A DNA stretch of 64,000 nt from Clostridia bacterium (lineage in GTDB: Bacteria; Bacillota; Clostridia; TANB77; CAG-465), in contig JAOAHC010000040.1 in NCBI GenBank assembly GCA_026415435.1, positions 62,001 to 126,000 on the forward strand. The letters are read 5' to 3'. The position numbers and the translations under genes were made by a program. The stretch's first letter is position 1; every line of letters begins with the position of its first letter. The notes under the pieces were generated by a model that saw nothing but the letters and a program-made list of their open reading frames with translations, searched no databases and was not told the DNA's origin. Below are positions 1-64,000 of the stretch, piece after piece.

Positions 1-1
1 A

Positions 2-58
2 TATGGTTTAATTGATGATGTAATGGATAGCATAAATAACATAGTTAAGGAGAAGTAG
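2..58 (+). CDS. clpP: ClpP protease, C-terminal end only (partial)
   Basis: An open frame enters the window and stops with TAG one base before clpX starts. The last 18 residues read [18 protein letters not shown]. This matches the usual end of ClpP, where a YGLID motif is followed by a short charged tail. ClpP is the serine peptidase core of the ClpXP protease. The 1-base gap to clpX implies one operon. The call rests on this short tail and on clpX following it. Confidence 0.8.
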
Positions 59-59
59 T

Positions 60-1334
60 ATGGCTAAAAAAGGAAAAAAAAATGGCTATGATGATTTTGA
101 CGATATATTATTTTGTTCCTTTTGTGGTAGATTAAAACAAGAAGTAAATCGTTTAATAGCCGGTCCAGATGGCCTTCTTATATGTGATGAATGTGTTGAG
201 GTCTGTCATAAAATACTACAAGACGAAGATAATATAGTTAGAGAAAAAACTTCAAAAAATCAAAAACAAGTAATAGAAAATACTGAACTTCCTTCCCCAG
301 AAAGCATAAAACAAGTTTTAGATGAATATGTAATTGGGCAAGATATGGCAAAAAAAGTTTTATCTGTTGCAGTATATAATCATTATAAACGCATAAAAAA
401 TAAAGATAAAATTGATGATGTTGAAATACAAAAAAGTAATATATTATTACTTGGTCCAACTGGTTGTGGTAAAACATTATTAGCTCAAACATTAGCTAAA
501 ATGTTGCACGTACCATTTGCAATAGCAGATGCTACTACACTTACTGAAGCGGGATATGTAGGAGAAGATGTAGAAAATATCTTACTTAGACTTATTCAAG
601 CAGCTGACTTCGATATTTCTAAAGCTGAAAAAGGAATAATTTATATAGATGAACTAGATAAAATAGCTAGGAAATCTGAAAATCCATCTATTACTAGAGA
701 TGTAAGTGGTGAAGGAGTACAACAAGCTTTACTTAAAATAATTGAAGGAACAGTTGCAAACGTACCTCCACAAGGGGGAAGAAAACATCCTCAACAAGAA
801 TTTATTAAAATAGATACAACTAATATTTTATTTATATGCGGTGGTGCTTTTGATGGACTAGAAAAAATAGTTGAAACTAGAATAGGTTCTAAATCTATGG
901 GATTTGGAGCTAAAATAGAATCAAAGAAAGATATTGACTATGGTAAAATATTTTCTCAAGTTCAGCCACATGATATTATAAAATACGGTCTTATTCCAGA
1001 GCTTGTTGGTAGACTACCTATTATAACTTCTCTTAATCAACTTACTAAGGAAGCTTTAATTGATATATTAGTTAAACCTAAAAACGCATTAATTAAGCAA
1101 TATAAAAAATTGTTTAAAATGGATGACGTTGATTTAGAGTTTGATAGAGAAGCTCTTGAAATTATTGTAGACCAAGCATTAGAAAGAAAGACTGGTGCAA
1201 GAGGACTTAGATCTATAATTGAAAATATAATGGTAGATGCTATGTATGAAGTTCCATCAAACAAAAAAATAAAAAAATGTATAATCTCAAAAGATGTGGT
1301 ACTAAAAATTTGTCCACCTATATATGAATATTAA
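60..1334 (+). CDS. clpX: ATP-dependent Clp protease ATP-binding subunit ClpX
   Basis: ClpX is the AAA+ unfoldase that recognises substrates and threads them into ClpP. The 424-residue length is normal. An N-terminal zinc-binding domain has Cys19, Cys22, Cys42 and Cys45. The Walker A reads GPTGCGKT (usually GPTGSGKT), the pore loop GYVGED, the Walker [10 protein letters not shown], and sensor 2 GARGLRS. The AAGGAG ribosome site lies inside the last codons of clpP, so the two are probably translationally coupled. A strong terminator follows. Confidence 0.98.
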
Positions 1335-1345
1335 TCAAACATATC

Positions 1346-1379
1346 AAAAATACTGACTACTTAATATGTCAGTATTTTT
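1346..1379 (+). terminator. Rho-independent terminator of clpX
   Basis: A 12-bp perfect stem (AAAAATACTGAC / GTCAGTATTTTT) with a 10-base loop ends in a T-run, shortly after the clpX stop. Confidence 0.85.
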
Positions 1380-1409
1380 CTATTAAATATATTAGAAGGG
1401 AATAAGTAT

Positions 1410-2021
1410 ATGGATTTATTTTACTTATCAAATACTGATGAAAACTATGTTTCAAAATACAATGAAATTATATCTGATTTAATTATTGAAAAAAAATCAA
1501 AATTTATTTGCTATATTTTTAACATAAATACAGAAAGCCAGGCATTAGATTATATCGAAAAAGTAAGAAGAAATTATGAAGATGCAAGACATGTAGTATA
1601 TGTATACTCATATTTTAAAAAGAATGTTAGAAATACTAGATATGATGATGATAATGAACCAGGTTCTGCTGGGACGAAAGCAATAATTGACACAATTGAA
1701 AAAGAAAAAATAGCTAATATCTGTATAGTAATTGTAAGATATTTTGGAGGAATATTATTAGGAGTTGGACCACTAAGTAGATCTTATTTAAATTCTGTTA
1801 GACAATGTATTAATAAATGTACAAAAAATATTCTTTATCAATATATACAAAAAGAATTTGAAATAAATTATTCAAAGTATAATAGCATAGCTGAACAATT
1901 AAATGAATATGCAAACAAAAGATTGATTATCATAAATACGGTAACCTTTAACGATACTGTATACATAAAACTATATATAGAGAAAAATATTGAAAATCAT
2001 ATATCCGATTTAATAAAATAA
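1410..2021 (+). CDS. yigZ: YigZ/IMPACT family protein (UPF0029)
   Basis: 203 residues, the usual length. The N-terminal IMPACT fold is shown by KKSKFICY, a DDDNEPGSAG loop (commonly DDGEPSGTAG) and VRYFGGILLGVGPLSRSY. The C-terminal part, from about residue 140, fits the DUF1949 domain. The molecular role of bacterial YigZ is not settled; the eukaryotic relative IMPACT regulates translation through GCN1. It stands alone between the clpX terminator and the next promoter, with an AGAAGGGAA ribosome site. Confidence 0.92.
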   Translation: MDLFYLSNTDENYVSKYNEIISDLIIEKKSKFICYIFNINTESQALDYIEKVRRNYEDARHVVYVYSYFKKNVRNTRYDDDNEPGSAGTKAIIDTIEKEKIANICIVIVRYFGGILLGVGPLSRSYLNSVRQCINKCTKNILYQYIQKEFEINYSKYNSIAEQLNEYANKRLIIINTVTFNDTVYIKLYIEKNIENHISDLIK

Positions 2022-2058
2022 AAAAAAGAACAAATTTTCGTTTTTTATAAAAATACTA

Positions 2059-2087
2059 TTGACAAACATTTGTTTTATATGTATAAT
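2059..2087 (+). promoter_or_regulatory. Sigma-A promoter of the LysM gene
   Basis: TTGACA at 2059-2064, 17-bp spacer, TATAAT at 2082-2087: a perfect consensus promoter. Such strength is typical of genes held off by a repressor. LexA-box-like sequences lie in its spacer and just downstream. Confidence 0.85.
2064..2075 (+). promoter_or_regulatory. LexA (SOS) box 1 of the LysM gene
   Basis: AAACATTTGTTT lies in the promoter spacer. It is a palindrome of the type (A/G)AAC-N4-GTTT, related to the Bacillus SOS consensus GAAC-RNRY-GTTY. lexA has two boxes of the same type. Confidence 0.6.
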
Positions 2088-2101
2088 ATAGTTATAGATA
2101 A

Positions 2102-2113
2102 GAACAAATGTTT
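2102..2113 (+). promoter_or_regulatory. LexA (SOS) box 2 of the LysM gene
   Basis: GAACAAATGTTT matches the Firmicutes SOS core GAAC-RNRY-GTTY at every position. It lies about 15 bases after the -10 and just before the ribosome site, where a repressor would block initiation or elongation. Confidence 0.7.
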
Positions 2114-2125
2114 AGAGGTGGTTTT

Positions 2126-2434
2126 ATGAAAAAGAAAAGTTATAAAAAGAGTTTGAAAATAGATTTTAACATCGTGTTTAGAAATATGCTAACAGTTTTT
2201 ATTATAATTGCTGTTTTTAATGTAGTTAGTAATTTTACTTTTGGTGAAAGAGAATTTAAGACAAATACTATAACAGTTGAAGAAAATTCAACTTTATGGA
2301 ATATTGCTAAGCAAATATGCAACAACAATGATAATCTTAACATTCAAAATGTTATGATTGATATAAAAGAAGCAAATAATTTAAAAAATAGTGATATATA
2401 TGTAGGACAAACACTTTTAATTCCAGAATATTAA
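2126..2434 (+). CDS. Small LysM-domain membrane protein, probable SOS cell-division suppressor (YneA-like)
   Basis: 102 residues from the ATG that follows AGAGGTGG. An upstream in-frame ATG at 2108 overlaps the operator and has no ribosome site. A basic N-terminus is followed by one membrane segment (about residues 19-36). A LysM domain (about 48-100) runs from TITVEENSTLWNIAKQIC to YVGQTLLIPEY. This is the layout of Bacillus YneA, which blocks division after DNA damage. SOS-box-like operators at its promoter support the assignment. Unlike in Bacillus, it is not beside lexA, which is 32 kb away. Confidence 0.72.
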   Translation: MKKKSYKKSLKIDFNIVFRNMLTVFIIIAVFNVVSNFTFGEREFKTNTITVEENSTLWNIAKQICNNNDNLNIQNVMIDIKEANNLKNSDIYVGQTLLIPEY

Positions 2435-2449
2435 TGAAAAACAAAAAGG

Positions 2450-2478
2450 TTGACATAATAGTTATAATATGATATACT
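2450..2478 (+). promoter_or_regulatory. Promoter of the 2535 orphan
   Basis: TTGACA, 17-bp spacer ending in TATGA, TATACT. It has the extended -10 form (TATGn) common in this window. Confidence 0.75.
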
Positions 2479-2534
2479 ATATATAATAATCATATTATGT
2501 ATTTGTTATATTAATATATAAGGAGGTACTCTAT

Positions 2535-2897
2535 ATGGAAAATTTATTTTCTGATAAAAGTATGGAAAGTTTAGTTACTAAGGTAGCCTTACGGAATAAG
2601 GAAATTGAAGATGGTATAGCTGCAAAGGCACAAGAACTATATGTTAGAATAATGGATATGTTTAATAAACAAATTGATCAAGTTGCTGAACTAAAAAGTG
2701 AGTTTGTAGTTTCTGTATATATTGATCCTATTGCTAGATCTATTGATAAAGTTAATGAATATATTAACACAACACTATTTCTGGATCCTGCTGAGTACAA
2801 AGAAGCGCATCTTAGAAAATTATCAGAAATGTTTAGATGTAGGAAAATATATAAGGATACCCCTAAGCCAACTTTATATATTTATCTAACTATATAA
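2535..2897 (+). CDS. Hypothetical protein, mostly helical
   Basis: 120 residues preceded by a strong AAGGAGGT site. I do not recognise it. The first 70 residues look helical and charged (many Glu, Lys and Ala). A hydrophobic stretch near FVVSVYIDPIARS follows, then a basic tail with one Cys (EMFRCRKIYK). There is no signal peptide or membrane segment. It is a single transcription unit with its own promoter and a shared bidirectional terminator. Confidence 0.75.
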   Translation: MENLFSDKSMESLVTKVALRNKEIEDGIAAKAQELYVRIMDMFNKQIDQVAELKSEFVVSVYIDPIARSIDKVNEYINTTLFLDPAEYKEAHLRKLSEMFRCRKIYKDTPKPTLYIYLTI

Positions 2898-2905
2898 CAA
2901 TAATA

Positions 2906-2940
2906 AAAAAGGTGAAGTACAAAATGTACTTCACCTTTTT
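2906..2940. terminator. Bidirectional terminator
   Basis: AAAAGGTGAAGTAC / GTACTTCACCTTTT stem with a 5-base loop, A-run before and T-run after. It serves both the 2535 gene and the convergent recombinase gene. Confidence 0.85.
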
Positions 2941-2941
2941 T

Positions 2942-3901
2942 CTACTTTATATTATTTAGTGGATTACTATCTAAAGCTGCTTTAATTTGTTCATTATCAA
3001 TATGGGTATATATTTCTGTAGTAGATATAGATTCATGTCCTAGAATCTGTTGTAAAGCTCGTATATCCACTCCAGAATGCTTATGCATTAGTGTTGCAGC
3101 AGTATGCCTTAATTTATGTGGTGAAAATTTTTTAGGATCTAATCCAGCACATACTATATATTTTTTAACTATCAATTCCACCATTCGATTACTAATTCTT
3201 TTTCCCCTAGTACTTAAAAACAAAGCATTTCTATCGACTATATTACCAACTTTTTGTCTAACTTTAATATAGTTATTGATGGCTTCTAAACAAGATCTAT
3301 TTAAATGAATTTCTCTTTCCTTATTTCCTTTACCTATAATATTAAGCTTATCCGTTTTTATATTAGCAATATCAATTTGAATAAGTTCAGATAACCTCAG
3401 TCCACAATTTAGGAATAAAGTAATGATTGCAAAATCTCTTTCTTTAAATTTTCCATCGATAGAGTGGAGTAGAGCCTTACTTTCATCTAAAGTTAAATAT
3501 TTAGGTAATCTTTTTGGTAATTTTGGAGTTTCAAGCTCAACTGTTGGATTTGAAGTTAAAACTTTTTCTTTAAAACATAAAAAATTAAAAAAAGATTTTA
3601 AAGATGCAATTTTTCTTGCGCGTGTCACAGGTTTATCAGATTTATTAATCGATAAATATGCAATATATCTATTTAGATCATCATAACTAATTTCCTTTAT
3701 AAATTCCAAATCTAAATCTGAAGCATCAATATTTTTTTCATCATAATCTAAATTATATTTTTCATTTTTAATATATTTAAAAAAGTTTCTTAAATCATAA
3801 TAATATTCTTTAATTGTATTTTTAGATCTGTTTTTTGCATTATTAATATATAATAGAAATTTTTCTACATATTGTGGTACATCTTTATATCCTTCAAACA
3901 T
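2942..3901 (-). CDS. Tyrosine recombinase of the XerC/XerD family
   Basis: 319 residues. A SAM-like N-terminal domain (about 8-115) precedes the catalytic domain (135-310). All active-site residues are present: Arg169 (CGLRLSEL), Lys191 (GKGNKER), His262 and Arg265 (PHKLRHTAAT), His289 (LGHE) and the nucleophile Tyr298 (TEIYTH). Sequence and length fit the single chromosomal Xer of Clostridia, which resolves chromosome dimers at dif. I see no convincing dif site nearby. The ATG lies 12 bases from GGAGG, a rather long spacing, behind a structured leader of about 165 nt. Confidence 0.9.
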   Translation of the reverse strand: MFEGYKDVPQYVEKFLLYINNAKNRSKNTIKEYYYDLRNFFKYIKNEKYNLDYDEKNIDASDLDLEFIKEISYDDLNRYIAYLSINKSDKPVTRARKIASLKSFFNFLCFKEKVLTSNPTVELETPKLPKRLPKYLTLDESKALLHSIDGKFKERDFAIITLFLNCGLRLSELIQIDIANIKTDKLNIIGKGNKEREIHLNRSCLEAINNYIKVRQKVGNIVDRNALFLSTRGKRISNRMVELIVKKYIVCAGLDPKKFSPHKLRHTAATLMHKHSGVDIRALQQILGHESISTTEIYTHIDNEQIKAALDSNPLNNIK

Positions 3902-3935
3902 GTTAACATAATACCTCCGAAAGTGACGCTCTAAA

Positions 3936-3994
3936 ATCGATTTTAAGGCATTTTTAGAATAAGGGGCATATAATTAGACTCCTTAAAAATCGAT
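3936..3994 (-). promoter_or_regulatory. Stem-loop in the xer leader enclosing a small reading frame
   Basis: On the transcript ATCGATTTTTAAGG (3994-3981) can pair with CCTTAAAATCGAT (3948-3936). The loop holds the small frame at 3969-3943, and its Shine-Dalgarno bases lie at the stem edge. The second arm also begins a separate palindrome, TAAAATCGATTTTA. It looks like an attenuation-type leader. I do not recognise it as a known riboswitch. Confidence 0.5.
3943..3969 (-). CDS. Possible leader peptide upstream of xer (8 codons)
   Basis: ATG to TAA encodes MPLILKMP. An AAGGAG site lies 9 bases before the ATG, a better-spaced site than that of the recombinase itself. The frame sits in the loop of the leader stem, as in translation-attenuation leaders. 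Whether it is translated is inference. Confidence 0.4.
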   Translation of the reverse strand: MPLILKMP

Positions 3995-4022
3995 AATTAT
4001 TTATAAACTAAGCTACTTGAAC

Positions 4023-4059
4023 AAAATATGCATTAATAACAAAAAAGCTTGCATATTTT
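4023..4059 (-). promoter_or_regulatory. Second inverted repeat in the xer leader
   Basis: AAAATATGC and GCATATTTT arms, 19 bases apart, lie just after the predicted transcription start. There is no T-run, so it is not a simple terminator. Confidence 0.4.
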
Positions 4060-4072
4060 AATAAGTGATTAT

Positions 4073-4101
4073 ATAATATCATATATAGTTTTGTATGTCA
4101 A
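4073..4101 (-). promoter_or_regulatory. Promoter of the xer transcript
   Basis: On the minus strand TTGACA, 17-bp spacer ending TATGA, TATTAT. It predicts a start near 4066 and a leader of about 165 nt. The remaining stretch to 4222 shows nothing recognisable. Confidence 0.75.
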
Positions 4102-4221
4102 TGTTTCTGCCCTGGTTTTCACAAAATTATTATTTTGCGCAATTAGATATTTAAAGAATAAAGATATACATTACTCTTATCTCTTACTAATTTTATAAAA
4201 GTTATACTTGTTACACTTTAA

Positions 4222-4262
4222 TAAAAACTGCAACATATTAAATATATATGTTGCAGTTTTTA
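4222..4262 (-). terminator. Terminator of the 4270 orphan
   Basis: AAAACTGCAACATAT / ATATGTTGCAGTTTT, a 15-bp perfect stem with a T-run on the minus strand, right after the stop codon. Confidence 0.9.
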
Positions 4263-4269
4263 TTTCAAA

Positions 4270-4824
4270 TTATAAGTTTCTTTTTTGTGCTACAATAAAA
4301 TCAATATTTTTTGAATTCTTTTTAAAATAAAGTCTAGAAAGTATTTTATTTATTTTTTTTGTAATATAGTTTATTTTTAATAGTAATTCATCATTAATAT
4401 CTTTCGAAGCAGTTACATATTTTAGTTCAATATTTCTTTTAGAATAATTAATTTCAAAAGAGAAAATATCAAAACTATTACTCTCACTTAACATCAAACA
4501 TATACTATATTCGCTTTCCAGACGAACTACTTTCAATTTCAATTGCAATTTTTCTTCGAGTTCCAAAATTAAGATTGAAAGCAAGTCATCTATGGCTTTG
4601 TACATTAAGTAAAACCATGTCTTACTACTACATTCATTTTTATAACTATTCCATCCTTGAAAGACATCTTCATCTTTTATAATTTCAGAAGCTTTACCAT
4701 TTTCATATAAGCTATAAAGGTCACTAATATAGCATATATTGAAAAAACAGCACTTTTTACATTCATTATACTCCTCTACAAGTGCATCATCGAATGAAAA
4801 ATTAGAATTATTACTTATAGTCAT
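4270..4824 (-). CDS. Hypothetical protein with N-terminal Cys cluster
   Basis: 184 residues, GGAGG nine bases before ATG. I do not recognise it. An acidic start is followed by a Cys cluster, Cys22, Cys25, Cys26 and Cys31 (CKKCCFFNIC), which could bind a metal or Fe-S cluster. The middle is helical and Leu/Glu-rich (LLSILILELEEKLQLKLK). The C-terminus is basic, and there is no membrane segment. It is a single transcription unit. Its promoter carries the TTTACATAAAA motif shared with other orphans here. Confidence 0.75.
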   Translation of the reverse strand: MTISNNSNFSFDDALVEEYNECKKCCFFNICYISDLYSLYENGKASEIIKDEDVFQGWNSYKNECSSKTWFYLMYKAIDDLLSILILELEEKLQLKLKVVRLESEYSICLMLSESNSFDIFSFEINYSKRNIELKYVTASKDINDELLLKINYITKKINKILSRLYFKKNSKNIDFIVAQKRNL

Positions 4825-4879
4825 AAAATAATTCCTCCTATATTAAATTAAATTGTGGACAGAAAACTATATTGTAAAT

Positions 4880-4908
4880 ATTATACCATATTAAACAAGA
4901 TTTTTCAA
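4880..4908 (-). promoter_or_regulatory. Promoter of the 4270 orphan
   Basis: TTGAAA, 17-bp spacer ending TATGG, TATAAT on the minus strand. TTTACATAAAA (4910-4920) sits one base upstream of the -35. Confidence 0.8.
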
Positions 4909-4925
4909 GTTTTATGTAAATTAAA

Positions 4926-4958
4926 ACAAAAAAGTGCCTCCACTGTGTAGGTAGAGGC
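4926..4958 (-). terminator. Terminator of the SNase-like gene
   Basis: On the minus strand GCCTC (4958-4954) pairs with GAGGC (4940-4936), followed by ACTTTTTT. It is part of a larger structured stretch to about 5013. Confidence 0.65.
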
Positions 4959-5016
4959 GATTATAAGAGGTTGATATATGAAAACTAAGGTTTTTCCCTA
5001 GTTCGGCATGCTTTTT

Positions 5017-5691
5017 TTAAATATTCCAAAGGCCAACTGAGTTTGCTCTTGCATCTTTTTGTGCACTTAGTAAAACATCTAATAAACTTGTATTATTTCT
5101 TTCTACTCTTAGCACTGCTAAACCATTTTTTAATATTTTTTCATTATATAAAGTTTTATCATCAAGATAAACATAAGCATAAACTTTTGAATCTTCTGTT
5201 TTTTGAGTATCAAACGCTATTTTAACTTTTTTATCTTGTAGATCTTCTTTAATTTTTTTTATTGTATCTGAAGGTGATTTGCTATAATCTACACCAATGA
5301 AATTTACTTCAACTAATTCATCTTTAATTTGAACATTTACTGATCCTGAATCATTAACTGATTTCACTGTGCCTTCGCTTGCTTTTTCTAATATACTTAA
5401 TACTTCATCTAAGTTGGTAGTCGATGTACTATTATTAGTATTTTGCTCAGTTTTAGTTTCTTCAACTACTTCTTGCTTAGTTTCTGTTTCAGTATTTTTT
5501 ACTTCTTCTTTATTTTCTGTATTAGTATTTTCATTTTTAACTTCCTGAGCTACTTCTTGTTTTACATCTGATTTATTAGTATTTAAATATATATATAACC
5601 CACTAGATATAAGTAGTATTGAAAAAATTATAACTAATACTACAGGACCATATTGTCTAACATAAAAACTAGATTTGTTGTCATAGTACAT
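5017..5691 (-). CDS. Membrane-anchored SNase-like (TNase fold) protein, probably not a nuclease
   Basis: 224 residues from the ATG after AAGGGGTG; a GTG three codons earlier overlaps that site. One membrane anchor lies at about residues 14-36. A Glu/Thr/Asn-rich spacer (about 40-92) follows. A C-terminal domain (about 95-224) resembles the staphylococcal nuclease fold: VNFIGVD, KKVKIAFD, VYAYVYLDD, NEKILKNGLAVLRV, and AQKDARANSVGLWNI at the end. The residues that catalyse cleavage in SNase (Arg35, Glu43 and Arg87, in DTPE- and DRYGR-type motifs) are not evident. A cell-surface binding role seems likelier than cleavage. Confidence 0.75.
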   Translation of the reverse strand: MYYDNKSSFYVRQYGPVVLVIIFSILLISSGLYIYLNTNKSDVKQEVAQEVKNENTNTENKEEVKNTETETKQEVVEETKTEQNTNNSTSTTNLDEVLSILEKASEGTVKSVNDSGSVNVQIKDELVEVNFIGVDYSKSPSDTIKKIKEDLQDKKVKIAFDTQKTEDSKVYAYVYLDDKTLYNEKILKNGLAVLRVERNNTSLLDVLLSAQKDARANSVGLWNI

Positions 5692-5725
5692 TTTTTTCAC
5701 CCCTTATCCGAAATTATATACTAGT

Positions 5726-5754
5726 ATTTTAACATATTTTTTATGTAAAGTCAA
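5726..5754 (-). promoter_or_regulatory. Promoter of the SNase-like gene
   Basis: TTGACT, 17-bp spacer ending TATGT, TAAAAT on the minus strand. The spacer contains TTTACATAAAA (5749-5739). A near copy (GTTACATAAAA) lies about 35 bases further upstream. Confidence 0.75.
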
Positions 5755-5803
5755 GTTTTTTAATCAAAAATATTTAATTTTTATGTAACTTTGTAACATT
5801 TCG

Positions 5804-6526
5804 TTATATATTGGCATTATGCCATACATTACCTACATCATCATTTTCATCTAATTTATCTAAGAAGTTTTGAAATTTTTCTTCCTCTTCCTCATTAAGC
5901 TCTTTTTTAATATTAGATATCATTTTAATTTCGCTTTCAATTATGGAATATTTATTTTTTTCTAAATATTCTTTAACTTGAGCATACATTTCTGGTTTTG
6001 TATATACTTCATAATATTCTTCTTCAACTACAAAATCATCTGCACCATTATCAATTACATTTAGCATAAATTCATCTTCATTAATATTTTGAGATTTTTC
6101 TATTATAAAGTAACCTTTTTTTTCAAACATATATCCAACAGAACCTATTTGTCCTAAAGTTCCTCCTGCTCTATCAAATATTAACCTAACATCAGAAGCT
6201 GTCCTATTTTTATTATCAGTCATTACTTCAACTATTATCGAAGTTCCAAATGGTCCAAAACCCTCATATGATAATTCTTCATAATTACCAGATATTCCTT
6301 CTCCAGAAGCCTTTTGTATGCATCTACTTATATTATCATTTGGCATGTTTTCAGATTTTGCTTTAGCAATAATATCTTTTAATTTAGTATTCACATTTGG
6401 ATCTGATCCACCTTGTTTTACAGCTACTGTTATTTCTTTACCAAATTTTGAAAATATCTTAGCTTTTTTTGAATCAACAGCCTCTTTTCTTCTTTTTATA
6501 TTAGCCCATTTTGAATGTCCACTCAT
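5804..6526 (-). CDS. yebC: YebC/PmpR family regulatory protein
   Basis: 240 residues, normal length, starting MSGHSKWANIKRRKE, the family signature. GGTLGQIGSVGYMF and a DDFVVEEEYYEVYT segment follow. The family was described as DNA-binding transcription factors; more recent work links members to translation of proline-rich stretches. The typical ruvC neighbour is absent. It is last in a minus-strand series after polA and the transglycosylase. Confidence 0.97.
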   Translation of the reverse strand: MSGHSKWANIKRRKEAVDSKKAKIFSKFGKEITVAVKQGGSDPNVNTKLKDIIAKAKSENMPNDNISRCIQKASGEGISGNYEELSYEGFGPFGTSIIVEVMTDNKNRTASDVRLIFDRAGGTLGQIGSVGYMFEKKGYFIIEKSQNINEDEFMLNVIDNGADDFVVEEEYYEVYTKPEMYAQVKEYLEKNKYSIIESEIKMISNIKKELNEEEEEKFQNFLDKLDENDDVGNVWHNANI

Positions 6527-6553
6527 AATTTAATTCCTCCCTATTTTTTACAA

Positions 6554-7141
6554 TTATTTATACAATATCTTGTATACTTTATAATTTGAAATAACTTTTT
6601 TTAAGTAGTTTTTTGTTTCATTAAAAGGAATATTTTCATTATTATCAAGTCTAGAAGTAATAATTCCTTGATCTAGCCACTTATCTACATTACCCATTCC
6701 AGCATTGTATGCACATATTGCTAAATAGTAGTTACCATTATATTTTGATATTAGGCTAGAAAAATATATAGTACCTATTTTTATATTAATCTCTGCATTA
6801 TGTAAATTAACATCTGAATATCCTAAATTATATTTTGAATTTATCTCACTTGCAGTATCATCCAAAACCTGCATCAAACCTTTTGCATTTTTATTTGAAA
6901 GAGCATTTGTATTAAATCCGCTCTCCGTTTTTATAATTGAATATATTAAATATGGGTCAACTGATGTCTGGTTAGATACACTTATTACAATGTCACTATA
7001 TTTTGTTGGATATACATATTTTTTGTATGTTATCTTAACTGTGTTAAACAAAACTAGCATTATTAATATTACTAAGCTAATTTTAAATAATATTGATAAA
7101 GTTTTAGTACCCTTCTTGCTTTTGCTAAATTTTCTTGCCAT
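6554..7141 (-). CDS. Lytic transglycosylase, SLT domain, membrane-anchored
   Basis: 195 residues. A basic start and a membrane segment (about 17-37) are followed by an SLT domain (about 55-195). The catalytic Glu lies in IIKTESGFN, with GLMQV and CAYNAGMGNVDKW. It cleaves peptidoglycan glycan strands on the outer face of the membrane. In Clostridia this gene usually follows polA and coaE. Here it follows polA directly, 13 bases after its stop. Confidence 0.95.
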   Translation of the reverse strand: MARKFSKSKKGTKTLSILFKISLVILIMLVLFNTVKITYKKYVYPTKYSDIVISVSNQTSVDPYLIYSIIKTESGFNTNALSNKNAKGLMQVLDDTASEINSKYNLGYSDVNLHNAEINIKIGTIYFSSLISKYNGNYYLAICAYNAGMGNVDKWLDQGIITSRLDNNENIPFNETKNYLKKVISNYKVYKILYK

Positions 7142-7154
7142 AAATTACATTCTC

Positions 7155-9893
7155 CTATTTTGTATCGTACCAACTTTTTCCCACATTTAAATCAATATCT
7201 AAAGGTACTTTAAGCTTAATTACATTTTCCATAGAATCCTTTACAATTTCTTTTACTTGATCTATTTCATCTGGAGTAGCTTCAACTATAAGTTCATCAT
7301 GAACCTGCATTATAAGTTTAGATTTTAGTTTTCTACTTTTTAGTTTTATATATATCTTATTCATTGCAAGTTTTATAATATCAGCAGCTGTCCCTTGTAT
7401 AGGCGTATTCATTGCTACTCTTTCACCAAACTGCACAATATTCTTATTTTTCTGATTAATTTCAGGTATATATCTTCTACGATTAAACAAGGTACTTACA
7501 TAACCATATTTTTTTGCTGTTTCAACTATACTAGTCATAAATTCTTTTATTCCACTATATTTACTTAAATAGTTTTCTATGTAAATATTTGCCTCTTTTC
7601 TAGTTGTACCAACATTTTTTGCAAGTCCATAATCACTAATACCGTACACTATTCCAAAATTAACAGCTTTAGCTTTTGATCTAAGTTCCTTAGTTACATT
7701 TTCTATCTCAGTATCAAATACTTGAGAAGCAGTTACAGTATGTATGTCTTCGTTATTATTAAATGCCCTAATCATTGTAGCATCATTGGATATATCAGCA
7801 AGTACTCTAAGTTCAATTTGACTATAGTCAGCGTCAACTATTACATTTTCATTTTGTCCTATGAAAAAACTACGAATTTTTTTACCAAGTTCTAGTCTAA
7901 CTGGAATGTTTTGAAGATTTGGTTCTACGCTACTAAGTCTGCCAGTTGAAGCAACTGTTTGCATAAAAGTAGTATGTACCCTACCATCTTCACTTATTCT
8001 AGTTTTAAGGCCATCTACATATGTAGTTTTTAATTTAACTATTTGTCTATATTCTAGTACTTTCTCAATTATATTATGATAAGGAGCTAACTCTTCTAAA
8101 ACTTCCTTATCCGTTGAAAACCCAGTTTTAGTCTTTCTTATTGTTGGTAAGTTTAATTTATTAAATAAAATGTTACCTAATTGTTGTGTAGAATTTATAT
8201 TGAAAGTCTCTCCTGCTAAGTTATATATTTCAGATTCAAGATTAGATATATTTGTTACTATCTCGTTATTAAATTCATTTAGTTTTTTCACATCTATATA
8301 CATACCAGTATGTTCCATATATGCTAGAGTTTCAGTAAGAGGCATCTCAATAGTATGAAATAAGTCTAGCATACCAAGAGCTTTTAGTTTTTCCATTACT
8401 AGATTATATGAAAAATTTATTCCTTTTAGGTACATACTTAATATTTTTTCTTCATTTTCAGATAATTTATTATCACACATACTTTCATCATTAAACAAAC
8501 ATATTTGTTTATCTTGACTGTTGTTATTATTATCTGGTATTGTTATATTAAATAAATCAGTAAATATATAATTTATATCATAACTTGTTCTATTTGAATC
8601 CATTAAATAATAAGCAATTAATAAATCATAATTAAATCCTGAAATCTCTTCAGATACATTATTAAAAATATATAATAGATCTGATTTTAAATTATACCCT
8701 AGCTTTAAACTTTTAGATGTAGCAAAATCTCTTAAAACACTATGATAATCCTCGTATTCATCTATATCTAGCACATATATGTTATCTGATATTTCATCAT
8801 AAATAGCTAGCACCTTTTTAGATAAATTAATGCTTTTTTTATCAATGTGATTTGATAGATTTGTATAATATGATACTTTTTCTAAATTAAAGATATTTAC
8901 TAAAGTTTGAATATTATTTTTATTTATATAAATCATATTACAAGTTTTATTAAATTTATCGCTAATTAAATTATTAGTATCATCTTTCTTACTAGGACTT
9001 TCACTATTTATCATAGAAAAATCATACTTATTCATGAATTTATTAAACTCAAGTTTTTTAAACAAAGTATATAACTCTTCTAACTTTGGCTCACTTAATA
9101 TACATTTACTGTAATCTAATTCAATAGGAACTTCCCTATTTATTGTAGCAAGTTCTTTGCTTTTAAAAGCCATTTCCTTATCTGAAGCTAATTTTTCTCT
9201 TACCTTATCAGTTATTTGAATTGTATCAATATTTTCATATATATTATCAATTGTAGAATACTCATTTATAAGCGAATAAGCGGTTTTTTCACCTATTCCT
9301 TTTACTCCAGGTATATTATCAGAGCTATCACCCATTAAGGCTTTAACATGTATTACTTGTTCAGGAGTAATTGTATATTTTTCCTTTAAAGTTGCAGGAT
9401 CGTAGGTAGTATACTCAGTTTTTCCCATTTTGCTAGTAGGTATTATAATCGAGGTATTTTCAGAAACAAGTTGAAAAGAATCTTTATCTCCTGTTAAAAT
9501 ATATGTGAATATATTATCTTTTTCATTTCTACTTGCAACTGTACCTAAAATATCATCTGCCTCATATCCTTCAAGTTCGAATATTGGTATAGTCATCGCA
9601 GTAAGTATTTGCTTAATATATGGCATTTGCATTCTCAGTTCATCTGGCATCGATTTTCTAGTAGCCTTATAGTCTTCAAACATTTGGTGTCTAAATGTAG
9701 GTGCTTTTAAATCAAAACATACTGCCACATAATCAGCAGATATTTTATCTAATATCATCCAATATATATTTAAAAATCCGTAAACAGCATTAGTATATAT
9801 ACCTTCCTTAGTCGCAAGCATCTTACTTGTAGCTACACCATAAAAAGCTCTATTCATTATACTATTTCCATCAATTATCAAAAATTTCTTCAT
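7155..9893 (-). CDS. polA: DNA polymerase I
   Basis: 912 residues from the second ATG; the first, at 9899, abuts the GAGAGG site. The 5' nuclease domain (about 1-290) shows FLIIDGNSIMNRAFYG and LMGDSSDNIPGVKGIGEKTA. The middle 3'-5' exonuclease-like domain (about 320-500) lacks a recognisable DxE motif, so proofreading is probably lost, as in Bacillus Pol I. The polymerase domain keeps motif A (DADYSQIELRVLADIS), motif B (RSKAKAVNFGIVYG) and motif C (MQVHDELIVE). It acts in repair and primer removal. Confidence 0.97.
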   Translation of the reverse strand: MKKFLIIDGNSIMNRAFYGVATSKMLATKEGIYTNAVYGFLNIYWMILDKISADYVAVCFDLKAPTFRHQMFEDYKATRKSMPDELRMQMPYIKQILTAMTIPIFELEGYEADDILGTVASRNEKDNIFTYILTGDKDSFQLVSENTSIIIPTSKMGKTEYTTYDPATLKEKYTITPEQVIHVKALMGDSSDNIPGVKGIGEKTAYSLINEYSTIDNIYENIDTIQITDKVREKLASDKEMAFKSKELATINREVPIELDYSKCILSEPKLEELYTLFKKLEFNKFMNKYDFSMINSESPSKKDDTNNLISDKFNKTCNMIYINKNNIQTLVNIFNLEKVSYYTNLSNHIDKKSINLSKKVLAIYDEISDNIYVLDIDEYEDYHSVLRDFATSKSLKLGYNLKSDLLYIFNNVSEEISGFNYDLLIAYYLMDSNRTSYDINYIFTDLFNITIPDNNNNSQDKQICLFNDESMCDNKLSENEEKILSMYLKGINFSYNLVMEKLKALGMLDLFHTIEMPLTETLAYMEHTGMYIDVKKLNEFNNEIVTNISNLESEIYNLAGETFNINSTQQLGNILFNKLNLPTIRKTKTGFSTDKEVLEELAPYHNIIEKVLEYRQIVKLKTTYVDGLKTRISEDGRVHTTFMQTVASTGRLSSVEPNLQNIPVRLELGKKIRSFFIGQNENVIVDADYSQIELRVLADISNDATMIRAFNNNEDIHTVTASQVFDTEIENVTKELRSKAKAVNFGIVYGISDYGLAKNVGTTRKEANIYIENYLSKYSGIKEFMTSIVETAKKYGYVSTLFNRRRYIPEINQKNKNIVQFGERVAMNTPIQGTAADIIKLAMNKIYIKLKSRKLKSKLIMQVHDELIVEATPDEIDQVKEIVKDSMENVIKLKVPLDIDLNVGKSWYDTK

Positions 9894-9918
9894 ATTCATC
9901 CTCTCTAATCTACAAATA

Positions 9919-11067
9919 TTATATAAATTCTTGCCATACTAAATTTGCTAAATCTTTTCCTCTATCACTTAATAATATACTCTTATCATCTGTCTCAATT
10001 AATTTAAGATTTAGAAGTTTTTCTGTTTCCCTCTTAAATAAATCATAATAATTTGTATTAAATCTGGTCTTGAATTCATCTAAATTAAACCCTTCTTTTA
10101 ATCTAAGTTTTAATATTATATATTCCTTCATTAAGTCCAACTTATCCATCTCTATTTTTTCTGAATATTGTTTGTTATTACTATTAATACCATCTATATA
10201 TTCTTTAATATCGCTTACATTAGTATATCTTGTCCCTGCAAAGAAACTAGCAGCATTTACGCCAAAGCCTAAATATTCTCCTTGATTCCAATAATTTAAA
10301 TTATGTTTAGATTCAAATCCCTCTTTAGCAAGATTTGATATTTCGTAGTTTACGTAACCAGCTTTTTTTAATTTCTCTTCTAGAAGTCTTTTCATCAGCA
10401 TTTCATCATCTTCATTTACTAATGTTTCGTAACCTTCTTTAATTAAAAAATCTAATTTAGTACCCTCATGTATTTCCAAATTATATATTGATATATGTTG
10501 TATGTTGTGACTACTACTTATACTAATTAGATCATCAATTGTCTTACTAAACATATCTACACTTAACCCTGGAAGTGGGTACATTAAATCTACAGATATA
10601 TTTTTTATACCACTTTTATTTACCAAATTTAACGTATTTATGAAATCAGAGTAATTATGTTTTCTTCCTATCTTTTTAAGTACTGTATCGTATGTTGACT
10701 GTAATCCAATACTAACTCTATTTATTCCTAATTTAAAATACTCACCTATTTTTTCTTCATTTAAAGTTGCAGGATTAATTTCAATAGTTATTTCTTCAGG
10801 TTTATTAACTGTAAACATTAATAAAATACTCATAATTTGCTCAATATATTTTGAATTTATAAAAGAAGGGGTACCACCGCCGAAATATATTGTACTAATT
10901 TCATATTCACATAAAATCTCTGCATTTTGCAATATTTCATTACAAACAGCGTTTATATATTCACTAATTGTATCATTAGAATTATTACAATATGAAGTAA
11001 AATCACAATAATAGCATTTTGATATGCAAAAAGGAATATGAATATATATACTAATTTTCTTATTCAT
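9919..11067 (-). CDS. hemW: Radical SAM protein HemW (coproporphyrinogen oxidase-like)
   Basis: 382 residues. The radical SAM cluster motif is FCISKCYYCDF near residue 13, with GGGTPSF, a TIEINPATL strand and INRVSIGLQS. The C-terminal HemN-like domain is present. HemW is a heme chaperone rather than the oxidase HemN; the older annotation was oxygen-independent coproporphyrinogen oxidase. It lies 9 bases after whiA and about 25 bases before polA in the same direction. Confidence 0.93.
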   Translation of the reverse strand: MNKKISIYIHIPFCISKCYYCDFTSYCNNSNDTISEYINAVCNEILQNAEILCEYEISTIYFGGGTPSFINSKYIEQIMSILLMFTVNKPEEITIEINPATLNEEKIGEYFKLGINRVSIGLQSTYDTVLKKIGRKHNYSDFINTLNLVNKSGIKNISVDLMYPLPGLSVDMFSKTIDDLISISSSHNIQHISIYNLEIHEGTKLDFLIKEGYETLVNEDDEMLMKRLLEEKLKKAGYVNYEISNLAKEGFESKHNLNYWNQGEYLGFGVNAASFFAGTRYTNVSDIKEYIDGINSNNKQYSEKIEMDKLDLMKEYIILKLRLKEGFNLDEFKTRFNTNYYDLFKRETEKLLNLKLIETDDKSILLSDRGKDLANLVWQEFI

Positions 11068-11076
11068 ATTATCTAG

Positions 11077-11823
11077 TTATTCTCCTATATCCTGAGATAT
11101 TTCAATTATCCTATCAAGTCTACGCTTGATTCCAGATTTACTAAGTTTATTCTCTCCAAATGTAAGGCTAGCTAATTTATCTAAACTAGCTTCTTTATTT
11201 TCTAGCCTTAAATTTGCTACATATTTCAATTTTTCGTCCAATAAAAAGAATTTATATTTTTTCTTTAATTTATTAATAGCTTCTATTTGTTTTACCGAAT
11301 TTGAAATAAGTTTGGCAAGATTTGCAGTTTCACAATTGACAGATCTATTAATATTATTTTTAACTTCTTTTTCTACTCTTATCTCTTCAAATTTAAGCAA
11401 ACTTGCGTATGCCTCAATTAATGATAAAAACGTTCCTATTTGATCTGACTCTTTTATATATAAAATATATGATGTACTAGTATTTTTTCTTTTTACTATC
11501 TTCGCAGTAAAATCTAGAACTTCTAAAATTCTATGTATATATTCAGCTGAATTCTTATTTCTAAAAACTATCTCTAAATGATAATTAGATTCAGGATTTA
11601 CTATACAACCACTTGCTAAAAAGACTCCCTTTAAAATAGCTTTTATGCAGCATTCTTTTAACTTAGAAATATCATAATATATTTTAAACTCACCAAAATT
11701 TTCAATACTACCAGACTCAGTAATAAGTTCTCCAAAACGCTCTGCATTTTGGCAGCATTTACTCTTACTAACCTTTTTTAAATTATTTAATATTTCCTCT
11801 TTTATATCTTGTGAAAACGACAT
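11077..11823 (-). CDS. whiA: Sporulation/division regulator WhiA, shortened form
   Basis: WhiA is a DNA-binding protein with a degenerate homing-endonuclease fold plus a helix-turn-helix. Here MSFSQDIKEEI, LKGVFLASGCIVNPESNYHLE, SVNCETANL and the C-terminal HTH with SKSGIKRRLDRI are clear. At 248 residues it is roughly 65-70 shorter than Bacillus WhiA. The missing part lies between the N-terminal GSI and the CCIKAILKG segment, within the first LAGLIDADG repeat. Its start overlaps the end of the upstream gene by 22 bases. rapZ and yvcK, its usual partners, are not present. Confidence 0.9.
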   Translation of the reverse strand: MSFSQDIKEEILNNLKKVSKSKCCQNAERFGELITESGSIENFGEFKIYYDISKLKECCIKAILKGVFLASGCIVNPESNYHLEIVFRNKNSAEYIHRILEVLDFTAKIVKRKNTSTSYILYIKESDQIGTFLSLIEAYASLLKFEEIRVEKEVKNNINRSVNCETANLAKLISNSVKQIEAINKLKKKYKFFLLDEKLKYVANLRLENKEASLDKLASLTFGENKLSKSGIKRRLDRIIEISQDIGE

Positions 11824-13577
11824 ATTATCACCCTATCATTTCCAGATAAGTCTTTTAAACATTCAATAACTTCATAACAATTATACTTACTAATCAAACT
11901 AATCATATCTTCTTTTTGATCATATCCTATTTCAAATATAACATAAGAATTATCATTTAGATATTTTATAGATTGATCAAATATTTGTTTATATATATCA
12001 AGACCATCTACACCACCATCAAGTGCTATAATAGGTTCATTTTGTACATATTTAGATAACGCTATTAATTCAGCTCTTTTAATGTATGGTGGATTACTTA
12101 CTATTATATCATATTTTGCATCACTTTCAATAAAATTTGAGAATAAATTAGAATTTAAAATTTCACATTTTTCTTCCATATTATTCAAAATAATATTCTT
12201 TTTTGCAACGTTCAATGCACCTTTAGATATATCTACTAGTTTAACCTTTTCTACATTAGAATTTTTTGCAATTGAAATACCAATACAGCCAGTTCCTGTA
12301 CACATATCAACCATATTTTTAAGATTATTATTATTTATATATTCTATTGCTTTTTGAACTAAAATCTCACTATCAGCTCTTGGTATTAATACATTTTTAT
12401 CTACGCAATATTTTTCATTAAAAAAAGCTTGTATACCAACTATATATTGTAATGGTTCATATTCAAATAAATATCTATACAATAGATTTTCCAGTTTAAT
12501 TTGTTCATCAACATTTAAAAATGTACTATCCATATTTGCATAAATATATTCTTTATCTATATTTTTTATATACTCTACAAGTCTTATGTACTCTTTTATA
12601 TTTAGTTCAAACTGATCTTTAGTCAAATCACCTTGTTTTTTACTTATATAATTCTCATAAAATTCTTTTACAGAAATATTTAGTTTCTTTACTATACACC
12701 CTTTTAAAGCATATATTGCAACATTTAATTTATCATCACTTGGTTCAATAGTAGTAAAATGTTGTATTAACATAGCAGGATATCCTAAAAAAGTTAATTT
12801 TTTTGGTAGCTTTGATACAAAAAGTAGAATTTCATAAGCTAGTCCCATAAAAATTGGTAACAATATAATTTGAATTAATATTTTTAAAAATATATTTTCT
12901 GGATTTATGGCAAAATTAGAAAGTAAAGTTAATAAGATAAAATAGACAATTAGATTACCACCACATCTTAAATGAAATCTACTTGAAGTTTTAACTTTTG
13001 TAGTATCAATTCTATCGTAATTTGAATATTTATATTTTTCATAAGCATTAACAATCTTGTGTTCTGCTCCGTGATATTCAAACACTGTTTTTATACTTGG
13101 TATTGCGATTAACATCTTAAGATACACTACAAACAATATAATTTGAAATACACATGTACTAATATTACTAAAAAAAGTATTTTGTATATACAAATTAGAT
13201 AAATACACTGGCGCAGCAATATATATGACTATCAAAATTATAGCTGAAATCATAAAACCCGCTAGTATTTCAGGTTTTGTTATTTCAACTTTTTCTGCCT
13301 CATTTACATCCTTTGAGCTATTTACTATCTTATCTATTACCTCTTCACTTGATTTTATTATATAAGGTATTCCTGACTTTATAGAATTTATTAAATTTAT
13401 TATTCCTCTTATAATAGGAATTTTGTTAAAAATTGAAACCTTTTTATCGTATTCTTTAACTTCAACTTTAATATTTTTACTAATTTTCTTAGCTACAGAT
13501 TCATGTGTATTACTTCTTAGTAATACCCCATCAAATAAAGCCATTCCACCTATTTTTTCATTATTTTTTTTATCCAT
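11802..13577 (-). CDS. prmC: Fusion of DUF1385 membrane protein and PrmC release-factor methyltransferase
   Basis: 591 residues in one frame. Residues about 10-300 are a DUF1385 protein: GGMALFDGVLLRS, several membrane segments, YHGAEHKIVNAYE and FHLRCGGNL. Residues about 305-590 are PrmC/HemK, which methylates the GGQ glutamine of release factors. PrmC features are LIPRADSEILV, the SAM loop MCTGTGCIGIS and the catalytic NPPY. In other Clostridia these are usually adjacent genes between rpmE and prfA, and rpmE does lie just upstream. prfA is not here; whiA follows instead. Confidence 0.93.
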   Translation of the reverse strand: MDKKNNEKIGGMALFDGVLLRSNTHESVAKKISKNIKVEVKEYDKKVSIFNKIPIIRGIINLINSIKSGIPYIIKSSEEVIDKIVNSSKDVNEAEKVEITKPEILAGFMISAIILIVIYIAAPVYLSNLYIQNTFFSNISTCVFQIILFVVYLKMLIAIPSIKTVFEYHGAEHKIVNAYEKYKYSNYDRIDTTKVKTSSRFHLRCGGNLIVYFILLTLLSNFAINPENIFLKILIQIILLPIFMGLAYEILLFVSKLPKKLTFLGYPAMLIQHFTTIEPSDDKLNVAIYALKGCIVKKLNISVKEFYENYISKKQGDLTKDQFELNIKEYIRLVEYIKNIDKEYIYANMDSTFLNVDEQIKLENLLYRYLFEYEPLQYIVGIQAFFNEKYCVDKNVLIPRADSEILVQKAIEYINNNNLKNMVDMCTGTGCIGISIAKNSNVEKVKLVDISKGALNVAKKNIILNNMEEKCEILNSNLFSNFIESDAKYDIIVSNPPYIKRAELIALSKYVQNEPIIALDGGVDGLDIYKQIFDQSIKYLNDNSYVIFEIGYDQKEDMISLISKYNCYEVIECLKDLSGNDRVIICRFHKI

Positions 13578-13597
13578 AAATTATCACCCTAAAATAC

Positions 13598-13623
13598 AAA
13601 AAAAGTGCTAATAACATAGCACC
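13598..13623 (-). terminator. Terminator or attenuator between rpmE and prmC
   Basis: GTGCTA / TAGCAC stem with a 6-base loop and seven T on the minus strand. The short stem may allow readthrough into prmC, whose start is about 20 bases on. Confidence 0.65.
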
Positions 13624-13639
13624 TATTTTTATATAACAA

Positions 13640-13843
13640 TTATTTTTTACCGTATTTTTCCATAAACTTAGCTGCTCTACCTTGGTTAGAAACTGCTTGT
13701 TTTTGACCAGTAAAGAAAGGATGACAATTACTACAAGTATCAACTTTCATTTCTTCTTTAACAGATCCAGTTTCAATTATATTACCACAAGCACATTTTA
13801 TTTGAGCTGCCTTAAAATATTTTGGTTGTATTTCTGCTTTCAT
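13640..13843 (-). CDS. rpmE: Ribosomal protein bL31, zinc-binding form
   Basis: 67 residues, AAGGTGA site. The zinc (C+) type is shown by CACG near residue 18 and CSNCHPFFTG near 37; YGKK ends the chain. It has a clear promoter and a terminator. Confidence 0.97.
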   Translation of the reverse strand: MKAEIQPKYFKAAQIKCACGNIIETGSVKEEMKVDTCSNCHPFFTGQKQAVSNQGRAAKFMEKYGKK

Positions 13844-13887
13844 CTAAATCACCTTCCCTATTTGCAAACTAAATTCGTTACTGATAT

Positions 13888-13916
13888 ATTTTAACATATT
13901 CAAGCTAAAAATACAA
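13888..13916 (-). promoter_or_regulatory. Promoter of rpmE
   Basis: TTGTAT, 17-bp spacer ending TATGT, TAAAAT on the minus strand. Confidence 0.7.
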
Positions 13917-13977
13917 GTGTTTTTAATTTTTTTTTAAAATCTATAATTTACTTATATTTTTCACTAGTCATTTGCCA

Positions 13978-16134
13978 TTAATTTAGTCCTTTCATACTAA
14001 GACTAACTTTTCCTTTTTCTTTATCTATTCCAATTACTTTTACTCTTACAATATCTCCAACAGAAACTTCTTCCATAGGATTTCTTACATATTTATCACT
14101 AATTTGTGATATGTGTACAAGACCATCATTTTTTATTCCAATATCCACAAAAGCTCCAAAATCTATTACATTTCTAACAGTACCTGTTAGTTCCATTCCT
14201 TCTTTTAAATCTTCTAATTTTAACACATCACTTTTTAAAATTGGTTTTGGCATATTTTCTCTTGGATCTCGTCCAGGTTTTTGCAGTTCTTTTATTATAT
14301 CTTCAATAGTAGGTTTACCTACATCTAATTCAATAGACAACTTATCAGTATCAACATTACCTAATCTGGTTGATATTTCTGACAATTTAATTTTATCTAC
14401 ATTTTTTATATCATATCCTATGCTTTTAATTAATTTAGCAGCTATTTCATACGATTCTGGATGAACCATTGTATTATCTAAAATATTTTTAGCTTCTGGT
14501 ATTTTTAAAAATCCAGCACATTGTATAAAAGTAGCTTTACCCAATTTTGATACTTTTAGTAATTCATTTCTTGACTTGAATTTACCAATTTCTTCTCTAT
14601 ATTTAACTATATTGTTAGAAATATTTTTGTTTACTCCTGAAACGTAAGATAAAAGTGAAGGTGTAGCTGTATTTAAATCCACTCCTACTGTATTTACAGC
14701 ATCTTCAACTACTCCAGTTAACGCTTCTTCTAATCTTTTTTGGTTAACATCATGTTGATATTGACCTACTCCTATACTTTTAGGATCAATTTTTACAAGC
14801 TCTGCAAGTGGATCTTGAAGCCTTCTTGCAATAGAAATAGCTCCTCTTAAAGATACATTAATATCAGGATATTCTTTGGTAGCAAGCTCTGAAGCTGAGT
14901 ACACACTTGCACCTGCCTCATTAACAATAGTATAATATATCTTTTTATCTAGTTTTTTTATCATATCACTAACGAATTTTTCAGACTCTCTAGAAGCCGT
15001 ACCATTTCCTATTGCTATCATATCTACATTATATTTTTTTATCAAATTAATAAGTTCTTTTTCAGCTCCAGCAACATCTTCTTGAGGTAGAGTTGGATAT
15101 ACTGTTGTAGTTGTAAGTAACTTTCCTGTATCATCAATTATCGCAATTTTACATCCAGTTCTATATGCAGGATCAAATCCCATTACCGTTAAGCCTTTTA
15201 AAGGAGCTTGCATAAGTAAATTTTTTGAATTAACACCAAAAACTTTTATTGCTTTTTCAGATGCGTCTTCAAATTTATCAGACCATATTTCTCTTTCTAT
15301 AGATGGTTTTATATATTTTTTATATGCATCTTTATATGTTTCTGTTAAAATATCTTTAACTATACTATCTGATAATATTATTTTATCATTTAAATACTTA
15401 AAAATTTGATCTTCATCTACATCGAATTTAACTTTAAGGGCCTTTTCTCTTTCACCACGATTAATTGCTAGTATCCTATGACCAGGAATTTTATTTATAT
15501 TTTCTGAAAATTCATAGTACATGTCATATACTGTTTTTTCATCTTTATCTACTGCGCTGGTAACTACTTTACCAGTAATGTATGAAATTCTACGAATATA
15601 TTTTCTATATTCAGGATTATCCGAGATATTTTCTGCAATTATATCACAAGCACCATTAATAGCATCTTCTGCTGTTAAAATACCTTTTTCTTCAGATAAA
15701 TAATCTTTTGCAATATCATTTATGTCGCCAAGTTTTATACTCTGTTTTAATATTATTTGGCTTAAAGGCTCTAATCCTTTTTCTTTGGCAATTGTAGCCT
15801 TAGTTCTTTTTTTAGGTTTATATGGTCTATATATATCTTCAATTTCACTTAATAAGGTTGAATTTAGAATACTTAATTCTATTTCACTAGTAAGCATTTC
15901 AAGTTCACGAATGTGCCTTATAACTTCTTCTTTTCTTGTCTCTAAATTTTTAAGATAAGTTAATCTAATATTTAAATTTCTAAGTGTTTCATCACTTAAA
16001 TTTCCTGTTATTTCTTTTCTATATCTTGCTATAAAAGGGATTGTATTACCTTCTTCTATTAATTTAATAGTACTTTCTATCTGCACTTTTTTTATATCAA
16101 ATTCTTGCATCAATTTTTCTATTATTTTTTCCAT
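13978..16134 (-). CDS. tex: Tex family RNA-binding protein
   Basis: 718 residues from the second ATG, 8 bases after AGGAG; the first ATG, at 16140, is only 2 bases away. The N-terminal helical region has IPFIARYRKE. A YqgF-like RNase H fold carries GFDPAYRTGCKIAIIDDTG, then two helix-hairpin-helix motifs (near LLSYVSGVNKN and KVSKLGKATFIQCAGFL). A C-terminal S1 domain begins near GMELTGTVRNVIDFGAFVDIG. Tex binds nucleic acid and influences transcription; its precise role is unclear. Confidence 0.96.
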   Translation of the reverse strand: MEKIIEKLMQEFDIKKVQIESTIKLIEEGNTIPFIARYRKEITGNLSDETLRNLNIRLTYLKNLETRKEEVIRHIRELEMLTSEIELSILNSTLLSEIEDIYRPYKPKKRTKATIAKEKGLEPLSQIILKQSIKLGDINDIAKDYLSEEKGILTAEDAINGACDIIAENISDNPEYRKYIRRISYITGKVVTSAVDKDEKTVYDMYYEFSENINKIPGHRILAINRGEREKALKVKFDVDEDQIFKYLNDKIILSDSIVKDILTETYKDAYKKYIKPSIEREIWSDKFEDASEKAIKVFGVNSKNLLMQAPLKGLTVMGFDPAYRTGCKIAIIDDTGKLLTTTTVYPTLPQEDVAGAEKELINLIKKYNVDMIAIGNGTASRESEKFVSDMIKKLDKKIYYTIVNEAGASVYSASELATKEYPDINVSLRGAISIARRLQDPLAELVKIDPKSIGVGQYQHDVNQKRLEEALTGVVEDAVNTVGVDLNTATPSLLSYVSGVNKNISNNIVKYREEIGKFKSRNELLKVSKLGKATFIQCAGFLKIPEAKNILDNTMVHPESYEIAAKLIKSIGYDIKNVDKIKLSEISTRLGNVDTDKLSIELDVGKPTIEDIIKELQKPGRDPRENMPKPILKSDVLKLEDLKEGMELTGTVRNVIDFGAFVDIGIKNDGLVHISQISDKYVRNPMEEVSVGDIVRVKVIGIDKEKGKVSLSMKGLN

Positions 16135-16182
16135 TTGCATATCTCCTAACTAAATATATATTTTGTATTACATACTTTTTAT

Positions 16183-16211
16183 AATTTAACATAGATATAC
16201 CTAATTGTCAA
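16183..16211 (-). promoter_or_regulatory. Promoter of tex
   Basis: TTGACA, 17-bp spacer ending TATGT, TAAATT on the minus strand. Confidence 0.7.
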
Positions 16212-16257
16212 TGTTTAATTTTTATATGAATTTTTTTATACATATACTTATAATATC

Positions 16258-17406
16258 TTATTCACTTTGATGAGTTGCTACCGTATAGTATAAATATTGT
16301 TTGTAAATATCACCATTATAGTATTTTGAAAAAAGTATGTCACACTGCTCTTGGGTAGGCATATTATTTCCAAATATTCTTGTTAAATTTACAACTACTA
16401 CATCATCTATATATATATTTATAGGAGCTTTTATTTCCTTATTTTCTACAATACCAATGTATAGCCTTGCTCCTGTTTCACCACTACTAATTGGTCTAAT
16501 CATTGACCTACGCTGCCACTCACCAACTATTTTATTATCATATCTCACATTGTTTTGTGCGTTCCATGAAGCATAATTTGCTTTTCTTAGAGTATATATA
16601 TTTGGTGTAGGAGATGGTATATATATGCTAGCTGCCATGTACAACAAATCACCATTGCTTGCATCTGTAAGATCTTTATATATGGAGTATTCTTTATCTT
16701 GAGGGTTACTACAATCAATATTTAACGAACTCTCCCCAGAAATACTTTCGTTTAAAGAAATTTGACTGTAATTTTGTGTATTGTTATAGAAATTCCAAGT
16801 ATTTACGCCATTTTCAAAACTACCATTTTCTGATTTGTTTGTAAGCTTTGTGCTTTTGAATACCTTATTAATTATTTCTTTATACTGTGCCAAACTTTTG
16901 TCATGATTAATTTTTATTATACATTCAAGTATTTTGCTACTATAAAATACATAGTTTTTTATTCTTACTCCTGTTGCAAGTATTATCTCATACTTTTTGT
17001 TTTTCTCATCTACAATTGCATATGCATTATCTGACGTAGTAATATTTAATTTATATACTTTTGTTAAATCTGGATCATTTTCAAGTCCTTGTAATATTTT
17101 TATTTCACTATATAGTAATACATCATTAGTTGCATTTAACCTAACTAAGTTACCTTCTTCATCCCTTTCAATTGGTAATAGCTCTAAAATATTATCATAA
17201 TTTAATTTTTTCACTGCATTAGAATTATATAACAGATCAACTTCACTTTTTATTGTAACAAAATTTGATAATGCTACTGCTTCCTCTGTTAATTGAATAA
17301 CCGATTCATTCGATAAAATGTTTAAAATTATTATACCTGCAATAATAATTAATACAATTATTATCAGAATTTGTGTAATTAACAAAAAACCTTTTCTTTT
17401 ATTCAT
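16258..17406 (-). CDS. Membrane-anchored surface protein with carbohydrate-binding-like module
   Basis: 382 residues. The start is pilin-like: basic MNKRKGF, then about 22 hydrophobic residues, but without the Glu usual at position 5 of type IV pilins. From about residue 190 a segment resembles a CBM4/9-type beta-sandwich: NGSFENGVNTWNF, ISGESSLNIDC, WQRRSMIRP, APINIYIDDVVVVNLT. It ends in FGNNMPTQEQCDILFSKYY, a phrase often following such modules. It is probably exported and binds glycan or another surface. No pilus machinery is nearby. Confidence 0.75.
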   Translation of the reverse strand: MNKRKGFLLITQILIIIVLIIIAGIIILNILSNESVIQLTEEAVALSNFVTIKSEVDLLYNSNAVKKLNYDNILELLPIERDEEGNLVRLNATNDVLLYSEIKILQGLENDPDLTKVYKLNITTSDNAYAIVDEKNKKYEIILATGVRIKNYVFYSSKILECIIKINHDKSLAQYKEIINKVFKSTKLTNKSENGSFENGVNTWNFYNNTQNYSQISLNESISGESSLNIDCSNPQDKEYSIYKDLTDASNGDLLYMAASIYIPSPTPNIYTLRKANYASWNAQNNVRYDNKIVGEWQRRSMIRPISSGETGARLYIGIVENKEIKAPINIYIDDVVVVNLTRIFGNNMPTQEQCDILFSKYYNGDIYKQYLYYTVATHQSE

Positions 17407-17550
17407 TTTTTACCTCTAGAAAATATTATTTATTAATATTTTGTGAAGTATTAATGTTTTGATAATATTTTTTTACTATTTTATCTAATCTTTAACAAAA
17501 TAACTTTAATCTATTAAAACTCATGATTAGTATTTGTTTTTTAGCAAATA

Positions 17551-17587
17551 AAAAACAGCTATAACAAATATGTTTAGCTGTTTTTTT
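17551..17587 (-). terminator. Terminator of the 17592 orphan
   Basis: AAAAACAGCTA / TAGCTGTTTTT stem, right after the stop. T-runs on both strands could also allow bidirectional use. Confidence 0.8.
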
Positions 17588-17591
17588 GTTC

Positions 17592-17954
17592 TTACTTCTT
17601 ATTTCCAATAATATTCTTAATCTCATCTTCTGAAAAATCGAGAGTACAATTACACATAAAATCAAGAGCTTTAGAAATCCCAAAAAGATTAATTACAATA
17701 ACAATGCATTCTTTTTTGTCTTCAGGATTCATACGTGAAAATCTTTCAAAAGTAATTAGATTTTTTTCCAGTGCCTCTTCTAAAGATATTTCTTTATAGT
17801 CATTTGGCAAATTATTAAAATAGTGCTCCTGTCCAGTATACTGTTTATCCACAAAAAGTTCTTCACTACCTACTTTCCAAACCCAAAAAATGTCTTTTTC
17901 ATTATCATAAGAATATACTTTATTGTTTTTTATATCTCTAGCATTTCCTTCCAT
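17592..17954 (-). CDS. Hypothetical protein
   Basis: 120 residues, AGGAGGT site. Not recognised. It is soluble and acidic, with an aromatic N-terminal half (DIFWVWKVGSEELFV, GQEHYFNNLP) and a helical C-terminal half with two Cys (MCNCTLDFSEDEIKNIIG). It is a single transcription unit with its own promoter and terminator. The TTTTATGTAAA motif lies two bases upstream of the -35. Confidence 0.72.
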   Translation of the reverse strand: MEGNARDIKNNKVYSYDNEKDIFWVWKVGSEELFVDKQYTGQEHYFNNLPNDYKEISLEEALEKNLITFERFSRMNPEDKKECIVIVINLFGISKALDFMCNCTLDFSEDEIKNIIGNKK

Positions 17955-18006
17955 CTAAGTACCTCCTAAATTATTAGTATTTTTATATCAATAATATATG
18001 AATGGT

Positions 18007-18035
18007 ATTTTACCATAAATATATAGACTTTTCAA
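18007..18035 (-). promoter_or_regulatory. Promoter of the 17592 orphan
   Basis: TTGAAA, 17-bp spacer ending TATGG, TAAAAT on the minus strand. The motif TTTACATAAAA (plus strand, 18038-18048) lies beside it, in reverse orientation to the 4270 and 24899 genes. Confidence 0.78.
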
Positions 18036-18155
18036 GATTTACATAAAACTTTATTATTTTTTAATATTTTTACTTTATTTATAATTTAAACTCTAAATAT
18101 ATTATAATTATCATTAAACATAACTTAATCATATAATATATTGGGGGTGCTTTAT

Positions 18156-18335
18156 ATGAAATGTTGTCCAGAAAGATTTTTTAATCTTTTCCTAATTGCT
18201 GGTGGTGTTAAGGTGCCTATTGGCAAATGCCACTACATGACAGGGCTTGACATATTTAATTTAAAAAATACTACTTGCATAGAAAATACACTTACTAATT
18301 TAACTTGCAAATGCAAGAGTTTGTTTAAAAGATAA
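18156..18335 (+). CDS. Small Cys-rich protein (59 residues)
   Basis: ATG preceded by GGGGGTG. Six Cys in 59 residues: Cys3, Cys4, Cys25, Cys41, Cys51 and Cys53. The protein is basic, with a short hydrophobic patch (FFNLFLIAGGVKV). The spacing could suit metal binding or disulfides. No relative is recognised. It is transcribed divergently from the 17592 orphan. The promoter is uncertain; a TATAAT-like box lies near 18110. Confidence 0.6.
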   Translation: MKCCPERFFNLFLIAGGVKVPIGKCHYMTGLDIFNLKNTTCIENTLTNLTCKCKSLFKR

Positions 18336-18369
18336 TTGAAATTGATATTACCATTAAATTAATATAATA

Positions 18370-18398
18370 TTGTATTTTTCATGTATTTATGCTATACT
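18370..18398 (+). promoter_or_regulatory. Promoter of murA
   Basis: TTGTAT, 17-bp spacer ending TATGC, TATACT. Confidence 0.72.
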
Positions 18399-18440
18399 TA
18401 GAACGTATTAAAATAAAACTGACTATTAGGGGGAAATTAT

Positions 18441-19715
18441 ATGGATAAATTTGTTGTACATGGGCCATGTAGATTATCAGGAAAAGTGAATATTAGTGGA
18501 GCTAAAAATGCTGCACTTGCTATATTACCAGCTACTTTACTTGTGGATGGAAGTTGTCATATAGAGAATGTTCCAGATATAAGTGATATAAGAGCTTATT
18601 TGGAAATATTAGAATCATTAGGTTCAAAAATCACTAAAATATCAAATAATGAGTATATTATTGATAATAGTAATATAAGCTCTGCTATAGCTTCATATGA
18701 ATTAACTAGTAAATTCAGAGCTTCTTACTACTTACTTGGAGCTTTAATAGGTAAATTCAATGATGTTCAAATTAGCTTACCAGGTGGCTGTAATTTAGGT
18801 GCTAGACCTATAGATCAACATATAAAAGCATTTGAAAAATTAGGTGCGAGTGTTGAAGTTTTACGTGGAAACGTATATGCTAAAAGGACAACTACATTAA
18901 AAGGAACTTCTATATTCTTCGATGTAGTAAGTGTTGGCGCTACAATTAATGCTATACTTGCTGCAACTTTAAGTGATGGAGTTACTACAATTGAAAATCC
19001 TGCAAAAGAACCACATATTGTTGACGTTGCAAACTTTTTAAATTCTGCCGGTGCTAAAATAAAAGGTGCTGGTACAGATATTATAAAAATAACAGGTGTA
19101 AATAGTTTAAAACAAGTTTCTAGTTATTCTGTAATTCCTGATCAAATTGAAGCGGGTACTTTTATGGTTGCAGCAACAGCTACTAAAGGTGATATAACTA
19201 TTAACAATTGTATACCAAAGCATATGGAACCAATAACTGCTAAATTAGTTGAAGCTGGTGCCATTGTTGAAGAATTCGAAACAAGCATACGCGTAAAAAT
19301 GGATAGTGTTCCAAATCCTATTAATGTAAAAACAATGCCTTATCCAGGTTTTCCTACAGATATGCAACCTCAAATATCCACCCTTGCTACTATTGCAAAT
19401 GGTACTAGTGTTATAATTGAAAATATTTGGGAATCTAGATTTCAGTATACAGATGAACTTGCTAAAATGGGAGCAGATATATCAGCACATGCTTCTACTG
19501 CTATTATAAAAGGTGTTAAATCACTTTATGGTTCACCTGTTAAATGTCACGATTTAAGAGCAGGTGCTTCTATGATAATCGCTGGTCTAATCGCTGATGG
19601 TACAACTGAAGTTTACGAAATACAACATATTTTAAGGGGTTACGAAAATATAGTAGATAAATTTACGGCTTTAGGTGCTAAAATTGAATTTGTACCTGAT
19701 AATAGTCAAAAGTAG
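18441..19715 (+). CDS. murA: UDP-N-acetylglucosamine 1-carboxyvinyltransferase (MurA)
   Basis: 424 residues. It transfers enolpyruvate from PEP to UDP-GlcNAc, the first committed step of peptidoglycan synthesis in the cytoplasm. SGAKNAALAILPA holds the conserved Lys22. Cys117, in LPGGCNLGARPID, is the fosfomycin-sensitive active-site Cys. The end, LRGYENIVDKFTALGAKI, is typical. First gene of murA-walJ-rlmH, with GGGGGAAA as ribosome site. Confidence 0.98.
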   Translation: MDKFVVHGPCRLSGKVNISGAKNAALAILPATLLVDGSCHIENVPDISDIRAYLEILESLGSKITKISNNEYIIDNSNISSAIASYELTSKFRASYYLLGALIGKFNDVQISLPGGCNLGARPIDQHIKAFEKLGASVEVLRGNVYAKRTTTLKGTSIFFDVVSVGATINAILAATLSDGVTTIENPAKEPHIVDVANFLNSAGAKIKGAGTDIIKITGVNSLKQVSSYSVIPDQIEAGTFMVAATATKGDITINNCIPKHMEPITAKLVEAGAIVEEFETSIRVKMDSVPNPINVKTMPYPGFPTDMQPQISTLATIANGTSVIIENIWESRFQYTDELAKMGADISAHASTAIIKGVKSLYGSPVKCHDLRAGASMIIAGLIADGTTEVYEIQHILRGYENIVDKFTALGAKIEFVPDNSQK

Positions 19716-19726
19716 TGTGATAGATA

Positions 19727-20521
19727 ATGAAAATATATCCTTTATATAGTTCTAGTTCAGGTAACCTATTTTGTCTAGAACTTGAAAATTCAAATATATT
19801 AATTGATTGTGGTGTATCATATAAGGCTGTGTGTGATGGACTTAAAAGCATATATAAGTCTATAAATGACATTTCAGCTATACTTATAACTCATGAACAT
19901 ATAGATCATATTAAGGCACTCCCTATTCTATGTAAAAAAAACAATATACCTATATATACATGTGAAAAAACCGCAAATTACTTAAAAGATTTTCTTTTAA
20001 GTAATGGTACAAGCCCAGAGATACATAGTATATCATATAATAAATCTTTTGAAGTAAATAAGGCTGAAATTACAGCGTTTAGAACTTCACATGATGCTGC
20101 TGAACCTTGCGGATATAGCATATGTGAGAATAATAAAGTTCTAACATTTGCAACAGATCTTGGACATGTTAGTGAAGAAGTTTTTGAATACATGAAGGCA
20201 TCTGATTTTCTAGTAATAGAATCAAACTATGATCTAATGATGTTAGAATATGGTAAATACCCTTATCCTTTAAAGCAAAGAATAAAAAGTAGTTTTGGAC
20301 ATTTATCAAATGATGAGACTGCAAACACCATACTTTCACTTGTAAAAGAAAATAACAAAAATAATTTTTTACTTTCACATATGAGCGAAAATAATAATAG
20401 TCAGTATTTTGCTAAGCAAACACTTGAAAATACATTTAAACAAAATGATTTAAACTATTTAGATGTAAATATAAATTTTGCTAGTAAAACTTTATCTAGT
20501 GAGGCATATGAAATATGTTAA
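19727..20521 (+). CDS. walJ: MBL-fold metallohydrolase WalJ/YycJ
   Basis: 264 residues. The metallo-beta-lactamase metal motif is THEHIDHI near residue 57, after SSSSGNLFCLELENSNILIDCG. GHLSNDETANTIL fits the YycJ family, which in Firmicutes usually lies in the walRK cluster. Here it follows murA by 11 bases and overlaps rlmH by 7. The walRK genes are not in the window. Confidence 0.93.
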   Translation: MKIYPLYSSSSGNLFCLELENSNILIDCGVSYKAVCDGLKSIYKSINDISAILITHEHIDHIKALPILCKKNNIPIYTCEKTANYLKDFLLSNGTSPEIHSISYNKSFEVNKAEITAFRTSHDAAEPCGYSICENNKVLTFATDLGHVSEEVFEYMKASDFLVIESNYDLMMLEYGKYPYPLKQRIKSSFGHLSNDETANTILSLVKENNKNNFLLSHMSENNNSQYFAKQTLENTFKQNDLNYLDVNINFASKTLSSEAYEIC

Positions 20522-21006
20522 ATATAAAGATAATATGCGTGGGATACCTTAAGGAAGATTTTTATAAAAAAGCAGAAGCTGAATTTGTGAAAAGACTTTC
20601 TAAATACTGTAAGCTTGAAATTATAGAAATTGAAGATGAAAAGCTAAATTTGAATAATATGTCACAGGCTGAAGCTGATAAAATAAAAGAAATTGAGTGC
20701 AATAAAATTATTCAAAAAATTGATAAATTTAATAGATGTAAAGTTATTGCACTGGATTTAAATGGTCACTCCTACTCTTCTGAAAAATTAGCTTCAAAGC
20801 TTCAAAATATAGCATTGAATGAATCTTCTACAATCATTTTTATAATAGGTGGAAGTTTAGGCTTAACTCAAAATTTACTTAATAAGTGTGATGAGAAAAT
20901 TTCTTTTTCTAGTCTTACATTCCCCCATCAACTTATTAGAATATTCCTACTTGAACAAATATTTAGATGCTTTAAAATAAACAATAACGAAACCTATCAC
21001 CATTAG
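20515..21006 (+). CDS. rlmH: 23S rRNA pseudouridine1915 N3-methyltransferase RlmH
   Basis: 163 residues, normal length. The SPOUT-fold knot has FIIGGSLGL, then FPHQLIRIFLLEQIFRCFKINNNETYHH, the family's C-terminal signature. It methylates the helix 69 pseudouridine of 23S rRNA. The start overlaps the end of walJ by 7 bases (ATATGTTA). No terminator is evident before the next promoter. Confidence 0.97.
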   Translation: MLNIKIICVGYLKEDFYKKAEAEFVKRLSKYCKLEIIEIEDEKLNLNNMSQAEADKIKEIECNKIIQKIDKFNRCKVIALDLNGHSYSSEKLASKLQNIALNESSTIIFIIGGSLGLTQNLLNKCDEKISFSSLTFPHQLIRIFLLEQIFRCFKINNNETYHH

Positions 21007-21059
21007 TTTCGACATATTTCGATATTTTTCAAGTTTTTTTCTAAAATTTGCAAAAAATG

Positions 21060-21088
21060 TTGAATTTTATCTTCTTTTATGATATATT
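21060..21088 (+). promoter_or_regulatory. Promoter of the AbrB-like gene
   Basis: TTGAAT, 17-bp spacer ending TATGA, TATATT. Confidence 0.7.
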
Positions 21089-21117
21089 ATTTGTGTGTCA
21101 TATAAGGAGGTTTTTTT

Positions 21118-21366
21118 ATGAAGTCGACTGGAATTGTTAGAAAAGTAGACGAACTTGGAAGAATTGTTTTACCAATGGAATTAAGAAAAAATTTAGATAT
21201 TAATATTAAAGATTCATTAGAAATTTATGTAGATGGCAACTCTGTAATATTAAAAAAATATTTCCCTGCTTGCATTTTTTGCGGAGAAGCGGAAGATGTC
21301 CTATCTTTCAAAGGAAAGAATATTTGTAAAAATTGCTTAAAACAAATTTCTAACCAAATTGATTAA
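21118..21366 (+). CDS. AbrB/SpoVT-type transition-state regulator with zinc-ribbon tail
   Basis: 82 residues. The N-terminal swapped-hairpin domain (1-50) reads GIVRKVDELGRIVLPMELRK, the AbrB/Abh/SpoVT signature. The C-terminal 30 residues have CIFCGEAEDV and ICKNC, a small zinc ribbon seen in clostridial AbrB proteins. It is a likely dimeric DNA-binding regulator of growth-phase genes. It has a strong AAGGAGG site and its own promoter. Confidence 0.93.
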   Translation: MKSTGIVRKVDELGRIVLPMELRKNLDINIKDSLEIYVDGNSVILKKYFPACIFCGEAEDVLSFKGKNICKNCLKQISNQID

Positions 21367-21392
21367 TTTTAAGTTATATATAATGGTAGATA

Positions 21393-21944
21393 TTACTCTT
21401 CATTTATAGGAGTTATATCTGCTATTTTTTGCACCATTTTACCTGGAATACCAACAACTGTACAATTACAATCTGCATCTTTTAGAACGACTGCATTAGC
21501 TCCTATTTTTACGTTATTCTCTATTACTATTGGTCCTAATAGTTTACTCCCAGCACCAATTATAACATTATTTTTTACAGTAGGATGTCTCTTGCCCACA
21601 TCTTTGCCTGTTCCACCTAATGTAACTTGATGATATATGGTACAATTATCTCCTATCTCACTTGTTTCTCCAATAACTACTCCCATTCCGTGATCTATAA
21701 ATAATCTATTTCCAATTTGAGCTCCAGGATGGATTTCTATACCAGTAAAAAATCTTGCAGTCTGAGATAATAATCTTGCAAAGAAAAAAAGTCTATATTT
21801 ATAAAAAAAGTGAGAAATTCTATGATATAATATTGCATGAAATCCAGGATATAGCAGAACTACTGTAAATATATTAGTAGCAGCAGGATCTTTTTCCACT
21901 ATATTTTTTGCATCAAAATACAAGTTTTTTAGAGTTTTAAACAT
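21393..21944 (-). CDS. cysE: Serine O-acetyltransferase (CysE)
   Basis: 183 residues from the ATG after AGGTGA; a GTG three codons upstream overlaps that site. It is the short Gram-positive form. The left-handed beta-helix of hexapeptide repeats starts near [19 protein letters not shown], with [22 protein letters not shown] and [11 protein letters not shown]. It makes O-acetylserine for cysteine synthesis. It converges with the AbrB-like gene, 26 bases apart, with no clear terminator. Confidence 0.96.
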
Positions 21945-21986
21945 AAAAATCACCTAGTAATATATATTCATGTGTTCTTTAAATAT

Positions 21987-22013
21987 GAAAAATAACACCC
22001 ATTTGGGTGTTAT
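21987..22013 (-). terminator. Terminator overlapping the HAD gene stop
   Basis: AACACCCA / TGGGTGTT stem with a T-run on the minus strand. It includes the stop codon of the 22010 gene. Confidence 0.8.
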
Positions 22014-22618
22014 TGATCACTTTTTGGTATAAAATAGATAGCGTTTTTAAAATTACTAGATGTGCACGTTGCACCAAAAAATCTAGCAAATATACTTTTA
22101 CTTATACATACTGAACTACATTTTAGTTTTTTTGCAACTCTTATATCAGAATATGTATTCCCAAATACCCATGATATACTGTCCCTGAATTCAAATAGTT
22201 TATTAAAATTTTTTGGACTAATACATTCTTTACCCAAATTCTCGGAAATAACTTCAGACGCCCAAGGATTATTAGATGTAAATTTTATATCATATCCTTT
22301 TTTATTTAACAACTCTACATATTCACTAAGTCTATTTTTTATCCGTAACTTAAAAAAAGCTTTATAGTACTCACTATATTCATTTATAGCTTTTTTTAAA
22401 TCATTATTCGTAATATAGCAGTATAATTTCATTCTAATCTCAAAAAAATTATACTTATTTGGTAATATATCAAAAGATTTAACAATTTGGAGCAATTTAT
22501 CAGTAAATAATACTAGGCGATTTTTACCAAATATATGTCTGATTATACCTTTATCATATTCAGCAAAATCTTCAAAAAATGTATCATCAACATCGCTAAC
22601 AATATAACAGGTAGACAT
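22010..22618 (-). CDS. HAD-superfamily hydrolase
   Basis: 202 residues, GGAGGTG site. HAD motifs: SDVDDTFF with the DxD pair near residue 9, KFTSNNPW (motif II), and FGNTYSDIRVAKKL (motif IV type). A helical cap lies between about 20 and 100. The substrate is unknown. It is the last gene after rluA-like and prfB, about 30 bases from prfB. Confidence 0.82.
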   Translation of the reverse strand: MSTCYIVSDVDDTFFEDFAEYDKGIIRHIFGKNRLVLFTDKLLQIVKSFDILPNKYNFFEIRMKLYCYITNNDLKKAINEYSEYYKAFFKLRIKNRLSEYVELLNKKGYDIKFTSNNPWASEVISENLGKECISPKNFNKLFEFRDSISWVFGNTYSDIRVAKKLKCSSVCISKSIFARFFGATCTSSNFKNAIYFIPKSDQ

Positions 22619-22648
22619 TAGTACACCTCCATTAAATTTTTTTACAAG

Positions 22649-23764
22649 TTAAATTATATCATTATTTTTAATATACTTCAAGTATTCGTACATAAACTCA
22701 TCTATTTTGCCATCCATTACCGCTTGAATATTACCAATTTCAAAATTAGTTCTATGATCTTTTGCTAAAGTATATGGACAAAATACATATGATCTTATTT
22801 GGTTGCCCCAAGCATTATCACTAATATCACCCTTTATACCTTTAATTTTAATTTCTTGCTTTTGTTTTTCATATTGATAAATCTTTGATTTTAGCATTTT
22901 CATAGCATTTTCTCTATTTTGAATTTGTGATCTTTCAGTTTGACATGCTACAACAATTCCTGTAGGCACATGTTTTATTCTTATTGCAGATTCAGTTTTA
23001 TTTACATGCTGACCTCCTGCTCCACTTGCTCTATATGTATCAACTTCTAAATCCTCAGATCTTATATCCACCTTTATATCATCTTGTAATTCAGGCATAA
23101 TGTCTACTGCCGCAAAAGAAGTATGGCGTCTACTATTTGCATCAAAAGGTGATATTCTAACTAATCTATGTACTCCTTTTTCTCCTTTTAAATGACCATA
23201 TGCATACATTCCTTTTACTATAAACGATACACTTTTTATACCAGCGTCATCTGCATCTTGCATGTCTAATATCTCAATTTCAAAATCAGATCTTAAGCTT
23301 GCCCATTTAGTATACATTCTATATAGCATAAGTGCCCAATCCTGAGACTCTGTCCCTCCAGCTCCAGGATGTATTGTAACTATTGCATTATTTGCATCAA
23401 ATTCATCTGAAAAAAGTGTCTGTATTTTCAAACCTTGTATTTCTTTTTCCAAATCATTTAAAATGTTAACTGCTTCTTTATAGCTATCAAAATCATTTAA
23501 TTCTTCTGCCATTTGAGCATATTCACATATTTCATTATACTTCTTGTCAGCCAAGCTAATTTTTTCAACTACTGCATTTAAATTTTTAATTTCTTGTAAA
23601 ACAGCAGAAGAATTCTTGTTATCATCCCAAAAACCATCTTCTAAAGTTTTTTTCTCAAGTTCTGATATTTTTTGTTTTTTACCTTCTATATTTAATGCTT
23701 CTTTTAATTTTGATATGTTCTCTACTAACTCATTCAATCTAATTCTAATACTATCAAAATCCAT
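22649..23764 (-). CDS. prfB: Peptide chain release factor 2
   Basis: 371 residues from the ATG, whose A is also the last base of the upstream stop (TAATG). This implies translational coupling. The GGQ motif is GAGGQHVNKTESA; the UGA-reading SPF motif appears as ISPFDANSRRH. The region that normally carries the programmed +1 frameshift (near LKEALNIEGKK) is in one continuous frame, so autoregulation by frameshifting is absent. secA, its common neighbour, is not present. Confidence 0.97.
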   Translation of the reverse strand: MDFDSIRIRLNELVENISKLKEALNIEGKKQKISELEKKTLEDGFWDDNKNSSAVLQEIKNLNAVVEKISLADKKYNEICEYAQMAEELNDFDSYKEAVNILNDLEKEIQGLKIQTLFSDEFDANNAIVTIHPGAGGTESQDWALMLYRMYTKWASLRSDFEIEILDMQDADDAGIKSVSFIVKGMYAYGHLKGEKGVHRLVRISPFDANSRRHTSFAAVDIMPELQDDIKVDIRSEDLEVDTYRASGAGGQHVNKTESAIRIKHVPTGIVVACQTERSQIQNRENAMKMLKSKIYQYEKQKQEIKIKGIKGDISDNAWGNQIRSYVFCPYTLAKDHRTNFEIGNIQAVMDGKIDEFMYEYLKYIKNNDII

Positions 23765-24492
23765 TAATCTATCACTTCCCAAATTTTATCTAATTTATAT
23801 AATTCAGTATTTTCTATATCCTTACACTCAATTGGTTTAAAGTTAAATTCTAAATATTCATCTTTAGTAGGATGAAAGAAAGATAAATAATATGCCCAAA
23901 GCCCTATATTCTTACCCACTTTATTTATATTTTCACCATACTTTACGTCGCCATAAAGAGGATGTCCAATATTCGAAAACTGAACCCTTATTTGATGATG
24001 TCTACCTGTAAATAAATCGACATCAACCAAAGTATACTCTTTATCTAAATATTTAAAATTCTTTAAAATCCTATACTCTAATACAGCAAGTTTACCATTT
24101 TTATCTTTTGAAGTAGTAACTCTACTCATATTTGATTTTTCGTTTTTTACCAGATAATTTTCTAATCTTTCAGTTGATGTATTATTAAGTTTGCCATTTA
24201 ATATAGCATAGTATTTTTTCTTAAAGTTTTTTTCGCGTATATATTCAGATAATCTACTGGCTGCCTTAGAAGTTTTGGCAAATACCATAACTCCCCCAAC
24301 CATTCTATCAAGCCTATGAACCAACCCTAAATATACATTCCCGGGTTTGTTATACTTTACTTTTAAATATTCTTTTACAATACTAAGCATGTCCATATCT
24401 CCGGTTTTATCAGCTTGCGTTGGTATTTTACATGGTTTAACTACCACTATTATATGATTATCTTCATACAAGATTTTTAAATTCAAATCCAA
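23764..24492 (-). CDS. RluA-family pseudouridine synthase without S4 domain
   Basis: 242 residues. The catalytic motif is LVHRLDRMVGGVMVFAKT (Asp in HRLDR). FTGRHHQIRVQFSNIGHPLYGDVKYG is also characteristic. It lacks the N-terminal S4 domain of RluD, like short RluA/TruC-type enzymes acting on rRNA or tRNA; the target site cannot be told. It overlaps prfB by one base. Confidence 0.92.
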   Translation of the reverse strand: MDLNLKILYEDNHIIVVVKPCKIPTQADKTGDMDMLSIVKEYLKVKYNKPGNVYLGLVHRLDRMVGGVMVFAKTSKAASRLSEYIREKNFKKKYYAILNGKLNNTSTERLENYLVKNEKSNMSRVTTSKDKNGKLAVLEYRILKNFKYLDKEYTLVDVDLFTGRHHQIRVQFSNIGHPLYGDVKYGENINKVGKNIGLWAYYLSFFHPTKDEYLEFNFKPIECKDIENTELYKLDKIWEVID

Positions 24493-24505
24493 TTATATCA
24501 CCCTA

Positions 24506-24541
24506 TACATAAATAAAACTCCACAATATATTTTGCGGAGT
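24506..24541 (-). terminator. Terminator of rpmF
   Basis: ACTCC / GGAGT stem (with further partial pairing) and a T-rich tail on the minus strand, just after the rpmF stop. Confidence 0.6.
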
Positions 24542-24548
24542 ATCTTAA

Positions 24549-24740
24549 CTATTTAGTTTCTTCTTGTTTTACTACAACTGCTTGTTTTTTGTTGTAATAT
24601 CCACAACTTGGGCAAGCTTTGTGAGAAAGTATTGCTTCTCCACAATTTGAGCAAGTTGATAATGTTTTTTCTTCTAATTTCCATGTAGAACGTTTTAAAT
24701 GTGTTCTTTCTTTCGACCATCTTCTTTTTGGTTGTGCCAT
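24549..24740 (-). CDS. rpmF: Ribosomal protein bL32, zinc-binding form
   Basis: 63 residues beginning MAQPKRRWSKERTHLKRSTW. It has CSNCGEAILSHKACPSCG with four Cys for zinc. The GGGGGGAA site lies 5 bases upstream. The usual upstream partner yceD (DUF177) is missing. Confidence 0.97.
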   Translation of the reverse strand: MAQPKRRWSKERTHLKRSTWKLEEKTLSTCSNCGEAILSHKACPSCGYYNKKQAVVVKQEETK

Positions 24741-24815
24741 TTTAATTCCCCCCTTAAAGCCTACATATATGTAAATATATGAAAATATATTTTTTACTTA
24801 TTAAGTTACTTATAT

Positions 24816-24844
24816 ATTATATACTACAAGTTTAAATAAGTCAA
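24816..24844 (-). promoter_or_regulatory. Promoter of rpmF
   Basis: TTGACT, 17-bp spacer, TATAAT on the minus strand, giving a leader of about 70 nt. Confidence 0.72.
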
Positions 24845-24883
24845 GAAATCCTAACAAAGTTTGTAAAAAAGATATAACTTGAA

Positions 24884-24918
24884 TAAAAAACAAAACAGCT
24901 AAATAGCTGTTTTGTTTT
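24884..24918 (-). terminator. Terminator of the 24899 orphan
   Basis: CAAAACAGCT / AGCTGTTTTG stem with T-runs. The stop codon lies in its loop and stem. Confidence 0.8.
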
Positions 24919-25615
24919 TTTGTCTCAAAGCGAAATCAATCCTAGATATAAAATTTGCTTTTTTAAATTCAAAAGTTTTTAAGTCATATCTCAGCAAAGA
25001 AATTATTATATTTTCTCTACCATATTTTTCTATATTGCATAGAAATGATTTATAGAATATTATATGGTTATTAATTTCATTTTTAATAAATTCTTCTGGA
25101 GCAACCTTTGTAGTAAGCTTTCCTTTTTTATATTGATTAATTATTTTTTTCAAATTGCTTAAGCGACATAAAACTTTAGAGTTTTTTCGATTATTATTAT
25201 TACAATCCAAATATTGTTTTCCAATATCAAGTAAAACTTCTTTATACTGTGATAAATTAATTGCATTGATGCAATCATGACTTAAATTATTACAACTTAG
25301 GCATTCGATTAATTCTTGAAGTTCATGAATTATTCTCTCATATCTTTCTTCAGATAAATTAAATTCTTTATTCATACATCTTAATGCTTCCCAAAGATTT
25401 TTTCCAGAAAAAATATATTTCATTATTAAGGCATGAAAAGCATTTAATACTGTAAGTATCCTCCTATCGGTTTTTTCATCTTTTATTACTTGCAATAATT
25501 TAGGATTATCGATTAAATCCGGAAAACATTCTTGAATAATATCTTTCTTTCTTTCACTGATCCAATCATTTTCTTCAGAAAAAATAAGTTCGATTTCTTT
25601 AGAATTCAAATGCAC
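24899..25615 (-). CDS. Hypothetical helical protein
   Basis: 238 residues starting with GTG, 9 bases after AAGGAGG. Not recognised. Almost entirely helical by composition, with charged stretches and seven Cys, several in the middle (IECLSCNNLSHDCIN). No membrane segment, and a basic C-terminus. It is a single transcription unit. TTTACATAAAA is one base upstream of a TTGACA, 7 bases before an extended -10 TGATATAAT, so the promoter layout is unusual. Confidence 0.72.
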   Translation of the reverse strand: MHLNSKEIELIFSEENDWISERKKDIIQECFPDLIDNPKLLQVIKDEKTDRRILTVLNAFHALIMKYIFSGKNLWEALRCMNKEFNLSEERYERIIHELQELIECLSCNNLSHDCINAINLSQYKEVLLDIGKQYLDCNNNNRKNSKVLCRLSNLKKIINQYKKGKLTTKVAPEEFIKNEINNHIIFYKSFLCNIEKYGRENIIISLLRYDLKTFEFKKANFISRIDFALRQKNKTAI

Positions 25616-25661
25616 TATTATTTACCTCCTTGCATAGTTAGCAAAAATTTTAAATATTTAT

Positions 25662-25702
25662 GATTAGTATAATTATATCACACTTGTCAAATTTTATGTA
25701 AA
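25662..25702 (-). promoter_or_regulatory. Promoter region of the 24899 orphan with TTTACATAAAA motif
   Basis: On the minus strand: TTTACATAAAA (25702-25692), then TTGACA (25690-25685), 7 bases, then TATAAT (25677-25672) with an extended TGA. TTGACA is too close to act as the -35 of this -10. Confidence 0.5.
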
Positions 25703-25741
25703 ATATTCACAGAAATATCTATTATTTATTTATTTTCATGA

Positions 25742-25747
25742 TATAAT
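25742..25747 (+). promoter_or_regulatory. Extended -10 box of the DUF1294 gene
   Basis: TGATATAAT with no good -35. The expected start point lies at or just before the first possible start codon, GTG 25755. Confidence 0.5.
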
Positions 25748-25754
25748 ATACACG

Positions 25755-26060
25755 GTGATTAAATTGAATTTATACAACTATCTAATAATATATTGTACTT
25801 TAATAAATATTTTGGCCTTTTTAGCTATGGCTATTGATAAATATATGGCTATCAGACATTATCGTAGAATCAGTGAAAAAACTTTGTTTACAATCTCTCT
25901 TATACTAGGGTCTCTTGGCATATATATTGGCATGCAAGTATTTAGACATAAAACAAAACATAAGAAATTTATAATATTAATACCAGTTCTTTTTATATTA
26001 AACTGTATATCAGTATATTATATAATTACTTATGTTTATCCATATATTTTAAATATATAA
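25755..26060 (+). CDS. DUF1294 family membrane protein
   Basis: 101 residues from GTG. TTG at 25764, after GGTGA, is an equally good or better start. Three to four membrane segments. The family pattern is clear: AMAIDKYMAIRHYRRISEKTL, then LGIYIGMQVFRHKTKHKKF. Function unknown. The gene ends one base from the end of argS, so the two converge with no room for a terminator. Confidence 0.88.
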   Translation: MIKLNLYNYLIIYCTLINILAFLAMAIDKYMAIRHYRRISEKTLFTISLILGSLGIYIGMQVFRHKTKHKKFIILIPVLFILNCISVYYIITYVYPYILNI

Positions 26061-27797
26061 TTACATTTTTTCTGGGCATTCAATTCCTAAAATTGAAAGT
26101 CCTTTTTTTATAACTAATCCTGTTGCATAAACAAGAGCACATCTTGCTTGTTTTAATTCTACATTTTCAGTTATAACTGGATAATCGTTATAGAATTTTG
26201 AAAAAAGTGAAGCTACTTCAATTATATATCTTGTAAGCACTGATGGTTCATAGCTTTCAGCTGCTTTTTTAATAATTTCTTCAAAATTTGATAATTCTTT
26301 TATAAGGTCTATTTCACTGGCTTCATATAGAAGTTTTAAGTTAATATCATTTATATTAATTTCATCTATATTAAATCCTGCTTTTTTTAGTATACTTTGA
26401 GTTCTTACATATGTGTATTGTACATATGGTCCAGTCTCACCATCAAACCTTAATACTTCATCTAAATCAAATACTATATCTTTTATTTTATTATGTTTTA
26501 GATCATTAAAGATTATAGCGCCAACTCCTACTTGTTTTGCTATAAGTGCTCTATTTTCTATATTAGGATTTTTTTCTTCAATTATCCTTTCAGCCTTCAT
26601 AATAGAATCACTTATTAAATCTTGTAAATATATAACAGTACCCTCACGAGTAGACATTTTACCTGTTTTAAGTCTTACCATTCCATATGGAACATGTATA
26701 AGCCCATCTGAATATTTCTTATCAACAAGATTTTTTGATACTTCAAATATCTGTTTAAAGTGATGTATTTGCTCATATGAAGTAACATATATAGCTTTAT
26801 AAAAATCATATGTTCTTGCTCTATATAACACTGCAGCTAAATCCCTTGTTGCATAGATAGTTGATCCATTAGATTTTACAATAATGCAAGGTGGTTCGTT
26901 TTCACCAAGTTTTACAACTTTAGCTCCTTCACTTTCTACTAATACACCTTTTTTATCTAAGATATCTATTACTTCATCCATCTTATCATTGTAAAAAGCT
27001 TCTCCATTATATGAATCAAATTCACATCCTAAAATTTCATATATTCTGTTGTACTCTTTTAAACTAATATCTCTAAAATATTGCCATAATGCTAAATAAT
27101 CTTTATCTCCATCTTCTAATTTTTTGAAGTTTTCTCTAGCTTTATCCATAATACTTTCATCTTCTTTAGCAAGTTTATTAATTCTCACATAAATATCAGA
27201 TAATATGTGAAGGGCATCTTTTTCAATGTCATATTCATCTTTAAACCTATTATATCCCTCTATAAGTAGGCCAAATTGTCTTCCCCAGTCGCCTAGATAG
27301 TTGATTTTAGTTAAATTATATCCTAATTCTTTATATAAATTAGAAATTGCGTGGCCAATTATAGTTGTTCTTAAATGTCCTAAGTGAAATGGTTTTGCTA
27401 TATTTGGAGATGAGTAATCAACTACTACATTTTTTCCACTTCCCTCATCTGAAGAGCCATAACTTTCTTTTTCACTCAATATTTTATTCATAACTGTTTC
27501 AGAAATATTTTCTGAACTTACAAAAAAATTAAGGTATCCACTCACTGGTTCTATTTTACAAATTTCTTCAGTTGTCTCTATACTACTACTTATTTTACAA
27601 GCTATGTTTGCTGGAGAATCTTTTAGAACCTTTGCAAGCTTAAAACATGGAAATGCATAATCTCCATTGCATGGATCTTTAGGTATCTCCAAACAGTCCC
27701 TTAATTCTTCAATAGTCACATTAGTTTGTCCTGATTCTAATTTTTCAGTTAAGGCTTTAACTATACATTCAGCTATTTTTTGTTTAATTTCTTCCAT
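26061..27797 (-). CDS. argS: Arginyl-tRNA synthetase
   Basis: 578 residues. Class I synthetase: the HIGH motif appears as PFHLGHLRTT, and the KMSK-like loop as GKMSTREGTVIYL. The N-terminal tRNA-recognition domain and C-terminal DALR anticodon-binding domain are both present. It is the third gene of a unit with TfoX-C and RNHCP proteins, overlapping the latter by 14 bases. No T-box leader is seen. Confidence 0.97.
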   Translation of the reverse strand: MEEIKQKIAECIVKALTEKLESGQTNVTIEELRDCLEIPKDPCNGDYAFPCFKLAKVLKDSPANIACKISSSIETTEEICKIEPVSGYLNFFVSSENISETVMNKILSEKESYGSSDEGSGKNVVVDYSSPNIAKPFHLGHLRTTIIGHAISNLYKELGYNLTKINYLGDWGRQFGLLIEGYNRFKDEYDIEKDALHILSDIYVRINKLAKEDESIMDKARENFKKLEDGDKDYLALWQYFRDISLKEYNRIYEILGCEFDSYNGEAFYNDKMDEVIDILDKKGVLVESEGAKVVKLGENEPPCIIVKSNGSTIYATRDLAAVLYRARTYDFYKAIYVTSYEQIHHFKQIFEVSKNLVDKKYSDGLIHVPYGMVRLKTGKMSTREGTVIYLQDLISDSIMKAERIIEEKNPNIENRALIAKQVGVGAIIFNDLKHNKIKDIVFDLDEVLRFDGETGPYVQYTYVRTQSILKKAGFNIDEININDINLKLLYEASEIDLIKELSNFEEIIKKAAESYEPSVLTRYIIEVASLFSKFYNDYPVITENVELKQARCALVYATGLVIKKGLSILGIECPEKM

Positions 27798-28116
27798 TTA
27801 AATCCCCTCCATTTTTAGCGTATTTTTCTACTATGCTATATATATTAGTTCTATCATCATCTTTGGCCACTATATTTCTTACCATTTTACCACACTTCAT
27901 ACACTTATATATTATGACTTCACCTTTTTTAGAATTTACTTCAACATTAACTGGTATAAGCAATCCCATACATTCATTTTTTCTGTCACCTGGCTCAATA
28001 TCAACGTGTATTGAATGTAAACAAAAGTTACAGTGATCTCTAGAAGTATATCTTAATTTATCTACAGGTTTTGAACAATTTATACATACAAACTCATTAT
28101 CATTTTTTATAAACAT
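27784..28116 (-). CDS. RNHCP domain zinc-ribbon protein
   Basis: 110 residues. FVCINCSKPV, RDHCNFCLHSIHVDIEPGDR and YKCMKCGKMVRN give two zinc-binding knuckles. The central block matches the RNHCP domain family, with RDHC for RNHC. Its role is unknown; nucleic-acid binding is a guess from the fold. It overlaps argS by 14 bases. Confidence 0.85.
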   Translation of the reverse strand: MFIKNDNEFVCINCSKPVDKLRYTSRDHCNFCLHSIHVDIEPGDRKNECMGLLIPVNVEVNSKKGEVIIYKCMKCGKMVRNIVAKDDDRTNIYSIVEKYAKNGGDLNGRN

Positions 28117-28127
28117 AATATTTTCCT

Positions 28128-28382
28128 TTATTTTATAGAATTATAGAATTCTTTTAGTTTATTTTTAGTACTTTCAGATAATTCGTAATCCTTTACAGTA
28201 TCTATTGTACTTTGAAGAGCATATAACATATTTATACATAAGCCATTATCATATTCTTTCATTAGCAAAAAATCTTGTTTGCTACCTAAATTAACAAGTT
28301 TTTCTGGCTCATCTATTCCTGCTTTTATAAGTAAACTCTCAGTATTTTTACCTATATTTTTTAATTCGCTTAATTCAGCCAT
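28128..28382 (-). CDS. TfoX C-terminal domain protein
   Basis: 84 residues, AAGGAGAG site. LKNIGKNTESLLIKAGIDEPEKLVNLG is the helix-hairpin-helix start of the TfoX/Sxy C-terminal domain, and MLYALQSTIDTV follows the family pattern. There is no N-terminal TfoX domain, so it is a stand-alone form. A link with competence is not implied. First gene of the argS unit. Confidence 0.85.
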   Translation of the reverse strand: MAELSELKNIGKNTESLLIKAGIDEPEKLVNLGSKQDFLLMKEYDNGLCINMLYALQSTIDTVKDYELSESTKNKLKEFYNSIK

Positions 28383-28405
28383 GATAAGTACTCTCCTTAT
28401 AACAT

Positions 28406-28434
28406 ATTTTACTATATAAAAGTCTCAATATCAA
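28406..28434 (-). promoter_or_regulatory. Promoter of the tfoX-C/RNHCP/argS unit
   Basis: TTGATA, 17-bp spacer, TAAAAT on the minus strand. Confidence 0.6.
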
Positions 28435-28465
28435 GTACAAACCTTATATAAATGTGGTAAATCGA

Positions 28466-28494
28466 ATAAAAGAGCCATATCTTGGCTCTTTTAC
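28466..28494 (-). terminator. Terminator of the rimO-rho-nucleoside kinase operon
   Basis: AAAAGAGCCA / TGGCTCTTTT perfect stem with a 5-base loop, directly after the last gene. Confidence 0.88.
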
Positions 28495-28497
28495 CCT

Positions 28498-30165
28498 TTA
28501 TCTATCAAAACATCCGCTTCCAATAAATTCACGCATTAAAGAATCAATTGGTATATTTTCAGTGCCTATAGCTAAGAAGTTATTTAAAAACTCATATAAT
28601 CTTCTTGATTCGGAGTAATATACACTGGTTCTTTTTACTTGAAGTAAAAGTGGTTGTGCATAGTTCTTTATTACACAAGGTTCGTAAACAAGACTTGAAT
28701 TATATATATAATCTACTTCATTTACAAATGGGAATATATATTTTTCTTCACCTTTTTTTACATTTGGCCATAAGTCAAATGTTTTTTCTACACTATGACC
28801 ACGAGTTGTATAATCTCTAACCATTCTTCTTAATATTCTAGTGTCAGTTGAAGATATTTTAGTATACCCATCTATATTTAAAGTTGCTATAGGGGATATA
28901 TATATCTTATACTTTTGGTTATTATCTGTAAACTCAGTAAGTATTGGATTTAATGCATGTATTCCCTCAATTATAAGGATATCTCTTTCTTTTAGTTTTA
29001 ATGTGCGTCCGTTAAATACTTTTTTACCTTGGACAAAATCAAATTTAGGAAGCTCTACTGTTTTACCTAATATTAAATCCTTCATTTGGTTATTAAATAA
29101 GTCAACATCAAGAGCGTCAACTCTTTCAAAATCATATTTTCCATCTGGTCCAATAGGTGTATCTTTTCTTTCTTTAAAGTAGTTATCCATTGAAATTGTA
29201 ATTGGGTTAAATCCTGTAAGACTAAGTTGTACACCTAATTTTTGAGCAAATGTAGTTTTTCCAGATGATGAAGGTCCAGCAATAAGTATCATTTTAACAT
29301 TTTGCTTTTTTTCTATATCAAGAACAAGCTCAACAAGTTGTCTTTGATGTATAGCCTCTGACATCTGTATTATTTCAACATCTTTATTTTTTAAAACCTT
29401 TTCATTTAATTTTGCTACATTATCAATACCTAATTTTTCGTTAAGTTTGTTAAACTCTATAAATGATTCATAAAGTCTATTTTCTTTTACTTCATTTGCA
29501 TGTTCAACAAGATTCATACTTTTATCAGGTATTACAAGTATTGCTCCATTTTTATATGGTAGTAAATCAAATTTTTTAACATATCCAGTATAAGGCGCTA
29601 GTGCTCCATAAAAAGAATTGTACATTCCGTCACAAAAATACATTGTTATATATGACTTTAATTTGTTACTCATATTTTCAAGCTTTACTTCATCACCAGA
29701 TGCTTTATATAAAACTTCTGCTTCTTCATAAGATATCATTTTTCTTAAAATTGGTAAATTACAAGAAATAATTTCTTCCATTTTTGATTTAATTTTAGCT
29801 ATCTTTTCATTTGTTAAAGTGATGTTTTTTACAACAAAATATTGATCTCTTGCAATAGTTGCTATAAATTCTACCTTAGCACTTGAAAATAGCTTGGTTA
29901 ACGCCATATATAGTATCATTTTTAAGGTTCTAGAATATATTCTATATCCATCTTCATTTGAAAGTTCCACAAAATCACATGTTGAATCCATAACAATTTC
30001 ATAATCATATGATCTAACTTCATTATTTATTTTTACTGCTAAAATATCACTTAAATCATTTTCTACTAATTTTAATACATCTATTACCTTAGTCTTGTAT
30101 GGTACTTTTACTTTTCTTGAATCCTCAAATGTTACTACAACACTGTTTTCATTAGTTTTGTTCAT
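28498..30165 (-). CDS. Nucleoside (uridine kinase-like) kinase with TGS-like N-terminus
   Basis: 555 residues from the ATG after GGAGG; an in-frame ATG 12 codons upstream has no good site. The N-terminal part (about 8-70) resembles a TGS domain. A middle region resembles the second domain of threonyl-tRNA synthetase. The C-terminal kinase (about 265-555) has P-loop GPSSSGKTT, SMDNYFKERKDTP, YDFERVDALD and IIEGIHALN, as in Udk. Such fused kinases are common in Clostridia and probably phosphorylate uridine or cytidine. Last gene after rimO and rho. Confidence 0.9.
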   Translation of the reverse strand: MNKTNENSVVVTFEDSRKVKVPYKTKVIDVLKLVENDLSDILAVKINNEVRSYDYEIVMDSTCDFVELSNEDGYRIYSRTLKMILYMALTKLFSSAKVEFIATIARDQYFVVKNITLTNEKIAKIKSKMEEIISCNLPILRKMISYEEAEVLYKASGDEVKLENMSNKLKSYITMYFCDGMYNSFYGALAPYTGYVKKFDLLPYKNGAILVIPDKSMNLVEHANEVKENRLYESFIEFNKLNEKLGIDNVAKLNEKVLKNKDVEIIQMSEAIHQRQLVELVLDIEKKQNVKMILIAGPSSSGKTTFAQKLGVQLSLTGFNPITISMDNYFKERKDTPIGPDGKYDFERVDALDVDLFNNQMKDLILGKTVELPKFDFVQGKKVFNGRTLKLKERDILIIEGIHALNPILTEFTDNNQKYKIYISPIATLNIDGYTKISSTDTRILRRMVRDYTTRGHSVEKTFDLWPNVKKGEEKYIFPFVNEVDYIYNSSLVYEPCVIKNYAQPLLLQVKRTSVYYSESRRLYEFLNNFLAIGTENIPIDSLMREFIGSGCFDR

Positions 30166-30217
30166 ATATTTATTCCTCCAGTACGGAATATATTGTATCA
30201 CTAATTAATATTTTTTT

Positions 30218-31534
30218 CTACTTTTTCTTAATATTTTCTATAAAAACTTTAACAAATTCTTGGTTTGTTTTAGTCTTAGTGATTATATTTATAATTTTCT
30301 CAATTATTTCCATATTACTTAGATTAGAATTTTGATTTGACATAATTCTTCTTATATATGTACTGCATTCAAGTTCCTCACTAGTTAATAACAGGTCTTC
30401 TCTTCTTGTACCAGATTTATATATATCAATAGAAGGAAATATTCTTTTTTCACTAAGTTTTCTATCTAGATGTAATTCCATATTACCAGTACCTTTAAAC
30501 TCTTCAAAAATTATATCATCCATACGACTACCTGTATCAGTAAGTGCTGTTGCAAGTATTGTAAGACTTCCTCCATTTTCTATATTTCTAGCAGCACCAA
30601 AAAATTTCTTTGGAAAATGTAAACATGCAGGATCAAGACCTCCAGATAGAGTTCTTCCACTTGGTTCTATTTCTAAGTTATTAGCTCTAGTAAGCCTAGT
30701 TAAACTATCTAAAAGTATTACAACATCCTTATTATGTTCAACTAATCTTTTTGCTCTTTCAAGTACCATTTTTGCTACTTTAATATGATTTTCTGGTGAT
30801 TCATCAAAAGTTGAATGAATAACTTCTGCATCAATAGAACGCTCTATATCCGTAACCTCTTCAGGTCTTTCATCTATAAGTAGTACCATTAAAATTGCCT
30901 CTGGATTGTTTTTTAATATACTATTTGCTATTTGTTTTAGCATAGTAGTTTTTCCCGCCTTAGGTTGTGCTACTATAAGACCACGCTGTCCTTTTCCAAT
31001 TGGTGCAAGTATATCTATTAATCTTGTTGCATATTCTTTAGGATTAGCCTCCATAACTAATCTTTCAGTAGGATATATTGGTATTAGCGAATCAAAATCT
31101 CTTCTTCTTAATGCTATTTCAAGTCTATCATCATTTATAGTATCAATATATATCATTGATGGAAACTTATTTTGAGGATCAGTAGTAAATCTGGCAATAC
31201 CTTTTAATTTATCACCTGTAGCAAGCCTAAATCTTCTAATCTGAACTTGTGACACGTAGATATCTTTACTTCCAGGTAAATAATTTTCACTTCTTAAAAA
31301 CCCATACCCATCTGGCATTACTTCTAAAATTCCAGAAGCTATATAATCAGTTTCGGGATTTTCAATTTGAATATCTACCTTATCCTCTAAACTATTAGTT
31401 CCTTCTAGTTTTTTTATAATTTCCTCGACTAAGTAATCTTTTTTTAATCTCTGATATCCATCCAATTTTAATTCTTCTGCAATATCTCTTAATTCTGTGA
31501 GGGTTGATTTTTTTAAAATATCTCTTGAGTACAT
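30218..31534 (-). CDS. rho: Transcription termination factor Rho
   Basis: 438 residues from the ATG 9 bases after AAGGAG; the ATG at 31543 abuts that site. N-terminal Rho-N helix domain, then a cold-shock-type RNA-binding domain (GYGFLRSENYLPGSKDIYVS). The RecA-like ATPase has PKAGKTT, LLIDERPEEVTD and ILLDSLTRLTRA. It ends factor-dependent transcripts. It lies 17 bases after rimO and about 50 bases before the kinase gene. Confidence 0.98.
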   Translation of the reverse strand: MYSRDILKKSTLTELRDIAEELKLDGYQRLKKDYLVEEIIKKLEGTNSLEDKVDIQIENPETDYIASGILEVMPDGYGFLRSENYLPGSKDIYVSQVQIRRFRLATGDKLKGIARFTTDPQNKFPSMIYIDTINDDRLEIALRRRDFDSLIPIYPTERLVMEANPKEYATRLIDILAPIGKGQRGLIVAQPKAGKTTMLKQIANSILKNNPEAILMVLLIDERPEEVTDIERSIDAEVIHSTFDESPENHIKVAKMVLERAKRLVEHNKDVVILLDSLTRLTRANNLEIEPSGRTLSGGLDPACLHFPKKFFGAARNIENGGSLTILATALTDTGSRMDDIIFEEFKGTGNMELHLDRKLSEKRIFPSIDIYKSGTRREDLLLTSEELECSTYIRRIMSNQNSNLSNMEIIEKIINIITKTKTNQEFVKVFIENIKKK

Positions 31535-31560
31535 ATATAACATCTCCTTTTTATATTCAA

Positions 31561-32877
31561 TTATATAATTAACTTACCAAATAAATCGTATTCACTATAA
31601 TCTATTATTTGAACCTTTGAAAACTCACCTACTATTACATTTTGACTTGTATTTTCATCTATTTTTAAATAAATTCTGCCATCTACATCTGGTGAATCCA
31701 TATATGATCTACATATAAAATATTGTTCGTCTTCAGATATAGATTCTATTATTACCTCATATGTTTTTCCTATAAAGCTTTTGTTATTTTTAAGTGATAT
31801 ATTTTTTTGGATACCAACTATCTCTTCAAATCTTTTTTCTTTTATATTACTTAGAACTTGATTTTTCATAGAATATGCTGGAGTATCTTCTTCTTTTGAA
31901 TAAGAAAATGCTCCTAGTTTATTAAATTTTAAGTCAATCACAGCTTGTTTAAGTTCATTAAAATCATCATCTGTTTCACCTGGAAAACCAACTATAACAG
32001 TGGTTCTAAGTATTGCATCAGGTATAATACTTCTTATTTTTTCTACCATCTCATATATTTTTTCCTTTGTATCACGTCTATTCATAAGTTTTAATATTTT
32101 ATTTGAAGCATGTTGTATTGGTATATCAAAATATTTACATATTTTATCATTATTTTTTATTTCATAAATTAATTCATCTGTTATTTCGTTCAAATACATA
32201 TATAATATTCTAATCCATTTAACATTTTCAATTTTTGAAAGTTTCTGTAAAAGTTCTGCAAGTTTAAATTCACCATATATATCATAACCATATCTTGAAG
32301 TGTCTTGTGATATTATACAAAATTCTTGCATTCCTTGAGAAGCCAAATCTTCTACTTCTGCTATAATATCTTCCATTTCTCGACTTTTAAATCTTCCTCG
32401 TATATTTGGAATTGCGCAATAAGAACACCTGTTATCACAGCCATCTGATATACGAATGTAGCAAGTTGGAAAATTTGAAGATACTATTCTTTTAGTAAAA
32501 TCTAGTTTATGATTTAAAAAATTTTGATTTAAAAACTCTGATAAAATTTCATCTATTTTGTAATACTCATCCACACCTATACAAAGATCAACTTCAGGCA
32601 TTGTTTCTAGTATTTGTGGTTTATATCTTTTTGCTAGGCAACCCGTCACAATTAAATATTTACACATAGCCTTAGTCTTATATTCCGCCATTTCTAGTAT
32701 AGTATCAATAGCCTCTTTTTTTGCAGATTCGATAAATCCACAAGTATTTACAATTAAAATTTCTGCTTGTTTTGGGTCGTTTACAATATTAAAACCTTTT
32801 GATTTGAATAGACCTAGTATCATTTCACTATCTACTTGGTTTTTTGTACAACCAAGTGTTACTAGACCTACGTTCAT
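31561..32877 (-). CDS. rimO: Ribosomal protein uS12 methylthiotransferase RimO
   Basis: 438 residues. The N-terminal MTTase domain carries Cys in LGCTKNQVDSE, NTCGFIESAKKE and VTGCLAKRY, for one Fe-S cluster. The radical SAM motif is GCDNRCSYCAIPNIRG. The C-terminal TRAM domain has SPDVDGRIYLKI. These details favour RimO over MiaB. It methylthiolates an Asp of ribosomal protein S12. First gene of the rho operon. Confidence 0.95.
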   Translation of the reverse strand: MNVGLVTLGCTKNQVDSEMILGLFKSKGFNIVNDPKQAEILIVNTCGFIESAKKEAIDTILEMAEYKTKAMCKYLIVTGCLAKRYKPQILETMPEVDLCIGVDEYYKIDEILSEFLNQNFLNHKLDFTKRIVSSNFPTCYIRISDGCDNRCSYCAIPNIRGRFKSREMEDIIAEVEDLASQGMQEFCIISQDTSRYGYDIYGEFKLAELLQKLSKIENVKWIRILYMYLNEITDELIYEIKNNDKICKYFDIPIQHASNKILKLMNRRDTKEKIYEMVEKIRSIIPDAILRTTVIVGFPGETDDDFNELKQAVIDLKFNKLGAFSYSKEEDTPAYSMKNQVLSNIKEKRFEEIVGIQKNISLKNNKSFIGKTYEVIIESISEDEQYFICRSYMDSPDVDGRIYLKIDENTSQNVIVGEFSKVQIIDYSEYDLFGKLII

Positions 32878-32908
32878 AAAATTCTCCTTTCAATTATTCA
32901 ATATCTGG

Positions 32909-32937
32909 ATTATATCATAAAATTTGGAAAAAATAAA
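32909..32937 (-). promoter_or_regulatory. Promoter of rimO
   Basis: TTTATT, 17-bp spacer ending TATGA, TATAAT on the minus strand; an extended -10 compensates for the weak -35. Confidence 0.6.
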
Positions 32938-32985
32938 GAGGTTTTAAAAAAGTTTGTGATTTTTTTGCAAATTTCTACAAATTTA

Positions 32986-33014
32986 TTGATTACATAATAA
33001 AAATATGTTAAAAT
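32986..33014 (+). promoter_or_regulatory. Promoter of the 33053 orphan
   Basis: TTGATT, 17-bp spacer ending TATGT, TAAAAT. The spacer has ATTACATAATA, a 9-of-11 relative of the TTTACATAAAA motif. Confidence 0.7.
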
Positions 33015-33052
33015 TATATTAACTATAAATTACATTTGGAGGATTCATAATT

Positions 33053-33400
33053 ATGAGTATACTAAAGAATAGGATTAATGAAGTAATCGTAGGAAAAAAT
33101 TTCGTGTTGAACTTTATTACTGAAAATCAAACAAAAAACAGTACTATAATTGAAAATGCAAGGTGTATAGTTAAGTTTTCGTACAAAAAAAATCGAGTTT
33201 GTGAAATATCTGTTTTTCTACCAAATAATGAAGAAAGTCCTGTTCTAAAATACAGTGGTATTGATTATGTTACCGCTATTGAGAAATCCAATTTAAATCC
33301 TGATAATAATTTTTTGCAAGAAGAAAAAAATAATATTCTTGACAAGAAATACTTCCTAGGTTTTGTAGTAAGAAACATGCTTAAAGCGTGTCACTGCTAA
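33053..33400 (+). CDS. Hypothetical protein
   Basis: 115 residues, GGAGGA site. Not recognised. It appears to be a soluble beta-alpha protein with ARCIVKFSYKKNRVCEISVFLP in the middle and a Cys-containing end (MLKACHC). It is a single transcription unit with its own promoter and a bidirectional terminator. In size and layout it resembles the other isolated orphans here, but I see no sequence likeness to them. Confidence 0.72.
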   Translation: MSILKNRINEVIVGKNFVLNFITENQTKNSTIIENARCIVKFSYKKNRVCEISVFLPNNEESPVLKYSGIDYVTAIEKSNLNPDNNFLQEEKNNILDKKYFLGFVVRNMLKACHC

Positions 33401-33403
33401 ATA

Positions 33404-33444
33404 AAAAACTCACACTATGTGTTAATACATATGTGTGAGTTTTT
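33404..33444. terminator. Bidirectional terminator
   Basis: AAAAACTCACAC / TGTGTGAGTTTTT arms separated by about 16 bases. It serves both the 33053 gene and dpaB. Confidence 0.8.
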
Positions 33445-33445
33445 A

Positions 33446-34030
33446 TTATTTAGCAAGTATTGGTTGCAATTGCTTACCTTGCATAGCACAAACCATTGTA
33501 TCAATTATATATGAATATTCATATACAAGTGATTTAGGTTTGTTTATGTGGTCATCTTGTCTGAACGGCACAAAGTAGTAATTTTTATCATTTATAAGTG
33601 AACCTATATTTTTGAAGTTTTGACCTAAACCATCATTAGTAGAAATAGCTATAACAACTGGTTTATTGTTTCTAACATGGCTTTTTGCTACCATAAGTAC
33701 TGGTGTGTCAGTTATACCTTCAGTAAGTTTTGCATTAGTATTTCCCGTGCAAGGGAAAATAAGTAAGATATCTATCAAATTTTTAGGTCCTACAGGCTCT
33801 GCCTTTACAATTGAATCTATAACTTTATTTCCTGTACTTTCTTCTAACATTTTTAAAAGATCTTCTTTGGCATAAAATCTTGTACTTTCGTTTCTTACTA
33901 TATTTGATACTATTGGTAGTATAGTAGAAACTCCCTCTGCTTTTAGTTCTTTGATTAAATTCTCTATTTTATCGAAATTACAAAATGATCCTGTAATTCC
34001 AAGTCCAACTCTAAGATTTTCAAGTCTCAC
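33446..34030 (-). CDS. dpaB: Dipicolinate synthase subunit B (SpoVFB)
   Basis: 194 residues, starting with GTG 10 bases after GGAGG. It is a flavoprotein-fold subunit (VGLGITGSFCNFDKI, ILLIFPCTGNTNAKLT, FVPFRQDDHINKPKS). It acts with DpaA to make dipicolinic acid in the mother cell during sporulation. dpaA, normally just upstream, is absent. The upstream gene is lexA, 63 bases away, across a palindrome. Its presence indicates an endospore former. Confidence 0.92.
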   Translation of the reverse strand: MRLENLRVGLGITGSFCNFDKIENLIKELKAEGVSTILPIVSNIVRNESTRFYAKEDLLKMLEESTGNKVIDSIVKAEPVGPKNLIDILLIFPCTGNTNAKLTEGITDTPVLMVAKSHVRNNKPVVIAISTNDGLGQNFKNIGSLINDKNYYFVPFRQDDHINKPKSLVYEYSYIIDTMVCAMQGKQLQPILAK

Positions 34031-34046
34031 GTAAAAAGCACCTCCA

Positions 34047-34074
34047 TATAATACATTTTATGAAATGCATTATA
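34047..34074. promoter_or_regulatory. 28-bp palindrome upstream of dpaB
   Basis: TATAATACATTT and AAATGCATTATA arms of 12 bases around TATG, with one mismatch that would be a G-U pair in RNA. It ends one base before the dpaB ribosome site and lacks a T-run. It could be an operator or an RNA hairpin; I cannot tell which. Confidence 0.45.
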
Positions 34075-34093
34075 TAAAGGTGTGTAGTACAAA

Positions 34094-34702
34094 TTAAATT
34101 TTTCTAAATAGTCCAACCACTTTACCAAGTATTTCTGGATTACGCGCAATAATAGGTTTCATTGTGCTATTTTCTGGTTGAAGTCTTACATAATCTTTTT
34201 CTTTATAAAATGTCTTAACCGTAGCATCTCCTTCTATCATAGCTACAACGATTTCACCATTTCTAGCTGTATTTTGCTTTGATACTATTATATAATCTCC
34301 ATCATTAATACCGGCTTCTATCATACTTTCTCCTTGAACTTTAAGTATGAAATTATCATTTTTTAGAGCTTCTCTATTAAAGAAACTCTCCCCAATAGAA
34401 AAATAGTCTTCTATATTTTCTTGAGCTAGTATTGGCTCACCTGCAGCAACTTTTCCCACAACAGGCAGTGTAATTGTAGATTCTTCACCAACAACTCTCA
34501 TGGCTCTTGTTTTTAAATCAGCTTTTGAAATAAGCCCTTTTTCTGCTAATTTCCATATATATTGATGCGCTGATGAAGTTGATTTAAAACCTAATGCAGC
34601 ACAAACCTCTCTTACAGAAGGTGGATATCCCGATTCTCTAATCTTTTCTTTAATATAATCAAAAACTCTCTGCTCTTGACCACTTAAATTCAATTCATTC
34701 AT
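34094..34702 (-). CDS. lexA: SOS repressor LexA
   Basis: 202 residues. The N-terminal winged helix (1-65) includes PPSVREVCAALGFKSTSSAHQ. Self-cleavage features are complete: the Ala87-Gly88 bond in KVAAGEP, Ser126 in QGESMIEAG and Lys163 in TVKTFY. It represses DNA-damage genes until RecA-stimulated autocleavage. Its own promoter carries two SOS-box-like palindromes, so it is probably autoregulated. Confidence 0.98.
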   Translation of the reverse strand: MNELNLSGQEQRVFDYIKEKIRESGYPPSVREVCAALGFKSTSSAHQYIWKLAEKGLISKADLKTRAMRVVGEESTITLPVVGKVAAGEPILAQENIEDYFSIGESFFNREALKNDNFILKVQGESMIEAGINDGDYIIVSKQNTARNGEIVVAMIEGDATVKTFYKEKDYVRLQPENSTMKPIIARNPEILGKVVGLFRKI

Positions 34703-34731
34703 ACAAATACCTCCAAAATTCTACGTTTATG

Positions 34732-34760
34732 ATTTTATCATATAAACTTGTGTTTGTCAA
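34732..34760 (-). promoter_or_regulatory. Promoter of lexA
   Basis: TTGACA, 17-bp spacer ending TATGA, TAAAAT on the minus strand. Two SOS boxes overlap or abut the -35. Confidence 0.8.
34744..34755 (-). promoter_or_regulatory. LexA box 1 of lexA
   Basis: AAACTTGTGTTT on the plus strand: (G/A)AAC-N4-GTTT palindrome inside the promoter spacer. Confidence 0.6.
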
Positions 34761-34770
34761 ACAAAAGTTC
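34759..34770 (-). promoter_or_regulatory. LexA box 2 of lexA
   Basis: GAACTTTTGTTT on the minus strand, covering the -35 edge. The GAAC-N4-GTTT core is the same as upstream of the LysM gene. Confidence 0.6.
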
Positions 34771-34839
34771 TTAATTTGTTAATATAAATATTTTTATATT
34801 TATCTAGCATTAATTAAACAAAAAAAGTCTAATTAAAAA

Positions 34840-34876
34840 ATAAAAACTAGGATATTATATTAATATCCTAGTTTCT
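34840..34876 (-). terminator. Terminator of the 34922 orphan
   Basis: AAACTAGGATATTA / TAATATCCTAGTTT, a 14-bp perfect stem with a 3-base loop and T-rich tail on the minus strand. Confidence 0.85.
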
Positions 34877-34921
34877 GAAACTGCAAATACCGCTTAAACA
34901 TATTGATAAGAAAGTCAAAAG

Positions 34922-35485
34922 TTATACCCTCTGTGAATAATTACAAGCCAATGACAATTTAAAAGTAAGCATAATTACCCCTCTTATATTTATAGAATAG
35001 TATGCAACTTTTTCATACACACATATCTTTAACGTAACATGTTCACCATATATTATTATCTTTTTGTCAGATATTCTTCTGACGATGTTTGATTGCGCTG
35101 ATTTTTTGACAAAATCTTCTGTAAAAAATAATGTAGCTATAAAAATATCACATTTTTCCATTAAGATTTTTTTATTCCATGAACACATCTTAAGATTATT
35201 ATATTTATTTTTTTGTGGCATTGTAAAATAATCATAAAAAACAGATTTTTCTTTTGGAAACATGTTGTATATTAGTTCTCCAATATTATTAGGTGACTCA
35301 TGTATTTTAGGGTTACACCTGTACACTTCCCGTTCATCCTTTGTATCATATATTCTACAAAAAACTTCATAAACATTAGGCAAATCTTTTTTAACGTGGT
35401 TTAGACAAGAAGCATAATCGCAACCCCATTCTTCAGAAGTACTTTTAAAATTATTAAAAATTTTAGTATAAAATTCTTTATTCAT
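34922..35485 (-). CDS. Hypothetical protein
   Basis: 187 residues from the ATG 9 bases after AGGGGG; an in-frame TTG 11 codons earlier overlaps nothing useful. Not recognised. Soluble, with Cys in WGCDYASCLNHVKKD and YRCNPKIHESP, and a beta-rich C-terminus (KKIIIYGEHVTLKICVYEKVAYYSINIRG). It is a single transcription unit with its own terminator. The promoter has TTGACA only 7 bases from an extended -10 TGATATAAT, like the 24899 gene. Confidence 0.7.
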   Translation of the reverse strand: MNKEFYTKIFNNFKSTSEEWGCDYASCLNHVKKDLPNVYEVFCRIYDTKDEREVYRCNPKIHESPNNIGELIYNMFPKEKSVFYDYFTMPQKNKYNNLKMCSWNKKILMEKCDIFIATLFFTEDFVKKSAQSNIVRRISDKKIIIYGEHVTLKICVYEKVAYYSINIRGVIMLTFKLSLACNYSQRV

Positions 35486-35533
35486 TCTAATATTCCCCCT
35501 ATTAATTTTTTTAGGCAACCGATATTTTTATTT

Positions 35534-35572
35534 ATTATATCATATTTGTCAAATTATATTGTTTTATATAAA
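35534..35572 (-). promoter_or_regulatory. Promoter region of the 34922 orphan
   Basis: On the minus strand TTGACA (35552-35547), 7 bases, extended TGA-TATAAT (35539-35534). TTTATATAAAA, a one-mismatch relative of TTTACATAAAA, lies at 35572-35562. Confidence 0.45.
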
Positions 35573-35612
35573 TATATAAAAACCAGGTCTACTAATTTGT
35601 AAACCCGGTTAA
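35573..35612 (-). terminator. Terminator of pfkA
   Basis: AACCGGGTTTAC / GTAGACCTGGTT stem (two G-U pairs) with a T-rich tail on the minus strand. Confidence 0.75.
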
Positions 35613-35631
35613 ATATTTACACTAAGTTACT

Positions 35632-36708
35632 TTAATCTCCAAAATATATCCCCATATTTTTTGCTGTCTTTATCAAATCGTTATTATTGAAATCAAGTAG
35701 TCTAGGTACTCTATCTTCTGGAAATTTGATTTTTACAAGTTCGTTTTGATTAGTGCCAACTATATATCCACTTTCACCTTCTAGAAGTAATCTAAAAGCA
35801 TAATCTCCAAGTCTTGCTCCAAGTATTATATCACTAGGACAAGGAGATCCACCTCTTTGAATGTGTCCAAGTATTATTGATCTCGATTCATACCCTGTAA
35901 TATATTCTATATCTCTTGCAAGTCTTTCAGATACACCGCCATATCTTTTTTGTTCAAAGCTATTTTCAACAATTCTAGCAATTACTTCTTCTTTACCTAC
36001 TTCTTTACAAGCTTCAGAAGCTGCTATTATTACATATCTTTTTGTGTTTTCCATTATTTGTTTTACTCTATCACAAACTTTTTTAAGATTATAGTCTTTT
36101 TCTGGAAGTAATATGATATCTGCACCTGCTGCAAATCCTCCATATAAAGTTAAATATCCAGAAGTTCTACCCATAGTTTCAACTACAAGTACCCTTCTAT
36201 GAGAATAAGCAGTTGATTTTAATTTACTTATAGCATCAACAACATTAGATATTGCAGTATCAAATCCTATTGTTGGATCACTTGCAATCATATCATTATC
36301 TATTGTCTTTGGTATGCCTATTACTCTCATACCACGACTATTAATAACTTTTGCAGAATCTAAAGTTCCATCCCCACCAACTATTACCATTGCTTCTACA
36401 CCAATAGTTTTAAGTGAGCTAATTGATTCATCTATCATGTCATAATGTTTAGTTTTATCTTCTTTATCTGGGTAGCATGATGGATTTTCTTTATTTGAAG
36501 ATCCAAGTATTGTTCCACCTATAGTTTCAATGTCAGCAACATCTTTTTCAGTTAATGTTTTGTATTTTTTTTCAACAAATCCTATATAACCATCTATAAT
36601 TCCAACTACTTCTATTCCCTTTTTATTTGCAGACAAAACTACTGATTTAATAACACTATTTAGTCCTGCACAGTCTCCCCCTGCAGTCATTATTGCTATC
36701 TTTTTCAT
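35632..36708 (-). CDS. pfkA: 6-phosphofructokinase
   Basis: 358 residues. Key motifs: TAGGDCAGLN, VGGDGTLDSA, IPKTIDND, ETMGRTSGYL, GHIQRGGSPCPSD. The residue after GGD is Gly, as in ATP enzymes. The position before TIDND is Lys, a mix found in the group III ATP-PFKs related to pyrophosphate enzymes. ATP use is therefore likely but not certain. It phosphorylates fructose 6-phosphate in glycolysis. It lies 16 bases after the rpe-alkD fusion gene. Confidence 0.95.
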   Translation of the reverse strand: MKKIAIMTAGGDCAGLNSVIKSVVLSANKKGIEVVGIIDGYIGFVEKKYKTLTEKDVADIETIGGTILGSSNKENPSCYPDKEDKTKHYDMIDESISSLKTIGVEAMVIVGGDGTLDSAKVINSRGMRVIGIPKTIDNDMIASDPTIGFDTAISNVVDAISKLKSTAYSHRRVLVVETMGRTSGYLTLYGGFAAGADIILLPEKDYNLKKVCDRVKQIMENTKRYVIIAASEACKEVGKEEVIARIVENSFEQKRYGGVSERLARDIEYITGYESRSIILGHIQRGGSPCPSDIILGARLGDYAFRLLLEGESGYIVGTNQNELVKIKFPEDRVPRLLDFNNNDLIKTAKNMGIYFGD

Positions 36709-36724
36709 ATAAACTCCTCCTATG

Positions 36725-38149
36725 TTAATTATTTTTTATATAGTCTTTTTGATCCTTTGTCATCTTTTCACAAGCGTAAGACAATATTATACTAGGTATT
36801 TTTTTCTTGCTATTATTATGCTTCAAAAATTGGATAATAATTTCATTATCTTTTTTATATATTTCTCTTAAAACCCAACCTACTGCTTTCTGCAATAGAT
36901 TTTCCTTAACATATAGCATTTTTTTGCATACGTCAAGTGGAAGATCCAAAATATTTTTTCTTACTAAAAATAATTGTGAAACAATTCCTATTCTTTTTAC
37001 CCATAGATTATCATGATCTAAATATTTTGAAATTTCTATATTAATTTTAATATTTCTTTCTAAACATTCAAATAAATATCTTCCTAATATATTTGGAGCT
37101 GAATCATCGGTTAAATCCCAATTATTTATATATTCTATATTTTTCTTGTAATACTCATATATTTCATCTATACTATACATTTTACTAATAACTGTGTTAG
37201 CTAAACAAAATATTGCAAATTGTCTACACTCATGATAAGGTGAAGAAATAAAATTGTTTAATATATCTAGATTTATAGCCTTAGACCACTTGTTTGCAAT
37301 AGTCCTCACAGAAGGTACATTTATTCCAATAAGTTTATCTTTTTCCCCATATCCTCCTGGTACTACTTGAAGTAACTTCTTATCAAATTCAATATTTCTG
37401 CTTTTTTCGTTAGTCCATATATCATTAAGAATGTTTAGCTTAGTAATTTTATTGTACAAATCATTTAAATTTTCATAATCTGTAATGTAACTACCAATTA
37501 CAAAACTATCTATTCCAGCTTCTAAATTTTGTATAAAATTAGTATCATTTATCCCACCATCTACTTGTATAGATTTATCTGTGAATAACTTTTTTGCTTC
37601 TCTAATCTTATATATTGTATCTTCTATATATGCTTGTCCTCCATAACCTGGTTCAACTGACATAATGAGAATTTTTGAAAATTTATCTTTATAGTTAAGT
37701 AGTTTACTAACGTCAGTATCTGGTTTAATAGATACACCAATATTTAATACTCGCCCTTCTTTAGCTAATTTTGCTTTTAAATCATTTAAATAATCTAATA
37801 TACTTTCAAATTTATCTATTTCATAATGTATTGTTATATCATCACTACCATATTCAATTGCTTTTGCAATATAACCATCCTCTATAGGCTCTTTAACCAT
37901 TAAATGTGTATCAGCATACATACCAAAATCTTTTGATGTTTTTATATTTTCTATATCAACACCTGAACTACTTACAAACTTTGCATCCATCACATCAAAA
38001 TGAATACAAAGTTTTAATAATTCTTGTACATATTTTTTGCTAACATTATCTTTATAAGTATCTTGAATTCTAATTAAATTAGTTGTTAATTCACAAACAT
38101 TTTGACATTTTAGAATTGAAACACAAATAGAATACTGTTTTTTTATCAT
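36725..38149 (-). CDS. Fusion of ribulose-phosphate 3-epimerase and AlkD-type DNA glycosylase
   Basis: 474 residues from the second ATG, 8 bases after GAGG. Residues about 1-222 are an Rpe TIM barrel with all metal ligands: His and Asp of IHFDVMD, His of DTHLMV and Asp of QVDGGIN, plus MSVEPGYGGQAYI. From about 235 to 474 it is an AlkD/HEAT-repeat DNA alkylation-repair protein: GYGEKDKLIGINVPSVRTIA, and NNWDLTDDSAP, which keeps the Trp-x3-Asp pair of B. cereus AlkD. The gene sits where rpe normally does, 16 bases after rsgA. The fusion is unusual; both halves look functional. Confidence 0.85.
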   Translation of the reverse strand: MIKKQYSICVSILKCQNVCELTTNLIRIQDTYKDNVSKKYVQELLKLCIHFDVMDAKFVSSSGVDIENIKTSKDFGMYADTHLMVKEPIEDGYIAKAIEYGSDDITIHYEIDKFESILDYLNDLKAKLAKEGRVLNIGVSIKPDTDVSKLLNYKDKFSKILIMSVEPGYGGQAYIEDTIYKIREAKKLFTDKSIQVDGGINDTNFIQNLEAGIDSFVIGSYITDYENLNDLYNKITKLNILNDIWTNEKSRNIEFDKKLLQVVPGGYGEKDKLIGINVPSVRTIANKWSKAINLDILNNFISSPYHECRQFAIFCLANTVISKMYSIDEIYEYYKKNIEYINNWDLTDDSAPNILGRYLFECLERNIKINIEISKYLDHDNLWVKRIGIVSQLFLVRKNILDLPLDVCKKMLYVKENLLQKAVGWVLREIYKKDNEIIIQFLKHNNSKKKIPSIILSYACEKMTKDQKDYIKNN

Positions 38150-38170
38150 ATACATTACCTCATAGGTTAT

Positions 38171-39091
38171 TTACTTATATTTTCTATCATAGTTTTCTTT
38201 TAATTTTAAATATATTTCTACATATCTATAATATCTAAGCATATCAACCTTATTTTCCTTAACAAGCTTTTTTATAGTACATTCACTTTCAGATTCATTT
38301 ACATGCATACAGTCTAAATATTTACATTTATCCTTTAGAAATTCAGGATAATATAGCTTTAAGTCTTTATATTCTATATCATATAAGTCATACTCAGAAA
38401 ATCCAGGAGTATCTAGTATATATGCATTTACCAGATACTCAACTAAATATAAATTAACTTGTTTAGTTGTATGTTTTCCTTTTTTACTATTACTTGTAAG
38501 TTCTCCTATTTGAATATCATGATTTTTAAGTATAAATTTAGTTATACTAGATTTTCCAACACCCGAAGAACCACAAAGGGCAGTTATATTATTTGTAAGT
38601 ATATTATTTAAATCATTTATACCTACATTATTTTTAACACTTATATATACAACCTTAACACCTAACTTTTCATAAGTATTTTTTATATATTCAAGTTCAT
38701 TACTATAACTTTCATCCTGATCTTTAAGATCTATCTTATTTACACAAATTATAGGGTTTATATTTTTACTGAAACAAAATGCTAATTCTTTATCTAACAA
38801 TAAATAGTCTGGTTTAGGATTTGTTAGTGCTATTACTAGTATCATCTGATCTATATTTGATACAGGTGGCCTTATTATCTTGTTTTTTCTTGGTAAAACA
38901 CTATCAATTAGCCATGTATCATACATTTGCCTTAAAGATACAATATCTCCAACATTTAAACTTTTTTCTTTACTCTTCAAAGTCCCTTTAATTATACCTT
39001 CATATATCTTATCGGGATTTGCTAAATCATGTAATATGTATTTATTAAGTTTTATCTCAGTAATTCTAGCCTTATTTACTATATTTTCCAA
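38171..39091 (-). CDS. rsgA: Ribosome small-subunit-dependent GTPase RsgA
   Basis: 306 residues, starting with TTG 8 bases after GAGGT. OB-fold domain first, then a circularly permuted GTPase: NKIDL (G4) comes before GSSGVGKSS (G1) and DTPGFSEY (G3). A C-terminal zinc site is CKYLDCMHVNESESEC. It helps 30S maturation. Rare start codon noted. Confidence 0.96.
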   Translation of the reverse strand: MENIVNKARITEIKLNKYILHDLANPDKIYEGIIKGTLKSKEKSLNVGDIVSLRQMYDTWLIDSVLPRKNKIIRPPVSNIDQMILVIALTNPKPDYLLLDKELAFCFSKNINPIICVNKIDLKDQDESYSNELEYIKNTYEKLGVKVVYISVKNNVGINDLNNILTNNITALCGSSGVGKSSITKFILKNHDIQIGELTSNSKKGKHTTKQVNLYLVEYLVNAYILDTPGFSEYDLYDIEYKDLKLYYPEFLKDKCKYLDCMHVNESESECTIKKLVKENKVDMLRYYRYVEIYLKLKENYDRKYK

Positions 39092-39109
39092 ATCACTTTA
39101 CCTCTTTAT

Positions 39110-41173
39110 TTAAGTAGTAAAATCAATAATTTGATCTTTTACTTTTACATTATCAATATAAATTGCAAGAGTTGCTTTACTATATCCGTTTATGGTTAGT
39201 GTAGCAGTAGTATCAGTAGATTTATGTGTTCTTTCATATACAGTATTAATTGCTCCTGAATCTACACTTGCAGTTACTTTCACAACAATATTTTTTATTG
39301 TACCTTCATCAGTTTCTTCTGTAGTGTTATTTTGTAGACTCGCTTTCAAAGCTGTAAGATCAAGTGTAATTGTTTTAGAAATAATTAGTTTATTCACAGT
39401 TATTTCAACCAATGTACCTTCTTTTAGCTCTTGATTTTGAGGATAGCTTTGTGCTATTACAGTTGCATTGCTTTTTGTCTTATCTTCGCCATATTTTACA
39501 TTTACATTTAGTTTAAGGTCTGTAAGAGTTTTTTTAGCGTCTGCTTCTGTTTTTCCAAGTACACTTGGCATTATAACTTTAACTTTACCATCACCTTGAC
39601 TTACTTTTAATTTTATTGTACTACCATAAGGTTTTTGCTCATCTTTTTTAGGATCTTGAGATATTATTATCCCTTCTGCAACACTATCACTTGTAACTAA
39701 TTCTTGTTCAGTAACAAATCCTAGTGTTTCCTCTAATTCATATTTTGCAACCTTATAGTCTTTACCTGTTACATCAGGTACTGTAACTATTTTTTGTCCT
39801 TTACTAACCACAACATAAATCTTCTTATCAGTTGTAGAAGTTCCCTTTGCAATATTTTGAGATATTACATATCCTTCTGGTTGAGTAGCATTATATTCTT
39901 GTTTGTCCTGTAGTACTTCTATTCCTTGTCTTAAGTATTCTTCAACCACATCGCTGAACTTTCTTCCTACTAAATCAGGTACTATTATACTTTGTACTTG
40001 AACATTATCTCCCGTTATTTTTTTATATATTTTAAACCCATATATTACAACAATTGATATAAAAATTACTGCAGCTAATATTATAATTATCATAGTTATG
40101 CTTTTATTTTTTTTCTTATTATTTATTTCTTCTACTATATCTTTTTCATTATCATCATTTAAAATGTTTTTTTCTTCTACTATTTCATTTGTCTTAGAAG
40201 CTTTTCTTTCTTCAAATTGAGGTCTTCTTTGTGCTCTTATCCTTATATTTGGAACTTTATTTAATTCTGCTTCTTTCATTGATACAATTGGTATAACTTG
40301 TGTTGCACCAGCTTCAACTTTTGAATTAGATTTAAGTATTAACTTATTTGGATCTTTAAGTGCAAAATATATATCATCTAACATTTCGGTAGAATTTTTA
40401 TATCTATTTGCAGTATTTTTTGCCATCGCTTTTATAATTATATCATTTAATGTTTTAGATATATTTGGATTTACTTTAATAGGTTCAATAGGATCTTCTT
40501 GAATATGTTTTAATGCAACCGAAACAGGTGAATCCGCGTCAAATGGAAGTTTACCTGTAGCCATTTCATACATTACTACACCTAAAGAATAAATATCTGA
40601 TTTTTCATCTGTATATCCACCTTTTGCATGTTCAGGAGAGAAATAATGTACAGAACCGATAGTACTTCCAAAATTAGTTATAGTAGCAGAAGTTGTTACT
40701 TTAGCAATACCAAAATCAGTTACTTTTGCAACCATATTTTTATTTAAAACAATATTATGTGGTTTAATATCTCTATGAATTATATGAGATTTATGTGCAG
40801 CTTCAAGCGCTGAAGCAATTTGAGCAGATATTTTTAAAACTGTCTCATTGTCTAATGCTCCATGTTCATCTATATAATCTTTTAGAGTCTTACTTTCTAA
40901 AAGCTCCATAACAATATAGTTTATTTCGCCTTCTTTTCCTACATCATATACTGAAACTATATTTGGATGAGTAAGACTTGCGGCTGATTGAGCTTCAGCT
41001 CTGAATCTTTTTACGAAAGTTTCATCTTTTGAAAACTCACTTTTTAATACTTTAACAGCAACAAAACGGTTTAATAAATTACATTTTGCTTTATATACAA
41101 CTGCCATCCCACCAATACCAATTTGTTCAATAATTTCATATCTATTACCTAATACTTTACCTATAAGATCCAA
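39110..41173 (-). CDS. prkC: PASTA-domain Ser/Thr protein kinase PrkC
   Basis: 687 residues, starting with TTG after GGGGTG. The kinase domain (about 10-270) has GIGGMAVVYKAKC, VAVKVLK, HRDIKPHNIVL, DFGIAK and SDIYSLGVVMYEM. A linker follows, with one membrane segment (about 358-380). Three extracellular PASTA repeats (about 395-595) bind muropeptides. A further beta-rich domain of about 90 residues ends the chain, as in many clostridial homologues. It senses the cell wall and is reversed by PrpC, encoded just upstream. Confidence 0.97.
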   Translation of the reverse strand: MDLIGKVLGNRYEIIEQIGIGGMAVVYKAKCNLLNRFVAVKVLKSEFSKDETFVKRFRAEAQSAASLTHPNIVSVYDVGKEGEINYIVMELLESKTLKDYIDEHGALDNETVLKISAQIASALEAAHKSHIIHRDIKPHNIVLNKNMVAKVTDFGIAKVTTSATITNFGSTIGSVHYFSPEHAKGGYTDEKSDIYSLGVVMYEMATGKLPFDADSPVSVALKHIQEDPIEPIKVNPNISKTLNDIIIKAMAKNTANRYKNSTEMLDDIYFALKDPNKLILKSNSKVEAGATQVIPIVSMKEAELNKVPNIRIRAQRRPQFEERKASKTNEIVEEKNILNDDNEKDIVEEINNKKKNKSITMIIIILAAVIFISIVVIYGFKIYKKITGDNVQVQSIIVPDLVGRKFSDVVEEYLRQGIEVLQDKQEYNATQPEGYVISQNIAKGTSTTDKKIYVVVSKGQKIVTVPDVTGKDYKVAKYELEETLGFVTEQELVTSDSVAEGIIISQDPKKDEQKPYGSTIKLKVSQGDGKVKVIMPSVLGKTEADAKKTLTDLKLNVNVKYGEDKTKSNATVIAQSYPQNQELKEGTLVEITVNKLIISKTITLDLTALKASLQNNTTEETDEGTIKNIVVKVTASVDSGAINTVYERTHKSTDTTATLTINGYSKATLAIYIDNVKVKDQIIDFTT

Positions 41174-41190
41174 TTTAATAGCACCCCTTT

Positions 41191-41922
41191 TTATAGTTTT
41201 ATAACTACTAATGTCATATTGTCTACTCCGCCCTTTTCGTTAGCACTTTGTATTATTTTTTCTGGTATTAATTCAAACTTTGTTTTTTTAAATATATTTA
41301 ATATTTCCTTCTCTTCTAACATGTTCGTAACACCATCTGTACATATTACCAAATATCCATTAATATTTTCATCGACTTCATAAACATCTACATCTATTTT
41401 ATTAAAAACCCCCAAAGCTTTAGTAAGCATATGTTTTTGAGGATGATTTAAAGCCTCTTCTTCATTTATAACATTAGTTTTTAAAAGTGTGTTAACATAG
41501 GTATCATCTTCTGTTATTTGATCCATTTTTAAAAAACCGTCAGTTATATTGTACATTCTACTGTCTCCAATAGATGTATAGTAAAGCTTAGAATTAATGC
41601 TACAAAATATAACTACAGTTGTACCCATGCCTTTATATTTATCGTCAGTTTTCTCAAGCTTGTATATTTCGTTGTTAGCACTTATTACTGCTTGCTTTAA
41701 TACGTCACATACATTAATATCCTTATTTTTCAGATACTTTTTCTCAAAATATTGAATTATATGATCGCATGCAAGCTTACTTGCAACCTCACCACTAGAA
41801 TATCCACCAAGACCATCTGCCACTATGTAAATGTAACTATTATCATCCATTTTTTTAACTAAATAATAATCTTCATTTTTCTCACGTTTTTTTCCTACAT
41901 CTGTCGCTGCAACATATTTCAT
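41191..41922 (-). CDS. prpC: PP2C-type protein phosphatase (Stp/PrpC)
   Basis: 243 residues from ATG; a TTG immediately upstream is possible. Metal-binding motifs: ATDVGKKREKNEDYY, VADGLGGYSSGEVAS, SIGDSRMY, ICTDGVTNML and GGVDNMTLVVIKL. It dephosphorylates PrkC and its targets. First gene of prpC-prkC-rsgA-(rpe-alkD)-pfkA, with its own promoter separating it from def-fmt-rlmN. Confidence 0.97.
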   Translation of the reverse strand: MKYVAATDVGKKREKNEDYYLVKKMDDNSYIYIVADGLGGYSSGEVASKLACDHIIQYFEKKYLKNKDINVCDVLKQAVISANNEIYKLEKTDDKYKGMGTTVVIFCSINSKLYYTSIGDSRMYNITDGFLKMDQITEDDTYVNTLLKTNVINEEEALNHPQKHMLTKALGVFNKIDVDVYEVDENINGYLVICTDGVTNMLEEKEILNIFKKTKFELIPEKIIQSANEKGGVDNMTLVVIKL

Positions 41923-41957
41923 CAACTATACACCTCACTTTTAATCAAACCATTAAT

Positions 41958-41985
41958 ATTATATCATTACTTTTGCATATTTCAA
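41958..41985 (-). promoter_or_regulatory. Promoter of the prpC operon
   Basis: TTGAAA, 16-bp spacer, extended -10 TGATATAAT on the minus strand. Confidence 0.65.
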
Positions 41986-42139
41986 CAATTATTTTAAATG
42001 TTGTCTTTAATTATTACAGTCAATATTTATTTTGTTGCAATTTATAATTTAATAACATTACTAATATAAATTAGTATACGTCTTACATTACATTTTATTA
42101 TTTTTTATATTTTCTAGTCCATATTGTTGTTTAATATAT

Positions 42140-43183
42140 TTATTGTTTAATAGTATCTTTATTTAAATACTTTTGTCTTAACTGTCCACAAGCTGCGTCA
42201 ATATCTGATCCAAGCTCTCTTCGTACAGTTGTGACTATTCCACATGAATTTAGAGTATTCATAAAATTTTCTATATTGCTTTCATTACTTTTTTTATAAC
42301 TACCATTTTTTATTTCGTTTACAGGAATAAGGTTTATATGTGCTATCATACCACGTAAAAGTTTAGCTAGATTCATAGCCGTCTCTCTATTATCATTTAC
42401 TCCTGCAATTAATGCATATTCAAAACTTATTCTTCGACCTGTCTTTGAAATATAGTATTTGCAAGCTTCTAACAACTCTTTTATGCTATATCTATTTGCA
42501 ACTGGCATTATCTCTTTTCTTGTTTTATCATCTGTAGCATGAAGTGATATTGATAATGTAGCCTGTATATTTTCATCTGCAAGCTTATATATATTTGGTA
42601 CTATTCCACAGGTAGATACACTTATATGTCTTGCACCAATATTTAATCCTTCAGGAGAATTTATATTTCTGATAGATTTTATTACATTATCATAATTATC
42701 TAGTGGTTCACCAATTCCCATATATACCACATTTGAAATTCTTTCACCTGTATATTTTTGAACTGCCCAAATTTGACCTTCTATTTCAGATGCTGTTAAA
42801 TTTCTTTCATATCCAGCCTTAGTTGATGCACAAAACTTGCAACCCATTTTACAACCTACCTGTGTTGACACACATATAGTATTCCCATGGTTATATTTCA
42901 TAAATACTGATTCAATTGCTGTATCATCGTTAAGACCAATTAAAAATTTTATAGTATCATCCTTTTTAGATTTTTGGCATTCTAAAATATTTAATTTTAG
43001 TATATATGTGTGTTCTTTAAGTTTTTCACGCAAACTTTTTGATATATCAGTCATTTCATCGAAAGATTCAATACCTATTTTGTGTATCCATTTAAATATT
43101 TGCTTTGCATGAAATTTCTTTTCTCCAATACTTTCTATGTATTGTTCTAATTCATTTAATGTATAATCTGATATATTTATCAC
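42140..43183 (-). CDS. rlmN: Dual-specificity 23S rRNA/tRNA A-C2 methyltransferase RlmN
   Basis: 347 residues, starting with GTG that overlaps the fmt stop (GTGA). The radical SAM motif is CKMGCKFCAST. The C-terminal catalytic Cys is in GSDIDAACGQL. GIGEPLDNYDNV and ISLHATDDKTRKEIMPVAN are typical. It methylates A2503 of 23S rRNA and A37 of some tRNAs. No terminator is obvious downstream, where about 200 bases hold only the prpC promoter. Confidence 0.97.
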   Translation of the reverse strand: MINISDYTLNELEQYIESIGEKKFHAKQIFKWIHKIGIESFDEMTDISKSLREKLKEHTYILKLNILECQKSKKDDTIKFLIGLNDDTAIESVFMKYNHGNTICVSTQVGCKMGCKFCASTKAGYERNLTASEIEGQIWAVQKYTGERISNVVYMGIGEPLDNYDNVIKSIRNINSPEGLNIGARHISVSTCGIVPNIYKLADENIQATLSISLHATDDKTRKEIMPVANRYSIKELLEACKYYISKTGRRISFEYALIAGVNDNRETAMNLAKLLRGMIAHINLIPVNEIKNGSYKKSNESNIENFMNTLNSCGIVTTVRRELGSDIDAACGQLRQKYLNKDTIKQ

Positions 43184-44145
43184 TTTAATTTATCTCCTAC
43201 TTTAAATTTACTTGATTTTAAAAACTCAGTTATATTCATTTTTTTAGAGTTTTCCGGTTGTATAACCACTACATTTATTACTCCATTACTACATTTTATT
43301 TGCATATGATCTTTACTAATATTGCAGATTTGACCAACTTCAAAATCTCTAAAAGTTTCTACATTTATATCATAACTTACTTCATATACTTTATATCTTT
43401 TTAAATTCTCATCTAAAAAGAAAGTTGCAGGATATGGACTAAGCCCTCTTACAAAATTAAATATATCTTTTGCTGATTTTGTAAAATCAATTTTAGTTAT
43501 CTCTTTTGAGATCATCGGAGCATAATTTGCTTCATCATCTACTTGTACAATTCTTTCAAGAGTACCTTCAAGTAATTTATCAATTGTCTTTACGAGTAAA
43601 TCTGCACCTACTATTTTAAGTTTATCATGTAGAGTCTCATAATTATCATTATCTAAAATGGCTACTTCTTCTTTAAGCAACATATCTCCTGTATCCATTC
43701 CCTCGTTCATATACATAGTAGTAATACCAGTTACACTCTCACCATTTATAATTGACCATTGTATTGGAGCAGCACCTCTATATTTTGGAAGTAATGAACC
43801 ATGAACATTAATCGATCCATACTTTGGAAAATATAGCACTTCTTTTGGAAGTATTTTTCCATATGCTGTAACACATATTAAATCTGGTTTTAATCTCTCA
43901 AGTATTTCCATAACTTCTGTATTATTTCTTACTTTAGCAGGTTCAAAAACTGGTATATCTTTTGAAATTGCATACTCTTTAACAGGTGACATTTTTACAG
44001 CCATACCCCTACCACTTGCTTTATCAGGATTTGTGAAAACTCCCACAATGGTAAAGCCTGACTTAACTAATGCTTCAAGAGAGCATTTAGCAAACTCAGG
44101 TGTTCCCATAAAAACTATTCTTAGATTTTCTCTATTTTTTACCAT
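43180..44145 (-). CDS. fmt: Methionyl-tRNA formyltransferase
   Basis: 321 residues. RIVFMGTPEFA, the folate-site GSLLPKYRGAAPIQWSI and GITTMYMNEGMDTGDML are diagnostic. The C-terminal OB-fold is present. It formylates initiator Met-tRNA. It is coupled with rlmN by a 4-base overlap. rsmB, often between fmt and rlmN in Firmicutes, is absent. Confidence 0.97.
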   Translation of the reverse strand: MVKNRENLRIVFMGTPEFAKCSLEALVKSGFTIVGVFTNPDKASGRGMAVKMSPVKEYAISKDIPVFEPAKVRNNTEVMEILERLKPDLICVTAYGKILPKEVLYFPKYGSINVHGSLLPKYRGAAPIQWSIINGESVTGITTMYMNEGMDTGDMLLKEEVAILDNDNYETLHDKLKIVGADLLVKTIDKLLEGTLERIVQVDDEANYAPMISKEITKIDFTKSAKDIFNFVRGLSPYPATFFLDENLKRYKVYEVSYDINVETFRDFEVGQICNISKDHMQIKCSNGVINVVVIQPENSKKMNITEFLKSSKFKVGDKLK

Positions 44146-44167
44146 ACTTACTCCTATAATCTTTTAC

Positions 44168-44728
44168 TTAAGCACGTTTTTTCTTTTTCTTACTACTATT
44201 TTTCTTAACAGTCTTACATTTTTTATCTTGGCTAGCTTTTTCTTTAGGATCATACTTATATATATCATATGCTTTATCTATAAATACTACACCATCTAAA
44301 TGATCTAATTCATGTTGAATAACTACAGCTTCCATATCCTTTGCAGTTATTTTTAATTTTTCTCCATTTATACCTAAAGCTTCAACAGTTATTTTTTGGT
44401 GCCTATCAACATTTCCAAATACATCTGGAAAGCTTAAACAACCTTCTTCAACTGTTATCATTTCTTTGGATGACTTAACTATTTTTGGATTTATAAGGAT
44501 AATAGGATTTTTTTTAGAATCTTCATCCTTTGTATAATCTATATCATACACTATCATTCTTTTTAAGAAACCAACTTGGCAGGCAGCAAGACCAATACCA
44601 TCAAAACTATACATAGTTTCAATCATATCTTTTGCCAAGTCTTTTATTTTTTCATCAATTATATCTATTTCTTTGGACTTCTTTTTTAATATTTCGTCAC
44701 CTTCAAATCTTATTTGTCTTATTGCCAT
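44168..44728 (-). CDS. def: Peptide deformylase
   Basis: 186 residues. Three motifs: GIGLAACQVG, EEGCLSFP and the metal-binding QHELDHLDG. A Lys-rich tail of about 25 residues extends beyond the usual end. It removes the formyl group from new proteins, pairing with Fmt, encoded next. ftsK lies upstream where priA is common in other Firmicutes. Confidence 0.97.
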   Translation of the reverse strand: MAIRQIRFEGDEILKKKSKEIDIIDEKIKDLAKDMIETMYSFDGIGLAACQVGFLKRMIVYDIDYTKDEDSKKNPIILINPKIVKSSKEMITVEEGCLSFPDVFGNVDRHQKITVEALGINGEKLKITAKDMEAVVIQHELDHLDGVVFIDKAYDIYKYDPKEKASQDKKCKTVKKNSSKKKKKRA

Positions 44729-44748
44729 TTTATTATTTCCTTTCTTTG

Positions 44749-47151
44749 TTAATTATTACTATCACTATTACATGTATTTTGACTAAACTTCAATTCTTCC
44801 CATTCACTTTTAGATATCAATACTTGTCTTGGTTTACTGCCATCGTATCCTGAAATTAAACCTCTTGCTTCCATTTGATCAATTATTCTTCCAGCTCTTG
44901 AATAACCTATTTTAAATCTTCTTTGTAACATTGAAGCAGAAGCTTGACCCATATCTACTACCATATCTATTGCTTGATTTAAAATCTCATCTGCATCTTC
45001 TGATTCATCTTCATTATCACAGTTTGATGATTTTGAACCTTTTAAAGCAGATTTTTCAATACTTTCAATTATATCATCATTGTATGTAGATTTACAATTT
45101 TGTTTAATGCTTTCAACAATGCTTTCTATTTCTTTTTCAGATATAAACGCACCTTGAATTCTAAGAGGTTTGTTTTCTCCAACTGGGAAATATAGCATAT
45201 CACCTTTACCTAGTAACTTTTCTGCTCCAGCCATATCTAAAATTGTTCTAGAGTCAACTTGAGAAGATACTGTAAACGCAATTCTTGATGGTATGTTTGC
45301 TTTAATTATACCAGTAATAACGTCTACAGAAGGTCTTTGAGTAGCAACTACTAAATGCATACCTGCAGCTCTTGCCATCTGTGCTAGACGACATATCGCA
45401 TCTTCTACATCATTTGGAGCAACCATCATTAGATCAGCAAGCTCATCAATTATTATAACTATTTGAGGAAGTTTGGCTCCATCAACTTCATTTTCAATTA
45501 CTTTGTTGTATCCTTTAATATCTTTTACTCCATGTGAAGCAAATAAGTTATATCTATTTACCATTTCTTGTACCGCCCAATTAAGCGCACCTGCAGCTTT
45601 TTTTGGATCAGTAACTACTGGTATAAGTAGATGTGGTATTCCGTTATATCCTGATAGTTCAACCATTTTAGGATCTATTAGTATAAGTTTAACCTCACTA
45701 GGTTTTGATTTATATAACATAGAAACTATAAGAGAATTTATACATACACTCTTTCCTGAACCAGTAGAACCAGCTATAAGGACGTGAGGCATTTTTGCAA
45801 TATCTCCAATTTTAATTTCGCCAGCTGCATCTTTCCCAAGTGAAAATGCAACTTTTGATTCAGATTTTTTAAACACATCTGATTCTATTACTTCTCTTAA
45901 AAATACAGATTCAGCGCTTTGATTTGGAACTTCAATTCCAACCGCTGCTTTGCCAGGTATTGGAGCTTCAATTCTTATACTTTTAGCAGCAAGATTAAGT
46001 GCAATATCATCTGATAAATTTACTATCTTACTTACTTTTACCCCTATATTTGGAGTAAGTTCATATCTTGTTACAGTCGGACCCTTAGTTATATGTGTAA
46101 CTTTAGCATCAACACCAAAACTTGAAAGTGTTTTTTGAAGTTTTATAGCTGTATTTTGTATAGCTTTTTTATCTACACCATTATCAGCATTTTTATTTTC
46201 ATTAAGAAGTGTAATTGGAGGAAACACATAATTTTGTTCCTCTTCATGTTTTGCATGATCAAGTGTCAAAACTTCTTTTACACTTTTATCCTCTTTTTGT
46301 TCTTTTTGCTGTTTAAAGAAATCGTCTCTTTGTTCTTTAGCACGAAGTTCAGACTCACTAGGTTTACCACCTAATTTATTAAAATCAAATTCTATTTGAT
46401 CAAGTAAGTTTTCCTTTAGATTTTTCTCTACATTTTTGCTGCCTTTTTCTTTCATTTTCTCATCTAATTCCATTTTAGCAAGTAGAGCTTTTTTTCTATC
46501 AGATCTAGACATTTTTTCGGTATCAAAATTTGTGTTATACTTAACATTTTCTTCATTTTTACCAGTTATTGTAACAAATACATCATATATGAAATTTGCT
46601 ATAAATACAAAAATATTATATATAAAATATATTAATTGTTTAAATGAAATATTGAATACGTATAATACAGTAACTAATGTTATAAATACAAACAGTATTC
46701 TAGTAGCTATTACTCCTATTAATTTTACTACAAGCGAAGCTATAATAGCACCTACAACACCAGACATATTTAATCCTTGTATGCCACCGTTATATGAATC
46801 TACTGTAAATCTTACAAAATTATCAAATATTCCAAAGTTAGTCTCAGTAAATGCATACACAAGTGAAGATAAAAATACCATAAGAATTATACCTTTACCT
46901 ATTTCATTTACTGCTTTTATTAATTTATCACTTATAATTAAATATATACCAACAAATATAAAAACTAGCGGTAATACAAATATTACATTTGAAAACAGTC
47001 CCTTAAATATAGAGTTTATTATTGTAGCAATTACACCAATATTATTAAATGTTAAAAATACAAAAAGCATTATTCCAAGTACTACAAAAATCCCACCTAA
47101 AAAATCTGTACCAATAGTTTTAGTGTTTTTATTTTTTCTTTTTCTCCCCAT
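44749..47151 (-). CDS. ftsK: DNA translocase FtsK/SpoIIIE
   Basis: 800 residues. Four or five N-terminal membrane segments (about 15-180), a charged linker, and a RecA-like motor (about 385-690) with AGSTGSGKSVCINSL and VIIIDELADLMM. The C-terminal winged-helix gamma domain has GQASASMLQRRFKIGYSRAGRIIDQME. It pumps DNA at the division or sporulation septum. Length and context do not separate FtsK from SpoIIIE use. Confidence 0.96.
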   Translation of the reverse strand: MGRKRKNKNTKTIGTDFLGGIFVVLGIMLFVFLTFNNIGVIATIINSIFKGLFSNVIFVLPLVFIFVGIYLIISDKLIKAVNEIGKGIILMVFLSSLVYAFTETNFGIFDNFVRFTVDSYNGGIQGLNMSGVVGAIIASLVVKLIGVIATRILFVFITLVTVLYVFNISFKQLIYFIYNIFVFIANFIYDVFVTITGKNEENVKYNTNFDTEKMSRSDRKKALLAKMELDEKMKEKGSKNVEKNLKENLLDQIEFDFNKLGGKPSESELRAKEQRDDFFKQQKEQKEDKSVKEVLTLDHAKHEEEQNYVFPPITLLNENKNADNGVDKKAIQNTAIKLQKTLSSFGVDAKVTHITKGPTVTRYELTPNIGVKVSKIVNLSDDIALNLAAKSIRIEAPIPGKAAVGIEVPNQSAESVFLREVIESDVFKKSESKVAFSLGKDAAGEIKIGDIAKMPHVLIAGSTGSGKSVCINSLIVSMLYKSKPSEVKLILIDPKMVELSGYNGIPHLLIPVVTDPKKAAGALNWAVQEMVNRYNLFASHGVKDIKGYNKVIENEVDGAKLPQIVIIIDELADLMMVAPNDVEDAICRLAQMARAAGMHLVVATQRPSVDVITGIIKANIPSRIAFTVSSQVDSRTILDMAGAEKLLGKGDMLYFPVGENKPLRIQGAFISEKEIESIVESIKQNCKSTYNDDIIESIEKSALKGSKSSNCDNEDESEDADEILNQAIDMVVDMGQASASMLQRRFKIGYSRAGRIIDQMEARGLISGYDGSKPRQVLISKSEWEELKFSQNTCNSDSNN

Positions 47152-47181
47152 AGTTTTTCACAATCCTCTTACAACAAATAA

Positions 47182-47203
47182 TATGTATACCGAAGTATAC
47201 ATA
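47182..47203. repeat. Hairpin with UUCG loop between the 47214 gene and ftsK
   Basis: On the minus strand TATGTATAC-TTCG-GTATACATA: a perfect 9-bp stem with the very stable UUCG tetraloop. The tail is only mildly T-rich, so it may be a weak terminator, a processing site or a stabilising hairpin. Confidence 0.5.
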
Positions 47204-47213
47204 CTAATCCTAC

Positions 47214-47651
47214 TTATTTTAATTCTTTTCTGTTATTATGTACTACTTGCATAGTTTCTTTTAAAATATCTTCTACTTTTTCTAAAATAGCGTCAGCATA
47301 GTCACGTGTGCCTATACTAATTTCTCTTGATATTCTATTTGCATTTTCAACTATTTCTTCTTTTTGGTTTAAAGCTTGTTTAGTTATTGTATGCTCGTCC
47401 ACCATAGAAATAATTTTATTTTCTGCCTCTTTTAATATACTTTCAGCCTCTTTTTGGGCATCCATTATAATACGTTGTCTTTCTTCTTTAACCCATTTTG
47501 CTTGTTTTAATTCATCTGGAAGTTTTAAACGAATATCTTCCAAGATTTCTTGTAGTTGTTCTCTATCAACCATAACTTTAGATGAAAAGGGAACCTTTGT
47601 ACCAACATCTAATAACTCTTCTAAATTTTCCAATAAAGTAAATATTTCCAT
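47214..47651 (-). CDS. Conserved clostridial coiled-coil protein
   Basis: 145 residues, GGAGGT site. A short N-terminal segment (FTLLENLEELLDVGTKVPFSSKVMVD) precedes a long coiled coil (about 35-140) rich in Glu, Lys and Ala. Such genes next to rsmD are often labelled ATPase without evidence. It has some DivIVA or ATP-synthase-b flavour by composition only. The function is unknown. The start overlaps the rsmD stop region closely (4 bases apart). Confidence 0.8.
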   Translation of the reverse strand: MEIFTLLENLEELLDVGTKVPFSSKVMVDREQLQEILEDIRLKLPDELKQAKWVKEERQRIIMDAQKEAESILKEAENKIISMVDEHTITKQALNQKEEIVENANRISREISIGTRDYADAILEKVEDILKETMQVVHNNRKELK

Positions 47652-47655
47652 AAAA

Positions 47656-48228
47656 TTACCTCCATTTATATAATTTTAACAATACTCTACCATATGTTCT
47701 TTCATCAAAACACACTAGGTTATCAACTTCAAACTCTGTTTGTTTTGAATTTTTCATTAGATACTTGTCTGTTTCATATATAATAACACCGTTTTCATCT
47801 AGTATTTTACCTTTATTATTAGATATATATTCTAATGTATTACGAGCAAAACTACTGTTGTATGGCGGATCTACAAATATTATATCGAATTTAACATTTT
47901 CTTCTATAATTTGACTTAAACATCTAATATAGTCTTTTTTTGTTATTTTAACATACTTTTCGCTGTTAGTCAACTTTACATTGCTTAAAATATTAGAAAA
48001 ACTATAATTTTCTATATCATTTAACCAAGCAAAACACGATCCTCTACTTATGGATTCAAGTCCAAGATTTCCTGTACCCGAAAAAAGGTCTAAAACCTTA
48101 GAATTTTCAAGGTATGGCGCAATTATAGAAAAAAGGGCTTCCTTTACTCTATCTAATGTTGGTCTTGTCTTTTCTGTCTTAGGACTAACTAAAACTTTAC
48201 CTTTATATTTACCTGCTATTATTCTCAT
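47656..48228 (-). CDS. rsmD: 16S rRNA guanine966-N2 methyltransferase RsmD
   Basis: 190 residues. MRIIAGKYKGKVL, TRPTLDRVKEALFSI, the SAM loop VLDLFSGTGNLGLE and catalytic FVDPPYNSS are diagnostic. coaD, its usual downstream partner, is replaced by the coiled-coil gene. Confidence 0.96.
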   Translation of the reverse strand: MRIIAGKYKGKVLVSPKTEKTRPTLDRVKEALFSIIAPYLENSKVLDLFSGTGNLGLESISRGSCFAWLNDIENYSFSNILSNVKLTNSEKYVKITKKDYIRCLSQIIEENVKFDIIFVDPPYNSSFARNTLEYISNNKGKILDENGVIIYETDKYLMKNSKQTEFEVDNLVCFDERTYGRVLLKLYKWR

Positions 48229-48243
48229 ATTTATCTACCTTTT

Positions 48244-49623
48244 CTACGTTATTATATCTAACACATTCGGTCTATTTCTAAGTGCAATACCTAAAGTGTC
48301 AGCTACATTATCTATATATATTGCTTCGTTTATATATTCAAAAGCCTCATTAAACTTATCTTTATCGTTATATATGACATTTAATATGGTATCCCCAGCT
48401 TTAACCTTAGAACCAACTTTTCTTATAAATTCAAAACCAACTGAATAATCAATTTGATCTTCTTTAGTTTGTCTTCCACCACCAAGTGCTACCAATGCTT
48501 CCCCTATTTTTTTACTATCAATAGAAATAATATATCCATCACTTTCAGCATGTATTTCTTTTAAATATCTAGCTTCATCTTTAAGAATTGGCATATCAAG
48601 ACTCATATTTATCCAGTCCATATATACATTATGTATATGTCCTCCTTGCGCTTTTACTAATTCAATGAATTTATCATATGCTTTTTTGCTAGTCACTGAA
48701 TCCATAATTTTAAGCTTATTTGCTTCAATATCATCTCCTAAACCTGCCATTTTTATCATGTGTGCTGAAATCTCAAATACAACTTCCTTCAACTCTCTAT
48801 TTTCAGGTGAGTTTAAAGTTGATTCATTAGAAAGTAAAAATGATATAACTTCTTTTATCTCAAGAGCATTTCCTACACTCTTTCCTAAGGGTTCTTCCAT
48901 AGAAGTTATCACAGCCTTAGTTTCCACATTTGCTAGTTTCCCTATTTCTACCATAGTTTTTGCAAGTTCACGAGCACTATCTATATTTTGCATGAAAGCG
49001 CCACTTCCAACTGTAACATCTAATAAGATTTTATCTACTCCTGAAGCAATTTTTTTACTCATAATTGATGATGCTATAAGAGGTATCGATGAAACTGTGG
49101 CTGTTACATCTCTAAGCGCATATAATTTCTTATCCGCAATTGCAATTTCACCACTTTGGCTAATTAAACTTACTCCTATTTCTTCTACTTGCGAAATAGC
49201 CTGATCTAGTGGTATATTTATATCGTAGCCTACTATAGATTCTAACTTATCTGCTGTACCACCAGTGTATCCTAATCCTTTACCAGACATTTTACAAACA
49301 CTAACTCCTAGTGATGCAACTATAGGTAAAACTATAAGGGTAACTTTATCTCCAACTCCACCAGTTGAATGTTTATCAACTATTACATTTCCATTTTTTC
49401 TAAGCCTGCTTAAATCAAGTTTTTTTGCAGAATTAGCCATAGCAAAAGTAAGAAAAACAAGTTCTTTATTTGTAAGTCCATTTAAATACATTGCCATAAG
49501 CAAAGCAGAGGCTTGGTAGTCAGGAATTTTATCATTACTGTATTCATTAATAAAAAACTGTATTTCTTCTTCTGATAATTCCTTTTTATCCCTCTTTTTT
49601 TCAATTATATCATACATTCTCAT
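48244..49623 (-). CDS. Pyrimidine-nucleoside (thymidine) phosphorylase
   Basis: 459 residues. KHSTGGVGDKVTL is the phosphate-binding signature; KMSGKGLGYTGGTADKLES, YALRDVTATV and ASSIMSKKIA follow. The C-terminal domain (about 345-440) matches PYNP. It cleaves uridine or thymidine to base and (deoxy)ribose 1-phosphate. The exact specificity (Pdp or DeoA) is not decided here. First gene of the rsmD-ftsK-def run. Confidence 0.95.
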   Translation of the reverse strand: MRMYDIIEKKRDKKELSEEEIQFFINEYSNDKIPDYQASALLMAMYLNGLTNKELVFLTFAMANSAKKLDLSRLRKNGNVIVDKHSTGGVGDKVTLIVLPIVASLGVSVCKMSGKGLGYTGGTADKLESIVGYDINIPLDQAISQVEEIGVSLISQSGEIAIADKKLYALRDVTATVSSIPLIASSIMSKKIASGVDKILLDVTVGSGAFMQNIDSARELAKTMVEIGKLANVETKAVITSMEEPLGKSVGNALEIKEVISFLLSNESTLNSPENRELKEVVFEISAHMIKMAGLGDDIEANKLKIMDSVTSKKAYDKFIELVKAQGGHIHNVYMDWINMSLDMPILKDEARYLKEIHAESDGYIISIDSKKIGEALVALGGGRQTKEDQIDYSVGFEFIRKVGSKVKAGDTILNVIYNDKDKFNEAFEYINEAIYIDNVADTLGIALRNRPNVLDIIT

Positions 49624-49651
49624 ATATTAACACTTCCTTATATTCACACAC

Positions 49652-49680
49652 ATTATATATTAAAAAACTACTTTTTTCAA
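49652..49680 (-). promoter_or_regulatory. Promoter of the phosphorylase gene
   Basis: TTGAAA, 17-bp spacer, TATAAT on the minus strand, back to back with the promoter of the 40-codon gene. Confidence 0.72.
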
Positions 49681-49698
49681 CTATCTTTAATAATTATA

Positions 49699-49727
49699 TT
49701 GATTTTATTTACATAAAGTAGTATAAT
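49699..49727 (+). promoter_or_regulatory. Promoter of the 40-codon gene
   Basis: TTGATT, 17-bp spacer, TATAAT. The spacer contains TTTACATAAAG (49708-49718), a one-mismatch copy of the shared motif. Confidence 0.72.
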
Positions 49728-49782
49728 GTCTTTCGTAACTATTTCAAATTCTAGTCCGAAATTATATTAGATGGAGGTTTTT

Positions 49783-49905
49783 ATGAGTAATTCAACTGAA
49801 TCTCTTACACTAGAACAAGCTGCTAAAATTTTTTATGAAAGGATAAGTCCTGATATAAAAAACAACGAAATTAATAAAGATGCTAACGATAAGCAAAATA
49901 CATAG
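49783..49905 (+). CDS. Small acidic-to-neutral protein of 40 residues
   Basis: ATG follows a strong TGGAGG site. The frame MSNSTESLTLEQAAKIFYER... ends at TAG after 40 codons. One amphipathic helix is likely (LTLEQAAKIFYERIS), then an Asn/Lys/Asp-rich tail. No relative is recognised. It has a full transcription unit: promoter, ribosome site and terminator. This makes it convincing despite its size. Confidence 0.65.
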   Translation: MSNSTESLTLEQAAKIFYERISPDIKNNEINKDANDKQNT

Positions 49906-49920
49906 CAAATTATAAAAAGG

Positions 49921-49952
49921 AAGTCTAACTTAGAAAATAAGTTAGACTTTTT
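49921..49952. terminator. Terminator of the 40-codon gene
   Basis: AAGTCTAACTTA / TAAGTTAGACTT perfect 12-bp stem with a 5-base loop and T-run. It could also serve rnhB on the other strand. Confidence 0.88.
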
Positions 49953-49997
49953 GCGCTATAAATAATATAAATTATATTATTTATGTGCATTTTTTAT

Positions 49998-50621
49998 TTA
50001 AACAAATTTCTTACAAAAACTTGGTCTATGTATTTCACATAGTCCATATTTTTTTATAGCTTCAACGTGAGACTTTGTACCATATCCTTTATTACTTAAA
50101 AATCCATATTCAGGATAATTTTTATCAAATTCTACAAGCATTCTATCTCTTGTAACCTTAGCTATTATAGAAGCGGCAGCTATAGATTGACTTAAACTAT
50201 CTCCTTTTATTATTGGTAAGAATGGTATATTGATTGGAACTTTTTTTTCAGCATCAACTAGCGCATACTCTGCTTTAATACTCAAACATTCAACAGCTTG
50301 CTTCATAGCAAGACGCGTAGCATTTAATATATTCACTTCTTCTATAACATCAACTTCAGATATACCAACAGACCATGATATAGCATTTTTAGTTATTTCT
50401 TCATAAAGCTTTTCTCTTTTTTTCTCAGATAATTTTTTAGAATCATCCACACCTTCTATATAAAAATCTTTTGGCAATATAACTGCAGCAGCAACAACAG
50501 GGCCACATAGAGGCCCACGACCTGCTTCATCAATACCACATATATTAGTATATCCTTGCAAATAAATCTCTTCTTCATATTCCATCATCTTTTTTAATCT
50601 GTCTAGTTCTTTTTTTTCCAT
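49998..50621 (-). CDS. rnhB: Ribonuclease HII
   Basis: 207 residues. GIDEAGRGPLCGPVVAAAV, the DDSKKLSEKKREKL loop and ASIIAKVTRDRMLVEFD are signatures, with the catalytic DEA pair. It removes ribonucleotides and RNA primers from DNA. Downstream of trmN6-rsmI and a 62-codon gene. Confidence 0.97.
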   Translation of the reverse strand: MEKKELDRLKKMMEYEEEIYLQGYTNICGIDEAGRGPLCGPVVAAAVILPKDFYIEGVDDSKKLSEKKREKLYEEITKNAISWSVGISEVDVIEEVNILNATRLAMKQAVECLSIKAEYALVDAEKKVPINIPFLPIIKGDSLSQSIAAASIIAKVTRDRMLVEFDKNYPEYGFLSNKGYGTKSHVEAIKKYGLCEIHRPSFCKKFV

Positions 50622-50623
50622 AG

Positions 50624-50812
50624 TTATTTATCACCTGTTTGTGACTTTTGTTGTACTTTAAAGTTGCTACTAGAATTTTTAAGTTTATCTCTAAAACCAG
50701 ATTTATTCTTATTGCTATTAGAAGCTAAAGAATTGTTATATGCCTTAGTATTGTTTGAAGACCTAGTAGATACCTTATTAACCTTAAAACTTCCTCTATT
50801 TATTGATCCCAT
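50624..50812 (-). CDS. Small basic low-complexity protein
   Basis: 62 residues, GGAAGG about 9 bases before ATG. Mostly Ser, Asn and Lys (SSNNTKAYNNSLASNSNKNK), probably disordered. It ends 2 bases before rnhB. It could be a real nucleic-acid-binding peptide or merely an open stretch; the ribosome site and tight spacing favour a gene. Confidence 0.5.
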   Translation of the reverse strand: MGSINRGSFKVNKVSTRSSNNTKAYNNSLASNSNKNKSGFRDKLKNSSSNFKVQQKSQTGDK

Positions 50813-50857
50813 AATTTTATACTTCCTTCCTATTAATTATTATTTTTATTTAACTTA

Positions 50858-51724
50858 TTATAAATCTATACATTCTTTGTATACTTCATTTTTACTTAAG
50901 TTTTTAAGTTTTGCAACTTTTTTTATAGCCTCCTTTTTATCAATACCAGCTAAAATATAATCTTTAACTAGCTGAACATTAGAAATATTAGCAATACTTT
51001 CTAATTCGCTATTTATTAATTCAACCTCAGACCTACCTTCTACTATTAAGACTATTTCTCCTTTTAGTGGTTCAGATTCAAACTTATCTACAGCCTCTTT
51101 TAAATTAGTATGAATGTATTCTTCATGTATTTTAGTTAATTCACGAGCAATACATATATTTCTATTACCTAGATATTCATACAAATCCTTTAAAGTATAT
51201 ATTAGCTTATGAGGTGCCTCATAAAATATAATTGTTCTTGTTTCATCCACTAAACTCTTTAGCCTAGTTTTTCTTTGTTTTTTATTAACAGATAAAAAAC
51301 CCTCGAAAGCAAATCTACTACTATCTATTTTACTTTTAACAATAGCGGTTGTAACAGCTGTAACACCTGGTATTACTACTACATTGTACTTTTTTTCTAT
51401 AAGGACAGTTATTAAATTTTCTCCAGGATCTGAGATCACTGGCATACCAGCATCTGAAACTAAAGCAATATTATTTCCCTCATCTAACATATTTATAACG
51501 TGTGAAATTTTATCTACTTCATTATGTTTATGATAACTAACAAGTCTTTTAGAGATATTAAGATGGTTTAATAATTTTAATGTATGTCTAGTATCCTCTG
51601 CAAGTACAATATCTACTAAATTGAGTGTTTCAATAGCTCTAAGGGTTATATCTTTTAAATTTCCTATAGGAGTACCTACAATATATAATGTACCCTTATT
51701 TAGATTAACTGCTTTGTTTATCAT
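50858..51724 (-). CDS. rsmI: 16S rRNA cytidine1402 2'-O-methyltransferase RsmI
   Basis: 288 residues. TLYIVGTPIGNLKDITLRA, AEDTRHTLKLLNH, LVSDAGMPVISDPGE and IIFYEAPHKL are diagnostic of this tetrapyrrole-methylase-fold enzyme. A C-terminal extension with KKEAIKKVAKLKNLSKNEVY is normal. It overlaps trmN6 by 20 bases. Confidence 0.97.
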   Translation of the reverse strand: MINKAVNLNKGTLYIVGTPIGNLKDITLRAIETLNLVDIVLAEDTRHTLKLLNHLNISKRLVSYHKHNEVDKISHVINMLDEGNNIALVSDAGMPVISDPGENLITVLIEKKYNVVVIPGVTAVTTAIVKSKIDSSRFAFEGFLSVNKKQRKTRLKSLVDETRTIIFYEAPHKLIYTLKDLYEYLGNRNICIARELTKIHEEYIHTNLKEAVDKFESEPLKGEIVLIVEGRSEVELINSELESIANISNVQLVKDYILAGIDKKEAIKKVAKLKNLSKNEVYKECIDL

Positions 51725-52505
51725 CCGTTATACTTCCTTTCCAGCCATATATGCTATATATTTCATCCGTATAAGTACCATCATCATTATACTCTATAAT
51801 AGGTGGCAAGATTTTTAATTCCCTACCTCCATTTTTTGAAAACTCTATAAGAACTATACTAGGTTTTTCATTAACTCTTGGTTGAACAAATCTTAAAGTT
51901 TTAGCTTCTAAATTATAGCTTCTAGAAATAGATAAAATATCTACCAATCTTTCAGGTTTATTTACCATATATAATTTTCCCTTTTCTTTAAGTAGACTAC
52001 TTGAAGTAGAAAAAACATCTTCAAGAGTACATTTTTCTTCATGCCTTGCAATATATTTTACATCATTTAAATTTTTACTTCCTGTATTTTTAACCATATA
52101 TGGTGGATTTACTGTTATAATGTCAGCATAATCTGAACAAGAGATTTTTTTTATGTTATTTCTTAATTCTACAACATTTTTTACATCCTCGTTTAACACA
52201 TTAATTTTTTGTTCTAATTCATTCATTAAAACATTTCTATTTAACAAGTCAAACATTTGAGTTTGTAATTCCACTGCTAAAATATTAGAATATTTTACTT
52301 TAGAACTAAGTAGTATAGGTATAACTCCACTTCCACTACATAAATCAATTATAACGTTTTTTGAACTATCAGATTTTACAAAATTAGCAAGTAAAACACT
52401 ATCAATACCAAAACAAAAATAAGTTTTATTTTGAATAACTTTCAGATTGTTTATCCCAAGTTCATCTATTCTTTCGTTTTCATTTAAATTAATATTTTTT
52501 TCCAT
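51705..52505 (-). CDS. trmN6: tRNA1(Val) adenine37-N6-methyltransferase family protein (TrmN6/YabB)
   Basis: 266 residues. ERIDELGINNLKVIQNKTYFCFGIDSVLLANF is the family N-terminus. The SAM loop is LCSGSGVIPILLS and the catalytic motif TVNPPYMVK. Same pairing with rsmI as in Bacillus (yabB-yabC). The ATG lies only 6 bases after the -10 of the one good promoter, so the transcript may be leaderless. Confidence 0.93.
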   Translation of the reverse strand: MEKNINLNENERIDELGINNLKVIQNKTYFCFGIDSVLLANFVKSDSSKNVIIDLCSGSGVIPILLSSKVKYSNILAVELQTQMFDLLNRNVLMNELEQKINVLNEDVKNVVELRNNIKKISCSDYADIITVNPPYMVKNTGSKNLNDVKYIARHEEKCTLEDVFSTSSSLLKEKGKLYMVNKPERLVDILSISRSYNLEAKTLRFVQPRVNEKPSIVLIEFSKNGGRELKILPPIIEYNDDGTYTDEIYSIYGWKGSITDDKQSS

Positions 52506-52511
52506 ATAAAC

Positions 52512-52540
52512 ATTATATCCTAATATGCGATATTTTTCAA
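52512..52540 (-). promoter_or_regulatory. Promoter of the trmN6 operon
   Basis: TTGAAA, 17-bp spacer, TATAAT on the minus strand. The ATG follows after GTTTAT, so the expected transcription start coincides with the start codon. Confidence 0.65.
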
Positions 52541-52582
52541 GAAAAAAATAGTATCTATATAAATATATAGATACTATTTTAA
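52541..52582 (-). terminator. Terminator of the 52597 orphan
   Basis: AAAATAGTATCTATAT / ATATAGATACTATTTT, a 16-bp stem with a 4-base loop. It lies directly upstream of the trmN6 promoter. Confidence 0.88.
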
Positions 52583-52596
52583 TATAAAACTGGATT

Positions 52597-52920
52597 TCAG
52601 TTTAAAATAATTTCACCATTCCTGGTAATTGTAGTTTTTAATTGATTAAGTTCAAAAGATACCTTTTCAATCTCAATTTTATCAGAAAAGTTTTTTGTCA
52701 AGACTTCTTGGGTATTAGACTTCTTATTAATTAAACCTTTAGCTATTTTCAAAAGATCTTTGTAGCCACTTATCGCTAGAGCATTCATTTGAACTTCACC
52801 TTTTTCCAAACCGCTTAAATGTATCACTTCACCTGAATTTCTCTCATAAAATATGAGTCTATTAGAAGAACTTTCAACACTAACGCCGATATACTCCAAC
52901 TTTAATCTTGTTGTTAACAT
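52597..52920 (-). CDS. Hypothetical protein
   Basis: 107 residues from the ATG 8 bases after AGGAG; a GTG at 52929 overlaps that site. Not recognised. Beta-rich first half (LKLEYIGVSVESSSNRLIFYERNSGEVIHLSG is split here only by eye) and a helical middle (YKDLLKIAKGLINKK). Soluble and basic. It is a single transcription unit. The promoter has TTTACATAATA directly against TTGACA, a one-mismatch form of the shared motif. Confidence 0.7.
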   Translation of the reverse strand: MLTTRLKLEYIGVSVESSSNRLIFYERNSGEVIHLSGLEKGEVQMNALAISGYKDLLKIAKGLINKKSNTQEVLTKNFSDKIEIEKVSFELNQLKTTITRNGEIILN

Positions 52921-52961
52921 ATTTTTCACTCCTAAAAATATTTTTTATTATTGTTAATATT

Positions 52962-52990
52962 AGTATAACATATTTACTTTGCATTGTCAA
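52962..52990 (-). promoter_or_regulatory. Promoter of the 52597 orphan
   Basis: TTGACA, 17-bp spacer ending TATGT, TATACT on the minus strand. The shared motif variant lies at 53001-52991, touching the -35. Confidence 0.78.
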
Positions 52991-53050
52991 TATTATGTAA
53001 ATATAACTAGATTATATATTAGTGTTTCACCAATTTCTTTATTTTTCCAC

Positions 53051-53079
53051 TTGTTTTAGTATTGATATGATGATATAAT
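53051..53079 (+). promoter_or_regulatory. Promoter of the 53136 orphan
   Basis: TTGTTT, 17-bp spacer ending TGA, TATAAT. Confidence 0.65.
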
Positions 53080-53135
53080 AGTATCAACTATATATAATTA
53101 CCTTTATTAAACTATATGAGGAGGATTTTTCACAC

Positions 53136-53540
53136 ATGAAAAAATTTGTATCGCCACAAGCTAAAAAGGTTATTTCTAAGCTACTTGAAACGGAAGATAT
53201 TGAAGGTACTATTAATAACAAAAATGTAGTAATTATAGAAATTAAGAGAACTAATCTGCAGGATTACACTATTAACTGGTATAATTCACTTATATCAGGT
53301 ATACCACAGGCATTTTTAAATCATGAAAGAACGTATAAAGTTAATATAAAGACTTATCATTCGCATAAACTTATAAAGCCAGATGAGCTCAAATACTCAG
53401 AGGCTTATGTTTCTGGTAATGAGCTTATACAAAAATGTATTACAGAAAACTATGAATTGTTGTCTGCTGATGCTGCAATAATTTCATTAATACTTAGTAA
53501 TAAAGTAAAGTTTGACTTCATTTTCATCAACAATTGTTAA
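53136..53540 (+). CDS. Hypothetical protein
   Basis: 134 residues, GAGGAGG site. Not recognised. Soluble alpha/beta: a start rich in Lys, NNKNVVIIEIKRTNLQDYTINWY in the middle, then a helical AAIISLILSNK near the end and a terminal NNC. A single unit with promoter and bidirectional terminator. Its promoter lacks the TTTACATAAAA motif, unlike several other orphans here. Confidence 0.72.
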   Translation: MKKFVSPQAKKVISKLLETEDIEGTINNKNVVIIEIKRTNLQDYTINWYNSLISGIPQAFLNHERTYKVNIKTYHSHKLIKPDELKYSEAYVSGNELIQKCITENYELLSADAAIISLILSNKVKFDFIFINNC

Positions 53541-53546
53541 TAAAAT

Positions 53547-53580
53547 ATCCGACCATAAATAAAATATGGCCGGCTTTTTT
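53547..53580. terminator. Bidirectional terminator
   Basis: CCGACCATA / TATGGCCGG stem (one mismatch) with T-runs either side, between the 53136 gene and the P-ATPase. Confidence 0.75.
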
Positions 53581-56185
53581 ATTCTATTTTGAACCTTTTT
53601 AATACTTCCATTACCGCAACTGGGGCAAGAGATAATATTACTACATATAGTATATTTTGATTACTTAATATTGCAAATTCAAATATTTGTCTTAAAATAG
53701 GTATATTTACTGCAAGTATCATTATTAAACCTGATAGTATTGTTGCAAATATTAGATATACGTTGGAGAAAGTTTTGAAACTAAATATTGATTTATGATT
53801 TATATGTATGTTAAATGAATGTGCTAACTGACTAAATCCAAGTACTAAAAATGCCATAGTTTGAGCGGTAGGTATATCTATTTGAAGTCCTATACAAAAC
53901 GCAATAAGTGTGGCAATCGATATTGTTATCCCCTGATACAGTATATGTAATAAAACTTTTGGTGTAAGTATAGATTTATTACTTTTATTAGGCTTTCTCT
54001 TCATTATATTTTCATCTGGTGGATCAACTCCTAATGCAAGTGCTGGAAGTGAATCTGTAACTAAATTTATAAGTAAAATGTGTATTGGTAAAAATGGTTT
54101 TGCCATACCAAAAAGCATCGCAAAAAATATTGTAAAAATCTCTCCTGTATTACATGATAATAAAAATTTAATAGATTTAGTTATATTATCTAGTATTCTT
54201 CTTCCTTCTTCTACAGCACTTACAATTGTCGCAAAATTATCATTTGCAAGTATCATATCTGAGGCTTCTTTGGCAACATCTGTACCAATTACACCCATTG
54301 AAATTCCAATATCAGCAGCTTTTAGAGCTGGTGCATCATTTATTCCATCTCCTGTCATAGCAACTATTTCATTATTTGCTTTTAAAGCTTTTACTATCTT
54401 TATTTTATGTTCAGGTGATACCCTTGCATATACTGAATATTCTTTTACTTTTTTAACAAATTCTTCTTCAGGCATTTTATCCATTTCTTCGCCAGTTATG
54501 ACACCAGTATCATTTTTTACTATACCTAATTCTTTTGCAATGGTCACAGCAGTTATTTTATGATCACCTGTTATCATAATTGTTTTTATACCAGCTAAAG
54601 TGCATTTTTTTATTGCTTCTTTAACTTCTGGTCTAGGAGGATCTAGCATTCCAACAAGACCAACAAAAATCAAGTCTGATTCCGCTTCTGATATATTAAC
54701 ATTTGTCTTGTCAATTTGTTTATATGCTATTGCTAAAACCCTTAAAGCATTACTAGTCATAGTAACATTCGCTTTAGTTATTTTTGATTTTAAAGAGGTG
54801 TCTAATCTGCATATATTACCTCCTATATTTACATTACTGCATTTAGCTAGAACTTCATCAAGCCCACCTTTTGTATAAACAAAATATTTACTACTTATAT
54901 TGTGGATTGTACTCATACACTTTCTATTAGAATCAAATGGAAATTCTCCAATTCTAGGACAAGATTTATCAATATCAACTTTATGCATTTTAAGTATAAT
55001 ACCCATATCTACAAGTGCTGTTTCAGTTGGATCACCAATTATACTATTTTTACTCATTTTTGAATCATTACAAAGGATACTTATATTTACCATTTGTTTT
55101 ACATTTTCAGTTATTTTAATATTTTTACTAAAGTCGACTATATCATTATCTATATATATTTGTTTTACTGTCATTTTATTTTGTGTAAGTGTACCTGTTT
55201 TATCTGAACATATTACTGTAGTATTTCCAAGTGTCTCAACCGAAGGTAGTTTTCTTATAATAGCCTTTTTTTTAGCCATTTTCTGTACACCTATTGCAAG
55301 TACTATTGTTGTAGCAGCAGGAAGACCTTCTGGTATTGCTGCAACAGCAAGAGAAATTGCTACTAAGAATATCTCAAAAATATCCATTTTGTATATGATA
55401 ATTCCCATTAAAAAAATCACTAAACATATTGAAAGTGCTATTATTCCAAGAATTTTCCCAAGAGATTCTAATTTTTTCTTTAAAGGTGTATCTTGTATTA
55501 CTTCTGTTTGAATAAAGTTTGCTATTTTGCCTATTTCAGTATTCATACCAGTTGCAATTACTATACCTGTTCCTCTGCCATAAGTAACTAGGCTCGAAGA
55601 AAATGCCATGTTTTTTCTATCCCCAAGTCCAACCTCTACTTTAGTCATACTTTCAGATTGTTTTATAACTGGTATTGTTTCGCCAGTAAATGATGCCTCT
55701 TGTACAGTTAGATTTATACTTTCAATAAGTCTAATATCAGCTGGGACTTGATCTCCAGTCTCAAGTATAACTATATCCCCTATAACCAAATTCTCCGATG
55801 CTATAACTTCTATTTTTGAATCACGTATAACTTTACATTTAGGTTTAGACATCTTTTGCAAAGATTCAATTGATTTTTCAGCTTTACCTTCCTGTATAAG
55901 ACCAATTAGTGCATTGGTGAAAATTATAAAGAAGATGATGGCTCCATCTGTTATTTCTCCCAGAAAAAAAGAAATTAAAGAAGAAGCGAGTAAAATTAAT
56001 ACCATAAAGTCCTTAAACTGATTTATGAACCTTAAAATTATATTTTTTTTCTTTGCTCTTTCCAAAACGTTATATCCATATCTTTTTAATCTTTTTGAAA
56101 CTTCATCATGATTAAGACCTGACTTTATGGATGTATTTAACGTTTTAGCGACTTTTTCATAATCTAATACGTGCCAATTGTTCAT
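53579..56185 (-). CDS. Calcium-type P-type ATPase (PII)
   Basis: 868 residues, AGGGGGA site. N-terminal cation-ATPase domain; TGETIPV in the actuator; IPEGLPAATTIVLAIG in M4; phosphorylation site CSDKTGTLTQNKM; hinge GDGINDAPALKAADIGISMG. M6 reads INLVTDSLPALALG, with the Asn-x2-Thr-Asp that binds Ca2+ in SERCA-like pumps. It probably exports Ca2+. A single gene with a terminator; the promoter is not clear. Confidence 0.93.
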   Translation of the reverse strand: MNNWHVLDYEKVAKTLNTSIKSGLNHDEVSKRLKRYGYNVLERAKKKNIILRFINQFKDFMVLILLASSLISFFLGEITDGAIIFFIIFTNALIGLIQEGKAEKSIESLQKMSKPKCKVIRDSKIEVIASENLVIGDIVILETGDQVPADIRLIESINLTVQEASFTGETIPVIKQSESMTKVEVGLGDRKNMAFSSSLVTYGRGTGIVIATGMNTEIGKIANFIQTEVIQDTPLKKKLESLGKILGIIALSICLVIFLMGIIIYKMDIFEIFLVAISLAVAAIPEGLPAATTIVLAIGVQKMAKKKAIIRKLPSVETLGNTTVICSDKTGTLTQNKMTVKQIYIDNDIVDFSKNIKITENVKQMVNISILCNDSKMSKNSIIGDPTETALVDMGIILKMHKVDIDKSCPRIGEFPFDSNRKCMSTIHNISSKYFVYTKGGLDEVLAKCSNVNIGGNICRLDTSLKSKITKANVTMTSNALRVLAIAYKQIDKTNVNISEAESDLIFVGLVGMLDPPRPEVKEAIKKCTLAGIKTIMITGDHKITAVTIAKELGIVKNDTGVITGEEMDKMPEEEFVKKVKEYSVYARVSPEHKIKIVKALKANNEIVAMTGDGINDAPALKAADIGISMGVIGTDVAKEASDMILANDNFATIVSAVEEGRRILDNITKSIKFLLSCNTGEIFTIFFAMLFGMAKPFLPIHILLINLVTDSLPALALGVDPPDENIMKRKPNKSNKSILTPKVLLHILYQGITISIATLIAFCIGLQIDIPTAQTMAFLVLGFSQLAHSFNIHINHKSIFSFKTFSNVYLIFATILSGLIMILAVNIPILRQIFEFAILSNQNILYVVILSLAPVAVMEVLKRFKIE

Positions 56186-56298
56186 TACATATCCCCCTTG
56201 TAAAAAAGTTTGTCTAACTATACTATATCTATGATATATACATTAAACTTATTACATGTTCACTTGACTTAATTGATATAATTATTACATAGAAAGTA

Positions 56299-57237
56299 GT
56301 GATAATATTGATTCTAGAATATATAGTATCTGAAAGTGATAATAATAAAAGTTTAAAACATATATTAAAAAATAATATGAATATTTCAAATGTTTTACTT
56401 ATTAAACTCAAAAACTCACAATCCATACTTGTAAATAATAAGTTAGTAAATGTAAACGAACTAGTACATTTAGGAGAGAAAATATCTGTAAATATTGATA
56501 ATATTACAGATAGTCAAGAAAGCTTTTTAAGCAAATTTGAACCCTGGGATTTTGATTTAGATATTTTATTTGAAGATGAATATTTACTTATTGTTAATAA
56601 ACCATATAACATGCCTGTTCATCCAAGTTCAGGCAATTATACAAATACCCTTGCAAATGCTGTAATTAATTATTTAAATAAAGATAGTAATATAGCTTAT
56701 CATATTCATATCGTAACAAGGCTTGATAAGGATACTTCTGGAATATGCATTTTTGCAAAAAATTCATATATTCAAGAGTTATTTGTAAGAAAAAAAGATA
56801 TTATTGATATAAAAAAAATATATATTGCAATTACAAAAGGAATTATAGAAAAAGAAACTGATATTATTTGTGAAAATATATGTAGAAAACCTAATAGCAT
56901 TATATTGAGAGAAGTATCAAGTGATAAAAAAATTGGTGATTATGCAAAAACTGAATATTTTGTTTTAAATCGAAACTACGATAAAAACTATACTATAGTA
57001 AAAGTCATATTACATACTGGTAGAACTCATCAAATACGTGTACATATGTCTCATATTGGACACATTTTGCTTGGTGACGAACTATATGCAAATGAATATA
57101 GAATTAATGACATACGTGAACTAATTAATAGGCAAGCCCTTCATGCACATATAATAGAATTTAATCATCCTATTACAATGGAAAAAATACATATTGAATG
57201 TGATTTACCAGAAGATATGAAAAAACTATACAACTAA
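56299..57237 (+). CDS. RluD-family pseudouridine synthase
   Basis: 312 residues from GTG; TTG at 56308 is an alternative, and neither has a strong ribosome site. An N-terminal S4 domain (about 13-75) is followed by the catalytic domain with HIVTRLDKDTSGICIFAKN (Asp in RLDKDTSG) and LHTGRTHQIRVHMSHIGH. It acts on rRNA; the site is unknown. Second RluA-superfamily enzyme here, after the S4-less one at 23764-24492. The only -10 candidate (TATAAT 56277) leaves a very short leader. Confidence 0.92.
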   Translation: MIILILEYIVSESDNNKSLKHILKNNMNISNVLLIKLKNSQSILVNNKLVNVNELVHLGEKISVNIDNITDSQESFLSKFEPWDFDLDILFEDEYLLIVNKPYNMPVHPSSGNYTNTLANAVINYLNKDSNIAYHIHIVTRLDKDTSGICIFAKNSYIQELFVRKKDIIDIKKIYIAITKGIIEKETDIICENICRKPNSIILREVSSDKKIGDYAKTEYFVLNRNYDKNYTIVKVILHTGRTHQIRVHMSHIGHILLGDELYANEYRINDIRELINRQALHAHIIEFNHPITMEKIHIECDLPEDMKKLYN

Positions 57238-57258
57238 TATTAAAATATCATTAAAGTA

Positions 57259-57287
57259 TTGTATTTTTATGTAAACCTTGGTATAAT
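57259..57287 (+). promoter_or_regulatory. Promoter of the 57342 orphan
   Basis: TTGTAT, 17-bp spacer, TATAAT. The spacer begins with TTTTATGTAAA (57265-57275), an exact copy of the shared motif. Confidence 0.78.
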
Positions 57288-57341
57288 AGTAACATTAATA
57301 ATAAATTTATTCCAAATAAAATTTAATGGGAGGAAATTGTC

Positions 57342-58151
57342 ATGTTACTATTTTTTTTATTAATATTTGTTTATGGATCATTATCAAGTCCATTATTCCC
57401 CTATCTAATATTTCCTAAATTATCTAGAAAACCCATACCATTTCTTAACCTGCGGTTCTCTTTTGAAAATACAATTTGTACATTTTTACTTTTTGTTGTG
57501 CAGGCAGTTGTAATATATCAATGTGTATACTACACATATGAATATGATATTTGGTATAGATACCTATTACCAATCATTGTGCCACTTGTTTTTCATTTAA
57601 TATATGCTATAGTGTACTTAAAGAAAATTTGTGTACCATATGTAGTTGCTGCTATATCACTATTAATACTACTTTGGTCTGTGGTTCCTATTAGAGATAT
57701 TGCGTTACAATATAAGCCTGAATTGGAAATTGTAGTTAATAAAGCAGATATAGACGTAGAAACTAGTAAACCATTCATACAAGATAAAGATATATTATAT
57801 GAACGCTTCAGAATTAATTATTCTAAAGATAAATTTTATGACAAAGACGGTCACTCATACATATACTACGTAGATACAGATTCTGGAAGCTCTTTAATAA
57901 TAAATGCAGCAACATATGCAAAAAAGATTCCGTTAAAATATGATAATAATACCTACTTCGATACTGATAATAATACTAAAATTATTAGAAATCTGTATCC
58001 CAAAAATCAGGTGATTCATTCGAAGCATATATTTAAATCCGAGGGTGAATTTTATGAAGAATTTCTTGTACTTGAGAGAAAAAGGTTTTTTGAAAGACCT
58101 ATTATACAGAAAAAGGTACTGCTTAACTTGGTAACCGGAGAAATATTATAA
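57342..58151 (+). CDS. Hypothetical membrane protein
   Basis: 269 residues, GGGAGGAAA site. Not recognised. About four membrane segments in the first 130 residues (near 1-20, 45-65, 75-95 and 100-120). A soluble domain of about 140 residues follows (YERFRINYSKDKFYDKDGHSY and ending in LLNLVTGEIL). The soluble part is probably outside or at the membrane face; orientation is unclear. It is a single unit with a motif-bearing promoter and a strong terminator. Confidence 0.75.
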   Translation: MLLFFLLIFVYGSLSSPLFPYLIFPKLSRKPIPFLNLRFSFENTICTFLLFVVQAVVIYQCVYYTYEYDIWYRYLLPIIVPLVFHLIYAIVYLKKICVPYVVAAISLLILLWSVVPIRDIALQYKPELEIVVNKADIDVETSKPFIQDKDILYERFRINYSKDKFYDKDGHSYIYYVDTDSGSSLIINAATYAKKIPLKYDNNTYFDTDNNTKIIRNLYPKNQVIHSKHIFKSEGEFYEEFLVLERKRFFERPIIQKKVLLNLVTGEIL

Positions 58152-58165
58152 AAATCAAACTAATT

Positions 58166-58208
58166 AAAGTAAGAATAGCTAATAATTATTAGTATTCTTA
58201 CTTTTTTT
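58166..58208 (+). terminator. Terminator of the 57342 gene
   Basis: AAGTAAGAATA / TATTCTTACTT arms with an inner self-pairing loop, followed by a T-run. Confidence 0.82.
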
Positions 58209-58334
58209 CATATATTATATTATTAAAAATAAATATATTGTCAACATATATCAAATATCCTCTAAGAAAAGCTCTATTAGTATAATCCTCTCCTATATGT
58301 AAAAACTAACTAGTATTTGAAGGAGATGATATAT

Positions 58335-58994
58335 ATGGAAGTTCCTAAATTTAAAAGATTACCGAGACATATAGCTGTAATTCCCGATGGAAACAGAAGA
58401 TGGGCTCAAGATAAAGGCCTAGAAAAATATGAAGGATATAAACATGGTATAGAACCTGGTGTTGATGTCTATGATTTATGTGTTAGTTTAGGCATAGAAG
58501 AATTTACTTTTTTTGGATTTACACAAGATAATACAAAAAGACCTAAAGTTCAAGTTGAAGCTTTTTCCAAAGCATGTATTGATGCGGTAGAAAAACTCTC
58601 AAAAAAAGATGCTGAGTTACTTGTTGTTGGAGATTCTGATTCTAATATGTTTCCAAAAGAACTTTTACCTTATACTCAAAGAACTAAATTTGGAAATGGT
58701 AAAGTTAAAGTTAATTTTTTAGTTAATTATGGCTGGTACTGGGATTTAAATTATGGATACAAAAACTCAACAGACAAAGATAATTTTTTAGAAAATATTG
58801 CTTCCCATGAAATACCTAGGATAGACTTGGTAATACGTTGGGGTGGCAGACGTAGATTAAGTGGAATATTACCTGTACAAAGCGTTTATTCAGATATCTA
58901 TGTTATAGACGATATGTGGCCAGACTTTAAACACGAACATATTTTTGAAGCATTAGAATGGTATCAAAACCAAGATATAACTTTAGGTGGATAA
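58335..58994 (+). CDS. Atypical cis-prenyltransferase (UppS-like)
   Basis: 219 residues from the ATG 9 bases after AAGGAG; a TTG and an ATG upstream overlap the site. AVIPDGNRRWAQ holds the diphosphate-binding Asp of undecaprenyl diphosphate synthases. Other hallmark positions differ: FTQDNTKRP replaces the STENW-type motif, and IRWGGRRRLSGILPVQS replaces R-x-G-E-x-R-x-S, losing the Glu. It is probably a paralogue with another product or a changed mechanism. The normal uppS neighbours (frr, cdsA) are absent. Confidence 0.8.
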   Translation: MEVPKFKRLPRHIAVIPDGNRRWAQDKGLEKYEGYKHGIEPGVDVYDLCVSLGIEEFTFFGFTQDNTKRPKVQVEAFSKACIDAVEKLSKKDAELLVVGDSDSNMFPKELLPYTQRTKFGNGKVKVNFLVNYGWYWDLNYGYKNSTDKDNFLENIASHEIPRIDLVIRWGGRRRLSGILPVQSVYSDIYVIDDMWPDFKHEHIFEALEWYQNQDITLGG

Positions 58995-59045
58995 AAATAG
59001 TATTTCTTTTATTTGACCTGTTCCAATCAAAAAATAACTAATCTA

Positions 59046-59082
59046 AAAATAGAGAAATAATTATTCATTATTTCTCTATTAA
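59046..59082. terminator. Bidirectional terminator
   Basis: AATAGAGAAATAAT / ATTATTTCTCTATT, a 14-bp perfect stem with a 5-base loop between convergent genes. Confidence 0.85.
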
Positions 59083-59085
59083 AAT

Positions 59086-59514
59086 TTATAAATATTTCTT
59101 CATTTCTTCAATATTATTTTCTTCTATCTTAAGTAATTTATTAGCAATTAATTGAACTTTTTCATCTACTTCACTATATTCATTTATCTTTTTAGTTATA
59201 TCAGTAACTCCCATTGTACTTCCTTGTATTATCATTTCAGCTATATGTGAATGCGAATCATCTTTTGCAATATTAAGTTTTGTAGCCATATATGTACTTG
59301 CTTTTTGAAAGACAGAAAAGTCTTTATATTCAGTATTCATATCATGGAGTATTTCACTACATTTATCATATACTTTCATATATTCTTCCAATTGTTCTAA
59401 TAATATCTTTTTAAAATCTCTACCTTCAATATCTTTAAGAATAACCGTTAAAGTATCAATTCCCATTTTAGCATTTTGTGCTATATAATTTAAAAATTCA
59501 ACATCTCTACTCAT
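59086..59514 (-). CDS. Hypothetical helical-bundle protein (ferritin-like?)
   Basis: 142 residues, AAGGAGTG site. Four predicted helices with many Glu, Lys and Met. MSRDVEFLNYIAQNAKMG and MIIQGSTMGVTDITKKI stand out. Layout and size suggest a ferritin-like or DUF2383-type four-helix bundle, but I see no clear metal-ligand pattern. The function is unknown. A single gene between two spaced neighbours. Confidence 0.7.
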   Translation of the reverse strand: MSRDVEFLNYIAQNAKMGIDTLTVILKDIEGRDFKKILLEQLEEYMKVYDKCSEILHDMNTEYKDFSVFQKASTYMATKLNIAKDDSHSHIAEMIIQGSTMGVTDITKKINEYSEVDEKVQLIANKLLKIEENNIEEMKKYL

Positions 59515-59715
59515 AAGTATTAATCACTCCTTAATATATAGTATTTGTTATGTTTAAAGTAATATACTCTAATTTTTTATATTATATATTCTATCTTATA
59601 TTTCAGACTTTCATATAAGCTTAAAACTAATGTAGGGATTAAATCTTCGATTTTCCAAACAAATTGAGGAAAAATAATAATTCTTTGCATGTCTATTCTA
59701 ATTCTTATATAATAA

Positions 59716-60501
59716 TTATCTATTAATTCTTTCTATCTTAATTGCTCTTTTAGTAGTGTCATCTATTTCAACAAATATTCCACTTAGCATAGCTTCATTT
59801 TGACTACATTCATACTTTACATATTCGCCTGTTAAAAATCTCTTAAGTGCTAGTTCTTTTTTTAGTCCTAAAACACTTCCTTTAGGTCCTGTCATTCCTA
59901 CATCGGTTATATACGCCATACCTGAATCAAGTATTGTTTCATCTGATGTTTGTACATGGGTATGTGTACCAAATACGCAATTTACACTATTTTCTAGATA
60001 ATATCCCATAGCTATTTTTTCGGCTGTAGCTTCTGCATGGAAATCTACAAATATATAGTCTACTAAATTTTCTGTTAATTTTTCTACTTCATTTTTTGCT
60101 GCTTGGAATGGACTAGAGATATGAGACTCCGCTATTTCCCCCATACCAACTCTACCAATTATATTTATAACTCCTATTTTTTTACCTTGTTTTTCAACAA
60201 TTATACTGCCATTACCAATCAAATTAGTTATATTAGATGGTATTAGTAGTCTAGGTAGTTTTGAATATTGTTCAGCCATCTCTTTTCGATAATAAATATG
60301 ATTTCCCATTGTTATAGCATCAACACCAAGGTCTATAATTTCGTTATATTCTTGCATTCTTAGCCCCTTGCCATTTGCAGAGTTTTCGCCATTTACAATA
60401 GAAAAATCTATTTTATACTCTTCTACTAATTTTTGATATTCTACCTTCAATTTTTTAAGGCCACTACTTCCTACTATATCACCTATTATTAAAAATCTCA
60501 A
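59716..60501 (-). CDS. ymdB: YmdB family metallophosphoesterase
   Basis: 261 residues from TTG. This start gives MRFLIIGDIVG, matching the Bacillus start, 6-8 bases from AGGAGAG; an ATG two codons earlier (60507) almost touches that site. Metal-site motifs: GDIVGSSG, NGENSANGKG, GNHIY (usually GNHTW), DFHAEATAEK and GTHTHVQTSD. YmdB is a 2',3'-cyclic phosphodiesterase that modulates RNase Y. It lies directly after rny, as usual. Confidence 0.95.
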   Translation of the reverse strand: MRFLIIGDIVGSSGLKKLKVEYQKLVEEYKIDFSIVNGENSANGKGLRMQEYNEIIDLGVDAITMGNHIYYRKEMAEQYSKLPRLLIPSNITNLIGNGSIIVEKQGKKIGVINIIGRVGMGEIAESHISSPFQAAKNEVEKLTENLVDYIFVDFHAEATAEKIAMGYYLENSVNCVFGTHTHVQTSDETILDSGMAYITDVGMTGPKGSVLGLKKELALKRFLTGEYVKYECSQNEAMLSGIFVEIDDTTKRAIKIERINR

Positions 60502-60527
60502 ATTCATCTCTCCTATTCATAAATTTG

Positions 60528-60557
60528 AAAAAAGCTGGCAGTTTTATCTGCCAGCTC
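60528..60557 (-). terminator. Terminator between rny and ymdB
   Basis: AGCTGGCAG / CTGCCAGCT perfect stem with a 6-base loop and a T-run on the minus strand. It would limit ymdB expression to readthrough. Confidence 0.85.
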
Positions 60558-60560
60558 ATA

Positions 60561-62105
60561 TTATTTTGCAACTTCAACTGCTCTCATTTCTCTTATTACA
60601 TTTACTTTTATTTGACCAGGATATGTCATTTCATTCTCAATTTGTTTTGCAACATCTCTAGCCATTATTATCATATTAGCATCATTTACCACTTCTGGTT
60701 TAACTATTATACGTACTTCTCTACCAGCTTGTATAGCATAAGATTTATCTACACCCTTGTATGAATCACATATTTCTTCAAGTTTTTGTAGTCTCTTAAT
60801 ATACGCATCTACAGTTTCTTTTCTAGCACCAGGTCTAGATGCAGAAACGGCGTCAGCAGCTTGAACTAGTACTGCTTCAATAGTTTTTGGATCTGTATCC
60901 CCATGATGAGCTTCCATACCATATATAACTTGTTCAGACTCTTTATATTTTCTTAAAATATCTACACCTAAACTTACATGTGTACCTTCAACATCATGAT
61001 CAAAAGATTTACCAATATCATGCAATAACCCTGCTCTTTTAGCTATAGTAGGATCAATACCAAGTTCAACAGCTAAAAGTCCAGACAAATGTGATACTTC
61101 AATAGAATGATTTAAAACATTTTGACCATAACTTGTTCTAAATCTTAGCTTTCCTAAAAGTTTAATTAGATCAGGATGTAAGTTAGTAACACCTGTTTCA
61201 AATAGTGCCCTTTCTCCTTCTTCTTTAATTGTATTTTCAACTTCTATTTTAGCTTTTTCAATCATTTCTTCTATTTTACCTGGATGTATTCTTCCGTCAG
61301 CTATAAGTCTTTCAATTGCTATTCTTGCAACCTCACGTCTTATAGGATCAAAGCTAGATAAGACTATAACATCTGGTGTATCATCAATAATTACATCTAT
61401 ACCAGTTAACGTTTCAATTGTTTTAATATTTCTTCCTTCTCTACCTATTATTCTACCCTTCATATCATCATTTGGAAGTGATACTACTGATACAGTAGCT
61501 TCAGAAGTATGATCTGCCGCACATCTTTGTATTGCTTGTGCAAGCATTTCTTTAGATTTTTTATCAACTTCATATTTTGCTTTGTCTTGTTCATTCTTTA
61601 TATAATTTGCAATTTCTACTTGCATTTCACTAGAGATTTTATTCATAAGCTCATTTCTAGCATCAGAAGTTGACATTTTTGAAATTTTGCTTAATTCTTC
61701 AATTTCTCTTTGTTCAGCCATTTTTAATTCATTCTCTTTTTTTGACAACTCTTCATTTTTTTTAAGAATATTATTTTCTTTTTCTTCGATAAAAGCAGCT
61801 CTTTTATCAACTAAATCTTGTCTTTGATTAATTCTGTTTTCAATATCTTGTAATTCTCTTTTTCTTTGTTTTGCCTCATTTTCAATTTCATCTTTTTTTC
61901 GTAGCATTTCATCCTTTGCCGCAATTTCCGCATCTTTTTTTAGTCTTTGCGCATCTTTATGTGCTTCTTCAACAATAGATTTTGCTTTTTCTTCAGCTGT
62001 ACCAGTTTTAGCTTCAGCAACTTTTTTTCTGTATTGCACTCCCACATAAAAGAAGATTATTCCTGCCACGGCAAAAGATATTACAGCAATTATACCGTAT
62101 ATCAT
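60561..62105 (-). CDS. rny: Ribonuclease Y
   Basis: 514 residues. N-terminal membrane anchor (about 3-25), a long coiled coil (about 30-200), a KH domain ([20 protein letters not shown]) and an HD domain ([12 protein letters not shown]). It ends [22 protein letters not shown]. It is the main endonuclease starting mRNA decay at the membrane. AAGGAGGG ribosome site. Confidence 0.98.
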
Positions 62106-62148
62106 CTTTATACCCTCCTTATGGTTATATAATTTTCAATGTTCCAAC

Positions 62149-62177
62149 ATTATATTTATATCATTATGTATTGTAAA
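62149..62177 (-). promoter_or_regulatory. Promoter of rny
   Basis: TTTACA, 17-bp spacer, TATAAT on the minus strand. The -35 lies inside an inverted repeat. Confidence 0.65.
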
Positions 62178-62196
62178 TACATCCGAGTATTTACAA
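62171..62196. promoter_or_regulatory. Inverted repeat over the rny -35
   Basis: TTGTAAATAC-ATCCGA-GTATTTACAA: perfect 10-bp arms, 6-bp spacer. The position suggests a repressor operator. The rest of the 62106-62422 gap (about 62197-62339) shows nothing recognisable. Confidence 0.5.
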
Positions 62197-62339
62197 AGAA
62201 TATGTAATTTTATATGTTAGATCTATCTTAAACACATTAGAATAATATCTAATATGCATACTTAGATTATACATTAATTAATGCAAATTATCAAGTATTT
62301 TTTAAAAATTAATTGAGTATATTATATAAGTTATATTAA

Positions 62340-62368
62340 TTAACATAATTTTGTTTTCATGATATAAT
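62340..62368 (+). promoter_or_regulatory. Promoter of the broken small gene
   Basis: TTAACA, 17-bp spacer ending TGA, TATAAT. Confidence 0.6.
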
Positions 62369-62422
62369 TAACATTATTTAAAATTTAAAAGTTGCTTTAT
62401 TATGCAACAGAACAGGAGTTTT

Positions 62423-62665
62423 ATGCTCGAATTTTTTTCAAAAAAATAAGATTGATCCTACAGAATATGGTGCTTATTCTGTATTTATAACCTATCCATG
62501 GAAAAATCTAATGACATTATGGATATGGTATTAACTGCAATAGGAGAAATTGACATCACTGCTCCAGATCTAGAGTTATCTCCAGGTATATCGGAACTTA
62601 TTGAAGCATCAATGCTCTATTCAAATTTAGCACAAAAAATGATTAATTTTATTAATCATAAATGA
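62423..62665 (+). pseudogene. Broken small gene (about 80 codons, two frame changes)
   Basis: ATG follows ACAGGAG. After MLEFFSKK a run of seven A leads to a TAA. One base on, a second frame reads KIDPTEYGAYSVFITYP. At 62498 the original frame resumes with MEKSNDIMDMVLTAIGEID and continues to ...QKMINFINHK and TGA. Promoter, ribosome site and terminator are intact. Either it has decayed by two compensating indels, or the assembly has an error at the A-run and near 62496. No family is recognised. Confidence 0.5.
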
Positions 62666-62680
62666 CTTAATTTAAAGCAA

Positions 62681-62714
62681 AAAAATAGTAATTATTTCTA
62701 ATTACTATTTTTTT
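62681..62714. terminator. Bidirectional terminator
   Basis: AATAGTAATTA / TAATTACTATT stem with a 4-base loop and T-runs on both strands, between the broken gene and spoVG. Confidence 0.82.
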
Positions 62715-62745
62715 GTTACATTCTTTTTAAGCCTTTTAATATATA

Positions 62746-63000
62746 CTATTCAGCTTCGTTGTACTTAGCTAAAATAGAATTTTTTATTGCTTCTCTTGTC
62801 TCACTATTAAGAGGGTGAGCTATATCCTTAAATTCACCGTTTGGTATTTTTTTACTAGGCATAGCTATGAATAGACCATCATCTTTTTCTATTACTTTTA
62901 TATCATGTACTACAAATACATCATCAAAAGTTACAGAAGCAATAGCTTTCATTCTATTTTGAGAAGTAACTTTTCTAACTCTTACATCTGTTATTTGCAT
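62746..63000 (-). CDS. spoVG: Septation/sporulation regulator SpoVG
   Basis: 84 residues from the ATG after GGAAGGCGG; an in-frame ATG 18 codons earlier has no ribosome site. [32 protein letters not shown] and [21 protein letters not shown] are the family signature. It is a small nucleic-acid-binding regulator. A strong promoter lies upstream. Confidence 0.97.
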
Positions 63001-63033
63001 GTTCACACCGCCTTCCCTAATATGTATATCTAT

Positions 63034-63061
63034 ATTATACACAATGTTTATCATATGTCAA
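63034..63061 (-). promoter_or_regulatory. Promoter of spoVG
   Basis: TTGACA, 16-bp spacer, TATAAT on the minus strand. Confidence 0.7.
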
Positions 63062-63140
63062 TAGGTAATGTTTCAAATTTCCTAAATTTTTGTAAAAATT
63101 CTTTGTTATATGTAATTTTTTCCATTTCTTATACAAATTT

Positions 63141-64000
63141 CTACAATTTAATCTCTATTTTGCCATTTACAACATCTGAATTTAGGCCATTTTGCTTATT
63201 CCACTCATTTATTTTATTACAGAATGCATCTGCCTTTTCTTTATCGTATTGATAATAAAATTTGATTTGTTTTTTGTCCATAATGTATATAGGTGTTAAA
63301 CTTATACTTTCAACAATTGAATCTATATTTATATTTACATCAAATATATAATTTTCTTTTGATAAATTCATATCTGAATCTGTCATAAGATATCCAGTAC
63401 TATATATAATTGCTTTTCCTTTATATTCAACTATAGGATAAATACCTAATGCATGACTTCCAACAACAAGGTCTGCACCTGCATCTACTGCATTTTTAGC
63501 AATTTGTTTCATTTCTGCAGTAACACCATATTCATTATCCCTGCCCCAATGCATATCTACCACAACAATATCTGCATTTTGTTTGGCTTTTCTTATATCA
63601 TTAGTCATAGTTTCTAGTTTATATGTATTAATATTGTTTTTCAAATAATTACTACTAGTCCCGATTATAACATTATTTGAAGATATTATTGCTATTTTTA
63701 TTCCGTTTTTTTCTAAATATACAGGTGTTGAACTAATGCCAGAAACATAAATATTATTTTTTTCTAAAATATCTACTGTACTTTTAAATAGTGTACTTGA
63801 AAAATCAATCATATGATCATTTGACACAGATACTGCATCTATTCCAAGTGAACTTAATCCGCTTATAATATCCTTTGTAACTACATAATTGCTTTTAGCA
63901 TTTTCATCTATTTCTGTTAAATTAGTTATATTTGTAGAAAATGGTGCAAATGTAAAATCAGAATCTCTAGTTATATAATATATATCTTTAAAAGCTGATG
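63141..64000 (-). CDS. CapA family (PGA_cap) protein, N-terminus cut by the window
   Basis: The frame is open to the window edge, so the gene is partial; about 285 residues are visible. FTFAPFSTNIT, LSSLGIDAVSVSNDHMIDF, DMHWGRDNEYG and ADLVVGSHALGIYPIVEYKGKAIIYSTG follow the CapA metallophosphatase-fold pattern. Some ligands differ: the usual GxHPH is GSHAL, and the NNH is NDH. It may not bind metals normally. CapA proteins act in poly-gamma-glutamate capsule synthesis or export; no capB or capC is seen. Confidence 0.82.
   Translation of the reverse strand, partial: SAFKDIYYITRDSDFTFAPFSTNITNLTEIDENAKSNYVVTKDIISGLSSLGIDAVSVSNDHMIDFSSTLFKSTVDILEKNNIYVSGISSTPVYLEKNGIKIAIISSNNVIIGTSSNYLKNNINTYKLETMTNDIRKAKQNADIVVVDMHWGRDNEYGVTAEMKQIAKNAVDAGADLVVGSHALGIYPIVEYKGKAIIYSTGYLMTDSDMNLSKENYIFDVNINIDSIVESISLTPIYIMDKKQIKFYYQYDKEKADAFCNKINEWNKQNGLNSDVVNGKIEIKL

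Follow-up and report, generated by a model that had tools for sequence, protein, structure and literature searches.

A lineage-specific fusion of ribulose-phosphate epimerase and an AlkD-type domain in a family of Clostridia

Why should an enzyme of sugar-phosphate metabolism be joined to a domain known from the repair of alkylated DNA? The question is raised by a gene in a 64-kb stretch of DNA from a Clostridia bacterium (the window, positions 1–64000), where an uninterrupted open frame of 476 codons runs on the minus strand from 38155 to 36725 and encodes both a ribulose-phosphate epimerase (Rpe) and an AlkD-type HEAT-like-repeat domain. We designate this gene rpe-alkD (36725–38155, minus strand, 476 aa); it is defined by the open frame, by two Pfam domains scoring over their cut-offs and by its occurrence at full length in 25 of the family's 36 genomes, the window genome among them. 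The original prediction, made from the letters of this DNA, that one frame joins Rpe to an AlkD/HEAT-repeat protein thus holds, with both domains in a single frame. Its start at 38149 is an in-frame ATG, codon 3 of the frame, for which we take the ATG at 38155 as the start; the strand, which it did not give, is minus.

As had also been proposed, the gene occupies the usual rpe slot after rsgA (38171–39091, minus; Pfam RsgA_GTPase). Its downstream neighbour is pfkA (35632–36708, minus; Pfam PFK, and NCBIfam PRK03202 over cut-off), with lexA (34094–34702, minus; NCBIfam lexA equivalog) further downstream in the conserved order rsgA-rpe-pfkA-lexA, as is a gene for dipicolinate synthase subunit B. 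Neither a 198-aa frame between pfkA and lexA (34922–35518, minus) nor a 115-aa frame on the strand opposite to its neighbours (33053–33400, plus) matched any Pfam or NCBIfam model, and no tRNA or tmRNA genes were found across the window.

The Rpe domain comprises residues 1–240 (37436–38155, minus), and its assignment as a TIM barrel is based on Pfam, an AlphaFold2 model, structure matches and conservation. Ribul_P_3_epim (PF00834) matches residues 48–224 (E 2e-33; 115.9 bits, the cut-off being 21.1), and residues 7–248 of the model match the Rpe structure 5umf_C with Z 26.8 and an rmsd of 1.9 over 212 aligned residues at 32% identity. The whole barrel is present in the model, in line with the earlier description of the predicted Rpe as complete. 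H52, D54, M56, D57, H84, M86 and D199 are invariant in all 25 fused proteins, and four of these (H52, D54, H84 and D199), which we take to be the metal-binding and catalytic His, Asp, His and Asp of Rpe, align to identical residues in the five solved Rpe structures shown. With solved Rpe (PF00834; for example, 5umf, 2fli and 3ovr) the fusion shares the barrel, the H-x-D-x-M-D and DGG motifs and the position after rsgA; it differs from known Rpe in its extra C-terminal domain, in a longer segment separating the HFDVMD motif from the first strand, which is accompanied by similar N-termini in unfused relatives of the family, and in NCBIfam scores below cut-off. These scores are 117.7 bits against an equivalog cut-off of 212.6 for TIGR01163 and 149.3 against a subfamily cut-off of 165 for PRK05581, and an allulose-6-phosphate epimerase model also matches, with 92.5 bits; the best NCBIfam matches are nevertheless Rpe models. 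From its sequence, the N-terminal half is a PF00834 member with probable Rpe function. The fused gene is the only PF00834 match detected in the window genome (1.45 Mb), which also has a transketolase gene. Two other fused genomes, G026 (C65:4922-5521) and G028 (C93:1420-2022), contain a second, standalone Rpe, and these have the best Pfam scores of the set.

The AlkD-type HEAT-like-repeat domain spans residues 241–476 (36728–37435, minus) and was delimited by Pfam, the model, a structure match and conservation. DNA_alkylation (PF08713) matches residues 271–465 (E 2.1e-42; 145.7 bits, the cut-off being 21), so that a domain search of the full protein returns both families far over their cut-offs. 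Likewise, structure prediction gives an AlkD fold in the C-terminal half, since model residues 234–469 match Bacillus cereus AlkD (BcAlkD) on abasic DNA (3jy1_A) with Z 19.1 and rmsd 2.8 over 219 aligned residues. A passage of PMC8626424 names Trp109, Asp113 and Trp187 as the catalytic residues of BcAlkD. The Trp-x3-Asp pair noticed at the outset is kept as W346 and D350, W427 corresponds to Trp187, and all three are invariant in the 25 fused proteins, together with R388, K423, R430 and E431. The pair alone is weak evidence of an active enzyme, because distant standalone PF08713 paralogues from sister genomes (L069-L072) also carry it, as NWAICD, NWSICD, NWAICD and SWGICD; one of them, L071 from G020, gave no meaningful match when compared with solved structures to check for likeness to AlkD2. 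The AlkD part has a net positive charge in 25 of 25 fused proteins (+5 to +16), which a surface that binds DNA requires, although charge is no proof of DNA binding.

This half has an altered N-terminal cap. In the model, helix B covers only residues 255–261 and is followed by an 18-residue loop, a region in which 4–7 residues are missing in four of the 25 fused relatives, and the profile alignment to BcAlkD begins only past helix B and covers no counterpart of Lys29. In AlkD, helix B enters the minor groove. Passages of PMC4433238 describe Lys29 on helix B of BcAlkD as critical for lesion binding, and AlkD2, which is without helix B, as excising no alkylpurines. The fusion half thus has in common with BcAlkD (3jy1, 3jxy, 5cl3) the fold over 219 residues and the catalytic Trp, Asp and Trp, and differs from it in being only ca. 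20% identical, in the short helix B with a long loop after it, and in being joined to Rpe. With the non-glycosylase HEAT-like-repeat proteins AlkD2, AlkF and AlkG it shares the overall architecture and the altered cap; unlike AlkD2, it has a short predicted helix and keeps all three catalytic residues. Glycosylase, the name given in the original prediction, is a reasonable one for this half, though it is unproven. The closest sequence relatives found are AlkD-type proteins with the signature YINNWDLVD...GWMLRE (L036, L039-L043 and L120), which are encoded by standalone genes in Spirochaetales, Dependentiae, Neomarinimicrobiota, Telluribacter and other lineages; L036 is 42% identical to the C-terminal half, and 25 columns are invariant across that half, L036 and L039-L043. 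The fused gene is the only PF08713 match in the window genome. A role as the sole alkylation repair protein was discarded, because the genome also contains two HhH-GPD genes and a PF02245 alkyl-purine glycosylase gene, whose match is split into two parts that each lie in a frame of 172 aa.

The two halves appear to be joined through a single helix. The AlphaFold2 model of the fusion, built from 11 aligned sequences, has a mean pLDDT of 89.8 and a pTM of 0.87 and contains both folds. A helix at residues 230–248 (37412–37468, minus), defined by DSSP of the model, by the overlapping aligned ranges and by a second model, is predicted to be continuous, and the structural aligner counted it both as the last helix of Rpe (range 7–248) and as the first of AlkD (range 234–469). 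The second model, of the relative G015 (41% identity; pTM 0.82), has the same continuous helix at residues 210–227; the structure matches listed for it were barrel proteins only, one domain taking all the places, and the absence of AlkD there is no evidence.

Full-length fusions without a stop were found in the window genome, the sole member of its genus here, and in 24 of the 28 genomes of a second genus, with identities of 42–53% for these 24 relatives. The remaining genomes of the second genus differ in what they keep. G001 has both parts adjacent, broken at the junction by a 1-nt insertion relative to its close relative G015 (L031 / L101), which reflects either a genuine split of recent date or a mistake in the assembly; in G020 and G025, pfkA comes immediately after rpe, with no AlkD domain; and in G019 (85% complete) neither part was found. 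The genera g3 (two genomes) and g4 (three genomes) have Rpe without the AlkD domain. The two genomes of g5 (G034 and G035), both of good quality, had no PF00834 or PF08713 match.

Beyond the family, the matches listed for the order (385 genomes) and the class (391 genomes) include no full-length fusion, in a census where a weak, distant fusion could be missed. A PF08713 gene is present in 285 of the 385 order genomes, and the open frames listed from outside the fused clade are all of 313 aa or less. Full-length matches are thus confined, among the matches listed, to two genera of the family, and the census of family, order and class supports the earlier suggestion of a lineage-specific gene fusion. 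Elsewhere, an Rpe match in G446 (C1:1400679-1401194) falls within an open frame of 365 aa, which is longer than that of a simple Rpe, and is possibly another fusion. A second, standalone PF08713 gene occurs in two of the 25 fused genomes, one of these copies containing stops, and in five of ten unfused members of the family (Fisher p 0.012, with G001 left out and shared descent ignored), which suggests that the fused AlkD copy replaces the standalone one. The literature that we searched, by pairs of names or by both Pfam accessions, contained no description of an Rpe-AlkD union, and the main text of PMC4921024, one paper from a search on gene fusions, has no mention of epimerase, ribulose or glycosylase.

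Comparison of gene order points to how the fusion arose. In the unfused genomes of g3, a sister genus, the order is rsgA-rpe-pfkA-lexA, with no alkD in between, and G029 has an extra 324-aa ORF after rsgA. A concatenated tree of six neighbouring proteins, rooted with other families, places g3 outside g1, g2 and g4, and from this and the g3 gene order we infer that alkD entered between rpe and pfkA; most likely, it was inserted there and then fused. Among the 25 fused genomes, pfkA directly follows the fusion in 17, and is separated from it by an ORF of 224–234 aa in seven and by one of 429 aa in another. In the two cases checked, L011:2927-3631 and L015:2909-3586, the shorter ORF belongs to PNP_UDP_1 (phosphorylase superfamily). 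Because G020 and G025 both sit among fused genomes, their lack of the AlkD domain represents losses, and the domain was most likely lost later in two or more lineages. Whether g4 lost it or never had it depends on the tree used: the Rpe tree places g4 outside g1+g2, and the window genome is its partner in the concatenated tree (FastTree support 0.97). In the AlkD tree, standalone relatives branch beside the window sequence, but with weak support (0.66), and that tree makes one origin of the fused AlkD domain likely without proving it.

Both halves are being maintained by purifying selection, with NG86 dN/dS values in eight pairs of 0.15–0.31 for the Rpe half and, except for one pair, of 0.12–0.27 for the AlkD half. 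The exception is the near-identical pair G010/G014, with a value of 0.71 for the AlkD half at a dS of 0.024, where there are too few changes. With respect to regulation, SOS control via LexA was rejected, since the window contains no exact GAAC-N4-GTTC; a looser LexA-box pattern matched 25 times in the window, against 23.8 expected, and none of these matches is near the start of rpe-alkD. An internal promoter was rejected as well, a scan having yielded about as many sites as shuffled sequences. Separately, two LexA-box-like sites at 34743–34771, a short way upstream of lexA, which starts at 34702 on the minus strand, suggest self-regulation of lexA by their position alone, the loose pattern occurring at chance frequency.

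How, then, is the fusion to be read? That it might be an artefact of assembly, or hide a missed stop or frameshift, was a natural worry in a genome of 52 contigs, particularly around 37420–37480 and given the insertion at the junction in G001, but it is hardly credible and can be set aside: the junction is open in 25 of the 36 genomes, and thus in 24 besides that of the window, and the two-domain model is confident. The worry is answered by relatives rather than by reads. Very little speaks for an N-terminal half that is a PF00834 epimerase with a substrate other than ribulose 5-phosphate; its scores below the NCBIfam Rpe cut-offs and the allulose-6-phosphate match would allow it, against which stand best matches that remain Rpe models, the usual rsgA-rpe slot of the only PF00834 gene in the genome, and closest solved structures that are Rpe. 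A more serious possibility, to which we give perhaps a one-in-four kind of weight, is that the AlkD half has lost glycosylase activity and serves, like AlkD2, AlkF and AlkG, as a non-catalytic HEAT-like-repeat module, which might tether Rpe through weak binding of DNA or a partner, or act in oligomerisation or as a structural part. The short helix B, the partial loss of the following loop in four of 25 relatives, the inactivity on alkylpurines that passages of PMC4433238 report for AlkD2, the absence of the domain from G020 and G025, which makes it dispensable, and the presence in the genome of a gene for an alkyl-purine glycosylase from a different family are all in its favour; however, a purely structural module would not need the three BcAlkD catalytic residues and R388, invariant in 25 of 25, and the half aligns with BcAlkD from helix A on.

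A functional coupling of pentose-phosphate metabolism and DNA repair, in which Rpe would be recruited to DNA or a sugar-phosphate ligand would modulate repair, seems improbable to us. It could draw on the persistence of the fusion among relatives only 42–53% identical with both halves under purifying selection, on a predicted junction helix that would fix their relative geometry, and on the rarity of a second standalone PF08713 gene in fused genomes (2/25 against 5/10, descent being ignored in the test). Yet no pathway step joins Rpe and AlkD, no LexA-box-like site lies near the gene start, some lineages have retained rpe but not the AlkD domain, and no similar fusion was seen outside the family among the matches listed. 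Slightly less probable still is an obligatory fusion in which the junction helix would lock Rpe to the HEAT-like-repeat domain as a single rigid machine, the epimerase being carried on DNA, or an oligomer presenting several DNA-binding faces, with sugar-phosphate occupancy and lesion binding influencing each other. The link between abasic-site chemistry and pentose phosphates raised in the original prediction likewise finds no support in neighbourhood, regulation or distribution; the AlkD domain is dispensable, and the two genes seem to have come together when alkD was inserted by chance into the existing rpe-pfkA row.

We therefore favour, as the probable though by no means certain reading, a lineage-specific bifunctional protein with two independent activities, where both the activities and the lack of any functional link are our deductions. 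In an ancestor belonging to the family, an alkD gene whose standalone subtype is widespread would have been inserted between rpe and pfkA and fused in frame to rpe through a continuous helix. The Rpe half would provide the ribulose-5-phosphate 3-epimerase activity of the cell in the non-oxidative pentose-phosphate pathway, and the AlkD half would bind DNA with its concave face, which is positively charged, and would most likely excise or at least recognise cationic alkylpurines as BcAlkD does. Fusion would then mean one transcript, one dose and a fixed geometry, and not a shared chemistry. Against a bifunctional protein of independent halves, the long conservation of the fusion despite easy splitting could mean that the link matters; the Rpe half is below the NCBIfam cut-offs, and the AlkD cap is altered in a region whose helix B is described as critical in BcAlkD in passages of PMC4433238.

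In all, the fusion is confirmed, conserved, lineage-specific and built of known parts, and it is probably without a deep functional link. Both halves belong to known families, whereas no account of their union appeared in the literature searched. To our knowledge, no earlier tie exists between a pentose-phosphate enzyme and base-excision repair, and such a tie is what the protein would represent if its halves communicate. The family offers a compact case of fusion by insertion into a gene row, with unfused, fused, broken and apparently lost states side by side, and it warns against treating every domain fusion as a functional link.
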